Origin: Tahibacter amnicola
GTDB taxonomy: Bacteria > Pseudomonadota > Gammaproteobacteria > Xanthomonadales > Rhodanobacteraceae
NCBI RefSeq assembly: GCF_025398735.1
Contig: NZ_CP104694.1
Span: forward strand, 5,607,465-5,671,464
Length of the DNA: 64,000 bases
Direction: 5' to 3'
The translations under genes and the position numbers were made by a program. The notes under the pieces are model-generated. The model saw only the letters and a program-made list of their open reading frames with translations, did not search any database and was not told where the DNA came from. This document shows, one piece after another, positions 1 through 64,000 of the stretch. Each line of letters begins with the position of its first letter. The first letter of the stretch is position 1.

Positions 1-2
1 GA

Positions 3-31
3 GTTTAACAAGCGGTTGACAGGGGCGTCAA
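3..31 (-). promoter_or_regulatory. Possible sigma70 promoter downstream of rpoC, reading out of the window
   Basis: Read on the minus strand, TTGACG (26-31) is followed after 17 bases by TTAAAC (3-8). The -35 box is good and the -10 box is weak. It points towards whatever follows rpoC, which in this group is normally the rpsL-rpsG-fusA operon. The -35 box overlaps a small inverted repeat GTTGAC/GTCAAC (15-20/27-32). This is inference from motif and position only. Confidence 0.25.
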
Positions 32-70
32 CTAAGACACCCCCGCCTCCACGTCCATGTCCTCGAACAC

Positions 71-93
71 GAGACACATCCTGTGTCTCTTTT
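71..93. terminator. Hairpin downstream of rpoC
   Basis: A perfect 8-bp stem GAGACACA/TGTGTCTC (71-78/82-89) with a 3-base loop lies about 40 bases beyond the rpoC stop codon. The four-T run (90-93) is on the plus-strand side, so for the rpoC transcript the hairpin lacks a classical U tract. It may end or process the rpoBC transcript, or stop antisense transcription. Confidence 0.45.
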
Positions 94-130
94 CGATGTC
101 GGGTTGCGCGCCGCCAGGGGCACGCGAATT

Positions 131-4339
<4,209 letters not shown>

Positions 4340-4364
4340 CTCGTAATCTCCTCAATCCGGCCGC

Positions 4365-8531
<4,167 letters not shown>

Positions 8532-8669
8532 GGTCGGGTACCGCCTCGGGTCGTTAAAGCCGCCGCTGCAAACGCAACGGCGTGGAAGGGAAAACGGATA
8601 TCGGGAAAGAGTGTCAGCGGGTGCACGTCACTGTTTGCCGATAGTCGCAGTCCATGCGAACAACAGTGA

Positions 8670-8697
8670 AAGCCCGGGGGCTTACGCCCCCAGGCTT
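8670..8697 (-). terminator. rplL-rpoB attenuator hairpin
   Basis: An imperfect inverted repeat with 12-base arms (8670-8681 and 8686-8697), one C/A mismatch and a 4-base loop sits in the 204-base gap between rplL and rpoB. In the minus-strand transcript the stem is followed by only three U residues, so partial termination is expected. A partial terminator at this place in E. coli lets most transcripts stop after rplL; equivalence here is inferred from position. Confidence 0.65.
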
Positions 8698-8735
8698 CCG
8701 ACTTGCCTGGTCTAGCAGGCGACGCAATGCGTCGC

Positions 8736-9110
8736 TTACTTGATCTCGACGGTGGCGCCAGCGGCTTCCAGTTCCTTCTTGAACTTGGCCGAATCGTCCT
8801 TGCTGACGGCGTCCTTGACGGTGGCCGGAGCGGATTCGACGAGGTCCTTGGCTTCCTTCAGGCCCAGGCCGGTGATGGCGCGGATGGCCTTGATCACTTC
8901 GACCTTCTTCTCGCCGGCCGACTTCAGGACGACGGTGAATTCGGTCTTTTCTTCGGCCGGGGCGGCAGCGGCAGCGGCCGGAGCGGCAGCAGCGACCGGG
9001 GCAGCGGCGGAAACGCCAAACTTTTCTTCCATCGCCTTGACCAGCTCCATCACTTCGATGAGGGTCTTGCCGGCGATCGCTTCGATGATCTGCTCGTTGC
9101 TGAGAGACAT
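8736..9110 (-). CDS. rplL: 50S ribosomal protein L7/L12
   Basis: Acidic stalk protein of the large subunit that recruits translation factors, 124 residues. The N-terminal dimerisation domain (about 1-35) binds L10. It is followed by an alanine-rich hinge (about 36-55) and the C-terminal factor-binding domain with the [12 protein letters not shown] signature. The start ATG has a GGAG-type site just upstream. It lies 60 bases after rplJ, in the normal rplJL pair, and is expected to be made in excess of the other ribosomal proteins and repressed through the L10-L12 complex acting on the rplJ leader. Confidence 0.98.
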
Positions 9111-9170
9111 TGTGTTAACTCCTGGAAATTACGGCTAAGGTGTGAATTTCGTGACCGGCTGGCGTGTGGC

Positions 9171-9695
9171 TCAGGCCGCCTTCGTCTCACCAGCTGCCTT
9201 GGTAACGCGCGCGATCTGCGACGCGGGTTCCGAAAGCAGGCGGACGAGCATGGTGGCAGGCTGGACGAGCACGCTGAGGAACATGCTGAGCGCCTGTTCG
9301 CGGGTCGGCAGCGAAGCCAGCACGTCAACGTGCGAGCCCGGGTATGCCTTGCCGCCAATGGCGACCAACGCAGGTTTCAGCTTGTCCGCACCCTTGGCGA
9401 AATCCTTGATCAGACGGCCGGCAGCGCCGGGATCTTCCTTCGAGAAGGCGTACAGCAGAGGGCCGGTCAACGAGTCCTTGACGCACTCGTATTCGGTACC
9501 TTCCACTGCGCGCGCGACCAGCGTGTTCTTCGCTACTTTGAGATACACACCAGACTGACGCGCCTTCTTGCGCAGCTCGGTGAGCTGGGCAACGGTAAGA
9601 CCCGCGTATTCGGCGGCGACCAGGGAATAAGCCGAGGAAGCCACATTCGCCAGTTCGGCAACGACCTCTTTCTTTTGCGCAAGATTGAGCGCCAT
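9171..9695 (-). CDS. rplJ: 50S ribosomal protein L10
   Basis: Base of the ribosomal stalk that binds 23S rRNA and carries the L7/L12 dimers, 174 residues. I chose the ATG giving [14 protein letters not shown]. It has a GGAG site 8 bases upstream and matches family N-termini, whereas a start 22 codons earlier would add an atypical extension. The C-terminal helix (about 140-174) is the L12-docking element. L10 bound to L12 is a known translational repressor of its own mRNA; the 339-base leader is consistent with that. Confidence 0.97.
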
Positions 9696-10034
9696 TGCGT
9701 TCTCCGAACCGGACCGGAAGCACTCCTGCACTTCCTGCATCCATAAGCGAGGCGAGTCCACTGTCCCTAAAGACTCGCTGGTACCTTGCGGTACCGCTTT
9801 GGTGGCCGTTCCAGGTAAATCCTGATACGGGCTACACCATCTGCGCAGGCTGGGGATTTAAGGTCTTGGTGATGTCACCGGGAGCTTCCGTCGCATTGCA
9901 GCGCTTCCGTGCTCTCCCCGATCGATCATTGTGACCGCCTGCGGTCTTTGACGGCTCCCGGCGAGGCCGGGCGCCCTCAAAAGTGTCGGCGTCCGAAGAC
10001 GCCACCGCGGCCCGGAGGCCGCGGGGTTGAATCC
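9696..10034 (-). promoter_or_regulatory. rplJ leader region, probable L10 autoregulatory RNA
   Basis: This gene-free stretch between rplA and rplJ holds several stems: CCGCGGCC/GGCCGCGG (10005-10024), GGCGTC/GACGCC with a UUCG loop (9988-10003), CCCGGC/GCCGGG (9957-9971), GACCGC/GCGGTC (9933-9946) and GGTACC/GGTACC (9780-9795). Long structured leaders here bind the L10-L12 complex in other bacteria. I did not find a convincing separate promoter. The function is inferred from position and structure. Confidence 0.5.
9988..10024 (-). terminator. Tandem hairpins after rplA
   Basis: Two adjacent perfect stems follow the rplA stop in the transcript: an 8-bp stem (10005-10012/10017-10024), then a 6-bp UUCG-capped stem (9988-9993/9998-10003). 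The sequence GACACTTTT comes shortly afterwards. The second stem plus the U run resembles a weak intrinsic terminator separating the L11 (rplKA) and L10 (rplJL) parts of the operon. Confidence 0.5.
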
Positions 10035-10739
10035 TTACAGCTTCACGCCCAGTGTCGACTGGTCGACGATGACGCCGAGGCCCATCGTGGTCGACAGTGA
10101 CACCTTCTGCAGGTACTGGCCCTTGGCGGTGGCCGGCTTGGCCTTGACCAGGTCGGCGAGCAGCGCGTTGAGGTTGTCCTTCAGGGCTTCCGGAGCGAAG
10201 TTGGCCTTGCCGATCGTCGCGTGGATGATGCCGGCCTTGTCGTTACGGAACTTGACCTGACCCGCCTTGGCGTTCTTGACCGCCGTGGCGACGTCAGCCG
10301 TGACCGAACCGTCCTTCGGGTTCGGCATCAGGCCACGCGGGCCGAGCAGCTGACCGAGCTTACCAACGACGCGCATGGCGTCCGGTGTCGCGATCACGCG
10401 ACCGAAGTTCAGCTCACCGGCCTGCATGCGCTCGGCCAGATCGTCCATACCGACGGCATCGGCACCGGCCGCCTTGGCGGCTTCGGCCTTCTCGCCGGCC
10501 GGGCAGAACACGGCCACGCGGATGGTCTTGCCGGTGCCGTGCGGCAGCAGGCTGGAACCACGGACGCCCTGGTCCGACTTCTTGGCATCGATGCCCAGAC
10601 GGACGGCCACGTCGACGGACTCGACGAACTTGACCTTGGAGTTGTCCTTCAGGATCTTGAGAGCGGTGTCGACCGCGTAGGCCTTGCCCGGCTCAACCAG
10701 ACCCTGGAGTGCTTTGAAACGCTTGCTGATCTTTGCCAT
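10035..10739 (-). CDS. rplA: 50S ribosomal protein L1
   Basis: Binds 23S rRNA at the E-site stalk, 234 residues, the usual length. The conserved segment [15 protein letters not shown] (about residues 135-150) of the second domain is present. It lies four bases after rplK, so the two are translationally coupled. L1 is the classical repressor of the rplKA messenger in E. coli. No anomaly is seen. Confidence 0.98.
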
Positions 10740-10743
10740 GACC

Positions 10744-11172
10744 TTAGATCTCCGTGTTCAGGCCCATGCTGCGCGCGCTGCCGGCGATCGTACGAACGGC
10801 GGCTTCGAGATCAGCGGCGGTGAGGTCCGGCATCTTGGTCGTAGCAATCTCTTCGAGCTGCTTGCGGGTGACCTTGCCAACCTTCTCGGTGTTCGGACGC
10901 TTGGAGCCCGACTGGATGCCGGCAGCCTTCTTGAGAAGGATCGAGGCCGGCGGGGTCTTGGTGATGAAGGTGAACGAACGGTCCGAGTAGGCCGTGATCA
11001 CGACCGGAATCGGCAGGCCCGGTTCCAGCTTCTGCGTGGCGGCATTGAACGCCTTGCAGAATTCCATGATGTTCAGACCACGCTGACCGAGCGCCGGACC
11101 GACCGGCGGCGACGGGTTGGCCTGGCCGGCCTTCACCTGCAGCTTGATGTAGCCAACAACTTTCTTTGCCAT
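10744..11172 (-). CDS. rplK: 50S ribosomal protein L11
   Basis: Part of the GTPase-associated centre, 142 residues. The N-terminal proline-rich segment [13 protein letters not shown] (about 21-33), site of thiostrepton action in other species, is intact, and the C-terminal 23S rRNA-binding domain is complete. AGGAG-like bases precede the ATG. A short inverted repeat (GCCTGA/TCAGGC, 11196-11209) lies in the 98-base gap before it, where the L1 repressor would be expected to act; that link is inferred. Confidence 0.98.
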
Positions 11173-11270
11173 TGATGTGCTCCTCGGGTGCTATCGCCTG
11201 ATGTCAGGCTCCCCGTAACAGGCAAGGACGACACGGGACGCGACCATCGCGCCCATTGCCGTCCCAGCGA

Positions 11271-11831
11271 TCAGGCTTTCTCGACCTGGCCGAACTCGAG
11301 CTCGACCGGGGTGGAACGCCCGAAAATCAGTACCGCCACGCGCAGGCGGCTCTTTTCGTAGTTGACTTCCTCGACCACGCCGTTGAAGTCGTTGAAGGGG
11401 CCCTCGGTGACACGGACCATTTCGCCCGGTTCGAACAGCACCTTCGGCTTGGGTTTTTCGACGCCTTCCTGGACACGACGCAGGATGGCATCGGCTTCCG
11501 AGTCCTTGATCGGCAGCGGGCGATCCGCCGTACCACCGATAAAGCCCATCACCTTGGACGTTTCCTTGACCAGATGCCAGGATTCGTCGTCGATCTTCGG
11601 TGCCTTGTTCTCGGTGTCCGTTTCGATCTGAACCAGGACGTAGCCCGGGAAGAACTTGCGCTCGCTGCGACGCTTCTGGCCGCCGCGCATTTCGATCACT
11701 TCTTCGGTCGGAACGAGAACTTCGCCGAATTTGTCCTGCATGCCGGCCCGCGCCACGCGCTCTTTGAGCGCCCGGGCCACCTGATGTTCAAAGCCCGAAT
11801 AGGCGTGAACCACGTACCAACGCTTGGCCAT
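11271..11831 (-). CDS. nusG: Transcription termination/antitermination protein NusG
   Basis: RNA polymerase-binding elongation factor that links polymerase to Rho or to ribosomal protein S10, 186 residues. The NGN domain is recognisable ([15 protein letters not shown] at the start, FFPGYVLVQ at about 65-73) and the KOW domain follows ([20 protein letters not shown], about 130-150). I took the ATG opening MAKRWYVV; the reading frame stays open far upstream through secE but that extension is not NusG-like. It follows secE after 11 bases, the universal pairing. Confidence 0.98.
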
Positions 11832-11842
11832 GTCTACTCCGC

Positions 11843-12226
11843 TCAGAGCTTCAGCAGCCAGTCGAGCACCACTACCTTCAGCAGCAGATCGATCAGGCCA
11901 AGAATGATACTGAGAATCACGACCACGACGGCGATGACGCCGGTCAGTCGGATGGTCTCGTCGTAGGTCGGCCACACCACCTTGCGCAGCTGGATGTGCG
12001 ACTCGGCCAGGTAATGGCGGAGCGAGCGACCCAGCGCGGTCTGCAGGGTGACGAAGACGCCGGCAGCCAGGGCGGCCAGCAGACCCAGGACGCGAACGAT
12101 TTTCGCGGCCTCGGAGAAATAGTAGAAGCCCACGATGCCGCCCACCAGGAGAATGGCAGCAATCGCGAGCTTGGCAATATCGCCGGCATTCGAGCCGGAG
12201 GAAGCTGATTCGACTTTCGCGTTCAT
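11843..12226 (-). CDS. secE: Protein translocase subunit SecE
   Basis: Essential small subunit of the SecYEG channel in the inner membrane, 127 residues, the three-helix form found in gammaproteobacteria. Two hydrophobic segments (about 16-36 and 43-62) precede the conserved amphipathic hinge with [13 protein letters not shown] (about 78-90). A third helix, which clamps SecY, ends the protein. It lies between tRNA-Trp and nusG and is transcribed with both. Confidence 0.97.
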
Positions 12227-12292
12227 ATCCTAGCGGCCGTAGCGGCCCCCGCATCGGCGCATCCGCGCTTGAGCAAAGCCGAAACTGCAGAA

Positions 12293-12368
<76 letters not shown>

Positions 12369-12395
12369 ACCGCGTAAAACCCGGTATTTCTAAAC

Positions 12396-12423
12396 GGCGA
12401 TGGCGGCCAAGGCCGCCAGCGCC
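12396..12423. terminator. Hairpin between tuf and tRNA-Trp
   Basis: An inverted repeat of GGCG, one mismatch and TGGCGGCC (12396-12408), loop AA, and its complement (12411-12423). After the stem the minus-strand transcript reads GTTTAG, a poor U tract. It could be a partial terminator that lowers secE-nusG expression relative to tuf, or a processing element that frees tRNA-Trp. Confidence 0.45.
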
Positions 12424-12485
12424 AGACTTTTACCGACGAGCTCCCTTCATGGGGACTCACCGTCGTACCTCAAGTGTCTTCGTGA

Positions 12486-13676
<1,191 letters not shown>

Positions 13677-13740
13677 GCCTGCAAAACCTCGAGAAATCAA
13701 AGGAGGTGGACGAGTTCAAAACGTTCTGGCAACTCGTAGA

Positions 13741-13816
<76 letters not shown>

Positions 13817-13846
13817 GTGCAACTAAATACTGCGGAACTGCTTCAA

Positions 13847-13920
<74 letters not shown>

Positions 13921-13951
13921 ATACTAACTCCGAAATACACGGAACCAGTAC

Positions 13952-14037
13952 TGGTGGAGGGAGGTGGATTCGAACCACCGAAGGCGTAAGCCAGCAGATT
14001 TACAGTCTGCCCCCGTTGGCCGCTTGGGTATCCCTCC
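13952..14037 (-). tRNA. tRNA-Tyr (GTA)
   Basis: An 86-base type II tRNA with a long variable arm and encoded CCA, acceptor GGAGGGA/TCCCTCC and anticodon loop CTGTAAA. It is the first gene of the operon, about 10 bases from the predicted transcription start. Confidence 0.97.
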
Positions 14038-14052
14038 AGCACGGAGCCCGGC

Positions 14053-14081
14053 ATTTTCGTTACCTCGAGGTCGAATGTCAA
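14053..14081 (-). promoter_or_regulatory. Stable-RNA promoter of the tRNA-tuf operon
   Basis: On the minus strand a perfect TTGACA (14076-14081) is followed after exactly 17 bases by GAAAAT (14053-14058), then a GC-rich discriminator GCCGGGC before tRNA-Tyr. Such a discriminator is typical of promoters under stringent (ppGpp/DksA) control; that regulation is inferred. Confidence 0.78.
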
Positions 14082-14341
14082 TGCTTGATCCGCATCGGCG
14101 AATTCGACGGCACAGGGTGACTGTGGCGGGGGCGCGGAGATTACCGACTTGAAAGGGAAAACACCAGCGTAAGGTTTCCCCCTACCCGGCCGTGCCAAAC
14201 GTGCCCGCGAAAGACGGTTGATCCTTCAACAATTGTTACGAACCGTGATGAATTCCTCACTCCGGCACGTCGCGTGCTTTTACCTCGGCGCCTGCCTCCG
14301 AAGCAGCACGTTCCGTAACCAACCGTTCAAGGGGATTCCAA

Positions 14342-15028
14342 GTGAGCACGTTCCGTTCTTCCCGCACTCGCCGCCTTCTCGCCGTTTCCGCCCTGACTCT
14401 GGCGGCCGCCGGCGCGTTTCCTTCTTCCGTCTTCGCGCAGGCCACGGGTAATGTCGACGTCGACATCAACCTTCAGGGCGGCGTGACGATCCTGTACTAC
14501 TACTCGGCGGTCGATGTGAACATCAACCTGACCGACGTCGTCGGCTCGCTGGCCGGCTGCTCGGGCTCGGGTGATGTCTCCTGTAGCCAGGGCCCGGCCG
14601 CCGCCGCGGTCACCGCTGTTCCGACGCCGGCCGTGTCGCCGACGGAACTGGTCGCCAACTTCAACATCTCGCCGCCCGCACTGGGCTTCAACGCCGCTTC
14701 GCTGCCGCTGGTCCTGCAGAATGTGTGGGCCGTGCGCGCGGTCGGCGGTGGTGCAAATACGACAGTGGCTGTCGCGGGTGGCGCAGGCACGACGCTCGCG
14801 GGCCCGACGGCGGGCACCTCGATCGGTCTTTCCGGCTTCCAGGTTCAATCCGGCGCAGCCGGCCCGGCCAGCTCGATCCAGTTCCCGGATCCGGGCCTGG
14901 TGAACGCCCGCTCGGGCGACGTCCGCATGAGCCTGAACCTGACCAGCGCCACGCAGCTGGGCATGTACAGCACGACGGCGGGTTCCAATACCGACGTCAA
15001 CTTCACGCTGACCGTCACCAACACCTGA
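14342..15028 (+). CDS. Secreted pilin-like structural protein (candidate major subunit)
   Basis: Product of 228 residues from a GTG start preceded by AAGGGG. A signal peptide is clear (basic RSSRTRR, hydrophobic stretch, cleavage near SVFA-QA, residue 32). The mature start has alternating hydrophobic residues (NVDVDINLQGGVTILYYY) and the last strand reads VNFTLTVTNT, a layout expected of donor-strand-exchange subunits. A central Ala/Thr/Gly-rich part has two cysteines. I recognise no named pilin family; the role is inferred from its place first in a cluster with a chaperone and usher. It resembles CS1/ECP-type alternate pilins more than FimA. Confidence 0.6.
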   Translation: MSTFRSSRTRRLLAVSALTLAAAGAFPSSVFAQATGNVDVDINLQGGVTILYYYSAVDVNINLTDVVGSLAGCSGSGDVSCSQGPAAAAVTAVPTPAVSPTELVANFNISPPALGFNAASLPLVLQNVWAVRAVGGGANTTVAVAGGAGTTLAGPTAGTSIGLSGFQVQSGAAGPASSIQFPDPGLVNARSGDVRMSLNLTSATQLGMYSTTAGSNTDVNFTLTVTNT

Positions 15029-15062
15029 TCGATCAACGAGACGGGACGAGACGGACGCAGCC

Positions 15063-15629
15063 ATGTTGGCACTTTCTGCCACCGCACTGGCTATCGGACT
15101 GGCGACGGCATCTCCGCAGGGGATGCCGTTGTCAGGCGCCATCGGTGCCGTGAATCACGGCCCGACCATCCTGACTGTCCCACAGCAAGTCGTTCACCTG
15201 GAGCCGATCACCGTACAGGAATTGATCGGCAACGCGGCACAGCCCCAGCCGACCGGCGCGATCACGGGCGATTTCGACGGATCAGCCATCGTCGGCCGTG
15301 GTCAACTCAATCCGCCGCCGCTTCCCACTGTCATCCGCCGTCCCTTGCGCGGCCTTTGGCGCATGTCGACGCCCGGTGGCGCAATGCGCCAGGAGCGGGT
15401 GAAAGTCGAGATCGAAGGTATTGATGGCAGTCCCGGCGTACTGACCGCCGATGACGGTTCCCAATTGAAGGTTCCTGTCGCCGTGACGGAGATGTCGCCG
15501 CGCGCGGTTGCGACGGGGCCGAACGAAATGGCGCTGGAAGGTGGAATTGTTCTGGAAATTCCCACCGCGGCACTGACCAACGCGGCACACTATCGGGGAC
15601 GCCTGGTCATCCGAATCGAGGGTTATTGA
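15063..15629 (+). CDS. Secreted protein of the chaperone-usher cluster, possible minor subunit
   Basis: Product of 188 residues starting with a short hydrophobic leader (LALSATALAIGLATA) that looks like a weak signal peptide without basic residues, so the true start may differ. The C-terminal half (RVKVEIEGIDGSPGV to GRLVIRIEGY) is beta-rich and ends in alternating hydrophobic residues like a subunit's final strand. It is 34 bases after the first gene and its stop abuts the chaperone start. I recognise no family. A minor or tip subunit is the simplest guess from context. Confidence 0.5.
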   Translation: MLALSATALAIGLATASPQGMPLSGAIGAVNHGPTILTVPQQVVHLEPITVQELIGNAAQPQPTGAITGDFDGSAIVGRGQLNPPPLPTVIRRPLRGLWRMSTPGGAMRQERVKVEIEGIDGSPGVLTADDGSQLKVPVAVTEMSPRAVATGPNEMALEGGIVLEIPTAALTNAAHYRGRLVIRIEGY

Positions 15630-16451
15630 GTGCGCACACTCCTATTGCTGCTTCTGCTCCTGCTCGCCGGAAGCGCAGCGGCCCAGGTCGGCATCAGCCC
15701 CGCCTACTACGACCTCAGCCAGGAAGACGCTGGCAAGACCCAGACCTTCCGCATCTTCAACTACACCACCGAACCCAAGAAGGTTCGCGTTTCGCTGGTG
15801 CCGTGGAAAGCCGACGGTAATAACCAGCCTCAACTGCTGGAACCGGGCCCGACCACGCTGGACCAATGGGTCGTCGTCAATCCCGTGGAGTTCGAGGTGA
15901 AGGCGAAGTCATCGCAGGCTGTGCGTTTCAGCGTGCGGCCGGCCACGCCGATGTCCACGGGCGAACACCGCGTCATGTTCATTTTTGACGAAATCGTCAC
16001 GGCCGAAGAAAACGCCAACATGCGCGCGCGTTTCCAGTTCCGCTCCGCGCTGTATGTACAGGTCGGTGAAGCGACGCGGCGCGGCGAGATCGTCTCCGTC
16101 GACGCCGACGCCAACGGCGTACGCCTGAAAGTGAAAAACGTCGGCAGCGCAAACGTGCGTTTCGACGGCCAGGTGAGCATCTGGGAAGCCGCCAGGTTTC
16201 CGGGTGTGGCCAAGACCGAACTCGTCCCGGGCCTGGCGAGCATGAAGACGCCGCCGCTGGCTCCTGGCGAACTGCACCTGGATACGATTCCCGCCTCTCC
16301 CATCCTCCCCGGTGACACGCATGTGATCCAGGCAGGATTCGGCGCCCTCAAACTCAAACCAGGCCGGTACGTCGCCGACCTGAACGGCAAACTGGGCGAA
16401 AGCCCGCTGGATCGTTCGGTCGAGTTTGTCGTCACCGAAACGCCGAAGTAG
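15630..16451 (+). CDS. Periplasmic pilus-assembly chaperone (PapD-like)
   Basis: Product of 273 residues with a leucine-run signal peptide cut near SAAA-QVG (residue 19). The N-terminal Ig-like domain begins GISPAYYDLS, as in COG3121 chaperones, and includes a strand VRFSVRP that would complete bound subunits. A second beta domain follows from about residue 130. The GTG start touches the preceding TGA, implying translational coupling. It would hold the secreted subunits and hand them to the usher encoded next. The fold assignment is good; the exact class (CS1/alternate rather than classical) is inferred. Confidence 0.75.
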   Translation: MRTLLLLLLLLLAGSAAAQVGISPAYYDLSQEDAGKTQTFRIFNYTTEPKKVRVSLVPWKADGNNQPQLLEPGPTTLDQWVVVNPVEFEVKAKSSQAVRFSVRPATPMSTGEHRVMFIFDEIVTAEENANMRARFQFRSALYVQVGEATRRGEIVSVDADANGVRLKVKNVGSANVRFDGQVSIWEAARFPGVAKTELVPGLASMKTPPLAPGELHLDTIPASPILPGDTHVIQAGFGALKLKPGRYVADLNGKLGESPLDRSVEFVVTETPK

Positions 16452-16453
16452 CG

Positions 16454-16585
16454 ATGGTGCTGCGCGGCCAGCCATCCCTCGCCGCCGTACTGGGAGCTGC
16501 ACTCTGTGTCGCAGCGGGCTCAGGCATGATCCATGGCGCCCTGGCCGGCCCCGAGTATTCTTTTCTCGGCGGCGGTGCCGCCCCC
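16454..16585 (+). other. Out-of-frame signal peptide segment of the usher gene
   Basis: An ATG two bases after the chaperone stop opens a frame encoding MVLRGQPSLAAVLGAALCVA and onward to GALA-GPE, a textbook signal peptide with an AxA-like cleavage site. This frame is one register away from the usher frame and continues only to a stop at 16738. It would join the usher frame if one base of the C5 tract at 16581-16585 were absent. The expected exported usher therefore seems split between two frames. Confidence 0.55.
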
Positions 16586-19031
16586 GTCGCAGAAGCAGGT
16601 GTTGCTGGTCGTGCCCAAGCTCAACGGGCGGGAGATGAGCAACAGCCTGGCGTTCTGGCGCGAACCCGACGGTCGCGACTTCGTCGCGCTGGATGCGTTC
16701 GCCCAGCTGGCGGCGATCGACATCACGCGCGAAGGTGACGGCAGCGTCACCCTCGCCACGCCGATCGGCGATGCGCCAATTCCCGCCGACGCGCTGCGTA
16801 CCGACAAAGACGTCCTGTTCGTCGACACGGTCATCCTGTCCAAGGCGCTGGCGGCGGAAGTGGCGTTCGAAGAATCCGAATTCGCGCTCAAGATAAACCT
16901 CCCCTGGAAGCCGGGCGCCACCGCCGATCTGCCGGCGCGCACCGCTTCCGACGAACCGGTGGATATTCACGCGCCACGCGCCAGCCTGTCGCGCTGGCGC
17001 AGCGAGCTGTTGACCACGCATTCGGACGGAGAGGTGTTTGCTTCGGCCAATCATCGCTTCGCCGGCGCGCTGGGCCCGGGCTACTGGCGCGCCGACCTGA
17101 GTCATGGCGTGGTCGGCGCCAGTCGTGATCTGGATTTCCAGGCCCTGTCGTGGGTGGTCGATCGCGGTCCGTCGCGGTTCCTTGTCGGCCAGGAGCGCAT
17201 CGGGTTGCATCCCCTGCTCGCCTCGTTCGACCTTTCGGGCGTGCAGTACTCCTACAGCAATCGGCCGGATATCGCCTACGCCTCGTCGGTGTCCGGTGAT
17301 GGCCAGCTGGTGCCGTATCAGGCGCGCCCCACCAGCGTGATCCGCGGCAATGGCCCGCCAGGCGGTACTGCCGAGCTGCGCTTCGGCGGGCAGGTGCTGG
17401 CACGCCAGACGATCCGCCTGGACGGACGCTACGAATTCCGGGATGTCCCCGCCTCGCCGGGCGATGCCATTCCGATCGAAGTGGCTGTCTATGCCTTCGG
17501 CGAAACCGGCACGCCGCTGCGGGTAGACGAAACCTACTCCCAGGCCGGCAATCTGCAGCTGCCGAAGGGCACAACGGTTCATTTCGCCGGTGCCGGCGTG
17601 AATGGCTTCGTGCTGGACGCCAATCGCCAGGGGCATGGCAATGCGGCGTTCTATCAATTCCGCGGCGGCCTCTCCAACCGCATCACTGCCGAGGGCGTGG
17701 TGCAGTCGCTGGACGGCCATGTGCAGAGCAGCGTGGGCACTGCGATGAATCTGGGGCCGGTCGGCACCTGGGCCGTGTACGCCGGCCAGAACGATCGCGG
17801 CGCGGGTGCGCGGCAGATTCTGGGCGACGGACGGCGCGGCGAATGGTACTGGCGCGCCAACTGGCTTTCCTACGATGCCGGCTACCAGAACGAAAACGCG
17901 GAGGAAACCGAGAACCGCCGCGTCGAAGTCGGCCGCAACTTCGGCAGCACACTGCGCGTCTCGCTGATTCACGCCGACGCGCGCGGCCAGTTCGAGCGCG
18001 ACATCCGCTACACGAAACCGGCAGCGTCCTGGCGTCCGATCCGCCAGCTGCAGTTATCTGCCCGCCCCGAATACGACGGCCGCTACGCGTTTGACGCACA
18101 GTGGTATGTACGCCGCGGTACGCGACTCTCCGCGTCACGTTATGGCGATCTTGGTCAATTGGCGCTCGATCAGGACATCAGCAGCAACTCGCGACTCAAC
18201 GTGAGCGCGCAGCATGACTCGCGCCTGGGCAATCGACTGAACGCCACGTTCAACCAGTACCGCGGCGGGCCGGCGCATCTCGCCTGGGCCGCCGGCATCC
18301 TGCGTAGCAAGGGCGGCACGGGTTACCTGGGCGAAGTCAGCCTGGAAATCCGCCCGGGACTCAGTGCCCGTGCGCAGGTGCTACGTGATCCGTTGCGCGA
18401 AGGCGACGGCACCGTCGTCGGCGTGTCGCTGGTGGCCGATTTTGCCGTCACGGGGGCCGGCCTCGCGCGCGGTACCTTGTCGGCGACACAGGCGCGCGAG
18501 GGCGGCATTTCGGGCGTCGTGGAAAAGCCCGAGGGGGTTCGTAGCGACCTCGACCTTGCGGGAATTCCCATCCTGGTCGACGGCCATGTACGGATTCGCA
18601 CCGAGCCGGGCGGTCATTTCCATGTCGCCGATCTTGCCCCCGGCGTCTATCGCGTCGAGCTCGACAATGAAGGCCTTCCGATTGAACTGGCCGTGCACCA
18701 GCCGCCGCGCCGCGTGGAGGTGCGTGCGGGGAGCCTTACGCGCGTCGACTTCGGCCTGGAATTGCGGCTTGGCCTGGCGGGCAAGGTGACGGACACCAGC
18801 GGCAAGCCTCTGGCCGACCACACCATCGAAGTGGTCGATGCCGAAGGACAATCGCGTGGCAAGGCACAGAGCAGCCAGTTCGGTTATTTCCGCGTCGACG
18901 GCCTGCCGCCGGGACGTTACAAAGTGCGTGCGGTCGATGCTTCCGGCGCGATTCTTGCGGAGGGAGAGGCTGTACTGGACGACCGTTTCGTGTTCGGCGT
19001 CGAACTGAAGGCTGCGGCCGGCTCCGAGTAA
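16533..19031 (+). CDS. Atypical outer-membrane usher with C-terminal carboxypeptidase-regulatory-like domains
   Basis: Product of 832 residues in the displayed frame. An N-terminal plug-like domain (about 20-130) is followed by a long beta-barrel region rich in aromatic/polar strands (about 150-620). An E-set-like insert (TAELRFGGQVLARQTIRLDG, about 275-295) and two prealbumin-like repeats (GGHFHVADLAPGVYRVEL and FGYFRVDGLPPGRYKVRA) complete it. This resembles TcfC/CooC/EcpC-type alternate ushers rather than PapC. No frame-0 start upstream is possible (TGA at 16527), and MAPWPAPSILF is a poor signal peptide; the likely true leader is out of frame upstream. It should form the secretion pore for the pilin-like proteins. 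Confidence 0.7.
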   Translation: MAPWPAPSILFSAAVPPPSQKQVLLVVPKLNGREMSNSLAFWREPDGRDFVALDAFAQLAAIDITREGDGSVTLATPIGDAPIPADALRTDKDVLFVDTVILSKALAAEVAFEESEFALKINLPWKPGATADLPARTASDEPVDIHAPRASLSRWRSELLTTHSDGEVFASANHRFAGALGPGYWRADLSHGVVGASRDLDFQALSWVVDRGPSRFLVGQERIGLHPLLASFDLSGVQYSYSNRPDIAYASSVSGDGQLVPYQARPTSVIRGNGPPGGTAELRFGGQVLARQTIRLDGRYEFRDVPASPGDAIPIEVAVYAFGETGTPLRVDETYSQAGNLQLPKGTTVHFAGAGVNGFVLDANRQGHGNAAFYQFRGGLSNRITAEGVVQSLDGHVQSSVGTAMNLGPVGTWAVYAGQNDRGAGARQILGDGRRGEWYWRANWLSYDAGYQNENAEETENRRVEVGRNFGSTLRVSLIHADARGQFERDIRYTKPAASWRPIRQLQLSARPEYDGRYAFDAQWYVRRGTRLSASRYGDLGQLALDQDISSNSRLNVSAQHDSRLGNRLNATFNQYRGGPAHLAWAAGILRSKGGTGYLGEVSLEIRPGLSARAQVLRDPLREGDGTVVGVSLVADFAVTGAGLARGTLSATQAREGGISGVVEKPEGVRSDLDLAGIPILVDGHVRIRTEPGGHFHVADLAPGVYRVELDNEGLPIELAVHQPPRRVEVRAGSLTRVDFGLELRLGLAGKVTDTSGKPLADHTIEVVDAEGQSRGKAQSSQFGYFRVDGLPPGRYKVRAVDASGAILAEGEAVLDDRFVFGVELKAAAGSE

Positions 19032-19037
19032 ATCGCC

Positions 19038-21122
19038 ATGAACCCAATCAACCTGCTATTTGCCCGGCTGTGTGTCCTCGCGACGTCTCTGGCGGGCGTT
19101 CCGGCGTTGGCGCAGGTTCCCGCCAATGGGAGCTTCGAGGCCGGCAACCCGATGACCAGCTGGACGATCGGCGGCGATACGCGCGCCGGCGCCGTGCGCA
19201 CGGCGGATATCAGCGGCGGAACGCTGGTCGTTCCCGACGGAAGCTGGGTCGCGGCCATCTCGACCGGCCCCAACGCGCGTACTAGCGGCCCGGTCGATTT
19301 CGACGGTTTCGGCGGCAACAACGACTACGACATCTCCTATATCGAATCGACATTCGCGGTCGGCTTTTCACCGGCCTTCATCGCCTTCGACTGGGGCTTT
19401 GCCTCCAACGAACAGGACGAGCAGGATCAGTTCGACGACCTGATGGACGTGAAAGTCGACGGCACGCGCATCTTTTCGCGCTCCAGCTGCAAGAACAACG
19501 GATCGAGCTACTCGCCATTCCCCAACGCCAGCTGCCAGAACGCCAATCCCGTCAACCAGGTGATCAACAGCCCTGCCGCGCTGGCAACGGTGGCATTGAC
19601 GTATGGTCCGCCGGTCTTTCAGCGCGTCTGCCTGCAACTGCCCGATGCGGCCATCGCCGACGGCACGGCGACGCTTCGATTCAGCGTGGCCGATGGCAAC
19701 GACCGTGCGTTCGATTCCACCCAGTTCGTCGACAACGTGCAGCTGAAAACCTCGTGTAACGAAGTCGGCAGTATCGTGCAGTTGACCAATACCACGGGCA
19801 GCTTTGTCGAAATCAAGAATGGCGCGCCCATCTTCCGCGCGGCGTCGGCGCGCCTGATCGCCAGCGACGCCACCGGGACGAATGTCGCCTTCGCCACCAG
19901 CCAGAACCTCGGTGCCAATCCGAACCTCCTGGACCAGGTCTACGTCTGGAACGGCACGGCGTTCACGCGCCTGTCCGGCCTTACGGTGCAGAGTGGCGGG
20001 CAGATCCAGGGGATCGCCCTGTCGGCACAGCTCGACGGCGCGATCCGTGGCCGCTATCTGGCGATTGCCGCGAAGCTCACTGAAACCGACAACACCGAAA
20101 TCTATCGCTACGACCGCAACACCAATACGCTGCTGACGATCACCAACACGACCGGCTGCGACAACACCAATCCCACGATCGACGGCGACGGCAATGTCAT
20201 CGCCTTCGAGTCCACGTGCAGTGCCTTCACCGGTGCTGGAACGACGAAGAAGATCGCGGTCTGGAACGGAACGACGACCAGCACCAACCTTTTCGGCACG
20301 ACAGCCTGTGAAATGGCGGAGCCGGCACTGACCAAGAACGCCAACGGTCGCTATCTCGCCTTCAAGTCAAAGTGCGTCCATAACGGTGCGAATGCCGACG
20401 CCAATTTCGAGATTTACCGTTTTGACCGCGGCAACAGCGGTGGCAACAGCGGCACGACAGCCGGAAACTTCACGCGTATCACCAACACGACCACCAACGG
20501 CGGCGCCGGTGCCACGCTCAATATGTCGCCGGTGCTCGACGGCACCACGACCGGTACGAACATCTATTTTCTGTCCGACGGCAATCTCACGCCGACCGCG
20601 GCCTTCTTCAACGCCGATTTCTCGCAGGAGATCTTCCGCTACGAAGTCGGCGCCGGCACGCCCCTGACCCAGCGCACGACGAGTTCCGACAGCATTTACG
20701 TGGGCGTGGATACGGATATCGACGGCAACGTGAACTATTCGTACGAGCGCATCAGCCTGCTGAACTTCACGTTCTCCGTCGGCCGGCGTCGCGTGAATAC
20801 ACCGCCTACGGCCGATTCGGAGAACAACCTGGCGACCGGCACATCGATTCAATTTGCCCGCATCGGCCGCGATGGCATCGTACCGGTGGTCAATTTCCTC
20901 TCCTCGGAAAATTTCCTCACCACCAACGCCGACGGCAATACCGAAGTCTGGCAGGGAGAGTGCAATGACGCGTGCCGCACGCCCCTTCCCTGTCGTCGCG
21001 ATACTCGCGGGCGTCGCCTTCGTCGCGCAGCCGCTGTCCGCGCGCGATGGGCTGATCCAGCTCGACGGCGCGGGTCACTTCGTCTCGGGCAATCCCGCAA
21101 CCTGCCCGGCTGTTCCGATTGA
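19038..21122 (+). CDS. Large secreted protein with beta-propeller-like (TolB/PD40) repeats
   Basis: Product of 694 residues with a signal peptide cut near PALA-QVP (residue 26). The N-terminal region (about 27-240) is jelly-roll-like and cysteine-containing. From about 270 to 600 there are repeated strands of the type NTEIYRYDRNTN and DANFEIYRFDRG, characteristic of TolB-like propellers. The last 50 or so residues are arginine-rich and overlap the next gene by 158 bases in another frame, so the natural end is probably near 20965 and a frameshift is suspected. It lies 6 bases after the usher gene, so may be exported or displayed with that system. Function is unknown. Confidence 0.6.
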   Translation: MNPINLLFARLCVLATSLAGVPALAQVPANGSFEAGNPMTSWTIGGDTRAGAVRTADISGGTLVVPDGSWVAAISTGPNARTSGPVDFDGFGGNNDYDISYIESTFAVGFSPAFIAFDWGFASNEQDEQDQFDDLMDVKVDGTRIFSRSSCKNNGSSYSPFPNASCQNANPVNQVINSPAALATVALTYGPPVFQRVCLQLPDAAIADGTATLRFSVADGNDRAFDSTQFVDNVQLKTSCNEVGSIVQLTNTTGSFVEIKNGAPIFRAASARLIASDATGTNVAFATSQNLGANPNLLDQVYVWNGTAFTRLSGLTVQSGGQIQGIALSAQLDGAIRGRYLAIAAKLTETDNTEIYRYDRNTNTLLTITNTTGCDNTNPTIDGDGNVIAFESTCSAFTGAGTTKKIAVWNGTTTSTNLFGTTACEMAEPALTKNANGRYLAFKSKCVHNGANADANFEIYRFDRGNSGGNSGTTAGNFTRITNTTTNGGAGATLNMSPVLDGTTTGTNIYFLSDGNLTPTAAFFNADFSQEIFRYEVGAGTPLTQRTTSSDSIYVGVDTDIDGNVNYSYERISLLNFTFSVGRRRVNTPPTADSENNLATGTSIQFARIGRDGIVPVVNFLSSENFLTTNADGNTEVWQGECNDACRTPLPCRRDTRGRRLRRAAAVRARWADPARRRGSLRLGQSRNLPGCSD

Positions 21123-21813
21123 CCTGGGCGGGGCGGGCGTGACGCTGACGCTCACTGCCGCGTCCGGCACGGCGACAGCGCTGGATGACGGAGGTGCTGT
21201 CATTGCGCTGGACGAACCGTTCCCGTTCTACGGCAACAATGCCGAGAGCCTTGTCGTTTCCAGCAACGGCTATGTCGCGTTTGCCGACGCGCTCGGTTCG
21301 GAGAACGGCGGCGACTTCAGCAATGACGCCTATCTTCCCGCAGTTCCGGACAATGCACCGGCGGCCTCCGCGCGCATCGCGGTGTACCACGACGAGCTCA
21401 ACGGCGAAGGTGCTGGCTCCTCGTTGCGCAAAGGCTACTTTGCCAATTGTCCGCGCGCATCCGGCGTCATCGAGGACGAAGCCTGCACCGTCGTCCAGTG
21501 GCGCAACTGGGCGCGCGCCGGCAGCACTGGCACGCTCGATGTCGACCTGGTGCTCTACCACGGCAGCGGTGCCATCGCCACACAGTACATCGCCGTGGAC
21601 TCCAGCGCCGGCGCATCGGCCTGTGTCGGCATCCAGGATGCCACGGCCAGCGACGGCGGCGCCTGGAGCTGCTGTTCCGAGACCCAGGGTGAAAACGGCG
21701 CCGCCAGCTGCAGCAACGTCAAGACGATCGTGCCGGCGAGCGCCGTGTGCTTCTACGACCCGGCGAACCCGCCGGTCTTCGATGTCATTTTCGCCGACGG
21801 GTTCGATTCGTAG
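20965..21813 (+). CDS. Secreted protein of unknown function with C-terminal DVIFADGFDS motif
   Basis: Product of 282 residues. The ATG is preceded by GGGAGAG at 4-base spacing and opens a signal peptide (MTRAARPFPVVAILAGVAFV, cut near PLSA-RDG). The body has a beta-sandwich look (EPFPFYGNNAESLVVSSNGYVAF) and several cysteines, including adjacent ones in GAWSCCSETQ. The chain stops right after DVIFADGFDS, a tail also found on the DUF11-type protein ending at 23480. It is the last gene of the usher cluster. No family was recognised with certainty. Confidence 0.65.
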   Translation: MTRAARPFPVVAILAGVAFVAQPLSARDGLIQLDGAGHFVSGNPATCPAVPIDLGGAGVTLTLTAASGTATALDDGGAVIALDEPFPFYGNNAESLVVSSNGYVAFADALGSENGGDFSNDAYLPAVPDNAPAASARIAVYHDELNGEGAGSSLRKGYFANCPRASGVIEDEACTVVQWRNWARAGSTGTLDVDLVLYHGSGAIATQYIAVDSSAGASACVGIQDATASDGGAWSCCSETQGENGAASCSNVKTIVPASAVCFYDPANPPVFDVIFADGFDS

Positions 21814-21819
21814 GGCGCT

Positions 21820-22344
21820 TCAGTCGCCGTCGGTCATTTCGCGTACGCGGCGGATCTCGGCCTCCAGCTGACGCGACAGTTCCATCACGCGCACCGCGTA
21901 GGCTTCCAGCGCTTCGTCTTCGGGTGTGCGCGGTTCCCAGCGTGGCACAGCGGTCGGCCGGCCCTCCGGCGCATCCAGGGCGACAAAGCTGATGACGCAA
22001 TGGGTGGCCAGGCGTTCGGACGCCGTCTTGAGGTCGCGCGCAATCACATCGACGGAGAAATGCATGCTTGATGCGCCCGTGCGAATCAACTTGCAGCGTA
22101 CGACGACGATGTCGCCGATCAGGATGGGTTTGACGAACTGGATCCCGCCAACAGCCACGGTGACGCAATACTGGCCGCTCCAACCGACGGCCGCCGCATA
22201 GCCTGCCTGGTCGATCCATTTCATCACCATGCCGCCGTGCACTTTTCCGCCGAAATTGACATCCGTTGGCTGCGCCAGAAAGCGGAAGGTGGTTTCACGT
22301 TGGATGCCTGGCATGGTCGAGCTCGTCAGTCGCGGTGGCGCCAT
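21820..22344 (-). CDS. Acyl-CoA thioesterase, hotdog fold (YciA/BFIT-like)
   Basis: Product of 174 residues hydrolysing acyl-CoA esters in the cytoplasm. The hotdog signature NFGGKVHGGMVMKWIDQAG (about residues 29-47) holds the expected catalytic region, and the second half (SSMHFSVDVIARDL) completes the fold. I chose the ATG giving MAPPRLTSST because GGAG lies 4 bases upstream; a start 10 codons later at MPGIQRE is also possible. It converges with the secreted-protein gene, stops only 6 bases apart, with no obvious terminator between. Confidence 0.85.
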   Translation of the reverse strand: MAPPRLTSSTMPGIQRETTFRFLAQPTDVNFGGKVHGGMVMKWIDQAGYAAAVGWSGQYCVTVAVGGIQFVKPILIGDIVVVRCKLIRTGASSMHFSVDVIARDLKTASERLATHCVISFVALDAPEGRPTAVPRWEPRTPEDEALEAYAVRVMELSRQLEAEIRRVREMTDGD

Positions 22345-22454
22345 CCTACTCCAACCCCGGGGACAAAGCGGCGCAGCGTGATCGGGTTCAACTATTCGCG
22401 CTAATTTCTGTATATTTTTACATCGCCAAGCCGGCAAAACACCGGGAGTGAGAC

Positions 22455-23480
22455 ATGAAGCGTAAGGCGATTACGCTAGGGATGGCTCTGCTCTACAGTT
22501 CGGCGCAAGGGACCGAGGTAACGGTCAAGAACGATTCTCTCACCGACAACACCAATGCGGTCGTCGTATCCGGATTCGTCGCCGGCGAGGCCGCGGCGTC
22601 CTGGCTGACGGCGCCCTGCGCGGGCGACATCCGGGCCATCCAGATGTACTGGCGGTCCGCATCCGGTGGCAGCGGCACGACCATCGGCAACGCGATCGAG
22701 ATCCTGAGGGGTGGAACCTTCCCCGTTCCGGGAAGTGTCGCCGCAACCATCGGCGGCCCCGTTCTCACTGACAGCGTAATGAACGAATACCGGTATCTCG
22801 ACGAGAACAACACGATTCCGCTGTCCGTGCCGGTGAGCCAGGGTGAAAACTTCGTCGTCGCCTTCAGCTTTCTGGAGACGCCACCCGCGCCCGGCCCCAG
22901 CGTCGTCCGCGACACCGACGGCATTCTCTCCGGGCGCAATGCGTTGCTGGCCAGTGTCGGCGGCTCGTTCATCTGGTTCGACAGCGCGGCCCTGGGCCTG
23001 AGCGGGGACTGGGTCATCCGCGCCGTGCTCGATTGCCCGGTCGTCGCGCAGAACGCCGACGTCAGCGTGACGATGAGCGCCAGCGCACCGGGCTACACCG
23101 CGGGCGCGAGCCTCAGTTATACCGTGGTCGTCGCCAATGCCGGCCCGTCCGCCGCGGGCAACACGAGCGTCGTGGATATTTTCCCCGGCGCTTTCGGAAG
23201 CATCGCATGGACCTGCACCGCGAGCGGCGGCGCCAGCTGCACGTCGGGAGGAACGGGCAATATCACGCAGGTTGTGAGCCTCCCGGCGGGATCTCAGCTG
23301 ACGTATGCGATCAACGGCAACGTGCTCGCTACAACAACGGGGGTGCTGTCGAATTCGGCCACTGCTGTCGTTGGCGGTCCCGCGGCGGATCCGAACAGCG
23401 CCAACAACACCGCGACCCTGGAATTGCTGCCCTTCAGCGACGTGATTTTCCAGTCGGGCTTCGAGTCACCGTCGCAGTGA
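22455..23480 (+). CDS. Secreted DUF11-type repeat protein with C-terminal DVIFQSGFES motif
   Basis: Product of 341 residues with a short signal peptide (MKRKAITLGMALLYSSAQG-TE). The N-terminal half is a beta-rich region of unknown type. Residues about 200-320 form one DUF11-like domain (ADVSVTMSASAPGYTAGASL, YTVVVANAGPSAAGNTSVVD, ending DPNSANNTATLEL), a module common in bacterial surface proteins. The end SDVIFQSGFESPSQ nearly repeats the tail of the protein ending at 21813. It stands alone between leuA and the thioesterase. Role unknown; surface or extracellular location is likely. Confidence 0.7.
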   Translation: MKRKAITLGMALLYSSAQGTEVTVKNDSLTDNTNAVVVSGFVAGEAAASWLTAPCAGDIRAIQMYWRSASGGSGTTIGNAIEILRGGTFPVPGSVAATIGGPVLTDSVMNEYRYLDENNTIPLSVPVSQGENFVVAFSFLETPPAPGPSVVRDTDGILSGRNALLASVGGSFIWFDSAALGLSGDWVIRAVLDCPVVAQNADVSVTMSASAPGYTAGASLSYTVVVANAGPSAAGNTSVVDIFPGAFGSIAWTCTASGGASCTSGGTGNITQVVSLPAGSQLTYAINGNVLATTTGVLSNSATAVVGGPAADPNSANNTATLELLPFSDVIFQSGFESPSQ

Positions 23481-24030
23481 CCTGCCCTGGGCAGGCGCGC
23501 GTGATGCGGGAATGTCGTGTCCGGCCCCACGGCCGGACGCGACAGAAGCCGCATTGTCCCAAACGACACAGTGACTACCTGGCGGACACGCACACGTCAC
23601 CGGAAAGCCGTCTTTGCTGTTTCGCGGCCATGGCGATGACTCCCCACTCGCCGCAGCACGGGCCAGGTTTCCGGCAGCCGCGACAGAAGCGTCTCGTTTC
23701 CGGTGAATTTTGACGGTTCACGATTCGATCGCACCCATTTTGATCCAGCCAGCCTGCTGACAGCGGCGCAGGATTGCAGCGACCCGCAACCGCATGGCCG
23801 CGCCATTCAGACGCGCACCGGATCTCGCCTGGCGTGGCTGGATTTCTGGAATACGCCGCACCGCGCGCCCGCGCGCAGACGGCGCACCCGGTAGTCCACT
23901 GCCCCGCGAATCCGCCGCGATCCGTCGCCACGGCCCTGCACACGGACTGGCACGACGCGCTGTGGCCGGCTCCGCCCGCTGCGAATGCCGCCGGTCAGGC
24001 ACGGAACCTAGAGAACAGGGAGTTTCCCCG
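23481..24030 (+). other. 550-base intergenic region upstream of leuA
   Basis: It starts with two hairpins (CCTGCC/GGCAGG just after the stop codon, and 23519-23538). The rest has no gene I can support. I looked for a leucine-rich leader peptide and attenuator and did not find one. A GTG-initiated frame at 23703-23894 (63 codons) and an open upstream extension of leuA are present but have no ribosome binding site or recognisable product. Confidence 0.5.
23519..23538 (+). terminator. Hairpin after the DUF11-type gene
   Basis: A perfect 8-bp stem GTCCGGCC/GGCCGGAC with loop CCAC lies about 40 bases past the stop at 23480. No T tract follows, so it is either a Rho-assisted end or an RNA-stabilising stem. 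Confidence 0.4.
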
Positions 24031-25725
24031 ATGATGTCGCCGAACCCCGGGACAAAGTACCGCGCCTTTCCGCCCGTCGCCCTGGCGACGCGCACCTGGC
24101 CGGACAAGGTGATCACCAGGCCGCCGATCTGGATGAGCACGGACCTTCGCGACGGCAATCAGTCCCTGATCGAACCGATGAACGTGCAGCGCAAGCTGCG
24201 ATTGTTCCACCAGCTCGTGCGCATCGGCTTCAAGGAAATCGAAGTCGCCTTCCCTTCCGCGTCGCAGACGGATTTCGACTTCGTGCGCCGCCTGATCGAC
24301 GAAGACCGCATTCCCGACGATGTGACGATCGAGGTACTGACCCAGTCGCGCGAAGACCTGATCCACCGCACGATGGAGTCGCTCCAGGGCGCGCGCCGCG
24401 CCATCGTCCATCTGTACAACCCGGTCGCTCCCGTATTCCGGCGCGTTGTGTTCGGCAAGACACGCGAAGAAGTGAAGGAAATCGCACTCTTCGGCACTCG
24501 CCTGATACGGCAGCTGGCGGATGCGCGCCCTGATACCGAGTGGCGCTTCCAGTACTCGCCGGAAGCCTTCAGCATGACCGAGCTCGACTACGCGAAGGAG
24601 GTCTGCGACGCGGTGGTGCAAGCGTGGGGAGCAACGCGCGAACAGCCGATGATCCTGAACCTGCCCAGCACGGTGGAGTGCACGACACCCAACGTCTATG
24701 CGGACCAGATCGAATGGATGCACCGGCACCTCGCGCAGCGCGAGGCGATTATCCTGAGCGTGCACCCCCACAATGACCGGGGCACCGCGGTCGCCTCGGC
24801 CGAGCTGGCCGTCATGGCCGGCGCCGACCGCGTCGAGGGATGCCTGTTTGGCAACGGCGAGCGCACAGGCAATGTGGACCTGGTCACGCTGGCGCTGAAC
24901 CTCTACACGCAGGGCGTGCATCCGGGTCTGGATTTCTCGGACATCGACGCGGTGCGCCAATGTGCGGAGGCCTGCAACCAGTTGCCGGTCCATCCGCGCC
25001 ATCCCTACGCGGGCGATCTGGTCTTCACTGCGTTTTCCGGCTCGCACCAGGATGCGATCCGCAAGGGCTTCGCCCGGCAAAAGGCCGGCGCGATCTGGGA
25101 AGTTCCCTACCTGCCGATCGATCCGGCAGACCTCGGACGCAACTACGATGCCGTGATCCGTGTGAACAGCCAGTCGGGCAAGGGTGGCGTGACTTTCCTG
25201 CTCGAGAACGAGTGCGGCCTCTCGCTGCCCCGCCGCCTGCAGATCGAATTCAGCCGCGTGGTGCAGCAGGCAACGGACGCTACCGGAAAAGAAGCGGACG
25301 CCAGGCACATCCGCACCCTGTTCGAGCGCGAATACCTGGATCACCGTATGCCCTACGCCTACAACGGACACGCCGTGACCAGCAGCGCGAGCGACGGCAT
25401 GACGCGACTGGAGATCGACGTCGACCACCAGGGGCGCCGCATCACCCGCCACGGCCTCGGCAACGGCCCGATCGATGCGTTCGTCGACGCCCTGGGCCTC
25501 AATATCCGCGTGATGGACTACCACGAGCATGCGATCGGCAGCGGTGCGGACGCGAAGGCGGCCTGCTATGTCGAGCTGCGCGTGGACGGTGGTCCGACCT
25601 TGTTCGGCGTCGGCATTGCCGGGAACATCCTGACGGCCTCGTTCAAGGCGCTGCTCAGCGGCGTGAACCGGCACCTGCTGGCGGTGGCGCAGGAGGTCCA
25701 GCGCGCCGAAGCGGTGCCCGCCTAG
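24031..25725 (+). CDS. leuA: 2-Isopropylmalate synthase (long form)
   Basis: First committed step of leucine biosynthesis: acetyl-CoA plus 2-oxoisovalerate gives 2-isopropylmalate. The 564-residue product is the longer LeuA class. Catalytic motifs are [10 protein letters not shown] (about 39-48) and the metal-binding HPHND (about 248-252). The C-terminal regulatory domain (from about 430) is the leucine-feedback module of the family. I chose the ATG at CAGGGAG plus 8 bases; the frame is open 79 codons upstream but that part is unlike LeuA. The other leu genes are not adjacent. Confidence 0.95.
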
Positions 25726-25736
25726 CGATCGCCGGA

Positions 25737-25771
25737 AACGACGGTGGCCGCACAGGGCGGCCACCGTCGTT
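25737..25771. terminator. Bidirectional terminator between leuA and ychF
   Basis: A perfect 15-bp inverted repeat (25737-25751/25757-25771) with a 5-base loop lies between convergent genes. The minus-strand side is followed by TTTCC, the plus-strand side by only TT within the stem. It probably insulates leuA from ychF in both directions. Confidence 0.7.
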
Positions 25772-25793
25772 CAGGCAACTGGAATCGCCGGGA

Positions 25794-26885
25794 TCAGACG
25801 TTGAAGCGGAAGTGCAGGACGTCGCCTTCCTTCACGATGTATTCCTTGCCTTCCAGACGCAGGCGGCCCGCGTCGCGCGCACCGGATTCGCCCTTGTATT
25901 TGATGAAGTCGTCGTAGGCGATGGTTTCGGCGCGGATGAAGCCGCGTTCGAAGTCCGTATGGATCACCCCGGCTGCCTGCGGCGCCGTCGCGCCGATCTT
26001 CACCTGCCACGCGCGGACTTCCTTGACGCCCGCGGTGAAGTACGTCTGCAAGCCCAGCAGCTTGTAGCCGGCGCGGATCACGCGATTGAGGCCCGGTTCT
26101 TCCAGCCCCATGTCGGCGAGGAAGGCATCACGATCCGCATCGTCGAGCTGGGACAGTTCTTCTTCGATCGCCGCGCAGACAGGCACCACTTCGGCACCTT
26201 CGGTCGCCGCGCGGGCCCGTACCTTGTCCAGGTGCGGGTTATTGGTGAACCCGTTCTCCAGCACGTTGGCGATGTACATCAGCGGCTTGAGCGTCAGCAG
26301 GAAGAGGTCGCGCACCAGCGCCTTCTCTTCGTCGTCCAGGCCGGCCGAGCGCGCCGATCGGCCCTCGTTGAGCACGGCGGCGAGTTTCTGCAGCACCGGA
26401 CGCTTGGCCAGGGCTTCCTTGTCATTGGCCTTCGCGGCGCGCTCGACCCGGTTGAGGGCCTTCTCGACCGATTCCAGATCAGCCAGCGCCAGTTCCGTGT
26501 CGATGGTTTCGATGTCCGAGATCGGATCGACCTTGCCCGCGACATGGACGATGTCCGAATGCTCGAAACAACGGACGACGTGGGCAATCGCGTCCACCTC
26601 GCGGATGTGCGCCAGGAACTTGTTACCCAGGCCCTCGCCCTTGGACGCACCAGCGACGAGGCCGGCAATGTCGACGAACTCCATGGAGGTCGGAATCACC
26701 TTCTGGGGTTTGACGATGTCGGCGAGGTCCTGCAGGCGGGGGTCCGGAACCGGCACGACGCCGACATTCGGATCAATCGTGCAGAACGGGAAGTTGGCGG
26801 CGGCAATGCCCGCCTTGGTCAGCGCGTTGAACAGGGTGGACTTGCCGACATTGGGCAGTCCGACGATGCCGCATTTGATGCCCAT
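25794..26885 (-). CDS. ychF: Redox-regulated ATPase YchF (OLA1/Obg family)
   Basis: P-loop NTPase of the Obg group that prefers ATP and binds ribosomes; 363 residues, the standard length. The P loop GLPNVGKST lies at residues 9-17, a coiled-coil insert at about 130-200, and the C-terminal TGS domain ends with the conserved [13 protein letters not shown] chose ATG at [12 protein letters not shown]; the frame is open far upstream through pth but that part is not YchF. It follows pth as in Pseudomonas and Xanthomonas. Confidence 0.97.
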
Positions 26886-26953
26886 GGTGGTTTCCGAGCG
26901 AAGAAGAGACTGGGGCTTGCCGACGCGCAGCGCACATCGGCAAGCCGCAGGCC

Positions 26954-27535
26954 CTAGGGTTTGGACGTATGAAGCTGTTTCATGGCTTCGTTGATATTGC
27001 CGGCAATTGCCAGCGGGAGCACATCGATCGCCCGCCCCACGGCGTCCATGATGGCATCTTCGTCCTGCGCACCCGCGCGGCCGAGCACCCATGGTGTGAC
27101 ACGGTCCTTGTGGCCGGGGTGGCCGATGCCCACGCGCAAGCGGTGAAACTTGCCGTGCCCCAGGTGCGCAATGATGTCGCGCAGGCCATTCTGGCCACCG
27201 TGCCCGCCGTCGAACTTCAAGCGCGCCACACCCGGCGCGAGATCGAGTTCGTCGTGTGCGACGAGGCATTCATCCGGCTCGATCTTGAAGTAGCGCAGCG
27301 CACTCGTGACCGCGATGCCGCTCTTGTTCATGAACGTCGTCGGTTTGAGCAGGAGCAGCGACTGGCCGGCCAGCGTGATCTTGGCGGTTTCCGCGTGCAG
27401 CTTGCTTTCCACGCCGAAACGCGCGCCGTGCGCCATCGCCAGGGCGTCAATAAACCAGAACCCGGCATTGTGCCGGGTTCTGAGATAGTCGGTCCCGGGA
27501 TTGCCGAGACCGACCAGTAGGCGCAAGCCCGCCAT
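26954..27535 (-). CDS. pth: Peptidyl-tRNA hydrolase
   Basis: Recycles peptidyl-tRNA released from stalled ribosomes by cleaving the ester bond. The 193-residue product has the family start LLVGLGNPG with Asn12, catalytic His22 (TRHNAGF) and the FMNKSG motif (about 67-72). The [11 protein letters not shown] stretch lies at about residues 109-119. It sits 27 bases after rplY and 68 bases before ychF, in a widely conserved neighbourhood, and is probably cotranscribed with prs and rplY. Confidence 0.98.
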
Positions 27536-27562
27536 CGGAAGCTGCAGTCGCGTCGCGAGTGC

Positions 27563-28258
27563 TTACTTCTTCTTGGCCGGAGCCGGGGCAGCCGCCTTGG
27601 CCGGAGCCGCAGCCTTCGCACCCTTGGCCGGCGCGGCCGGAGCCGGGGCGGCTTCGACCGGAGCGGCTTCGACTTCTTCCTTGCCGACCTTGGCCAGGAC
27701 GACGGCGACGTCGTGTTCCTTGCCCAGACGCAGTTCCGGCAGCTCAACGCCAGCCGGCAGCTTCAGATCGGACAAGTGGATGATGTCGCCAACCTTGATG
27801 TCGGCCAGGTCGAGCTCGATGAACTCCGGCAGATCCTTCGGCAGGCAGGACACGGTGACTTCGTTGAGCTCGTGCGTGATCAGCACGCCAGCGGTCTTGC
27901 CGGCCGGCGACTTTTCCTGGTTCAGGAAGTGCAGCGGCACGCGGGCGCGCAGGGCGGTGTTCTCGTCGACGCGCTGGAAGTCCAGGTGCAGCAGGCGCTG
28001 CTTGTACGGATGACGCTGCATGTCACGCAGCAGAACCTTCTGGTTCGTGCCATCGATCTTCAGATCGAGAATGGCCGAGTAGAACCACTCGTTCTGCGAC
28101 GCCATGAAGACGTCCTTGTGCGCGAACTGGATGCTCTGCGGCGCTTCTTTGCCACCGTACAGGATGGCCGGGACGACGTCCGCGTGACGCAGGCGGCGGC
28201 TCGCACCTTTGCCCTGGTCCTTGCGGAGCTGTGCCGGGATTTCGTGAATCGTTGCCAT
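27563..28258 (-). CDS. rplY: 50S ribosomal protein L25/Ctc (long, with TL5 domain)
   Basis: Binds 5S rRNA in the large subunit. The 231-residue product is the Ctc form: an L25 domain (about 1-95, including the LLRDMQRHPYK segment) followed by a TL5 C-terminal beta domain (about 100-190). A tail made almost only of Ala, Pro and Lys (about 190-231) is common in this group and may contact rRNA. It lies between prs and pth. Confidence 0.97.
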   Translation of the reverse strand: MATIHEIPAQLRKDQGKGASRRLRHADVVPAILYGGKEAPQSIQFAHKDVFMASQNEWFYSAILDLKIDGTNQKVLLRDMQRHPYKQRLLHLDFQRVDENTALRARVPLHFLNQEKSPAGKTAGVLITHELNEVTVSCLPKDLPEFIELDLADIKVGDIIHLSDLKLPAGVELPELRLGKEHDVAVVLAKVGKEEVEAAPVEAAPAPAAPAKGAKAAAPAKAAAPAPAKKK

Positions 28259-28328
28259 GACTACTACCTCGGTTGATGAGCCGCCCTTCGGCGGCAGACC
28301 CCTCGACCGCGACCAGACGAGGGAATGT

Positions 28329-28356
28329 GGCCGGCACCGGTACGCCGGTGCCGGCC
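28329..28356 (-). terminator. Hairpin between prs and rplY
   Basis: A perfect 12-bp stem GGCCGGCACCGG/CCGGTGCCGGCC with a 4-base loop begins 13 bases beyond the prs stop. No U tract follows, so it is more likely a 3'-end stabiliser or a partial terminator separating prs from rplY-pth-ychF. A second small stem (GCCGCC/GGCGGC) lies near 28281-28296. Confidence 0.5.
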
Positions 28357-28369
28357 GGATGACGCGTTG

Positions 28370-29326
28370 TCAGTCGACGTACAGCGAGCTCACCGACTCG
28401 CCGAAGGCGACGCGACGGATGGTCTCGGCCAGGAGCTCGGCCACCGACAGCTGCCGGATACGGCTGCAGGCCTGGGCTTCCGGACGCAGCGGGATGGTGT
28501 CGGTGACGACCAGTTCATCCAGCTGTGAATTCATGATGTTGGTCAGGGCCGAGCCGGACAGCACCGGATGGGTGCAGTAGGCCACGACCTTGCGCGCGCC
28601 CTGCTTCTTCAGCGCGTTGGCGGCTGCGCACAGGGTGCCGGCGGTATCGACGATGTCGTCGACGAGCACGCAGGTCTTGTCTTTCACGTCGCCGATGATG
28701 TTCATCACCGTCGATTCATTCGGGCGCGGGCGGCGCTTGTCGATGATCGCGAGGTCCGCGTCATCCAGGCGCTTGGCGATGGCGCGGGCGCGCACCACGC
28801 CACCGACGTCCGGACTGACCACGATCAGGTTGTCCGTCCCCTGGTTGCGCCAGATGTCGGCCAGCAGCACCGGCGAGGCATAGACATTGTCGACCGGGAT
28901 ATCGAAGAAGCCCTGGATCTGGTCGGCATGGATGTCGACCGTCAACACGCGGTCGGTGCCAACGGCGCCGATCATGTCGGCGGCCACCTTCGCCGTGATC
29001 GGTACGCGCGCCGAGCGCGGGCGACGATCCTGGCGGGCATAGCCGAAATACGGAATCACGGCGGTCACCGAGGCGGCGGAAGCGCGCTTGAGCGCGTCAA
29101 CCAGCACCAGCAGCTCCATGAAGTTGTCAGCCGTCGGTGCCGAGGTGGGCTGCACCACGAACACGTCCTGGCGACGGACGTTCTCTTCGATCTCGACCTG
29201 GACTTCGCCGTCGGAGAATCGACCGCAAAGCGCCTTGCCAAGCGGTACGCCGAGCCGATGCGATACGTTCTCCGCCAGACGCCGGTGCGCGTTGCCGGTG
29301 AACAGCATCAAACCTGCGTTATTCAT
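28370..29326 (-). CDS. prs: Ribose-phosphate pyrophosphokinase (PRPP synthase)
   Basis: Makes PRPP from ribose 5-phosphate and ATP for nucleotide, histidine and NAD synthesis. The 318-residue product has the class I motifs [10 protein letters not shown] (about 97-106), the flexible-loop segment and the PRPP-binding [12 protein letters not shown] (about 218-229). I chose the ATG giving [11 protein letters not shown], preceded by GGAG; a GTG 4 codons earlier overlaps that site and is unlikely. It lies downstream of tRNA-Gln and ispE, as in Pseudomonas. Confidence 0.97.
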
Positions 29327-29384
29327 GTGAATCTCCACCAGCGGCCATTCATCGGGCCATCGCCCGACGCTTGGGATGATTCAA

Positions 29385-29460
29385 TGGCTGGGGCGGTAGG
29401 ACTCGAACCTACGGATGCGGGAATCAAAATCCCGTGCCTTACCAGCTTGGCGACGCCCCA
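29385..29460 (-). tRNA. tRNA-Gln (TTG)
   Basis: A 76-base cloverleaf with encoded CCA, acceptor TGGGGCG/CGCCCCA, anticodon stem CGGGA/TCCCG and loop TTTTGAT. Its first 22 bases are also the end of the ispE coding sequence, including the ispE stop codon. Confidence 0.97.
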
Positions 29461-30311
29461 GCAGCAAACTCTTCCAGTGCGGCCTTCAGCGGCGATCGGT
29501 TCACACCGCGCGCCACGTGGGCCGTCAACTCCTGCGGACACGCTTTCGCGATAGCCCGTGCGTCGGATTCGTCGGCCACGTCCAGGAAGACGCAACCACC
29601 GGAACCCGACAACCGCGACCGACCGAAACCGCCGAGCCAATCCAGCGCCTGCGCCACCCGGGGGTAGCGGGCCCTGACGACGGGCTCGAATGCGTTCGAG
29701 GTCTGCGTCCCCGCAAGGAAGCGCGGAATTGTCGTGGCCGGAGCATCCCGTGTCAATTCCGGCGCTTGAAAAAGCGGGCCAGTCGGCACGGAAGTTTGCG
29801 GGTCGACGATGACAAACCAGCGTTCGGGCAGATCCAGGGGGCTCAGCTGTTCGCCCACGCCCTCGGCCCAGGCCGTCCGCCCGCGCACAAACACCGGGAC
29901 ATCGGCGCCCAGGCGCAGGCCCAACGCCGCCAGCGCGGGCTCGTCCAGCCCGCAGCGCCAAAGAGCATTGAGAGCCACCAGGGTACTGGCCGCATCCGAG
30001 CTGCCGCCCCCCAGTCCGCCACCGGCGGGAATTCGCTTGGTCACCGCGATATCCGCGCCCCGGTCACTGCCGGCGACCCGGCGCAGGGCATGGGCGGCCC
30101 GGATGACCAGGTCGTCCTCGGGCGCCACGCCGGGCAGCCCGCCATGCCGGACGATCTGGCCATCGTCACGGGAACGGATTTCGATCAGGTCGCCCCAGTC
30201 GAGCAGCTGGAACACCGTCTGCAGGCAGTGATAGCCGTCGGGGCGGCGTCCGGTGATCTGCAGGAAGAGGTTCAGCTTGGCGGGCGCGGGCCAGCGGGTC
30301 CACGCGCTCAT
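29439..30311 (-). CDS. ispE: 4-Diphosphocytidyl-2-C-methyl-D-erythritol kinase
   Basis: GHMP-family kinase of the MEP isoprenoid pathway. The 290-residue product has the N-terminal PAPAKLNLFL (about 8-17), the ATP-binding PAGGGLGGGSSDAA (about 95-108) and the C-terminal SGSGGCVF motif. I chose the ATG that overlaps the lolB stop as ATGA; an ATG 4 codons earlier has its GAGGA directly abutting it. The last seven codons (AGASPSW) and the TAA lie inside tRNA-Gln, so RNase P processing of the tRNA should cut the ispE message. Confidence 0.95.
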   Translation of the reverse strand: MSAWTRWPAPAKLNLFLQITGRRPDGYHCLQTVFQLLDWGDLIEIRSRDDGQIVRHGGLPGVAPEDDLVIRAAHALRRVAGSDRGADIAVTKRIPAGGGLGGGSSDAASTLVALNALWRCGLDEPALAALGLRLGADVPVFVRGRTAWAEGVGEQLSPLDLPERWFVIVDPQTSVPTGPLFQAPELTRDAPATTIPRFLAGTQTSNAFEPVVRARYPRVAQALDWLGGFGRSRLSGSGGCVFLDVADESDARAIAKACPQELTAHVARGVNRSPLKAALEEFAAGASPSW

Positions 30312-30955
30312 GGAGCCTGCCATTCCTCGATGAACAGGCGCACCCGGTACTTGCCCCGGGTCGCAAAGACCTTGCGCGGCAGTGGCACGGCCTGCTCGCC
30401 AAAGTAGTCCTTGTACTCGATCGTCCAGCCCGACTGGGTCAGCGTGGCCGGCAACTGGTGTTCATTGAAGACCAGCTGCGCGCGACTACCGGGAGCACGC
30501 AGCGCGCGCACCCAGTACTCCAGTTCCTGCACCGGCACATGCCAGCCCATTTCCCGGTCCAGCAGCGCCGCGGCGCTGCGGTCGGTCAGCACCTGGTCGC
30601 GCGCACCTTCCAGCGTGGCCCGGCTGGCATCGCCGTGCAGGCGCCAGTTCTTTCCGGTCACCGGTGCGCGCAGGGTCAGGTCGAAACGCTCGCCGTCCTG
30701 GCGCCATTCCAAGTCGCCGTTGCCGCCGTCCTCGCCGTTGGACACGGCCAGCCGACCGCTCAATTGCCAGCGCTGCGCCTGGGCCAGCGCCGCTTCGCGT
30801 TGCTGCTGGATGCGTAGCGTGGCGGCGTCCTCGCGGGTGCGCATCGGCGCGCAGGCGGCCAGGAGCAGGGTCGCGGCCGCCAGCGCGGCGCGAAACAGGA
30901 GCACCCCACGTCCGGCGCCCTGGCGCCGGACGGAATCCGCCGTCATGACGCTCAT
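30308..30955 (-). CDS. lolB: Outer-membrane lipoprotein insertion protein LolB
   Basis: Accepts lipoproteins from LolA and inserts them in the outer membrane. The 215-residue product has an N-terminal signal with the lipobox LLAAC (Cys35) and the LolB core from RWQLSGRLAV (about 61-70) to the C-terminal KYRVRLFIEEW. The start overlaps the TPR-lipoprotein stop (ATGA) and the stop overlaps ispE, so all three are translationally coupled. A perfect 11-bp palindromic stem lies at 30909-30932 within the signal-peptide coding part. Confidence 0.95.
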   Translation of the reverse strand: MSVMTADSVRRQGAGRGVLLFRAALAAATLLLAACAPMRTREDAATLRIQQQREAALAQAQRWQLSGRLAVSNGEDGGNGDLEWRQDGERFDLTLRAPVTGKNWRLHGDASRATLEGARDQVLTDRSAAALLDREMGWHVPVQELEYWVRALRAPGSRAQLVFNEHQLPATLTQSGWTIEYKDYFGEQAVPLPRKVFATRGKYRVRLFIEEWQAP

Positions 30956-32673
30956 AGCCCGAGTCGCTTCATCGTTTCAAGCAACGATTTGTTCTTGTCG
31001 TCCTTTTTGCGTGCCTCGCCCAGGACCTTCCGGGCCTCCTCACGCTTGCCGTTGTGCCACAGCACCTCGCCGTAGTGCGCGGCAATTTCGGCATCCGGCT
31101 GCTTGTCGAAGGCGCGCTTGAGCGCTGTTTCGGCTTCCGCCAGCTCGCCGCGCCGGTAGCGCACCCAGCCGAGCGAATCAATCACCGCCGGTTCCTCGGG
31201 CTTGGCCTTGAGGGCGCGCTCGATCAGGCTGAGCGCCTCGTCGAGCTTGCGATTGGCATCCGCCAGCGTGTAGCCAAGCGCATTCATTGCGTCGACATCG
31301 GACGGCTTGAGTTCGAGTACCCGGCGCAGGTCCCGCTCGGCATCATCGACCCGGCCGATGTTGGCCGCGTGCAGCGCACGGGCGTAAATCAGGCGCGTAT
31401 CGGTGGGCAGGAGCTTGATCCCGCGCGAATAGGCCTCCTGCACCGCATCATCCTTGCCGGCGTGGATCAGCAGCTCACCCTCGAGCAGAAAGGCGTCGGC
31501 CAGGCGCTTGGGGTCGTCTCCGACGCGGGCCTGGAGGTCGTGTGTCAGCGTCAGGGCGGCATCGTGCTTGCCTTGCTGGTCCTCGATCACCGCAATACGC
31601 ACCTGCGCGTCGAACCAGTTGTCGTCGTCCTCGCTCACCTTCTGGTACCAGGTGAGCGCAATCGCCGGCTGCTCCAGCAACTCGGCGAGCTGGCCGAGCA
31701 GGTCCGCGTGGGCCGCGGACTGTTCCTCGGGCAAGGCCTTCATTTCGTCGAACAGGGCCTGGACCAGTTTCTCATCCTCGCTGCGTGCCACATATGCGGC
31801 GCGCGCCGCATAGGTGTATTCATCCTGCGGGCCATCGGCCAGCACCTTGGCCGCGCCGCGGTGATCCCCTTCTTCCGACAACAGCAGCGCGTAGCCCGCG
31901 CGCATGCGGATGTCCTTGGGCGAGCGCTGGATCGCTTCCTTGTACAACGCGATCGCGCGCCGTTTATCCCCTTCGTCGGCTGCCAGCTGGGCGGACCAGC
32001 CAAAGCTCGGGCCACCGGAAAACTTCTGCACGGCCGCGTCGGCGAGGGTGCGCGAATAGGCCTTGCGGTCCAGCTTGAACGCCAGCTGGCTCATCGCGAT
32101 CCAGATGTCTTCGCTGGCAGCAGCCAGGTTGGCCGGCGTCGCCAGCCGCTCCAGCAGTGCGGCAGCCATCGGTTTGTCGGCGGCACCGAGCAGGGTTTGC
32201 CCCAGGTAGCGCCAACCTTGTTCGTTCGGCAGGGGCAGCAGCTTCTGCAGTGCGGCAAACGCGGCCTCGGCGTCGCCACCGCCCATGGCCAGGCCGGCCT
32301 CCACCTGCAGCAAACCCGGATCCTCGGGCTTGAGCGTGCGCCAGCGCGCCAGCATCTCGCGGGCCAGGGAGTAGTTGCGGGCGGCCAGCGCCAGGCGGGC
32401 CGCCTGCGCCGATACCTGCGGATCCTTGCTCAGGCGCGCCGCATTACCGTAGCGCACGGCCGCCGCCGCGATATCGGACTGGCCGATGGCGAACTCACCG
32501 GCCAGCATCTGGGCCAGGAGATCGTCATCACCTGCCTCCGGCTGATTGGCAGCCTGCGACTTGCCGGCCGAGGCCGGTGGGGCATCTTTCTTGACTGGCG
32601 TCGCGGTGCAGCCCGCAAAGGCCAACGCCACCACCGCAATCAGCCAGGCACGGGGATCAAAATGGACGTTCAT
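30952..32673 (-). CDS. TPR lipoprotein, LbcA-like
   Basis: Product of 573 residues with a lipobox AFAGC (Cys22), so probably an outer-membrane-anchored periplasmic lipoprotein. At least eight TPR-like helical pairs follow, clearest near the C-terminus (DVDAMNALGYTLADANRK, PAVIDSLGWVRYRRGEL). I chose the ATG with AGGAG upstream. In Pseudomonas the gene between hemA and lolB encodes LbcA, partner of the periplasmic protease CtpA; the same position and architecture here make that the best guess. Direct binding to a CtpA homologue is inferred. Confidence 0.8.
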   Translation of the reverse strand: MNVHFDPRAWLIAVVALAFAGCTATPVKKDAPPASAGKSQAANQPEAGDDDLLAQMLAGEFAIGQSDIAAAAVRYGNAARLSKDPQVSAQAARLALAARNYSLAREMLARWRTLKPEDPGLLQVEAGLAMGGGDAEAAFAALQKLLPLPNEQGWRYLGQTLLGAADKPMAAALLERLATPANLAAASEDIWIAMSQLAFKLDRKAYSRTLADAAVQKFSGGPSFGWSAQLAADEGDKRRAIALYKEAIQRSPKDIRMRAGYALLLSEEGDHRGAAKVLADGPQDEYTYAARAAYVARSEDEKLVQALFDEMKALPEEQSAAHADLLGQLAELLEQPAIALTWYQKVSEDDDNWFDAQVRIAVIEDQQGKHDAALTLTHDLQARVGDDPKRLADAFLLEGELLIHAGKDDAVQEAYSRGIKLLPTDTRLIYARALHAANIGRVDDAERDLRRVLELKPSDVDAMNALGYTLADANRKLDEALSLIERALKAKPEEPAVIDSLGWVRYRRGELAEAETALKRAFDKQPDAEIAAHYGEVLWHNGKREEARKVLGEARKKDDKNKSLLETMKRLGL

Positions 32674-33008
32674 CGTGCTCCTGATGGTCAAACTCCGGGC
32701 CCTGTTGCTACGTCAACCGCTGGATCCGGCGCCAGAGCCGCACGCGGCAAACCGGGAACGGACGGCCGGCGGACGGTCATGAACGGGACTTGGTCAGCGC
32801 GGCATGGCGCGTGGTTCCCTCACTTCCGCGTTGTCGGATCCTGCGCCTTGCTTGATCTTGGGCAGTCGCGACCGCAAACTAGCCGCGTTTTGCACTGCGG
32901 CATCCGCGTCGGGTCAAGGCCGTGGCGGCCGAGCCCGTACAGGGTTTGCGCGCACCGCATCCACGCGCCCAAGCTTAGCCGATTGTTGCCCGCGCGGCCC
33001 CATCATCC
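32674..33008. promoter_or_regulatory. Divergent promoter region of lolB operon and hemA
   Basis: 335 bases between two divergent start codons with no gene I can support. It must hold promoters for both directions. A weak plus-strand candidate is TTGATC, 17 bases, then CAAACT (32851-32879 approximately). On the minus strand a TTGACG box lies about 45 bases before the TPR-lipoprotein start without a good -10. No operator or riboswitch was recognised. Confidence 0.35.
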
Positions 33009-34283
33009 ATGGCATTGCTAGCCCTCGGACTCAATCACCTCACCGCCCCGCTGGACCTGCGCGAACGCGTCGCCTTCGACGCGGCGCGCGCGCGCGAGGC
33101 GGTGGCCGAGCTGGTCGCCCAGGCGGGCGTGGAAGAGGCGTTGATCCTCTCCACCTGCAATCGCACCGAGCTCTACTGCAGCGTCGCCGAAGGCGCCGAA
33201 TCGGTGCCGACGACCTGGCTGCACCACTACCACTCAGTGGCGAACGGTCGGCTGGATGAATTCCTCTACCGGTACGACGACGCGGAAGCCGTACGGCACA
33301 TGTTCCGCGTCGCCACCGGGCTGGATTCCATGGTCCTTGGCGAACCGCAGATCCTGGGCCAGGTGAAGGATGCCTACCAGGTGGCACGCGATGCCCGCTC
33401 CCTGCGTGCCCCGATGGAACGCATGCTGCAGCACACCTTCGCGGTGGCCAAGCGTGTCCGCACGGACACCCGCATCGGCGCGAATCCCGTATCCGTGGCC
33501 TACACTGCCGTGCGCCTGGCCGAGCAGCGCTTCGCCGACCTGCGCGACGCCTGCGTACTGCTGATCGGTGCCGGCGAAACGATTGAACTGGCAGCGCGGC
33601 ACCTCGCCGACGCCAATGTCCGCCGCCTGATCGTCGCCAATCGCACGCTGGATAACGCCCAGTCACTCGCACACCGCTGCGGCGGCTACGCTATCGCCCT
33701 GTCGGACCTGCCCCAGCACCTGGCTGAGGCCGACATCGTGATCGCCTCCACCGCAAGCCGCGAACCCATCGTCACGCGCAGCATGACCGAGGCCGCCATC
33801 CGCGCGCGCAGGCACAAGCCGATGTTCATGGTCGATATCGCCGTGCCGCGCGACATCGCCGCCGACGTCGCCAAAGTGGAAGATGTATATCTGTACACCA
33901 TTGACGATCTGAAGGTCGTGATCGACGAAAACCTGCGATCGCGCGAAGCGGCCGCGCGCGAGGCGGAAGCGATCATCGAACTGCAGGTCGACCGCTACAT
34001 GGCCTGGTTGCGCGCCCTGGACCTGGGAAATCCGGTCCAGGACCTGCGCCGCCGTGCGGAAGCCGATCGCGACGACGTTCTTGCCCGCGCCAGCGCCCTG
34101 CTCCAGCGCGGCAAGTCGCCCGAGGAGGCGCTCACCTTCCTGGCCAACACGCTGACCAACAAGCTGCTGCATGCCCCCAGCGCGAATCTCCGCGCAGCGG
34201 CGATGCGCGGCGACAGTGAACTGATCCAGGCCGCCGCGAAGCTGTTCGACCCGGCCGCCGCCAACACCGACAAGGACGCATGA
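33009..34283 (+). CDS. hemA: Glutamyl-tRNA reductase
   Basis: First step of tetrapyrrole synthesis by the C5 route: Glu-tRNA is reduced to glutamate-1-semialdehyde. The 424-residue product has catalytic Cys50 in STCNRTELY, the [15 protein letters not shown] segment (about 105-119), a NADPH-binding GAG motif (about 185) and the C-terminal dimerisation helices. It overlaps prfA by ATGA, the conserved hemA-prfA pair. Heme made here also feeds the respiratory chain; the B12-branch genes lie 4 kb downstream. Confidence 0.97.
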
Positions 34284-35365
34284 CTCCCTCGATCCGACGC
34301 AAGCTCGAACAGCTGGCCGAGCGCCACGAAGAAGTGGCCGCACTGCTGGCCCAGCCCGACGTGCTGAGCGACCCGGCGCAGTTCCGCAACCTCAACCGCG
34401 AATACGCCCAGCTCGAGCCGGTCACCGCCGCCCTGAAGGCCTACGACGCGAACGAGGCGGCCCTGCAGTCGGCCCAGGCCATGCTGCGCGATCCGGAGCT
34501 GAAAGAACTCGCCGAGGCGGAGATTCCCGAGCTGGAAGCCACGCGCACCACGCTGGAGCGCGAACTGCAGATCCTGCTCATCCCGAAGGATCCACGCGAC
34601 GACGCCAACCTGTTCCTGGAAGTGCGCGCCGGCACCGGCGGCGACGAGGCGGCGATCTTCGCCGGCGATCTGTTCCGCATGTACTCGCGTTACGCCGAAC
34701 GGCAGGGTTGGCACGCGGAGATCCTGTCTTCCAGTCCTGGCGAACATGGCGGCTACAAGGAAGTCATTGCACGCATCGAAGGCAAGGGCGCCTATGCGCG
34801 GCTGAAATTCGAATCCGGTACTCATCGCGTGCAGCGCGTACCGGCGACCGAAGCCCAGGGGCGTATTCACACTTCCGCCGCTACGGTAGCGATCCTGCCG
34901 GAGATGGACGAAGTCGACGATATCGATATCCGCGATGCCGACGTCAAGGTCGACACCTTCCGCGCGTCCGGTGCGGGCGGCCAGCACGTGAACAAGACCG
35001 ACTCGGCGATCCGCCTGACTCACCTGCCGACGGGCATCGTGGTCGAGTGCCAGGACGAGCGCAGCCAGCACAAGAATCGCGCGCGCGCCTTTGCCCTGCT
35101 CAAGGCCCGCCTGCTCGATGCGGAGCGCTCCAAGCAGCAGGCCGAGCAAGCCGAAAACCGTCGTCTGCAGGTCGGTTCCGGCGATCGCAGCCAGCGTATC
35201 CGGACCTACAACTTCCCCCAGGGCCGCATCACCGACCACCGCGTGGAAGGCCTCACGCTGTATCGGCTGCCCGAGATCATCGAGGGCGAGCTGGACGACC
35301 TGATCCAGCGCCTGTCGGAAGAGAACCAGGCGGACCTGCTGCAGGCGCTGACCGGGCAGGCGTGA
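34280..35365 (+). CDS. prfA: Peptide chain release factor 1
   Basis: Recognises UAA and UAG stop codons and triggers peptide release. The 361-residue product has the PAT stop-codon recognition motif (in [14 protein letters not shown], about 186-199) and the catalytic GGQ within [13 protein letters not shown] (about 231-243). It overlaps hemA by four bases. In many relatives prmC, encoding the GGQ methyltransferase, comes next; here the following genes are on the other strand, so prmC must be elsewhere. Confidence 0.98.
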
Positions 35366-35427
35366 TCGCCTGTCGGCCGCCCATGAAACTACTCTTTCGA
35401 TAGCAGCATCCGTTGATGCGGACGGAC

Positions 35428-36612
35428 TCAGCGCCCGGCCGCGTGCCCTGCCAATAGCCGCTTCAACGGCGACAAGGCGTTCACCAGACGCACACCGGCG
35501 CCGCGCAGCACGACCAGCGGTTCAAACTGGCTGCGGAACAGGCGGTTGATTGCATCGAAGCCGAAGGCGGAAAGGGTGTTGTCGCTGCGCCGCCGCCGCT
35601 CGTAGCGGCGTAACGTGGTTTCCGCGGCAAAATCACGCCCATCCTGGTGGGCCTGGGCGATGGTTTCGACCAGGCAGGCCACGTCGCGAAACCCCAGGTT
35701 CACGCCCTGACCCGCCAGCGGGTGCACCTGGTGCGCGGCATCCCCTACCAGCGCCAGCCGGGGAGCGAGATAGCGGCGTGCCAACTGCAATTGCAACGGG
35801 AACGCCGCACGCCGGGTGACGGACGTGATGGGTCCCAGGCGGAAGTCGAATGCGCAACCCAGTTCCGCGCAGAACGCGGCGTCATCCAGCGCCAGGAGCC
35901 GGTCGCATTCGGCATCCGGCAACGACCACACGATGGAGCTGCGTCCGTCCCGCAGCGGCAGGAAGGCCAGCGTGCCTCCCGGCAGGAAGCGCTGCCAGGC
36001 CGTGGCTTCATGCGGGCGTTCGGTGCCCACATGCGCGACCAGGGCCCGCTGCCCGTAGGAATGCCCGTGCGTATCGATGTCCACCAGCGCGCGCAGCGGC
36101 GAAGCCGCACCATCCGCCGCGATAACCAGGCGGGCCGCGATGCGGGAATCGTCATTGAGCTCCAGCCGCCGCACGCCGCCTTCGACGCTGGTCGCGACCA
36201 CGCGTGCCGGCCAGCGGGTTTCGATTCGTCCATCTGCCTCGATCGCCTGCGCCAGGGCGAGCTGGACCAGGCGATTCTCGACAATCCAGCCAAGCTCGCC
36301 CCGCGCGTGCTCCGCGGCGTCAAAATCGATCGCGGCGCCGTTTTCGGCGTCCCACACATGCATATGACGGTAGGCGCAGGAACGGGCCCCGGCGATACGC
36401 GGCCATACGCCGATGTCCGCGAGGAAATCCGCCGAGGAAGGCGCGATCGCGACAACCCGCAGATCCACCTCGTCACCCTCGTCCCACGCCGCAGGTGTGC
36501 GCTCGTCCAGCGCGACAACGCGAAGGCCGCTGCGCGCCAGCGCCAGCGCGGCCGCGCTGCCCACCATGCCGGCGCCGACCACGGCCACATCAAACACGCT
36601 GCGACGATTCAC
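35428..36612 (-). CDS. UbiH/UbiF/VisC-family FAD-dependent hydroxylase
   Basis: Product of 394 residues. The Rossmann motif VVGAGMVGSAAAL (about 11-23) binds FAD, DG and RxxxD-type motifs follow, and the second FAD motif RLALVGDAAHQVHPLAGQGVN (positions about 292-312) is present. I chose GTG 36612, which overlaps the stop of the upstream hydroxylase as GTGA and has GGGAG upstream. One of two tandem paralogues expected to hydroxylate the ubiquinone ring (C1, C5 or C6); which position cannot be read from sequence. Confidence 0.85.
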   Translation of the reverse strand: MNRRSVFDVAVVGAGMVGSAAALALARSGLRVVALDERTPAAWDEGDEVDLRVVAIAPSSADFLADIGVWPRIAGARSCAYRHMHVWDAENGAAIDFDAAEHARGELGWIVENRLVQLALAQAIEADGRIETRWPARVVATSVEGGVRRLELNDDSRIAARLVIAADGAASPLRALVDIDTHGHSYGQRALVAHVGTERPHEATAWQRFLPGGTLAFLPLRDGRSSIVWSLPDAECDRLLALDDAAFCAELGCAFDFRLGPITSVTRRAAFPLQLQLARRYLAPRLALVGDAAHQVHPLAGQGVNLGFRDVACLVETIAQAHQDGRDFAAETTLRRYERRRRSDNTLSAFGFDAINRLFRSQFEPLVVLRGAGVRLVNALSPLKRLLAGHAAGR

Positions 36613-37829
36613 GGCTTGTCTCCCGACGAATAGCGGTTGGGCACCCCGCGATAACCCATGCCCCTGCGCGACAGCCACCGCGCCAGCGGCGGCAGTCCAT
36701 CGATGGCCAGCAGCGCGACGCTGCGCAACGGCCCCAGCAGCGAAGCCGGATTGCACGCCAGCCGCACCAGCCCGTCGCTCATGTCCAGTGTGCCGTCGCG
36801 ATCGGCCTGGCGCGCCAGGGCGTAGTCGCGCAGCACAGCCGGAGCGCCGATGTCATCACCGCGGCGCCGGGCGGTAATCAGCTTTTCCGCCAACGTCAGC
36901 GCATCGCGCAGGCCCAGGTTGAATCCCTGGGCGCCAATGGGATGCAGCGTCTGCGCCGCATTGCCGACCAGCACGGTTCGCGGCGCCACCAGCTGCTGCG
37001 CGCTGACCCGGCGCATCCGGTACGCCGTCCGGCGGCCCGGTCGACGCAGCCGCCCGGCCCGCCAGCCAAACCGCGCCTGCGCCAGGGCAAGAAAGGACTC
37101 GTCGTCCAGGGATTCAACCTGCGCCGACTGATCGCCCGACACCGTCAGCACCAATCCCGCCCGGCGCTCCGCCAGGGGTAGCAGCGCTACCGGTCCTTCG
37201 TCCGAAAAGCGCTCGTAGGCGGTGCCATCCAGCGGCCGCTCGGGCATTACCGTGCAGACGAAGAGCACCTGGCCGTAGTCGTGCTCTTCCGCAGTCACGC
37301 CACTGCGCTGGCGCACCAGCGATTCGGTGCCGTCCGCCCCGATCACCAGGCGCGCGGACAGGGTGGTGACCTCGCCCGCCGATCGAATGGAAAGGGTCTG
37401 TACACGATCACCGGGCTGGATATGTTCCACGCTCGCTGGCGCGTAGCGGACCAGCCGGCGGCAGCGCTCCAGCTGCGCCAGCAGGCCGTTGCCCAGCTCG
37501 CGCGCGGGCAGTACGGCACCGAAATCAGGCAGCCCCTGGCGCTCGCTGTCGAGCCGGACGGTCCCGAATTCGCCGGCCCGGCTGACGTGAATACGGCGGA
37601 TCGGCGATGCGCTGGCGCCGACGTGCTGCCACACGCCCAGTGTTCCCAACGCCGCCACGCTGGCGCGCGCCAGCGCCAGGTTGCGCTCGTCATAGCTGGG
37701 CTGCGCTGCCGCACGGGGCGCTGCGGCTTCCACCAGGGCGACACGAAGGTCGCTGTCTTCCAGGGCGATCGCCAGGCTGGCGCCGACCAGGCCACCGCCG
37801 ACCACCACCACATCAAAATCAGTGCTCAT
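36609..37829 (-). CDS. ubiH: 2-Octaprenyl-6-methoxyphenol hydroxylase-like protein
   Basis: FAD monooxygenase of ubiquinone synthesis, 406 residues. Motifs are DVVVVGGGLVGASLA (about 5-19), DERNLALA (about 48-55) and the C-terminal FAD motif VLVGNAAQTLHPIGAQGFNLG (about 295-315). The NAAQ-H-P-I-GAQGFNLGLRD form is that of UbiH rather than UbiF. I chose the ATG opening MSTDFDVVVVGG; the frame is open 65 codons upstream without family similarity. It is translationally coupled to the second hydroxylase, with cobS divergent after 148 bases. Confidence 0.85.
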   Translation of the reverse strand: MSTDFDVVVVGGGLVGASLAIALEDSDLRVALVEAAAPRAAAQPSYDERNLALARASVAALGTLGVWQHVGASASPIRRIHVSRAGEFGTVRLDSERQGLPDFGAVLPARELGNGLLAQLERCRRLVRYAPASVEHIQPGDRVQTLSIRSAGEVTTLSARLVIGADGTESLVRQRSGVTAEEHDYGQVLFVCTVMPERPLDGTAYERFSDEGPVALLPLAERRAGLVLTVSGDQSAQVESLDDESFLALAQARFGWRAGRLRRPGRRTAYRMRRVSAQQLVAPRTVLVGNAAQTLHPIGAQGFNLGLRDALTLAEKLITARRRGDDIGAPAVLRDYALARQADRDGTLDMSDGLVRLACNPASLLGPLRSVALLAIDGLPPLARWLSRRGMGYRGVPNRYSSGDKP

Positions 37830-37977
37830 CCGGCCATGATACGGGCGGCTACGGGCCTCCGCTATGATGCCCGGCCCAACGCTGCACCGGGCGCCCCTGC
37901 CGCCGACGACGGGCCTTGACCGTGAATCCGAACGCCACCCCTGAAATGCCGGTCGTTCACGCCGCGGAGCGCCGGCG

Positions 37978-38733
37978 GTGACCCATCTGTTGCGACTATT
38001 TGCCACGGCGCTGACCTTTTTCACCCGCCTGCCGTTCGCACGCTGGAGCTACGCCGACGCCGCCTGCCTGGCCAGCGCGGCCCCGTTGTTTCCACTGGTG
38101 GGGGCGGTTGTCGCGGCCGTGGTGATCGCGGTCGCACTCGTCGCAAACCTCTGCCTGCCCGCCAGCGTGGTTCCCTGGTGCGCGCTGGCTGCCGGCATCG
38201 TGGTCACCGGCGCCTTCCACGAGGACGGTCTTTCCGACACGGCCGATGGCCTGGGTGGCGGCTGGACGCTGGAGCGCAAGCTCGAAATCATGAAGGACAG
38301 CCGCATCGGCAGTTATGGCGCTGTCGCGCTGTGCATCGTACTGGGCGGCAAATACGTCGCGCTGGCCACCTTGCCACCAGCGGGCCTTCTGGCCGCCCTG
38401 TGGACCGGACACGTACTGGCGCGCTGGAGCGTGCTGCCACTGGCAGCGGGGTTGCCCTACGTCCGCGCCGGCACGCCCGCAAACAAGCCAGTTGCCGACG
38501 GCATCGGCCTGCGCCACGCTGTCGTCGGATCATTCATCACCGCGGCGCTCGTTCTTCCACTGGGACGCGTAGCATGGTGCGCAGCCGTCGGCAGCGCCCT
38601 GGTCGTCGCTCTCGCCGCGCTGTACTACCGACGCCAGCTGGGCGGCATCACGGGCGATACGCTGGGTGCGGCCAACCAGGTCGTGGAACTGGCTTGTTAC
38701 TTGATCTTTGCGGGAGCAACGCGATGGACGTGA
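37978..38733 (+). CDS. cobS: Adenosylcobinamide-GDP ribazoletransferase (cobalamin synthase)
   Basis: Integral inner-membrane enzyme joining alpha-ribazole to adenosylcobinamide-GDP. The 251-residue product has a GTG start with GGAG 8 bases upstream. It shows the family signature GAFHEDGLSDTADGLGGGW (about 78-96) then KDSRIGSYG (about 106-114), and several hydrophobic helices. It overlaps cobC by 10 bases. I looked for a cobalamin riboswitch in the 148 bases upstream and saw none of the conserved boxes. De novo ring-synthesis genes are absent here, so this may be a salvage set. Confidence 0.95.
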   Translation: MTHLLRLFATALTFFTRLPFARWSYADAACLASAAPLFPLVGAVVAAVVIAVALVANLCLPASVVPWCALAAGIVVTGAFHEDGLSDTADGLGGGWTLERKLEIMKDSRIGSYGAVALCIVLGGKYVALATLPPAGLLAALWTGHVLARWSVLPLAAGLPYVRAGTPANKPVADGIGLRHAVVGSFITAALVLPLGRVAWCAAVGSALVVALAALYYRRQLGGITGDTLGAANQVVELACYLIFAGATRWT

Positions 38734-39329
38734 TCCTGGTTCGCCATGGAGAGGCCGACTGTGCGCCGGGCTTGTGCATCGGCCGTACCGACGCACCGCT
38801 GTCGGCGATCGGCTTTACCGCCATTCAACGGCTGGCGGCCGAATGGCAGGGTAATTCGCCACGATTCCTGTTTTCCAGTGATCTGCGCCGCGCGCAGCAG
38901 TCCGCGCAGGTGTTCGCCGCGCGCTTTGCGACAGAGCCTCTGTCGGACCCGCGTTTGCGCGAGGTCGACCTGGGCGAATGGGACGGCCAGCGCTGGGACA
39001 CGATCGCCGCGAACGACGGCGCCCGCTACCGTCACTGGGCCGACAACTGGGTCATCCAGGAAGCGCCCGGCGGCGAGAGCTTCGCCGACGTGGTTCGACG
39101 TACCGGTTCCTGGCTCTCGGCCCTGCTGGGCAACACCAATTCCGACGATTGCGTGCTGGCGGTCGCCCACGCCGGTTCCATCCGCGCCCTGCTGTGCCAC
39201 GCGTTCGGATTGCCGCCGGCGAAGGCCTTCACGCTGCAGGTGGACTATGCCCGCGCCAGCCGCATCCGGTATCGCAATGGACAGTTTGAAGTAAGCTATT
39301 TGAATGCCTCGCGTTTCGAGGCCGACTGA
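38724..39329 (+). CDS. cobC: Alpha-ribazole phosphatase-like histidine phosphatase
   Basis: Histidine phosphatase of 201 residues, expected to dephosphorylate alpha-ribazole phosphate for the last step of cobalamin assembly. The phosphohistidine motif LVRHGEAD (His8) and the second histidine in AVAHAGSIRAL (about 147-157) are intact, with DLRRAQQSA (about 54-62) between. The start lies within the end of cobS. Position between cobS and an adenosyltransferase supports the CobC role over a generic phosphoglycerate mutase. Confidence 0.88.
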   Translation: MDVILVRHGEADCAPGLCIGRTDAPLSAIGFTAIQRLAAEWQGNSPRFLFSSDLRRAQQSAQVFAARFATEPLSDPRLREVDLGEWDGQRWDTIAANDGARYRHWADNWVIQEAPGGESFADVVRRTGSWLSALLGNTNSDDCVLAVAHAGSIRALLCHAFGLPPAKAFTLQVDYARASRIRYRNGQFEVSYLNASRFEAD

Positions 39330-39371
39330 GCGCTGCGCGCCGGTCACCCCGATTTTCCCCTGGAGATTCCC

Positions 39372-39935
39372 ATGGGCAACCGCCTTTCGAAAATTTATAC
39401 CCGCACCGGCGATGACGGCACCACGGGGCTTGGCGACGGCACGCGTACGCCGAAGGACTCCGCCCGCGTGACCGCCTACGGCACGGTCGATGAACTCAAC
39501 AGTTCGCTCGGCATGCTGCTGGCGTTGGAAATTCCCGATCCGGTGCGCGAATGCCTGACCCAGGTTCAGCATGACCTCTTCGATCTGGGCGGCGAACTGT
39601 GCATCCCGGGCATGGCGATGGTGTTCGACGCCGATATCGAACGGCTGGAACACACGCTCGACAGCTTCAACGAGGACCTTCCGCCCCTGAAGGATTTCAT
39701 CCTTCCCGCCGGCGGCCTGCCCGCCTCGACCTGCCACCTGGCGCGCACCATCTGCCGGCGCGCCGAGCGTGAGGTCATCACGCTGGGTCGTCACGAAACC
39801 GTGCGCGGTGAAGCCACGCGATATCTCAATCGGCTGTCGGACCTGCTCTTCGTCATCGCCCGCGTGCTCGCCCGCGCCGGCGGCCACGGCGAAGTGCTGT
39901 GGCAGCACGAGCGGCGCCGACGTCCGGCATCCTGA
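39372..39935 (+). CDS. ATP:cob(I)alamin adenosyltransferase, PduO type
   Basis: Transfers the adenosyl group of ATP to cob(I)alamin. The 187-residue product has the N-terminal ATP-binding segment IYTRTGDDGTTGLGDG (about 8-23), YGTVDELNS (about 36-44) and the R-AER-V trimer-core motif (CRRAEREV, about 127-134). GGAG precedes the ATG at good spacing. It is third in the cobS-cobC cluster, consistent with corrinoid adenosylation for salvage or coenzyme B12 formation. Confidence 0.93.
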   Translation: MGNRLSKIYTRTGDDGTTGLGDGTRTPKDSARVTAYGTVDELNSSLGMLLALEIPDPVRECLTQVQHDLFDLGGELCIPGMAMVFDADIERLEHTLDSFNEDLPPLKDFILPAGGLPASTCHLARTICRRAEREVITLGRHETVRGEATRYLNRLSDLLFVIARVLARAGGHGEVLWQHERRRRPAS

Positions 39936-40002
39936 GCGGCATATTCCACGACGCCGCGCTGTATCCTTTGCGGACCCCTCACCCGATGTCGCGAGACCTG
40001 CG

Positions 40003-40941
40003 ATGCCCTGCGCACTCTTCACCCACACCAGCTGCCTGGCGCACGACCCGGGCCCTGGCCATCCCGAATCGCCGCAGCGGCTCAGGGCGGTGCTGGACGC
40101 CTTGCGCCACGAGGCATTCGCGTCGCTGGTGCACCACGAGGCACCGCGGGCCGGGCGGGAACAGCTGGCACGCGTACATGCGCCGGAACTGATTGCGCAC
40201 CTGTTCGAGAATGCGCCGGAAAGCGGCGAACTGCGTGTCGATGCCGATACGGTCATGTCGTCCGGCTCGCTCGACGCCGCGCTGCGGGCAGCCGGTGCGG
40301 TCACCGCAGCCGTCAGCGGCGTGCTGGCGGGCGCGTTCGACCGCGCGTTCTGCGCGGTGCGTCCACCCGGCCACCATGCCACGCGCGACCAGGCGATGGG
40401 TTTTTGCTTTTTCAACAATGTCGCCGTCGGCGCTGCGCAGGCGCTGGCCCAGGGTATCGAACGCGTCGCGGTGGTCGACTTTGACGTGCATCACGGCAAC
40501 GGCACGCAGGACATCTTCTGGAACGATTCCCGCGTTCTCTACGCATCGACTCACCAGTGGCCGCTCTATCCGGGGACGGGCGCCCGCAGCGAAACCGGGG
40601 CGGGCAACATCGTCAACGCGCCATTGCCCCCCGGCGCCGGCGCCAGCGAATTCCGCACCGCCTACACCGATACCATCGTCCCGGCGCTGGATGCCTTCCA
40701 GCCGCAGCTGGTCCTGATCTCGGCCGGATTCGACGCCCACCGGCTCGACCCACTGGCCAACCTCAACCTCGACGACGCCGACTATGACTGGGTAACCACG
40801 CAACTGATCGCCGTTGCCCAGCGCCATGCCCGGGGGCGCGTCGTCTCCAGCCTCGAAGGTGGCTACAGCCTCACGGCGTTGCGCCAAGCCAGCGCAGCCC
40901 ATGTCGCCGCTCTCATGGGCACCAGCCTCACGCCAGACTGA
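40003..40941 (+). CDS. Histone-deacetylase-fold amidohydrolase (acetoin-utilisation/AcuC-like family)
   Basis: Zinc hydrolase of 312 residues that removes acetyl or related groups from amines; bacterial substrates are often polyamines or acetylated proteins, not determined here. The catalytic RPPGHHATRDQAMGFCFFNN (about 119-138) and metal-binding VDFDVHHGNGTQ (about 158-169) are intact, as is the C-terminal GGYSL. I chose the ATG opening MPCALFTHTSC; the frame is open upstream through the previous gene. Its end abuts a DUF2135-type gene fragment that has no start codon of its own. Confidence 0.9.
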   Translation: MPCALFTHTSCLAHDPGPGHPESPQRLRAVLDALRHEAFASLVHHEAPRAGREQLARVHAPELIAHLFENAPESGELRVDADTVMSSGSLDAALRAAGAVTAAVSGVLAGAFDRAFCAVRPPGHHATRDQAMGFCFFNNVAVGAAQALAQGIERVAVVDFDVHHGNGTQDIFWNDSRVLYASTHQWPLYPGTGARSETGAGNIVNAPLPPGAGASEFRTAYTDTIVPALDAFQPQLVLISAGFDAHRLDPLANLNLDDADYDWVTTQLIAVAQRHARGRVVSSLEGGYSLTALRQASAAHVAALMGTSLTPD

Positions 40942-42115
40942 TCGCCCTGGCGACGCACTGGCCGTCCCGCTGCTGCAGAAGGTGCTCACACTGCGCGGCG
41001 AGGAACCCCAGAGCCGGCGTGACCTCGCGCTGGCCCTGTCGCGCCAGCCGCAACCGGACAATCGCCGCGCCGTGCTACTGCTGTGGGAGCTGGTCACGGG
41101 TGAATGGTCGGAACGTTTCCGGGAAGAGCTCGGGAACCTGTCGGCGCCGGTCGTCGCCCGCTATTCCGCCGAATCGCCGGAGCTGGCCGCGAGGACGCCT
41201 GCGGTGGTTACTTTGCAACCATGGAATCCGGACCGATCCTATCTGGCACGTCTGCGTGCAGCGTCCGAGCCCTATCAGGCCTATCTCGAGGAGCGCCGCA
41301 CACACGCAACAGCGCCCGCATTCTTCCTGGAATGCGCCGACTACTTCCGCCACGAGCGCAAAGACCCGCAACTTGCCGTGCGTATTCTGTCGAACCTGGC
41401 AGAGATCGACCTCGAGAACGCCGCCCTGTTGCGCGTACTGTCCTACCGCCTGCAGCAAGAGGAGCGCTATGACCTTGCCGTACCGCTGCTGGAGAAGGTG
41501 GCGCAACTGCGCGCCGAAGAGCCACAGAGTCTGCGCGACCTGGCGCTGGCATTGTCACGTCAATCAAACCCGGACAATGAGCGTGCGAGCCGGCTGCTAT
41601 GGCAGATCGTCGACAGCGACTGGCAGGGTCGAGCCCGGGGACTCCTGGCCATTGTCCTGCATGAACTAAACGATCTCCTGGCGCGAATGTCCGATCCGGC
41701 GCGCAAGGCCTTGCTGGCGGATCCGGCATTGCTCGGCGCAGTTCCGGTGGACCTGCGCGTGACCCTGACCTGGGACGCTGACAATACGGACATCGACCTC
41801 TCCGTCACCGATCCCGCTGGAGAGGTCATGCGTTTTACGCACACCCGTGGAAACACCGGAAGCCACCTCAGCAATGACTTTCTGGGCGGCTATGGACCGG
41901 AGGTGTTCACCATCCGCCGCGCGATACCCGGCACCTACATCGTCAAGGCGACCTACTTCAGTGACCGCACCGTCACGCTCACGCACGGAGTGAACGTGCA
42001 CGTGGAATTCCAGGCGAACTTCGGCAGCGGACACGCGTCGCGCGTCACAGCCACACGCCACCTGACGGACGGCGACGACGACGTCGAGATCGGGCGGTTT
42101 ACGGTGAAACCGTAG
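40942..42115 (+). pseudogene. Truncated DUF2135/YfaP-type gene remnant with internal duplication
   Basis: An open frame of about 390 codons begins directly after the deacetylase stop without an ATG or ribosome binding site; a GTG at 40982 is the first possible start. The C-terminal part (RVTLTWDADNTDIDLSVTDP to VEIGRFTVKP) is a DUF2135 domain, which normally ends much longer proteins with VIT and vWA domains, absent here. A 52-codon segment (40952-41107, ALAVPLLQKVLTLRGEEPQS) is repeated at 41471-41623 (DLAVPLLEKVAQLRAEEPQS). This looks like the tail of a lost gene after deletion and partial tandem duplication. Confidence 0.65.
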
Positions 42116-42647
42116 ACCGACGCGCCGCGCGACAACGACGCTACGGACGACTCGCCCGCATCATCCTGCGCATTGGCACGCGTGATCGCGGCCAGCTAGC
42201 GCAATGCCCATTGTCGTTTCGTGATCCGGTTGGCAACTTCGTTGCAAATTCCACCTGCACGCACTTTCTACATGCCACGCCTGCAAACCTGTCACTTTTT
42301 GCAGTCCCGCCGAGTGAGCAGGTCACGGTAATCTGCGCAGACTTCGAACGTGGGAATGCCCGGCGGGCCCGCGCGGCATTGGCGTTTCCTGCAGCCGCGC
42401 ATTGGCGTATTGCACCGCACCCGCACAGAGCAGTACGGCGCGCAACCGCACGCACAGCAACGACCAGCGCGACATAGCGAAAGTCACTTCGCTACTTCTT
42501 TCTTTGTCACTTTTATTTACACGTCGTTTTTCCCTGGTGCTAGACTGAAATCGCCACTGGCATCCCTGAATTGTGTCGTCCTGCGCAGCGCCCGCCGTGC
42601 GGTGCGGCACGATCGGGATGGGCGGGGCCGGACTCAGGGGAGCACCG
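42116..42647 (+). promoter_or_regulatory. 532-base intergenic region before the GTPase/roadblock module
   Basis: No gene is supported here. The stretch 42480-42545 is notably AT-rich for this genome and ends in an extended -10 element, TGCTAGACT (42538-42546), without a clear -35 box. This is the likely promoter of the four-gene module, giving a leader of about 95 bases. No known regulator site was recognised. Confidence 0.4.
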
Positions 42648-43595
42648 ATGCAAAGACGACGTATCGCCGTCGTCGGCCTGACCGACGACGCCACGCATGC
42701 GTTTCACTCCATGCTCAAGATCGTCGACGGACGTTCGCGCGCGGAATGGCTGCTCGCCGATCCGGAGCACGCTGACGTACTCATGGCCGGCGACGCAAAC
42801 CACTCGCCAGTGGTGGAGCGCTGGGCGATGTCGCGCAAGCCCGTCATCGCCGTTCAGGAGCTTGGCCAGTCACCGCCCAATGCGACATTCACCCTGAAAC
42901 ACCCTTTCCGGGTGATGCAGCTGCTGGATGTGCTGGATGAAATCGAGCGCCAGCTCGGCACAACGCCGGCCACGGCACGCAGCCCGGCCGGTCCGATGGA
43001 TGCCACGCGCTGGGGCTTCCTCACTTCACTGCACGAGCTGGCGACGCGGCCCGATGACGCGCACCGCTACTACGCCGCGCGCACGCCAACAGGCACGCTG
43101 GCGGTGCGCGGCGACCTGTCGACCTTCGTCGCGGCCGCCGCCATCCACACCCAGTTGCGGCGTGGTGCACTGGCGCTGCCGCCGCTGGAACTGCAGGCAG
43201 ACCCTTCACCAACGGATGGCATCGAGGCACCGGGCGTTGTACTCCTGTGGTACGCCGGGCTTGGCGCGCCGGAAGGCATGGCCCCCTGGATCAACCCCAC
43301 AGGCACGTTTGCATTGCGGCGCTGGCCGGATTTCGGCGTGCTCGGTGCCGCGCGGGAACACCTGCTCCTATCCGCGGCATTGTCGCTGGGCACCTTCGAC
43401 GTTACGACACTCTGCAGCCTGACCGGCCAATCAGTGACGGCCGTCCAGCGCTACCTGGCGGCGTGCTCACTGTGCCAGCTTCTGGTTGCCTCGGAGGCGG
43501 CCACTTCAGCGGATGTGGTGATTCCCCCGCCCGTGTTGTCAGGACTCGCCGGCTTCATGCGCAGTTTGCGGCTGCGCCTGGGTCTGTCCGCATGA
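42648..43595 (+). CDS. Uncharacterised receiver-like protein heading the GTPase/roadblock module
   Basis: Product of 315 residues from an ATG with CAGGGGAG upstream. Residues 1-105 have the alternating strand/helix pattern of a degenerate receiver domain (RRIAVVGLTDD, ADVLMAGDANHS, KPVIAVQELGQ, TLKHPFRVMQLLDVLDEIER), but I cannot place a phosphorylatable Asp with confidence. The C-terminal part (about 230-300) ends in a winged-helix-like stretch (FDVTTLCSLTGQSVTAVQRY). It overlaps the GTPase gene by ATGA. I recognise no named family; a regulator or scaffold for the GTPase is inferred from context. Confidence 0.6.
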   Translation: MQRRRIAVVGLTDDATHAFHSMLKIVDGRSRAEWLLADPEHADVLMAGDANHSPVVERWAMSRKPVIAVQELGQSPPNATFTLKHPFRVMQLLDVLDEIERQLGTTPATARSPAGPMDATRWGFLTSLHELATRPDDAHRYYAARTPTGTLAVRGDLSTFVAAAAIHTQLRRGALALPPLELQADPSPTDGIEAPGVVLLWYAGLGAPEGMAPWINPTGTFALRRWPDFGVLGAAREHLLLSAALSLGTFDVTTLCSLTGQSVTAVQRYLAACSLCQLLVASEAATSADVVIPPPVLSGLAGFMRSLRLRLGLSA

Positions 43596-44149
43596 ACACG
43601 GCCGATACCGAGTTCAAGATCGTCTTCACCGGCCCGATGGGAGCCGGCAAAACAACCGCCATCGGCGCCATCAGTGACGATGCACCCGTCTCGACCGAAG
43701 TTGCGAACACCGATGAATACGCGTACGACAAGGCCCTGACCACGTGCGGCCTGGATTACGGCTTCATCGCCCTGGACGATGGTCGCGGCGCGCGCCTGTA
43801 CGGTACACCGGGCCAGGTCCGCTTCCGTTTCATGTGGGACATCCTGTCCCGCAATGCCACCGGCATCGTGCTGCTGCTCGACGCGGCGCAATCCGACGCG
43901 TTGTCCCAATTGGAATTTTTCCTGGATCACTTCGGCAGCGACCGGTTGACGCCCATCATCGTCGGCGTGGGACGTACGGGACAATCCGGTGCACATCCCC
44001 TGGGCGCCTTCTCCGAACTGCTCGAACGGCGCGGACGCGTCATTCCGGTGTTCAGCGTCGACGTGCGCCAGCGTTCCGACGTGATCCTGTTGATCGATGC
44101 ACTGCTGTGCGTGATCGAGCTGTCCGAACGGCTCAGGAGGAGCGCATGA
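43592..44149 (+). CDS. Small Ras-like GTPase (COG2229/CvnD-MglA related), degenerate G4
   Basis: Product of 185 residues. The P loop GPMGAGKTT spans residues 14-22 and the G3 region reads YGTPGQVRF (70-78), matching the TPGQ form of COG2229 and MglA-type GTPases. The usual NKxD guanine-specificity motif is replaced by VGVGRTGQ at about 124-131, so nucleotide preference is uncertain. It overlaps its neighbours on both sides by ATGA. In such families the GTPase is controlled by roadblock/LC7 partners, two of which follow. Likely roles are polarity, surface motility or signal relay; none is proven here. Confidence 0.82.
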   Translation: MNTADTEFKIVFTGPMGAGKTTAIGAISDDAPVSTEVANTDEYAYDKALTTCGLDYGFIALDDGRGARLYGTPGQVRFRFMWDILSRNATGIVLLLDAAQSDALSQLEFFLDHFGSDRLTPIIVGVGRTGQSGAHPLGAFSELLERRGRVIPVFSVDVRQRSDVILLIDALLCVIELSERLRRSA

Positions 44150-44550
44150 CTGCCATGCCACGATTCGGCCGCGTCGCAGTCGGCGTCGCGCAGAAGCACC
44201 TGGACGCACTGGGTAATGCCACCGTCGGTGTGGTCTCCGCGGTACTGATGAGTGCAGACGGTTTCGAGGTCGCATCACTGCAGGTCGGCAAGGGCGGCGC
44301 AGCGCGACTGGCGGCGATGGGCAGCTCCCTGTCGGCGATCGGCTCGGCGATAGCACGCGAAGCCGGCATCGTGGACTGCAATCGCATGATTATCCAGGCT
44401 GACACCGGCACGGTGGTCGTCATGAACATCCCTACCGCGAAGCCGCCGATGTCGCTGGCGGTAGTGGCCAATGAAGAAGCCGTTCTGGGCAAGTTGTTGT
44501 GGGCGGCGTCCAACTGCTGTGCGGCCGTTGGCCGCGCGTTCGGCGAATAA
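44146..44550 (+). CDS. Roadblock/LC7-like protein, first copy
   Basis: Product of 134 residues. The core (GVVSAVLMSADGFEVASLQV, SSLSAIGSAIAREAG, MIIQADTGTVVVMNIP) follows the strand-strand-helix order of roadblock/LC7 domains, which form dimers and act as GTPase regulators (MglB, CvnB). GGAGGAG-like bases precede the start, which overlaps the GTPase stop. The C-terminal helix includes adjacent cysteines (SNCCAAVG). It probably binds the GTPase encoded just upstream. Confidence 0.78.
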   Translation: MTAMPRFGRVAVGVAQKHLDALGNATVGVVSAVLMSADGFEVASLQVGKGGAARLAAMGSSLSAIGSAIAREAGIVDCNRMIIQADTGTVVVMNIPTAKPPMSLAVVANEEAVLGKLLWAASNCCAAVGRAFGE

Positions 44551-44621
44551 CGCGGAACCGGGCGTCGTCGCACCACGTCCGCTTCCACCCTGCACCGGTG
44601 CGTCCCCTCCAGGAGAATTCC

Positions 44622-44981
44622 ATGGGCAACGTCAATGACAGTCTCACGAACCTGATGCAGTGCGATGGCTCCATGTGCGCAGCGCTGGTGGATTCGAACA
44701 GCGGCATGACACTGGGCCGCGTCGGCACTGGCATGGATCTGGATCTGGCCGCCGCGGGCAATACGGAAGTGGTTCGCGCCAAGCTCAAGACGATGAAGAG
44801 CCTTGGGCTCAACGACAGCATCGAGGACATCCTGATTACCCTGGGTAAGCAATATCACGTGATCCGACCGATTGCGGCCAAGACGGGTCTGTTCATTTAC
44901 CTTGTGCTCGACAAGGCCAAGGCGAACCTGGCCCTGGCGCGCCGCGCGTGCCAGGAGGCGGAATCCGGCCTGGTGGTCTGA
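44622..44981 (+). CDS. Roadblock/LC7-like protein, second copy
   Basis: Product of 119 residues with a strong AGGAG site 6 bases before the ATG. The domain is recognisable (GSMCAALVDSNSGMTLGRVG, IEDILITLGKQYHVIRPI, GLFIYLVLDKAKANLALARR). It is 71 bases after the first copy and clearly diverged from it, so the two may form a heterodimer or serve different partners. It is the last gene of the module; a small hairpin (GCTACG/CGTAGC, 45060-45076) follows. Confidence 0.78.
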   Translation: MGNVNDSLTNLMQCDGSMCAALVDSNSGMTLGRVGTGMDLDLAAAGNTEVVRAKLKTMKSLGLNDSIEDILITLGKQYHVIRPIAAKTGLFIYLVLDKAKANLALARRACQEAESGLVV

Positions 44982-45181
44982 ACACGGCGTCTCCGGTGCG
45001 CGCACACGGAGGTGCGTCACCGGCGGAGCGCGGCGTGTGCTGGAAAACGCCACAGACTCGCTACGTCAACCGTAGCGTAGCGCGAGAGCGGCATTCCCCG
45101 CGCCGATCAGTCACGCTTGCCTTTCGCGAGAGCCGCATGCTCCAATAGGCGACGCCTCGCGGCTGCTGACAACCCATTGGA

Positions 45182-45199
45182 CCACCTCTTTCGAGGTGG
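45182..45199 (+). promoter_or_regulatory. Hairpin covering the rtcB ribosome binding site
   Basis: A perfect 7-bp stem CCACCTC/GAGGTGG (45182-45188/45193-45199) with loop TTTC places the GAGG ribosome binding site of rtcB in its 3' arm, 5 bases before the ATG at 45202. If it forms in the messenger, translation would be blocked until the stem is melted or cut. Sequence is direct evidence; regulation is inferred. Confidence 0.55.
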
Positions 45200-45201
45200 C
45201 G

Positions 45202-46626
45202 ATGACGCTTGCTCGGCAGCTTCTCATGAAAATCCCCCTTTCCCGGCTTCAGAAAGCCTTCGCGCGGCGCGGCATTGCCGTCGAACGCGTATCCCATTCC
45301 TACGTTGTACGCCGCGGCGACGATTCCGCCCGGATCCTTCTTCCACCTGACTTCGAGCTGGAAGGCAGGGCCGTTTCCCAATTGCTGGATTTTGCAGCCG
45401 TCGGCTGGCCTGACCGCCCGCGCCCGGTGCGCTGCGCCTGCGCCACACCGGATTTCCACCCGGGCTCGCTGGCGCCAGTTGGCAGCGTCGTGGCCACCGA
45501 TGCCGATGTGGTGATTCCCGCGGCCATCGGCACCGACATCAATTGCGGCATGCGCCTGATCACCACCGGCCTGACGCTGACCCAGATGGCGTCGCACGAA
45601 GCGCGCTGGACCCGGGTGCTCACCGAACGGCTGCTGCACACACGGACGGACGCACCGGTACCAGCGCGCGCGTTCCGGGCCTTGTTCGACGATTCACCAT
45701 TGGCGTGCCTGCGTGCGCTCGGCCGCTCCGGCGTTTGGGCGGGCACCGATTTCGCCCGTCTCGAACGTGAAGTGCGTGCCTGCGTCGCTCTGGACACGCT
45801 TCGCGCAGACAGCGTCCACGCGCCGGATTTCCTCGTGAATGGCCAGGACCAGGTACGTTCGCCGGACCTTGGCACCATCGGTTCCGGCAATCACTTCGTC
45901 GAGCTGCAGATCGTCGACGCAATCCTCGACCGCCAGGTGGCCTACACGGCCGGACTGCGTGCCGGTGACGTGGTGGCCATGATTCACAGTGGATCCCGCG
46001 GCATTGGCTTCCATGTCGGCCGCCGCTGGATCGACAAGGCCAAATCCGCCTGGCCGGCAGGGACGTCACATCCGACGAGCGGGCTCTACGCGCTGCGCGG
46101 CCCCGCCGCAGAAGACTACTTCCAGGCAATGGGAACGGCTGCGCGCTACGCGTGGCTCAATCGCGTCGTCCTCGCGGAATGGGTGCGCGAGGCGCTGGAA
46201 GCTACCGTCGGTGCGGGCAGCTCACGCCTCGTGGTCGATGTACCGCACAACATCATCACGAAAGAACACGGACTGCACATCCACCGCAAGGGTTCAACGC
46301 CTGCCCACGACGGTCAGTGGGCGTTGCTGCCAGGTTCGATGGGTGATGCGTCGTACCTGGTGACGGGGCTTGGCCATCCGGAATGGCTGTGGTCGTGCAG
46401 CCACGGTGCGGGTCGGCGCGTGCGCCGGCACAGCGTACGCCGCCACTCATCACACACCGCAGCAAAGACGACCGAGTGGCACTGCCACACGCTGCGCGAA
46501 GAACGGCGCCTGGAGGAGCATCCCGACGCGTACAAACCGATCGGGCCGGTCATCGAATCGCAGGCGGAAGCCGGCCTTATCCGCGCGGCGATCCGCTTTC
46601 GTCCCTGGCGCACGTTCAAGGCCTGA
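45202..46626 (+). CDS. rtcB: RNA ligase RtcB
   Basis: GTP- and Mn-dependent ligase joining 2',3'-cyclic phosphate or 3'-phosphate RNA ends to 5'-OH ends, used in RNA repair. The 474-residue product keeps the metal and catalytic residues: TDINCGM (about 115-121), GSGNHFVE (about 232-239), IHSGSRGIG (about 262-270), PHN (about 350), RKGSTPA (about 363-369), PGSMG and the guanylate-accepting His in CSHGAGR. ATG 45202 is preferred; a GTG two codons earlier sits inside the hairpin. No rtcA or rtcR is adjacent. Confidence 0.9.
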   Translation: MTLARQLLMKIPLSRLQKAFARRGIAVERVSHSYVVRRGDDSARILLPPDFELEGRAVSQLLDFAAVGWPDRPRPVRCACATPDFHPGSLAPVGSVVATDADVVIPAAIGTDINCGMRLITTGLTLTQMASHEARWTRVLTERLLHTRTDAPVPARAFRALFDDSPLACLRALGRSGVWAGTDFARLEREVRACVALDTLRADSVHAPDFLVNGQDQVRSPDLGTIGSGNHFVELQIVDAILDRQVAYTAGLRAGDVVAMIHSGSRGIGFHVGRRWIDKAKSAWPAGTSHPTSGLYALRGPAAEDYFQAMGTAARYAWLNRVVLAEWVREALEATVGAGSSRLVVDVPHNIITKEHGLHIHRKGSTPAHDGQWALLPGSMGDASYLVTGLGHPEWLWSCSHGAGRRVRRHSVRRHSSHTAAKTTEWHCHTLREERRLEEHPDAYKPIGPVIESQAEAGLIRAAIRFRPWRTFKA

Positions 46627-46629
46627 CTT

Positions 46630-46664
46630 GCCGCAGTACGGGCCGCATGGGCCCGTACTGCGGC
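46630..46664. terminator. Terminator hairpin after rtcB
   Basis: A perfect 15-bp stem (46630-46644/46650-46664) with a 5-base loop begins 4 bases past the rtcB stop codon. No T tract follows. It separates rtcB from the convergent gene. Confidence 0.65.
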
Positions 46665-46750
46665 GCCGGCGTCGCCGGTCGTGCCGGGTCAATCGCCACG
46701 GTTGCGTGATGGACGGCAACAATCACTCCTCGCCGCGCCACGCGTTGCCG

Positions 46751-46781
46751 GGCGGGGCGGACCCTCCGGGTTCGCCCCGCC
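46751..46781 (-). terminator. Terminator hairpin after the delta-60-repeat gene
   Basis: GGCGGGGCG (46751-46759) pairs with CGCCCCGCC (46773-46781), extended inward by GACC/GGTT-type pairs around a CTCC loop. It lies 8 bases beyond the stop of the minus-strand gene. It lacks a clear U tract. Confidence 0.5.
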
Positions 46782-46788
46782 GCGTGGT

Positions 46789-48096
46789 TCAGTTCTGGTG
46801 GCGCGCAACCGTCATCGCGCCCAGCGTCAGCGAGGGATCGGCAAACTTTATGGTCGTTCCCGCCGTGACGATCAGGCCAGGCTTGTACAGCTTCACACCA
46901 CCGTTGGCATTGGCATCGTAGCCGTAGTGGAGATCGACCCAGCCGCTACCCGATCCGTAGCTTCCGTCAATCCATCCATCGGGTTTCAGGCGCAGCACGA
47001 AGGCCGTGGACTTCGCGTCGTCCACCAGGTGCTGGCCGACAATGACCGGACGCTCCGCGTCGTCCAGGATCATGTCGGTGACCGTTACGCCTTTGTCGTA
47101 GAGATCCCACTCGATCTTGCCGCCCACGCCGAAGGTGGCGTCAAGCGCGCCGTTCGGTCGCAGTTGCGCCGCACCGGCGCGGCAATAGGTCGTGCCGGCG
47201 GCCGGGTCGATGGTCTTGCAGGTGCTGCCACTGATGACGATCTGGCCACTCTTCTTCAGCGCCACGCGACGGCCGAAATCATCGTCGGCAAACCCGATAC
47301 GGGTGAAGCCGGCGAGGCCGAAGGTGGGATCGGGCGTACCGTTCCACTGGTAGCGGCCGACGACGAAGTCATAGGTATCGCCCGGCTTGGCGGCACGACC
47401 GGCCGCAACGATCCGGCCGTCGGGCTGGAACACCAGGCCCGTCAGGCGATTGCGTGCACCAGCACCGCTCCACAGGCGCGAGTAAGCCACGCCGCCCGTC
47501 CCGAAACCGCCCAGCGGCGCGCCGGAGAGCGAAAGCCCGACCAGGACGAAGTCGTGATTGCCAGTGGCCGGGTTGCGCGCGCTGGCTGCCATCGCCAGGT
47601 TGTTGCCCCACTGGGCGATATCAAACACCGGGTAGATCGCGGTGCCGACCGTGAACGTCGCCACGCCGCCAGCACCGAACCACGCCTGCGGCACGCCGCT
47701 TGTATTGAATGCGTAAACGTACAGTTTGTCGTCAGCAGCGATCATCTGGAACAGATAGCCGCGGAAGCGCGTCAGCGCACTGTAGGCCGCGACATTCGGC
47801 GGCAATGATGCTGGCGTGACGATGCCGCCTACACCAAAGCTGCCGTCAATGAGGCCATTGGGCTTGTATTTGGCCAGCACCGGCACGACCGTACCGCCGG
47901 TCACGCTGGTGCCGGCGGTGTAGACATTGCCGGCTTCATCCACGACAAGATCGTCGGCCGACGAATGGTCGCCGTCGTAGGTAACGGTGTATCCGCCCGT
48001 ACCGAAGGAAGGGTCGTAGTCACCCGGCGCCGCCAGCGCGGCCGGCGTGCACAGTGCGAAGAGCGAACTCAACAGCAGTGAACTCAGGGATTTCAT
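46789..48096 (-). CDS. Secreted delta-60-repeat beta-propeller-like protein
   Basis: Product of 435 residues with a signal peptide (MKSLSSLLLSSLFALCTPAA, cut near ALA-APG). The mature protein is built from about six or seven repeats of roughly 55-60 residues carrying GxLDxxFGxGG-type cores (YDPSFGTGGYTV, IDGSFGVGGIVT, PDPTFGLAGFTR, LDATFGVGGKIE, IDGSYGSGSGWV), the delta-60 repeat signature. I chose the ATG with GGAG at 6-base spacing. Function unknown; extracellular or surface location is likely. It is monocistronic. Confidence 0.8.
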   Translation of the reverse strand: MKSLSSLLLSSLFALCTPAALAAPGDYDPSFGTGGYTVTYDGDHSSADDLVVDEAGNVYTAGTSVTGGTVVPVLAKYKPNGLIDGSFGVGGIVTPASLPPNVAAYSALTRFRGYLFQMIAADDKLYVYAFNTSGVPQAWFGAGGVATFTVGTAIYPVFDIAQWGNNLAMAASARNPATGNHDFVLVGLSLSGAPLGGFGTGGVAYSRLWSGAGARNRLTGLVFQPDGRIVAAGRAAKPGDTYDFVVGRYQWNGTPDPTFGLAGFTRIGFADDDFGRRVALKKSGQIVISGSTCKTIDPAAGTTYCRAGAAQLRPNGALDATFGVGGKIEWDLYDKGVTVTDMILDDAERPVIVGQHLVDDAKSTAFVLRLKPDGWIDGSYGSGSGWVDLHYGYDANANGGVKLYKPGLIVTAGTTIKFADPSLTLGAMTVARHQN

Positions 48097-48477
48097 AGCC
48101 GTCTCCATAGGCCCGTCAGGGGCACTGCGTTATTCGCAGCGGGGAAAGTTTGCGTTCATCCCGTCTCAGGGTCTGAGGCACGCCGGGCGGTGGGGGTGTG
48201 AAGCAGTTGGCACTGCGTTCCGGACGACGGACCTTCTCGTGATCCCGCCACGAGTTCGTCGCAGCAATGGGCGTTTGTACGTTCGTCCCTGAAACTGTCT
48301 CGCTGAATGCACCCCACCGAACACCTCAGCGATTGCAATCGACTCCTCCGATCCGCGGGTTCCCCATCCGTTCGCAGCCGATGCGGACGCACCACACGAC
48401 GGGGATGACCACATTGCGCGCGGTGAGAGAATCCTGGTGTCAGCGACAGCTACGAGCCTCAACCATGAGGAGAGACG
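48097..48477. other. 381-base intergenic region between divergent genes
   Basis: It should hold promoters for the delta-60 gene (leftward) and the small gene at 48478 (rightward), but I find no convincing -35/-10 pair. No gene, tRNA or recognisable recombination site is seen. It borders a stretch whose base use differs from the flanks. Confidence 0.4.
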
Positions 48478-48957
48478 ATGAAGATCGATAGCGGAGTGGC
48501 AATGGTCCTAGCTTCGCTTTTTGGAATGCTTGGTGGGCTCGGAAGCGCGTACATCACGAGACCCGCGACACCAGAAACCGTACGAACAACAAGCGCCAAA
48601 CCAGCGTCCACCCCGGTTACGGCACCTGGCACAGAAGGCTGGGTTGAAAAAGGTTACGGCGTAAATGTCGCATATGCCGCGGAAACCGACGGCTTCGTTG
48701 CCGCGCTCACAGGCGGCAACAAGCCAGCAGCTGGCGCGGATGTCTTTTCCGGACCTACCGCAAAGGATCTCACGCTCCGTACTCGCGCCGGCGGTTCCTA
48801 TGCTGGTGCGGTCCTGCCAGTCCGCAAAGGTGAGTATTGGCTCGTCAAGCCCCAAGGGTCCGGCACAGTCACTGTGCAGTGGTTGTCCACACCAAGGCTA
48901 TACGATGCGCGCCCCGGCCACGATTCGACAGGCGACGAACGGAAATCGACAAAATAG
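48478..48957 (+). CDS. Hypothetical protein with N-terminal membrane anchor
   Basis: Product of 159 residues, start preceded by GAGGAGAG. A single hydrophobic segment (VAMVLASLFGMLGGLGSAYI, about 7-26) is followed by a Thr/Pro-rich linker (about 28-52) and a small beta-rich domain (AALTGGNKPAAGADVFSGP, LRTRAGGSYAGAVLPVRKGE, YWLVKPQGSGTVTVQWL). The topology suggests a periplasmic domain tethered to the inner membrane. Codon use is less GC-biased than in neighbours. I recognise no family and no partner. Confidence 0.55.
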   Translation: MKIDSGVAMVLASLFGMLGGLGSAYITRPATPETVRTTSAKPASTPVTAPGTEGWVEKGYGVNVAYAAETDGFVAALTGGNKPAAGADVFSGPTAKDLTLRTRAGGSYAGAVLPVRKGEYWLVKPQGSGTVTVQWLSTPRLYDARPGHDSTGDERKSTK

Positions 48958-49080
48958 GCAGACCTGCACACGCTGGAATCGCACAGTTTCAAAGGCTGGA
49001 CGCCACATGCCCGTAAGTGCCGCTTTGAAACGCAAGATGGAGCACCGGTGACTCTGACAAGCGCCCTTCGCACCAGTTAA

Positions 49081-49488
49081 CTATCGCCCTTCCAGCAGAT
49101 CGATCTCCTGCCCGGTTCCCGCGATCGTCACACGCATCACCGAGTAGCGCCATTGGCCTTCGGATTTCGTCCCGTGCACCGTGAGCGTGGCTTTCTCCTT
49201 GCGGCCTTCCAGGCTGATCGACAGTCGCGCGAATCCGCCGCCGGAGCCGGTTCTGATTTGCCCTGTGGGCAGCCAGCCGGCTTTCACAGGCGGCCCGAGC
49301 GCCTGGATCACCACCGGATCGTTCAGCGCCTTTGCAACGGAAGTGGTGTAGGCGTCCGACGCCTTCATCGCGCCGGCGACGATGGCAAGGATGCCGGCAA
49401 CCATTGCCGCCATCAGGACCAATCCGCCGACGATGATCGCGACAACGACACGTCTATTGACGGAAGACTTCGCAGAGGCGGTTGTCAT
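49081..49488 (-). CDS. Coa1-like membrane protein
   Basis: Product of 135 residues, start preceded by AGGAGG. One transmembrane helix (VVVAIIVGGLVLMAAMVAGI, about 14-33) is followed by a domain with the pattern of the Coa1/Tim21 group: DPVVIQALGPPVKAGWLPTG (about 57-76), SISLEGRKEKATLTVHGTKS and WRYSVMRVTI. Mitochondrial Coa1 assists cytochrome oxidase assembly; bacterial members of this group are common next to unrelated genes and their role is not established. Confidence 0.65.
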   Translation of the reverse strand: MTTASAKSSVNRRVVVAIIVGGLVLMAAMVAGILAIVAGAMKASDAYTTSVAKALNDPVVIQALGPPVKAGWLPTGQIRTGSGGGFARLSISLEGRKEKATLTVHGTKSEGQWRYSVMRVTIAGTGQEIDLLEGR

Positions 49489-49707
49489 TCAACCCTCCTG
49501 GACTAAACGGGATTCGCACACTCGCGCTGAAAACGGCCATGCGCTGTCGTAAATAATTGCAACACTGACAGCCGGTTGTACAGAAAATCACTAGTAGCGT
49601 AGCAGCGACACCCCGTCGCTCCGACAACAATTGTGTCGAGGGCGGCGCGGCTCCGGAGCGATGGTAGAGTCCGGCCTTCGTTCGGATCCCCTGAAGATCT
49701 CGTCGCA

Positions 49708-50199
49708 ATGATTCGCGCCTATTCCACGCGCCTCGCGGGCACACTCGCCGCCTGCGTGGCAATCGGACTGATCGGGTTTCGGCCCCAGACCGGATTGTTC
49801 CTGACCCTGCTCGGTCCCCTGCTCCTGGCCATCATCATCCCGGCACTCTATGTGGCCTGGAACAAGCCGCAGGAGCGTGCAGTGCAATATCTGAAGCTGG
49901 TGCTGTGCGTGATCACGCTCGCCACCGGCATCACGCTGCACGTGCACTACGTGCAGGCGGCGCGTTCGTCGGCGCAGGACGTCGTGGCCTTCGTCGAAGC
50001 GTTTCGGGAAAGTCACGACCGCTACCCCACGACGGCTGAAGTGGAAGCTGCGCCTTTCTGGTCGGCCACCCGCCTTTGGCGGATCGGCTATGCCCACGCG
50101 GACGGCGTGGTGCTCCTGACCTACCCGTCCACGAACAATCCGTTCGATCGCTATTTCTATAACTTCGCCCAGCGGACCTGGAAATTCCTTCCGGCCTGA
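49708..50199 (+). CDS. Small inner-membrane protein of unknown function
   Basis: Product of 163 residues. Three hydrophobic segments in the first half (TLAACVAIGLIGF; LFLTLLGPLLLAIIIPALYV; LKLVLCVITLATGITLHV) are followed by a soluble C-terminal domain with aromatic residues (FWSATRLWRIGYAH, FDRYFYNFAQRTWKFLP). ATG 49708 is preferred to a GTG 25 codons earlier because the latter adds an arginine-rich extension; neither has a strong ribosome binding site. No family recognised. Confidence 0.55.
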   Translation: MIRAYSTRLAGTLAACVAIGLIGFRPQTGLFLTLLGPLLLAIIIPALYVAWNKPQERAVQYLKLVLCVITLATGITLHVHYVQAARSSAQDVVAFVEAFRESHDRYPTTAEVEAAPFWSATRLWRIGYAHADGVVLLTYPSTNNPFDRYFYNFAQRTWKFLPA

Positions 50200-50309
50200 C
50201 GGCAGCGAACCAAGGCGGCGACGATTTTTTCGCGGGCGGTGATGGCTTTTGTCCCGCTGTTCCGTCCTCGTGAACAAACCTGCCGTCCGGCGGGTGTTCC
50301 GAGGCAATC

Positions 50310-51023
50310 ATGCACCGCATCCTGCTCGCCCTTGTCGTCTGCCTGTCACTGCTGGCCCCTGCGCGCAAGGCCACTGCGCTGACCCTGCCCTGGTACGACG
50401 GCGTCTTCAAAAGCATCGGCACGAACACCGCGTGCCTGAGCGATCCGCCCATTTTCCAGGTGCGGGTGCAGGCCTATGCCGGCTATACCCTGCTGCCTCC
50501 CAACCGTACCCCGGCCGTCGGCGAGGTGTTCTACACGCACCTGGTGATCAGCCATCCCGGCAATCCCTGCGGCGGCAGCGTGGTAGGCCTGGAACTGATG
50601 CTGCCGGAAGGGGTGACGCCCGCGGTGTCCGAAGGCAATCCGGTGTTCTGCTTCGCCCGCGTGCCGAACGGCCCGCGCATCATCAATCTTGGCAACGACA
50701 GCGGCTACGGTTGCCCGCAGACCTTCACACAGGGGCTGGAGGGCCTGGCGATCCGCGCGCCGCGCGGCGGATACATGAATTCGTTCGCCTGGGGAATGGC
50801 GCAGGGCGTGTGGCTGGAATTCCTGATTCCGCTCACCTCGTCCACGCCGCAGTTCGGTGACAAGCAGATCACGTTCCGCGTCAACCCGGATATCGGCGTC
50901 GTGGGCTATCCGTCCGTGCCACTGCTGGTGAACAACGACGTGCTGTTCCGTACCTCGGACGAAGGCAACCACCTGACCCTGGACCTGTGCGCCATTACGC
51001 CGGTCGCCCAGGGCTGCCAGTAG
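50310..51023 (+). CDS. Secreted cysteine-containing protein of unknown function
   Basis: Product of 237 residues with a signal peptide (MHRILLALVVCLSLLAPARK, cut near KATA-LTL). The mature chain has six cysteines (near TACLS, NPCGG, FCFAR, YGCPQ, DLCAI and QGCQ), probably three disulfides, and is rich in beta-type stretches. A Greek-key-like domain would fit, but I recognise no family. It ends facing msrB, separated by a hairpin. Confidence 0.6.
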   Translation: MHRILLALVVCLSLLAPARKATALTLPWYDGVFKSIGTNTACLSDPPIFQVRVQAYAGYTLLPPNRTPAVGEVFYTHLVISHPGNPCGGSVVGLELMLPEGVTPAVSEGNPVFCFARVPNGPRIINLGNDSGYGCPQTFTQGLEGLAIRAPRGGYMNSFAWGMAQGVWLEFLIPLTSSTPQFGDKQITFRVNPDIGVVGYPSVPLLVNNDVLFRTSDEGNHLTLDLCAITPVAQGCQ

Positions 51024-51033
51024 GACCGATCGG

Positions 51034-51057
51034 CAGGGGCGCCATCGGGCGTCCCTG
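51034..51057. terminator. Bidirectional hairpin between the secreted-protein gene and msrB
   Basis: CAGGGGCGCC (51034-51043) pairs with GGCGTCCCTG (51048-51057), one G-T wobble, loop ATCG. It lies 8-10 bases from both convergent stop codons. Confidence 0.6.
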
Positions 51058-51064
51058 TCCGGCA

Positions 51065-51460
51065 TCACTTCGGCGCGAAGTCCAATGCGGCGGAGTTGAT
51101 GCAGTAACGCAGGCCCGTGGGTCGCGGCCCGTCGGTGAAGACGTGGCCTAGGTGGGAATCACAGCGGGCGCAGCGCACCTCGACGCGGCGCATGCCGTGG
51201 GTGCGGTCCTCGTGCTCGCTGACGGCGTCCGGATTCACCGGCTGCCAGTAGCTGGGCCAGCCGCTGCCAGAGTCGTATTTGGTGGTCGAGTCAAACAGTT
51301 CCGACCCGCAGGCGGCACACAGATAGGTGCCGGCCGCGTGGTGGTCCCAGTATTTGCCGGTAAAGGCGCGCTCGGTCGCCGAGCAGCGGCAGATTGCGTA
51401 CTGCTCGGGCGTCAGTTCCTCGCGCCATTGGGCGTCGGTCTTGGTGACTTTGTCGTTCAC
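51065..51460 (-). CDS. msrB: Peptide-methionine (R)-S-oxide reductase
   Basis: Repairs the R form of methionine sulfoxide. The 131-residue product has two zinc CxxC pairs (CAACGSELF and [12 protein letters not shown]), the substrate segment [10 protein letters not shown] and the catalytic cysteine in [10 protein letters not shown] further [12 protein letters not shown] segment near the N-terminus is usual. I chose GTG at VNDKVTKTD with GGGAG upstream; the frame is open much further upstream, so a longer, possibly exported form cannot be excluded. Confidence 0.93.
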
Positions 51461-51620
51461 AGCCGTTTTCTCCCGGGCGGGGGCGGCACAGGCGCCGCTT
51501 GCGTCACCCACACTGCGGCTGAACCGGAACGAAATCAATCCCTTGCGCGAGCGCTGATTGCTGCGGTGTGCGCGTTTGAGGCATCTTACGCGTCTCTGTG
51601 GCCGCAAAAGACCGTGCTCC

Positions 51621-53912
51621 GTGCCGCGTAATGCCCCCCGATTCCCGGCTGTGCGCCTGCTGGCGCTGGCCACCATCGCTTCGCTCCACGGCACCGGCGC
51701 TTTCGCCGCCACGCCGAAGGCAGACGATTTCCGCCTCTGCAAGCCCAACGCGCTGCTGTCGTTCTACACCCCCGGCCTGCCGACCACGGGCGACCGCAAC
51801 GCCGAAGCCGCCGATTTCACCGCCGACCGCTTCCAGTCCAAGGACACGTCCAAATACGTGCTGGAAGGCAAGGCGCGCATCCAGCGCCTGGATCAGCTGC
51901 TGCAGGCCGAACGCCTGACCTACTGGACCGAGACGACCGCCTGGCTGGCCGAAGGCGACGTGCGTTACCAGGATCGCGGTCTTCTGCTGTCGGCGACCAG
52001 GGGTGAAGGCACGACGACGCCGAGCACCGCCACGCTCGACAACGTGCGCTTCCAGCTGCTGGGCTCGCGCGGCAACGGCAGTGCCGCGCAGGCGAAGCTG
52101 ATCGATGCCGATCATGCATCCATGACCCAGGTCGGCTTCACCACCTGTGACCCCGAGGCCACCCAATGGGAGATCCGCGCCGACGACCTGTCGCTGGACC
52201 AGGCCGAAGGCGTCGGCCGGGGTCACAACGCGACGCTGCGCCTGGGCGACGTGCCGATCCTGTGGCTGCCGTACGTCCGCTTCCCGATCGATGAGCGGCG
52301 CCAGAGCGGCTTCCTGTATCCGCGCGTAGGGTTCAACGGCAACAGCGGCTTCGACTACACCCAGCCCTACTACATCAATATCGCGCCCAACTACGATGCG
52401 ACGCTTTACCCACGCATCGTGACCCAGCGCGGGCTGATGCTGGGCGGTGAATTCCGCTACCTCACGGACAACCATCGCGGCCAGATCGATGGCTCGTGGA
52501 TGCCGGACGACCGCAAGGCCGACCGCGACCGCGGCGACTTCCACATCGAACACCACGGCGTGCTGTCGCCGCACTGGAATATCGCGGCAAATATCAATCA
52601 CGTCTCGGATGACCGCTATTTCGAGGATTTCGGCGACAGCCTGTCGACCGTCTCGACCAGCCTGCTGCCGTCCAGCGCGTATCTGCTCGGCCACGGCGCC
52701 CATTGGACGGCGAGCTTCGGCGGCGATCGCTACCAGATCACCGACCCGACCCTCAACGACATCTTTGAACCGTATCGCCGCCTGCCGCGCGCCACCTTCG
52801 AAGCCGATGTGGGGCTCGTGGGCAGCCTGCGCGGCGGGGTGAAATCGGAATTCGTGTCCTTCTCGAAGGAGTGCCAGAAGTTCGCGCCCGGGGAGACCGG
52901 CGTGTGCCCGGCCACGGGCGAGCGCCTGGACCTGTATCCGTACCTGAGCCTGCCGCTGGAAGGCGCATCGTGGTTCCTGCGCCCGGAAGTGGGCGTGCGG
53001 CATACGCGTTACGAGGTCGAACAGGACAGCCGCGTCGGTCCGTCCGGCGGCCCGGTGGTGGCATACGAACACCAGTGGTCACCGCGGCGCACCCTGCCGA
53101 TCAGCAGCGTCGATGCCGGCCTGTTCTTCGAGCGGGAAACGCAGCTGTGGGGCACCCAGTACACCCAGACGCTCGAACCGCGCCTGTACTACTTGAACGT
53201 GCCCTATCGCGACCAGTCGGATATCCCGCTGTTCGATACCCAGCCGGTCAGTTTTGACTACCCGCAGCTGTTCACGACCAATCGCTTCACCGGCGCCGAC
53301 CGCCAGATGGATGCGAAGAACCTGACCGTGGCCCTGACCACGCGCCTGCTCGAAAGCAACGGCGCGGAGCGGCTCTCGGCCAGCTTCGGGCAGATCCGCT
53401 ACTTCGACGACCAGCGCGTGCAGCTGCCCGGCGTCAACGCCACTGACTTCAGCAGCTCGGCCTATGTGGGCGAGCTCGACCTGCGCATCAGCGACCGCTG
53501 GCGCCTGAAGCTCGCCGATCACTGGGATCCGAACAAGGACCGCACCGACCTCTCCGCCGTCTCGGTGCAGCACCGGTTCCTGGGCGACGGCGTGGTGAAC
53601 CTGTCTTACCGTTACCGCCGCGACTTCCTTGAACAGACCGACCTGTCGGCGCTGGTGCCCATCAACGAGGTCTGGCGCCTGATTGGCCGCTGGAACTACT
53701 CGCTGCGCGACGAAAAGACCCTCGAGGGCCTGTTCGGCATCGAGCATGACAGCTGCTGCGTGGCCTGGCGCCTGCTGGCGCGCCGGTATGTGCGCACGGC
53801 CGAGGGCAAGGCCAACAACGCCCTGTACTTCGAGCTGGAATTCAAGGGCATCGGCGCCATCGGCCAGAAAACCGAGGACTTTTTGCGCCGTGGTATTCTT
53901 GGCTATCAGTAG
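51621..53912 (+). CDS. lptD: LPS-assembly protein LptD
   Basis: Outer-membrane beta-barrel that, with lipoprotein LptE, inserts lipopolysaccharide in the outer leaflet. The 763-residue product has a signal peptide (cut near GAFA-ATP), an N-terminal LptA/OstA-like domain (about 60-190) and a C-terminal barrel. Conserved cysteines are present: one near the mature N-terminus (FRLCKPN), one in TTCDPEA and the adjacent pair in DSCCVAW near the C-terminus, as needed for the interdomain disulfides. GTG 51621 is preferred; TTG 51558 would lengthen the leader. It begins the surA-pdxA operon. Confidence 0.95.
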
Positions 53913-54032
53913 TTTCCAGCGGGCCCGTTCCATTCAGGCCCGAGTTCGGGTCGCCGTGCACACTCGGCGACCTGATTCGCCATGCCGGACCGCCCCTCGC
54001 GCGGCCATCCCGAGACCTTCCACGGACCACCG

Positions 54033-55376
54033 ATGAAAAAGTTCGCGCTCGCCTTTGCCCTGACCGTCTCATTCGCCGCCGGGATGCCGTCCGCCCAGGC
54101 GCAGATGCTCGATTCCGAGCCCCTGGACAGCATCGTCGCGGTGGTGGACGAGGACGTCGTGCTCAAGAGCCAGCTGGATCGCGCCGTCGGCCAGATCGTC
54201 GCGCAGTACCAGCGCAATCCGCAGCAGCTGCCGCCCCGGAACATTCTCGAGCGCCAGGTGCTCGACCGCCTGATCATGACCCGCCTGCAGGTGGCGCGCG
54301 CCGAGCAGACCGGGGTGCGCATCGGTGACGTGGAAATCGACCAGGCCGTGGCCAGCGTCGCCCGCCAGAACAAGATGGACGTCGATCAGCTGCGTTCCGC
54401 CCTGGCCCGCGACGGCCTGAGCTACACCGAGTTCCGCAGCAACCTGCACGACGAGCTGGTCACCCAGCGGCTGCGCCAGCGCGTGGCCCAGTCGGCCCAG
54501 GCGACCGACGCCGAAGTCGACATCCTGCTCGCCGGCAACAGCCTCAAGACCGGCGAAGTGCGCCTGTCGCACATCCTGATCAACCTGCCGGACGGCGCCA
54601 GCGCGCAGCAGATCCAGGCCGCGAAGGAAAAGGCCGACAAGGTCAGGCGCGAGCTGGAATCCGGCGAAGATTTCGCCGCAGTCGCGATCCGCTCTTCCGA
54701 TGCGCCCGATGCCCTCGACGGCGGCGACCTGGGCTGGCGCCGCTACGACCAGGTGCCGGGCATGTTCGCCGACCTGCTCCAGGGCATGAGCGTGGGCCAG
54801 GTGACGCCAGCCGTGCGCGGTCCCAGCGGTTTCCACATTCTCAAGCTGGTTGACCAGCGCGAGCAGGGCAAGCAGGTGGTCACCGAATTCCACGCCCTGC
54901 ACATGATGATCAAGATCGACGAACTGGTCAGCGCGACCGACGCGGAGAAAAAGATCCGCGACCTGCGCCAGCGCATCGTCGACAAGGGTGAAGACTTCGG
55001 CCAGTTGGCCAAGGCGCACTCCCAGGACAACACCACCGCCAACAACAACGGCGACATGGGCTGGTTCCCGATCGACACCTACGGCCAGCAGGTCGGCGAA
55101 GTGATTGCCCGCCTGAAAGACGGCGAGGTCAGCGAGCCGTTCCGCAGCAACGTCGGCTATCACTTCGTCAAGCGCCTGGGCATGCGTGAGCTCGACCGCA
55201 CCGACGACAACCGCCGCCAGCAGGCGCGCGAAGCCATCCAGCAGCGCAAGGCCGAAGATGACTTCGAAAATCTGATGCGCCAGCTGCGCTCCGAGGCGTT
55301 CATCGAGTTCCGCCTGCCCGGCTTCGATGCCAAGGGCGAGCCCACGCAGGGCAGCGCCAGCGGTTCCAAGTCCTGA
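54033..55376 (+). CDS. surA: Periplasmic chaperone/peptidyl-prolyl isomerase SurA
   Basis: Escorts outer-membrane proteins such as LptD to the BAM complex. The 447-residue product has a signal peptide ([20 protein letters not shown], cut near AQA-QML), the SurA N-terminal domain (about 30-165) and two parvulin domains. The first parvulin domain runs from [11 protein letters not shown] to [12 protein letters not shown] and the second from [12 protein letters not shown] to [12 protein letters not shown] chose the ATG at MKKFALAF; the frame is open 17 codons upstream. It follows lptD and is closed by an intrinsic terminator. Confidence 0.97.
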
Positions 55377-55382
55377 GTTCCT

Positions 55383-55410
55383 GGGCCCGGTTCGCCGGGC
55401 CCTTTCGTTT
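55383..55410 (+). terminator. Intrinsic terminator after surA
   Basis: A perfect 8-bp stem GGGCCCGG/CCGGGCCC with a UUCG loop (55383-55402) is followed by TTTCGTTT. It lies 6 bases beyond the surA stop and before pdxA, so pdxA is expressed by readthrough or its own promoter. Confidence 0.8.
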
Positions 55411-55428
55411 CTGCCCGCGGTGATACCG

Positions 55429-56424
55429 ATGCCGACGCCCGGACTCCCCCGACTTGTCCTGACGCCCGGCGAACCGGCCGGCGTAGGGCCGGAGCTCGTT
55501 GCCGAACTGGCCGCCAGCGATATCGAAGCCGACCTGATCGCCGTAGCCGATCCATCGGTGCTGGCCGATGCGGCGCGCAGCCGCGGCGTGACGCTCGATC
55601 TTCGCGCCGACGACGGCCAGCGGCGCACCCGCCGTCTTCCTGGCGAGCTGCGCTACGTGGCGATTCCTGTTGCCAGCCGCGTGGTGCCGGGTGTCCTGGA
55701 CCCGGCCAATGCCTCTTACGTGCTCGACACCCTGGCGCGCGCCGCCGACGGCTGCCTCGCCGGCGAATTCGACGCGCTGGTGACCGGCCCGGTGCACAAG
55801 GGGGTGATCAACGATGCCGGCATCGCCTTCAGCGGCCACACGGAGTTTTTCGCCGCACGCGCCGCCACGGATGTGGTGATGATGCTGGCCACGCCCTCGC
55901 TGCGCGTGGCCCTGGTCACCACGCACCTGCCGTTGGCCGCTGTGCCGGCGGCTATCACGGCACTGGCGCTGGAACGTTGCATCCGCATTCTGGATGGCGA
56001 TCTGCGCCGCCACTTCGCGCTGCCGCAGCCCCGCATCCTCGTGCTCGGCCTCAACCCGCACGCGGGTGAAGGCGGCCATATAGGCCGCGAGGAGATCGAT
56101 ACGATCATCCCCGTGCTGGACAAGCTACGCGGTGAGGGAATGACGCTGGTCGGTCCGCTTCCCGCCGACACGGCTTTCGTGCCGGAACAACTGCAACGGG
56201 GCGATGCGGTGCTGGCGATGTACCACGACCAGGGCCTTCCGGTGCTCAAGGCGCAGGGCTTCGGTTCAGCGGTCAATATCACCCTCGGCCTGCCTTTTAT
56301 CCGTACGTCCGTCGATCACGGCACTGCGCTGGATCTGGCTGGCCGTGGCACGGCCGATGCGGCCAGCCTGGTCACGGCAGCCCGGCTTGCCCGGTCGCTG
56401 GCGGTGACCCGTATTCGCGCGTAA
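55429..56424 (+). CDS. pdxA: 4-Hydroxythreonine-4-phosphate dehydrogenase
   Basis: NAD-dependent enzyme of the DXP-dependent pyridoxal phosphate pathway, 331 residues. Motifs are [12 protein letters not shown] (about 12-23), the metal-binding [12 protein letters not shown] (about 122-133) with [19 protein letters not shown] (about 207-220) and [11 protein letters not shown] (about 264-274). I took ATG 55429; a GTG three codons earlier is also possible. In E. coli rsmA follows directly; here two unrelated genes intervene. Confidence 0.95.
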
Positions 56425-56430
56425 GACCGC

Positions 56431-56461
56431 GCCCGCCGGAATCGCACGGATTCCGGCGGGC
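56431..56461. terminator. Bidirectional terminator between pdxA and the EamA gene
   Basis: A perfect 13-bp stem (56431-56443/56449-56461) with loop GCACG lies 7 bases from each of the two convergent stop codons. There is no strong T run on either side. Confidence 0.7.
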
Positions 56462-56467
56462 AGGCAC

Positions 56468-57394
56468 TCACTTCTTGGCAACACAGGTCGCGAGCGGCAG
56501 GGCGGCGGCGACGACCGCCTCGCGCCGGCGCGGCCAGCGCACTTTCTCGAACACCAGCGCGACGGCAAACAGCACCAGCGCCAGCCCGATCAGGCTCGCC
56601 CAGGTAATGGCTTCGTCCAGGAACAACGCACCCCAGAGCTGCGCGAACAACGGAACCATGAACGTTACTGTGGTGCCCCGCTCGGCGCCGGCCTCCCGCA
56701 GCACGCGGAAATACATGACATAGGCCGTGGCCGTGCAGACCAGGCCAAGGGCGATCAGGGCAAGGCCCGGAACCAGCGCCGGTACCGCGGTCGGCAAATT
56801 GATGAACAGCATCGGCACCATCAGGATGGCTGCGCCCAGCTGCGTACCGGTGGCCGCGACGACCGGATCAGTACCCGCAAAACGGCGGCGCAGCTCGCCA
56901 GCGCTGAAGGCGTAGAGAAACGCCGCCAGCAGGCCCGCGCCGAAGGCGAGCACGGTCGGCACATCGAGCGTGACGGTGCCAAAGCGCGCCACGGTGATCA
57001 CACCGGCCATACCGGTCGCCACGCCCGCCAGCTTCGACCAGGACGGCCGTGCGTGCTGCGTGCCCCAGGCCATCAGCACCGCAAACAGCGGTACGGTGGC
57101 ATTGAGCAGGGCCGAATAACCGGCCGGCAGGTAACGGGCCATCAAGGCAAACATCAGGAAGGGAATCGCGGCGCTGGCGGCGCCGATCCACAGGTAGGCT
57201 TTCCAGTGCTTGCGCCATTCCAGCGAAAGCCCCTGCAGCCAGGCAAAGATCACGAGTGCCAGCGCCGACAGGCCCAGGCGGCCTGCGGCGGTAAACCCGG
57301 CGCCGAATTCCGGCACGGCCAGGCGCATGAAAAGGAACGACCCACCCCAGATCATGGCCAGGGCGAGCATACGGGACATCAACGACAGGTTCAT
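56468..57394 (-). CDS. EamA-family (DMT superfamily) transporter
   Basis: Inner-membrane protein of 308 residues with ten predicted helices in two EamA repeats (about 8-135 and 150-285). It includes the WGGSFLFMRLAVPEFG start and the second-repeat ALGLVCTATAYVMYFRVLRE segment typical of the drug/metabolite exporters. The substrate cannot be told from sequence. It is divergent from a LysR-type gene, the usual layout for an exporter and its regulator, and both interrupt the pdxA-rsmA order found in relatives. Confidence 0.85.
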   Translation of the reverse strand: MNLSLMSRMLALAMIWGGSFLFMRLAVPEFGAGFTAAGRLGLSALALVIFAWLQGLSLEWRKHWKAYLWIGAASAAIPFLMFALMARYLPAGYSALLNATVPLFAVLMAWGTQHARPSWSKLAGVATGMAGVITVARFGTVTLDVPTVLAFGAGLLAAFLYAFSAGELRRRFAGTDPVVAATGTQLGAAILMVPMLFINLPTAVPALVPGLALIALGLVCTATAYVMYFRVLREAGAERGTTVTFMVPLFAQLWGALFLDEAITWASLIGLALVLFAVALVFEKVRWPRRREAVVAAALPLATCVAKK

Positions 57395-57523
57395 TGCGAC
57401 TCCTCGGCCGTCTCCGGTGGTCCGCGATGAACCCCGAGTGTCAGTAGCGTCAACACTTCACGGCGCGGAATGCATGCTAACGCTCGACGTAACGGCACAA
57501 AATCGATACTTTCTGCCGACGAC

Positions 57524-57540
57524 TGTTAGCGGAACTAACA
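57524..57540. promoter_or_regulatory. Candidate LysR-type operator next to the regulator start
   Basis: TGTTAG-N5-CTAACA (57524-57540) is a perfect inverted repeat with the T-N11-A core favoured by LysR regulators, and it ends at the base before the ATG. A related half site (TGCTAACG, near 57475) lies further into the divergent promoter region. Binding here would repress the regulator's own gene; this is inferred. Confidence 0.55.
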
Positions 57541-58470
57541 ATGCGTCCCTGGCACCACCTGCCATCGCTGCGCACGCTGCGCGTCTTCGAATGCGCCGCC
57601 CGCCATCTGAACTGGAGCCGTGCCGCCGCGGAGCTGCACCTGACCCACGGCGCCATCAGCGTACAGATCAAGGCACTGGAAGAGGACCTCGACACCAAGC
57701 TCTTCGTCCGCGACGGCCGGCGCACGGCACTCACCGAAGCGGGCCAGCAGCTGGCGATCGGCGTGCGGGAGGCCCTGGACCAGCTGGCCCTGACCGTCAG
57801 CCGGGTGCGCGAACGCAGCGCCGGTCACGTGCTGACGCTCAGCGTGCTCCCTTCCTTCGCAGCGGCGTGGCTGGTTGGCCGGCTCGGGGGATTCCTGGCG
57901 CGACACGCGGACATCGAGCTCAATCTGCAGAGCAGCACAGGGCTGGCCGACTTCCGCAACGACGGGGTCGACGTGGCGATCCGCTGGGGGAACGGGGCGT
58001 GGCCTGATCTGCACTGCGACAAGCTGCTCGATGACGAGCTGTTTCCGGTACTCAGCCCGAACCTGGCGACGCCGCCGCTGGAGCATCCGGTCCAGTTGCT
58101 GGACCTGCCGCTGGTGCGGGTCAAGCAGCAGGCCCGCCTCAATGACTGGGTGCGCTGGTTCGCCGCGGCGGGCGTGACGGTGATGGAACCGCGCCGCGGA
58201 CCGGTGTTCGACGACACCGAGCTGGCGCTCCGCGCGGCCGCCCAGGGCCACGGCGTGGTCCTGGGCCGCAGCTCGCTGGTGGCGGCCCGCCTGGCCAGCG
58301 GTGAACTCATCGCCCCGTTCGCGCTGCGCATTCCCTCGTTCTACGCGTACTATCTGGTGTGTCCCCAAACGCATCTCGACAAGCCTTCGGTGCGGAAATT
58401 CCGCGCCTGGCTGATCGAAGAGCTTGCCCATTCATCGCCGCTCGCGCCCCCGCCCGAGGCTTCCGCTTGA
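57541..58470 (+). CDS. LysR-family transcriptional regulator (GcvA-like)
   Basis: Product of 309 residues. The N-terminal winged helix (LPSLRTLRVFECAARHLNWS, AAELHLTHGAISVQIKALEE, LFVRDGRRTALTEAGQQL; about 7-75) is of the GcvA type, with the substrate-binding domain from about 95. It probably controls the divergent EamA exporter in response to an exported compound. Its TGA overlaps the TTG start of rsmA, so it has become coupled to the downstream housekeeping operon. Confidence 0.9.
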   Translation: MRPWHHLPSLRTLRVFECAARHLNWSRAAAELHLTHGAISVQIKALEEDLDTKLFVRDGRRTALTEAGQQLAIGVREALDQLALTVSRVRERSAGHVLTLSVLPSFAAAWLVGRLGGFLARHADIELNLQSSTGLADFRNDGVDVAIRWGNGAWPDLHCDKLLDDELFPVLSPNLATPPLEHPVQLLDLPLVRVKQQARLNDWVRWFAAAGVTVMEPRRGPVFDDTELALRAAAQGHGVVLGRSSLVAARLASGELIAPFALRIPSFYAYYLVCPQTHLDKPSVRKFRAWLIEELAHSSPLAPPPEASA

Positions 58471-59315
58471 AACCGAACCATTCCCCACGCTCCGCCGACA
58501 CCGGCGAGCATGTGCACAAGAAACGCTTCGGCCAGCACTTCCTGCACGATCCCGGCCTCATCCGCCGCATCGTCCAGGCTGTCGCGCCCAAGCCGGGTGA
58601 CCGCCTGGTCGAGATCGGCCCGGGTGAAGGGGCCATCACCCTGCCCCTGCTGGAGCAGCACGGCGAGATCACGGTGATCGAGCTCGACCGCGACCTGATC
58701 CCGCGGATCGAGGCGGCCGCCGCGCCGCACGGGCGCATCGAGGTGGTCAATGCCGACGTGCTCACGGTAGATTTCACCGCATTGGCCAAAGGTGGAAAAA
58801 TACGATTGGTCGGCAACCTGCCCTACAACATCTCCAGCCCCATCCTGTTCCACTGCCTGGAGCACGCCGGGTCGATCATCGACATGCACTTCATGCTGCA
58901 GAAAGAAGTCGTCGACCGCATGGCGGCAGACCCGGGCAGCAAGGTGTATGGCCGTCTCTCGGTGATGCTGCAGCTCTACTGCCGGGTCGAACCCCTGTTC
59001 AAGGTGCCACCCGGGGCGTTCAACCCACCCCCCAAGGTTGATTCCGCGGTCGTGCGGCTCACGCCACTGCCGCCGGAAAGGCGCCACGATGCGGATCCAA
59101 GACTGGTCGAGCGTGTCGTGCGCGAGGCCTTTGGCCAGCGGCGCAAGACACTGTCCAACGCGCTGCACCACGTCGCCACCGCCGAGCAGATCCAGGCGGC
59201 CGGCATCGACCCGCGAACGCGCGCAGAGCAACTGGCGCCATCGCAGTTCGTCGCCATCGCCCGGATTGTCGCCGCCGGCCAGGCTGCAGGCACGATCGAC
59301 ACCGCGGCGCAATAG
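58467..59315 (+). CDS. rsmA: 16S rRNA (adenine1518/1519-N6)-dimethyltransferase
   Basis: Dimethylates two adjacent adenines near the 3' end of 16S rRNA during late small-subunit assembly. The product has the entry [12 protein letters not shown], the SAM-binding [11 protein letters not shown] and the catalytic [10 protein letters not shown] list TTG 58467 (282 residues), which overlaps the LysR stop and has GAGG 7 bases upstream; GTG 58512 (267 residues) is closer to usual RsmA length and equally possible. It is followed by apaG and apaH as in E. coli. Confidence 0.94.
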
Positions 59316-59425
59316 GCGCCCCGCCGGCGCCGCGCCAGGTCACCTGCGCACGCCGGAACGAAGGCAACGCACATTCCGCGACAAGGCGGGTTGCGATGCA
59401 TCCCGCACTCGCCGAGAATTCCCGC

Positions 59426-59809
59426 ATGAACCGCAAACAGCCCTATGACATGGCGATTTCCGTCGCGACGCGCTTCATCGACGACCAGTCGATGCCCGCC
59501 GACAACCGCTACGTCTTCGCCTACACCATCACCATTCAGAACACCGGCGAAGTCGCCGCCCAACTCCTTTCGCGCCACTGGATCATCACCGACGGTAACG
59601 GCAAGGTGCAGGAAGTGGTCGGTGACGGCGTGGTCGGCGAAAAGCCCCATATGCGCCCGGGCGAGGAGTTCCGCTACACCTCGGGCGCCATCCTCGAAAC
59701 CAGCGTCGGCACCATGCGCGGCAGCTATCGCATGGTGGCGGATGACGGCACGGAGTTCGATGCGGAAATCCCGCAGTTCACCCTGTCGATTCCGCGGACG
59801 CTGCATTGA
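59426..59809 (+). CDS. apaG: ApaG (DUF525) domain protein
   Basis: Small fibronectin-like beta-sandwich protein of 127 residues; biochemical role uncertain although linked to cobalt/magnesium phenotypes through apaH. The family signature [20 protein letters not shown] and [20 protein letters not shown] are present, as is the [13 protein letters not shown] stretch. ATG 59426 has only a weak GAG upstream. Its TGA overlaps the apaH ATG (TGATG). Confidence 0.95.
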
Positions 59810-60657
59810 TGGCGACCTGGGCCATCGGCGACCTGCAGGGCTGCTACGACGAACTCGCCCGCCTGCTCGACAAGATCCAGTACAATGCCGCAAATGATGC
59901 TTTGTGGTTTTGTGGCGACCTTGTCAACCGCGGCGGCCAGTCGCTGGAGGTGCTGCGGCTGCTGCGCACCCTGGGCGACCAGACCGTGGTCACGCTGGGC
60001 AACCACGACCTGAGCCTCCTGGCGGTGGCCGAGCGCAACGAGGCAGAACAGGCCCGGGTGAATCCGGAACTGGGCGCTATCCTCTTCGCACCTGACCGGG
60101 AGGAACTCCTTGGCTGGTTGCGCCGGCAAAGCCTTCTGCACCACGACGAAAAGCTCAACTTCACCATGGTGCATGCCGGCTTCGCGCCGCGCTGGACCCT
60201 CGCCCAGGCACAGCGCGCCGCCCGCGAGGTCGAACGCCAGCTGCGCGGGCCGGATCATGCGCGCCTGATGCGCTCGATGTTCGGCAACAAGCCGGCGGTG
60301 TGGTCGGGCCGTCTCAAGGGCATCGAACGGATGCGCGCCAGCATCAACGTGCTCACCCGTCTTCGCTACTGCGACGTGCGCGGACGCATTGCCTTCGGCG
60401 AGAAAGGTGCGCCGGGTACGCAGCAGCCCGGTCTGTATCCCTGGTACGAAGTACCCGGCATGGTCAAGCGGGAAACGCGCATCGTGTGCGGCCACTGGTC
60501 CGCGCTGGGCCGCTTCAGCGGGCTTGGCATCTACGCCATCGATACGGGCTGCGTGTGGGGCGGTTCGCTCACCGCACTGCGCCTGGACGCGGAGGAGCCG
60601 TACTTCGTGAGCATCAAGTCCACTCGACCGCCGCCGGCGGCGCGTGACATGGATTAG
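59809..60657 (+). CDS. apaH: Symmetrical bis(5'-nucleosyl)-tetraphosphatase
   Basis: Splits diadenosine tetraphosphate into two ADP and can remove Np4 caps from RNA. The 282-residue metallophosphatase has GDLQGCYDEL (about 7-16), GDLVNRGGQS (about 38-47), LGNHD (about 65-69) and MVHAGFAP (about 121-128), all metal-binding motifs. It is translationally coupled to apaG and ends facing folA, with a hairpin between. Confidence 0.97.
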   Translation: MATWAIGDLQGCYDELARLLDKIQYNAANDALWFCGDLVNRGGQSLEVLRLLRTLGDQTVVTLGNHDLSLLAVAERNEAEQARVNPELGAILFAPDREELLGWLRRQSLLHHDEKLNFTMVHAGFAPRWTLAQAQRAAREVERQLRGPDHARLMRSMFGNKPAVWSGRLKGIERMRASINVLTRLRYCDVRGRIAFGEKGAPGTQQPGLYPWYEVPGMVKRETRIVCGHWSALGRFSGLGIYAIDTGCVWGGSLTALRLDAEEPYFVSIKSTRPPPAARDMD

Positions 60658-60676
60658 AAATCGAGTGGCAGCGATT

Positions 60677-60705
60677 CCGGAACCCCCTCGGGTCAAGGGG
60701 GCCGG
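60677..60705. terminator. Hairpin between apaH and folA
   Basis: CCGG-AA-CCCCCT (60677-60688) pairs with AGGGGG-CCGG (60696-60705) around a 7-base loop, with AA bulged. It separates convergent genes; no T tract is seen. Confidence 0.5.
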
Positions 60706-60743
60706 TGACGCCGTAAGGCGCTATCGCCGCCACGGCTGCGCCA

Positions 60744-61226
60744 TCAGCGGCGCGCGTAGTCGGCAAATTCCATCGCATACGCGTGACGCGCATCGGCATC
60801 ACGCCGTTCGCGCGACACGACGCGCCAATCCGCCGGATCGAACGGCGGGAACCAGGTATCCGCATCATCGACCGCGGTCTGCACGTGTGTCAGGTACATC
60901 CGCTCGGCCAGCGGCATGGCCAGGCGATAGATTTCGCCGCCGCCGATGACCATCAGCTCCTCTCCGGATGTGAGCTCCCGTGCCTGCTCCAGGGAACGCA
61001 CGGTTTCCTGCGTCGGATACGGCGCCTCGCCGTCACGCGAAAGCACGAGATTGCGCCGGCCGGGCAAGGGCCGGCCGATGGATACGGCCGTCTTGCGGCC
61101 CATCAGCACCGGCTTTCCCAGGGTGAGCTGCTTGAAACGCCTGAGGTCATCCGGCAGGTGCCAGGGCATGTCGCCATCCCGGCCGATCGCACGCTGCGCA
61201 TCCAGGGCGACGATCAGGCTCAGCAT
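60744..61226 (-). CDS. folA: Dihydrofolate reductase
   Basis: NADPH-dependent reduction of dihydrofolate, target of trimethoprim. The 160-residue product has the active-site segment MPWHLPDDLRRFKQLT with the catalytic Asp near residue 27, GRKT (about 43-46), IGRPLPGRRN (about 50-59) and the cofactor-binding VIGGGEIY (about 93-100). Its start overlaps the doxX-like stop by 7 bases. It is third in thyA-doxX-folA, pairing the two enzymes of the thymidylate cycle. Confidence 0.97.
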   Translation of the reverse strand: MLSLIVALDAQRAIGRDGDMPWHLPDDLRRFKQLTLGKPVLMGRKTAVSIGRPLPGRRNLVLSRDGEAPYPTQETVRSLEQARELTSGEELMVIGGGEIYRLAMPLAERMYLTHVQTAVDDADTWFPPFDPADWRVVSRERRDADARHAYAMEFADYARR

Positions 61227-61663
61227 GGCACGCGTCGGCGCAGGGCGTGATCGAGCGACCAGCGCCCGGCGCCGGTGAAGGTCAGGCTCAGACAGCCAGC
61301 CACCAGGGCCAGCGCGGCGAAGGCCGCCGGATACGGCCGCTGGCTGTCGACCATCACGATCGCGACGACAAAATTGAACGCCAGCACAGCGCCGGCAAAG
61401 CGCGTGTAGAGACCGGCGACAAGCGCGCTACCACCCAGGAACTGCGCGGCGACGGAAAGCACGGCGCAAAACAGCGGCCAGGGAAAATCAAAGCGCGCCA
61501 GAAAATCGCGGAATTCCAGCATCCGTGCCCAGCTGAACACGTTGTCCTGGGAACTCCAGATCAAATGGCCGCCCAGGACCGCGCGAAGAATCAGGAGCCC
61601 CAGATCCGCACGCGCCGCACACCAGCGCTCAGCGGCCGCATGCAGTGCGGAAACAGCATTCAT
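61220..61663 (-). CDS. DoxX-family membrane protein
   Basis: Product of 147 residues with four hydrophobic helices (about 20-38, 62-82, 90-106 and 112-130) and the family-type opening [17 protein letters not shown] and [20 protein letters not shown]. DoxX proteins are inner-membrane and often redox-linked, with no settled function. It is wedged between thyA (ATGA overlap) and folA (7-base overlap), so it is translationally coupled to both. Confidence 0.85.
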
Positions 61664-62454
61664 ACGGCCACCGGCGCCTTGATCGCCGCATGCGAGACAT
61701 AGCCCTCGATGGCGATGTCGTCATAGGTGAATCCGAATATCGAATCGACGGCCGGATTGAGTCGCAGCGTCGGCAACGGCAACGGTTCGCGCGCGAGCTG
61801 CTCGCGCGCCTGGTCGAGGTGATTGAGATACAGGTGCACGTCCCCGAAGGTATGCACGAAATCGCCGACGGCCAGGCCGCACACCTGCGCCACCATGTGC
61901 GTGAGCAGCGCATAGCTGGCGATGTTGAACGGAACCCCCAGGAACACGTCCGCCGAGCGCTGGTACAGCTGGCACGACAGGCGTCCCGCGGCGACATGGA
62001 ACTGGAACAGGCTATGGCAGGGCATCAGTGCCATCCGGTCGAGCTCGCCGACATTCCAGGCGCTGACGATCAGGCGGCGCGAATCCGGATTACGTCGGAT
62101 TTCGTCGACGACCCAGGCGATCTGGTCGATCGTGCGACCGTCGGCAGCGGCCCAGGCACGCCATTGCTTGCCATACACGGGGCCGAGGTCGCCGTTTTCG
62201 TCGGCCCATTCGTCCCAGATCGAAACCTTGTTCTCCGTCAGATAGGCGATGTTGGTGTCGCCACGCAGGAACCACAGCAGCTCGTGCACGATCGAGCGCA
62301 GGTGCAGGCGCTTGGTCGTCACAAGGGGAAACCCCTGCGAGAGGTCGAATCGGATCTGCCGGCCGAACAGGCTCAGGGTGCCAGTGCCGGTGCGGTCGTC
62401 CTTGCGTACGCCGTGGTCGAGGAGTTCTTGGACGAGGTCGAGATAGGCGCGCAT
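61660..62454 (-). CDS. thyA: Thymidylate synthase
   Basis: Methylates dUMP to dTMP using methylene-tetrahydrofolate, making dihydrofolate for FolA. The 264-residue product matches the E. coli length. The catalytic cysteine is in [11 protein letters not shown] (about residue 146), followed by [18 protein letters not shown], and the phosphate-binding arginine is in [10 protein letters not shown] (about 20-29). I chose ATG 62454 at [12 protein letters not shown]; the frame is open 42 codons upstream without family similarity. Confidence 0.97.
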
Positions 62455-62616
62455 AGACCGGGCATTGTACGCGCCGGAAGGTCCGGCGACGACGGCACCG
62501 GAGCCAACGCGTGAGGACTGCCAAGCCGCTTTCAAGCCTGCCACCTGACCCATGCCCTTCGGCGCGAGGCCCACGTACACTCGGCCTTTGGCAGATCACA
62601 CCAGGGAGTGCAAGCA

Positions 62617-63627
62617 ATGGCGCAATGGTTCTTCAGTTACAACGGCCAGCAGGTCGGCCCGCTGGATGATGCGGCGGCGCGCGCCCAGGCGGCCAGCAAT
62701 CCCAATGGCCATTGCTGGCGCCAGGGTTTCACCGATTGGCAGCCGGTCGGCCAGGTCGCCGAGCTGCGCGGCAACGCGGGAGTGCCGGTCCCGGCCGCCG
62801 CGATGCCGCCGGTCGCCCCGGGCGGACGCCGCGCCGACGACATCGATTTCAAGATCGTCGGCCAGGACATGCAGTTCGTGGAAATCGAGCTCGATCCGGG
62901 CGAAAGCGCCATCGCCGAAGCCGGCGCGATGATGTACAAGGACGCATCGGTCCAGCTCGACACGGTCTTCGGCGACGGCTCCCAGAGCAGCTCGGGCAGC
63001 GGCTTCATGGGCAAGCTCCTTTCCGCCGGCAAGCGCCTGGTGACCGGCGAAAGCCTGTTCACGACGGTGTTCACCCACTCGGGCAGCGGCAAGGCGCGTG
63101 TCGCCTTCGCGGCACCCTACCCCGGCACCATCCTGGCCATGCACCTGTCCGATGTCGGCGGTCGCCTGATCTGCCAGAAAGACAGCTTTCTCTGCGCCGC
63201 ACGCGGCGTGTCGATCGGAATCCACTTCCAGCGCAAGATCCTCACCGGCCTGTTCGGCGGCGAAGGCTTCATCATGCAGAAGCTCGAGGGCGACGGACTG
63301 GCTTTCGTGCACGCGGGCGGCACGGTGGTCGAACGCGAGCTGGCGCCGGGCGAACGCCTGGATGTGGACACGGGCTGCGTCGTGGCGCTCACCGATACGG
63401 TCGGCTTCGACGTCAAGCCGGTCGGCGGCATCAAGAGCATGATGTTTGGTGGCGAAGGCGTCTTCCTGGCCAATCTCACCGGCCCGGGCAAGGTCTGGCT
63501 GCAGTCGCTGCCGTTCTCGCGCATGGCCGGCCGCATGCTGGCCGCAGCGCCGCAGCGCGGCGGCTCGAGCGAAGAAGGCTCCGTCCTGGGCGGCCTCGGC
63601 GGCCTGATCATGGGCAAGGACAACTGA
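62617..63627 (+). CDS. GYF_2 plus AIM24 (TIGR00266) domain protein
   Basis: Product of 336 residues. A GYF_2 domain (about 1-52, QWFFSYNGQQVGPLDD with WRQGFTDWQPV) is joined by a proline-rich linker to an AIM24/TIGR00266 domain (about 76-320, QFVEIELDPGESAIAEAGAM, GEGFIMQKLEGDGLAFVHAG). AIM24 folds resemble tryptophan-RNA-attenuation-like beta barrels; bacterial function is unknown. The GYF_2 part is usually a peptide- or membrane-protein-binding module. ATG 62617 lies 8 bases after AGGGAG. No partner is encoded next to it apart from the sensor kinase gene. Confidence 0.85.
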   Translation: MAQWFFSYNGQQVGPLDDAAARAQAASNPNGHCWRQGFTDWQPVGQVAELRGNAGVPVPAAAMPPVAPGGRRADDIDFKIVGQDMQFVEIELDPGESAIAEAGAMMYKDASVQLDTVFGDGSQSSSGSGFMGKLLSAGKRLVTGESLFTTVFTHSGSGKARVAFAAPYPGTILAMHLSDVGGRLICQKDSFLCAARGVSIGIHFQRKILTGLFGGEGFIMQKLEGDGLAFVHAGGTVVERELAPGERLDVDTGCVVALTDTVGFDVKPVGGIKSMMFGGEGVFLANLTGPGKVWLQSLPFSRMAGRMLAAAPQRGGSSEEGSVLGGLGGLIMGKDN

Positions 63628-63634
63628 TGACAAC

Positions 63635-63662
63635 GGCGCACGCGCGACCCCGCGCGTGCGCC
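63635..63662 (+). terminator. Hairpin between the AIM24 gene and the sensor kinase
   Basis: A perfect 12-bp stem GGCGCACGCGCG/CGCGCGTGCGCC with loop ACCC starts 7 bases after the stop codon. No T tract follows. It may weaken readthrough into the kinase gene. Confidence 0.55.
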
Positions 63663-63682
63663 TGCGCCGGCAAGGCCCTCCC

Positions 63683-64000
63683 GTGAACGCCCCCATTCCC
63701 ACCGGCCCCGACGCGCTCGCCCGGACACTCGCCTGGCTGCGTTTCTGCGCCGTCATGGGCCAGACGGTGACCGTGTTCTTCGTCGAGCACTACCTGAACG
63801 TGGCGCTCGACAAGTTCGCGCTGTTCGGCGGCATCGGCTTCCTCCTCGGCTTCGGCCTGCTGGTCCAGTGGCGCCTGAGCCGCGCCTGGCCGGTGAGCGC
63901 CGCGGAAGTGATGACCCAGATTGGCGTCGACACCGCCGTTTTCGCCTGGCTGCTCTACCACACCGGCGGTGCCAGCAATCCTTTCATCGGCCTGCTCCTG
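63683..64000 (+). CDS. RegB/PrrB-like sensor histidine kinase (partial, cut by window end)
   Basis: The first 106 codons from a GTG start are present and open to the window edge. They encode the membrane-sensor part: helices around LAWLRFCAVMGQTVTVFFVE, FALFGGIGFLLGFGLLVQW and VDTAVFAWLLYHTGG. The GGASNPF heptapeptide that follows matches the GGxxNPF quinone-binding motif of RegB/PrrB/ActS kinases. In that family the kinase responds to respiratory redox state and pairs with RegA/PrrA. The catalytic part and any partner regulator are outside the window. ATG 63756 is an alternative start. Confidence 0.75.
   Translation, partial: MNAPIPTGPDALARTLAWLRFCAVMGQTVTVFFVEHYLNVALDKFALFGGIGFLLGFGLLVQWRLSRAWPVSAAEVMTQIGVDTAVFAWLLYHTGGASNPFIGLLL

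Follow-up and report, generated by a model that had tools for sequence, protein, structure and literature searches.

The four genes A to D at positions 42648–44981 of the Tahibacter amnicola window (the whole stretch of 64,000 nucleotides that was analyzed) form a compact unit and very probably encode an MglA system of Group 3, a class that we assign by protein features. Group 3 was defined from genome comparisons by Wuichet and Sogaard-Andersen in 2014 (PMC4316618), almost only in beta- and gamma-Proteobacteria. In their account its MglA goes with a functionally unassigned first protein and with either one MglB or two. They describe the first protein, based on Phyre2, as a receiver-like N-terminus, a variable linker and a winged-helix C-terminus. 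The unit in the window has the same cast: the lead protein A begins with a receiver-like domain and has a winged helix towards its C-terminus, and the GTPase B is accompanied by two roadblock proteins, C and D. The sequence-only reading of this DNA had found no described system that matches the unit; this view has to be given up, since the unit fits Group 3 as set out in PMC4316618.

The match is not complete in every detail. The partner MglB of Group 3 carries a conserved Asp-Gly pair (PMC4316618), which is present in C but, as judged by eye, apparently not in D. Some relatives of the unit contain a third roadblock-like gene, whereas the published description has one or two MglB proteins, and the host range of the relatives also takes in Croceicoccus and Microbacteriaceae. 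The additional roadblock-like gene and the presence in these two groups are new details that extend Group 3 and leave its kind unchanged.

Layout and Conservation of the Unit

ATGA overlaps join A to B (43592–43595) and B to C (44146–44149), and C is separated from D by 71 bases (Table 1). The extent of the unit, the size of the lead protein and the ATGA joins of the first three genes had been given before, and all were recovered when the sequence was read again.

Table 1. Features of the unit and of the DNA upstream of it, in window coordinates.
Feature	Coordinates	Strand	Basis
Block conserved upstream of A within the genus	42516..42547	+	Alignment of seven loci
Gene A, lead protein, 315 aa	42648..43595	+	ORF; relatives; AlphaFold
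A residues 1–106, domain of receiver fold, usual catalytic residues mostly lost	42648..42965	+	
A residues 116–223, middle domain, absent from short A proteins	42993..43316	+	Alignments, AlphaFold, profile comparison
A residues 229–282, winged helix	43332..43493	+	hhalign and shuffles; A profile against PDB
Gene B, small GTPase of the MglA family, 185 aa	43592..44149	+	ORF; Pfam/PDB matches; tree
Gene C, MglB/CvnB-like roadblock with Asp-Gly pair, 134 aa	44146..44550	+	ORF; Pfam, profile matches
Gene D, second roadblock without Asp-Gly pair, most conserved subunit, 119 aa	44622..44981	+	ORF; alignment; predicted fold

The lead protein was found in 23 of 197 genomes searched, comprising the genome of the window and its relatives. 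All four genes occur together in 18 of the 24 loci with an A gene from the same taxonomic order, counting that of the window; the other six (L009, L015, L016, L019, L020, and L021) are without some gene inside the 1.5 kb flanks. Identity between the window and L003 is 44% for A, 67% for B, 77% for C and 81% for D, and in loci L010–L025 the identity of D, where found, is 56–74%, with A down to 23–36%.

When the species genome collection was scanned with the D alignment as bait, at least 565 matches were confirmed; the best 80 of these were kept, so that close relatives are favored in this set. The order A-B-C-D is complete in 57 of these 80 loci: 55 were filed by rule, and L070 and L117 were added as their four genes are present and the ORF starts had misled the rule (some ORFs overlapping true genes were settled by simple length rules). 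Among the remaining loci, seven have B-C-D without a match to A (L076, L080, L084, L087, L092, L102, and L122), three lie at contig ends (L050, L079, and L105), one has the A gene after D (L089, Microbacteriaceae), and 12 have D without an adjoining C. The recurrence of the gene order far exceeds chance. A dedicated four-gene GTPase/roadblock module, as claimed from the window alone, is thus borne out in both sets of loci, and the same four genes are present in Lysobacterales and in Burkholderiales, where a survey of gene order had been proposed.

Among the best 80 loci, most of the named hosts belong to Comamonadaceae, Lysobacterales and further beta and gamma lineages, including Stenotrophomonas; the exceptions are three Croceicoccus (L101, L112, and L115), four Microbacteriaceae (L089, L117, L118, and L120) and one host labelled Deltaproteobacteria. 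In a tree of 86 GTPases, those of the three Croceicoccus and four Microbacteriaceae loci form a single clade (support 100/96) apart from the conservon clade. This shared clade suggests that horizontal transfer may lie behind the copies in these two groups.

The GTPase and the Comparison with Conservons

B matches the Pfam family ATP_bind_1 (2.6e-9) as well as Rab and MglA chains in the PDB, which confirms the earlier assignment of the second gene as an MglA-type GTPase. In PMC4316618, Groups 2–5 are reported to have GTPGQ and a threonine in place of the arginine finger, and Groups 2 and 3 a changed G4 (not [NT]KxD) and a DAR motif in G5. The B proteins resemble Group 3 in these points, with the reserve that GTPGQ is not literal in all of them. 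The window's B has GTPGQ in G3 and Asp157-Val-Arg159, and Thr50-Thr51 in its G2 region is nearly invariant in 21 aligned rows. Among 68 B proteins, with motifs matched anywhere in the domain, the literal GTPGQ is found in 41, G[TCV]PGQ in 55, D[AV]R in 53 and [NT]KxD in only two.

A described relative from another group is the Streptomyces conservon CvnA-D, which is MglA Group 2. The B profile matches CvnD (best 1.9e-37) and the C profile matches CvnB (best 8e-20). In place of A, however, conservons have the histidine kinase CvnA and the DUF742 protein CvnC, and the profiles of A and D match nothing in conservon loci (for A, 23 loci at E up to 10). No kinase match was obtained among A to D or among the scanned flanking genes (an HDAC-like gene, one without a Pfam family and an RtcB-like gene), and the genome of the window has no match to DUF742 (PF05331) at 1e-3. 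In the tree, 17 conservon GTPases form a 100/100 clade with the window's B outside it. The distinction from conservons that had been drawn from the sequence therefore stands. B groups with rows from Tahibacter, Alcanivorax, Dokdonella and Steroidobacter in this tree, which has no published Group 3 references and weak deep forks. Because these forks are weak and long branches meet there, the tree supports B as probably not a conservon GTPase better than it supports any finer claim.

The longest end branch in the tree belongs to locus L083 (Enterobacter sp. kpr-6), where a very diverged GTPase gene directly precedes the D gene; a further pair of D-type and C-type genes lies about 6 kb upstream.

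The Lead Protein and Its Winged Helix

The AlphaFold model of A (mean pLDDT 88.5, pTM 0.60) shows a predicted pseudo-receiver combined with a generic winged helix of low charge. The receiver-like N-terminus that had been recognized from the sequence is confirmed as a receiver fold, from which the usual phosphorylation residues are mostly gone. An invariant Trp-Pro (residues 226–227) precedes the winged helix, which is followed in the predicted fold by a short helix at the C-terminal end.

A belongs to no significant Pfam family, and neither does any of the 23 A proteins; the profile search that had been suggested as a check for a known, unrelated family therefore returned none in Pfam. The best weak matches among the relatives are HTH_IclR (0.003, in 2 of 23) and a dimerisation domain (0.0065, in 4 of 23), and of all the weak Pfam and NCBIfam matches the HTH alone agrees with the fold of A. 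An NCBIfam match to oxaloacetate decarboxylase was rejected, as it reached 18 bits against a cut-off above 800.

The profile of A compared with the PDB matches DNA-binding winged helices, with SmtB first at 4.1e-4. In hhalign comparisons the winged helix matches IclR at 94%, MarR at 92% and DUF742 at 90%, and 60 column shuffles of the domain against DUF742 gave a maximum of 1.4%. DUF742 was considered as a specific relative of the C-terminus and rejected, its match being unspecific next to those of IclR and MarR; in the reverse comparison from DUF742, A (91%) scored above IclR (84%) and MarR (66%), and we place no weight on this result. The winged helix of A carries a mean net charge of +0.26 (n = 47), compared with +2.05 in IclR (n = 22), +2.0 in MarR (n = 22) and −1.88 in DUF742 (n = 17).

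These features bear on the proposal in PMC4316618 that Group 3 forms a transcription relay, in which the state of the GTPase would control A, and the winged helix of A would bind DNA and regulate genes. Many response regulators combine a receiver with a winged helix, the A profile matches DNA-binding winged helices in the PDB (SmtB first) as well as the IclR and MarR profiles, and a block of DNA is conserved upstream of A. However, the usual phosphorylation residues are mostly lost, and the charge of the winged helix is below that of IclR and MarR, which we take as a hint only. On balance we consider such a relay somewhat unlikely.

The conserved upstream block reads, in the window, TTTACA, 19 bases, TAGACT. 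It was recognized in an alignment of seven loci, of which two are identical (G004, from the window's genus, and L046, Tahibacter aquaticus). The block could be a promoter or an operator; this is a guess, because no sigma-70-type site came up when the DNA there was scanned for the consensus.

The middle domain of A gave no signal of roadblock or GTPase relatives in profile comparisons. Pseudo-receiver/PATAN proteins act on pilus motors in cyanobacteria, and PATAN (DUF4388) was the best of eight profiles compared with the middle domain of A. If the match were real, A would be a pseudo-receiver/PATAN protein. Some Group 1 and Group 5 MglA genes have PATAN proteins encoded nearby (PMC4316618). Yet the probability of the match is 1.1%, no Pfam match to DUF4388 with E up to 1 was obtained for any of the 23 A proteins, and the family was found in none of 94 class genomes, among them that of the window. 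We regard this identity as highly improbable. We do not claim a new fold for the middle domain either, because the whole-model structure searches hardly cover it.

Two Roadblock Proteins and a Possible Third

C matches Robl_LC7 (2.9e-4) but narrowly misses the curated cut-off, and its profile firmly matches solved roadblocks, such as CvnB5 at 8.5e-12. Its Asp-Gly pair is invariant in 21 rows. D from the window alone matches no Pfam family; 5 of the 23 aligned D relatives match Robl_LC7 at E up to 1, the best at 0.0017. The AlphaFold model of D has the roadblock order of elements (pLDDT 89.7), and the top Foldseek matches of the model are a Streptomyces roadblock and Myxococcus MglB. D has Ser27-Gly28 at the position of the Asp-Gly pair of C, an equivalence judged by eye. 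The alignments contain 28 invariant residues in D (23 sequences) compared with seven in C (21 sequences), and the two sets differ somewhat. D is by its model a predicted true roadblock, and it is the most conserved subunit. The profile matches of C together with the predicted fold of D uphold the claim that the unit encodes two different, diverged roadblock proteins. MglB chains fit D better (TM 0.72–0.83) than MglC does (TM 0.57, 5.3 Å), and a PDB search with the D profile did not recover MglC; judged by predicted fold and profile, D is therefore no close relative of MglC.

Ten loci have a gap of 425–538 bases between C and D, which is filled by an open frame of about 120–130 amino acids that resembles a third, diverged roadblock (L054, L059, L067, L077, L081, L090, L099, L107, L111, and L113; at least six are Comamonadaceae). 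The D profile matches three of these ten frames (3e-3, 1e-2, and 9e-5), and the other seven were recognized by eye. D also occurs in extra copies, with up to three matches per genome in the class sample. In L062, L066 and L068 the orphan D gene adjoins, by eye, an opposed response-regulator-like gene, which is obvious in L066 and L068, and a PAS-kinase-like gene; several Comamonadaceae copies have such a pair beside them.

From the high conservation of D, the match of C alone to CvnB and the extra copies of D, we infer that the GAP-like partner is C, and that D is a hub whose own partner is fixed.

The Controlled Process

The weak step in our interpretation concerns what the unit controls. A surface behavior, for example one based on type IV pili, is the most likely candidate, which we put forward tentatively. 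In Snodgrassella, a carrier of Group 3, mutation of an orphan mglB led to colony flares and to an advantage in a non-native bee gut (PMC11112851); the pilus route behind these effects is an inference by the authors of that study. No further experimental work on Group 3 was found in open-licence PMC papers.

The co-occurrence with the pilus motor gene PilT is mixed, and we give it no weight. PilT is over the cut-off in 12 of 15 hand-picked genomes that hold the module or D, including all three Microbacteriaceae among them; the three genomes below the cut-off are all Croceicoccus. The corresponding counts are 232 of 274 class genomes and 61 of 120 genomes in the Microbacteriaceae sample, and each of the 12 class-sample genomes that carry D has a PilT match of 1e-149 or better. 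In Curtobacterium the set and pilus ATPase genes are on one contig, about 16–18 kb apart, with RNA-polymerase-like genes between them (pilins and polymerase were recognized by eye); in Salinibacterium PilT is on the contig of the set, some 600 kb away. Pilin-like starts were found by pattern in 3 of the 80 loci, and across loci the vicinity of the set shows no recurring family of pilus genes.

The neighboring genes in general point to no particular function. A histone-deacetylase-family gene is located at 39769–40941 and an RtcB-family gene downstream at 45196–46626, and no functional hint or link to A to D is apparent from these or the other scanned neighbors in the window. Across loci we saw no neighbor family that recurs widely outside the unit; the recurrent neighbor clusters, the module itself aside, resemble antisense frames of the module or genes common to close relatives (by eye).

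The absence of a recurring neighbor family would suit a different explanation, namely that the set controls a process other than pili or polarity, or processes that depend on the host, with D copies elsewhere plugging the switch into several pathways. The loci in which D has no adjoining C (among the best 80), the multiple D copies per genome, some of them orphans beside regulator- or kinase-like genes (by eye), and the Croceicoccus genomes without PilT over the cut-off are all consistent with this explanation. The colony flares of Snodgrassella (PMC11112851) argue against it, as does the strong PilT match in every D-positive genome of the class sample, although PilT is also present in most others. 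We consider this explanation possible, if doubtful.

A Proposed Polarity-Type Switch

In Myxococcus xanthus, MglC links MglB to RomR (PMC7949163, PMC12719032). In outline, the cast of the MglA/MglB/MglC/RomR module is that of A to D: a GTPase, a GAP-like roadblock, a second roadblock and a receiver-like protein. The two differ in detail. MglA of Myxococcus belongs to Group 1, with TVPGQ and an arginine finger (PMC4316618), whereas the window's B has GTPGQ and Thr-Thr in G2; the fold of D is closer to that of MglB than to that of MglC; and RomR is described with a disordered region and a C-terminal helix, with no winged helix named, whereas in A the last elements are a winged helix and, after it, a short helix.

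Given the likeness of the cast to the Myxococcus polarity module, A to D may form a complex of the same kind, with D linking C to A, an analogy that we offer with reserve. The unit is very probably a self-contained GTPase switch built on B. C would act as the GTPase-activating protein of B, and D, rather than activating B, would connect C with A in the way that MglC connects MglB with RomR. A would be a scaffold or output partner that is held by protein contacts and not switched by phosphate. The wider generalization, that Group 3 as a whole consists of compact, operon-encoded, polarity-type switches and not of transcription relays, with A as a phosphate-blind receiver scaffold whose winged helix and C-terminal helix bind proteins, D as the conserved hub between A and the GAP C, and the extra D copies serving other machines, is speculative and in our judgment unlikely to hold in full. 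The features of A, C and D recast the relay proposal of 2014 as a question open to experiment, namely whether A binds DNA or serves as a protein scaffold.
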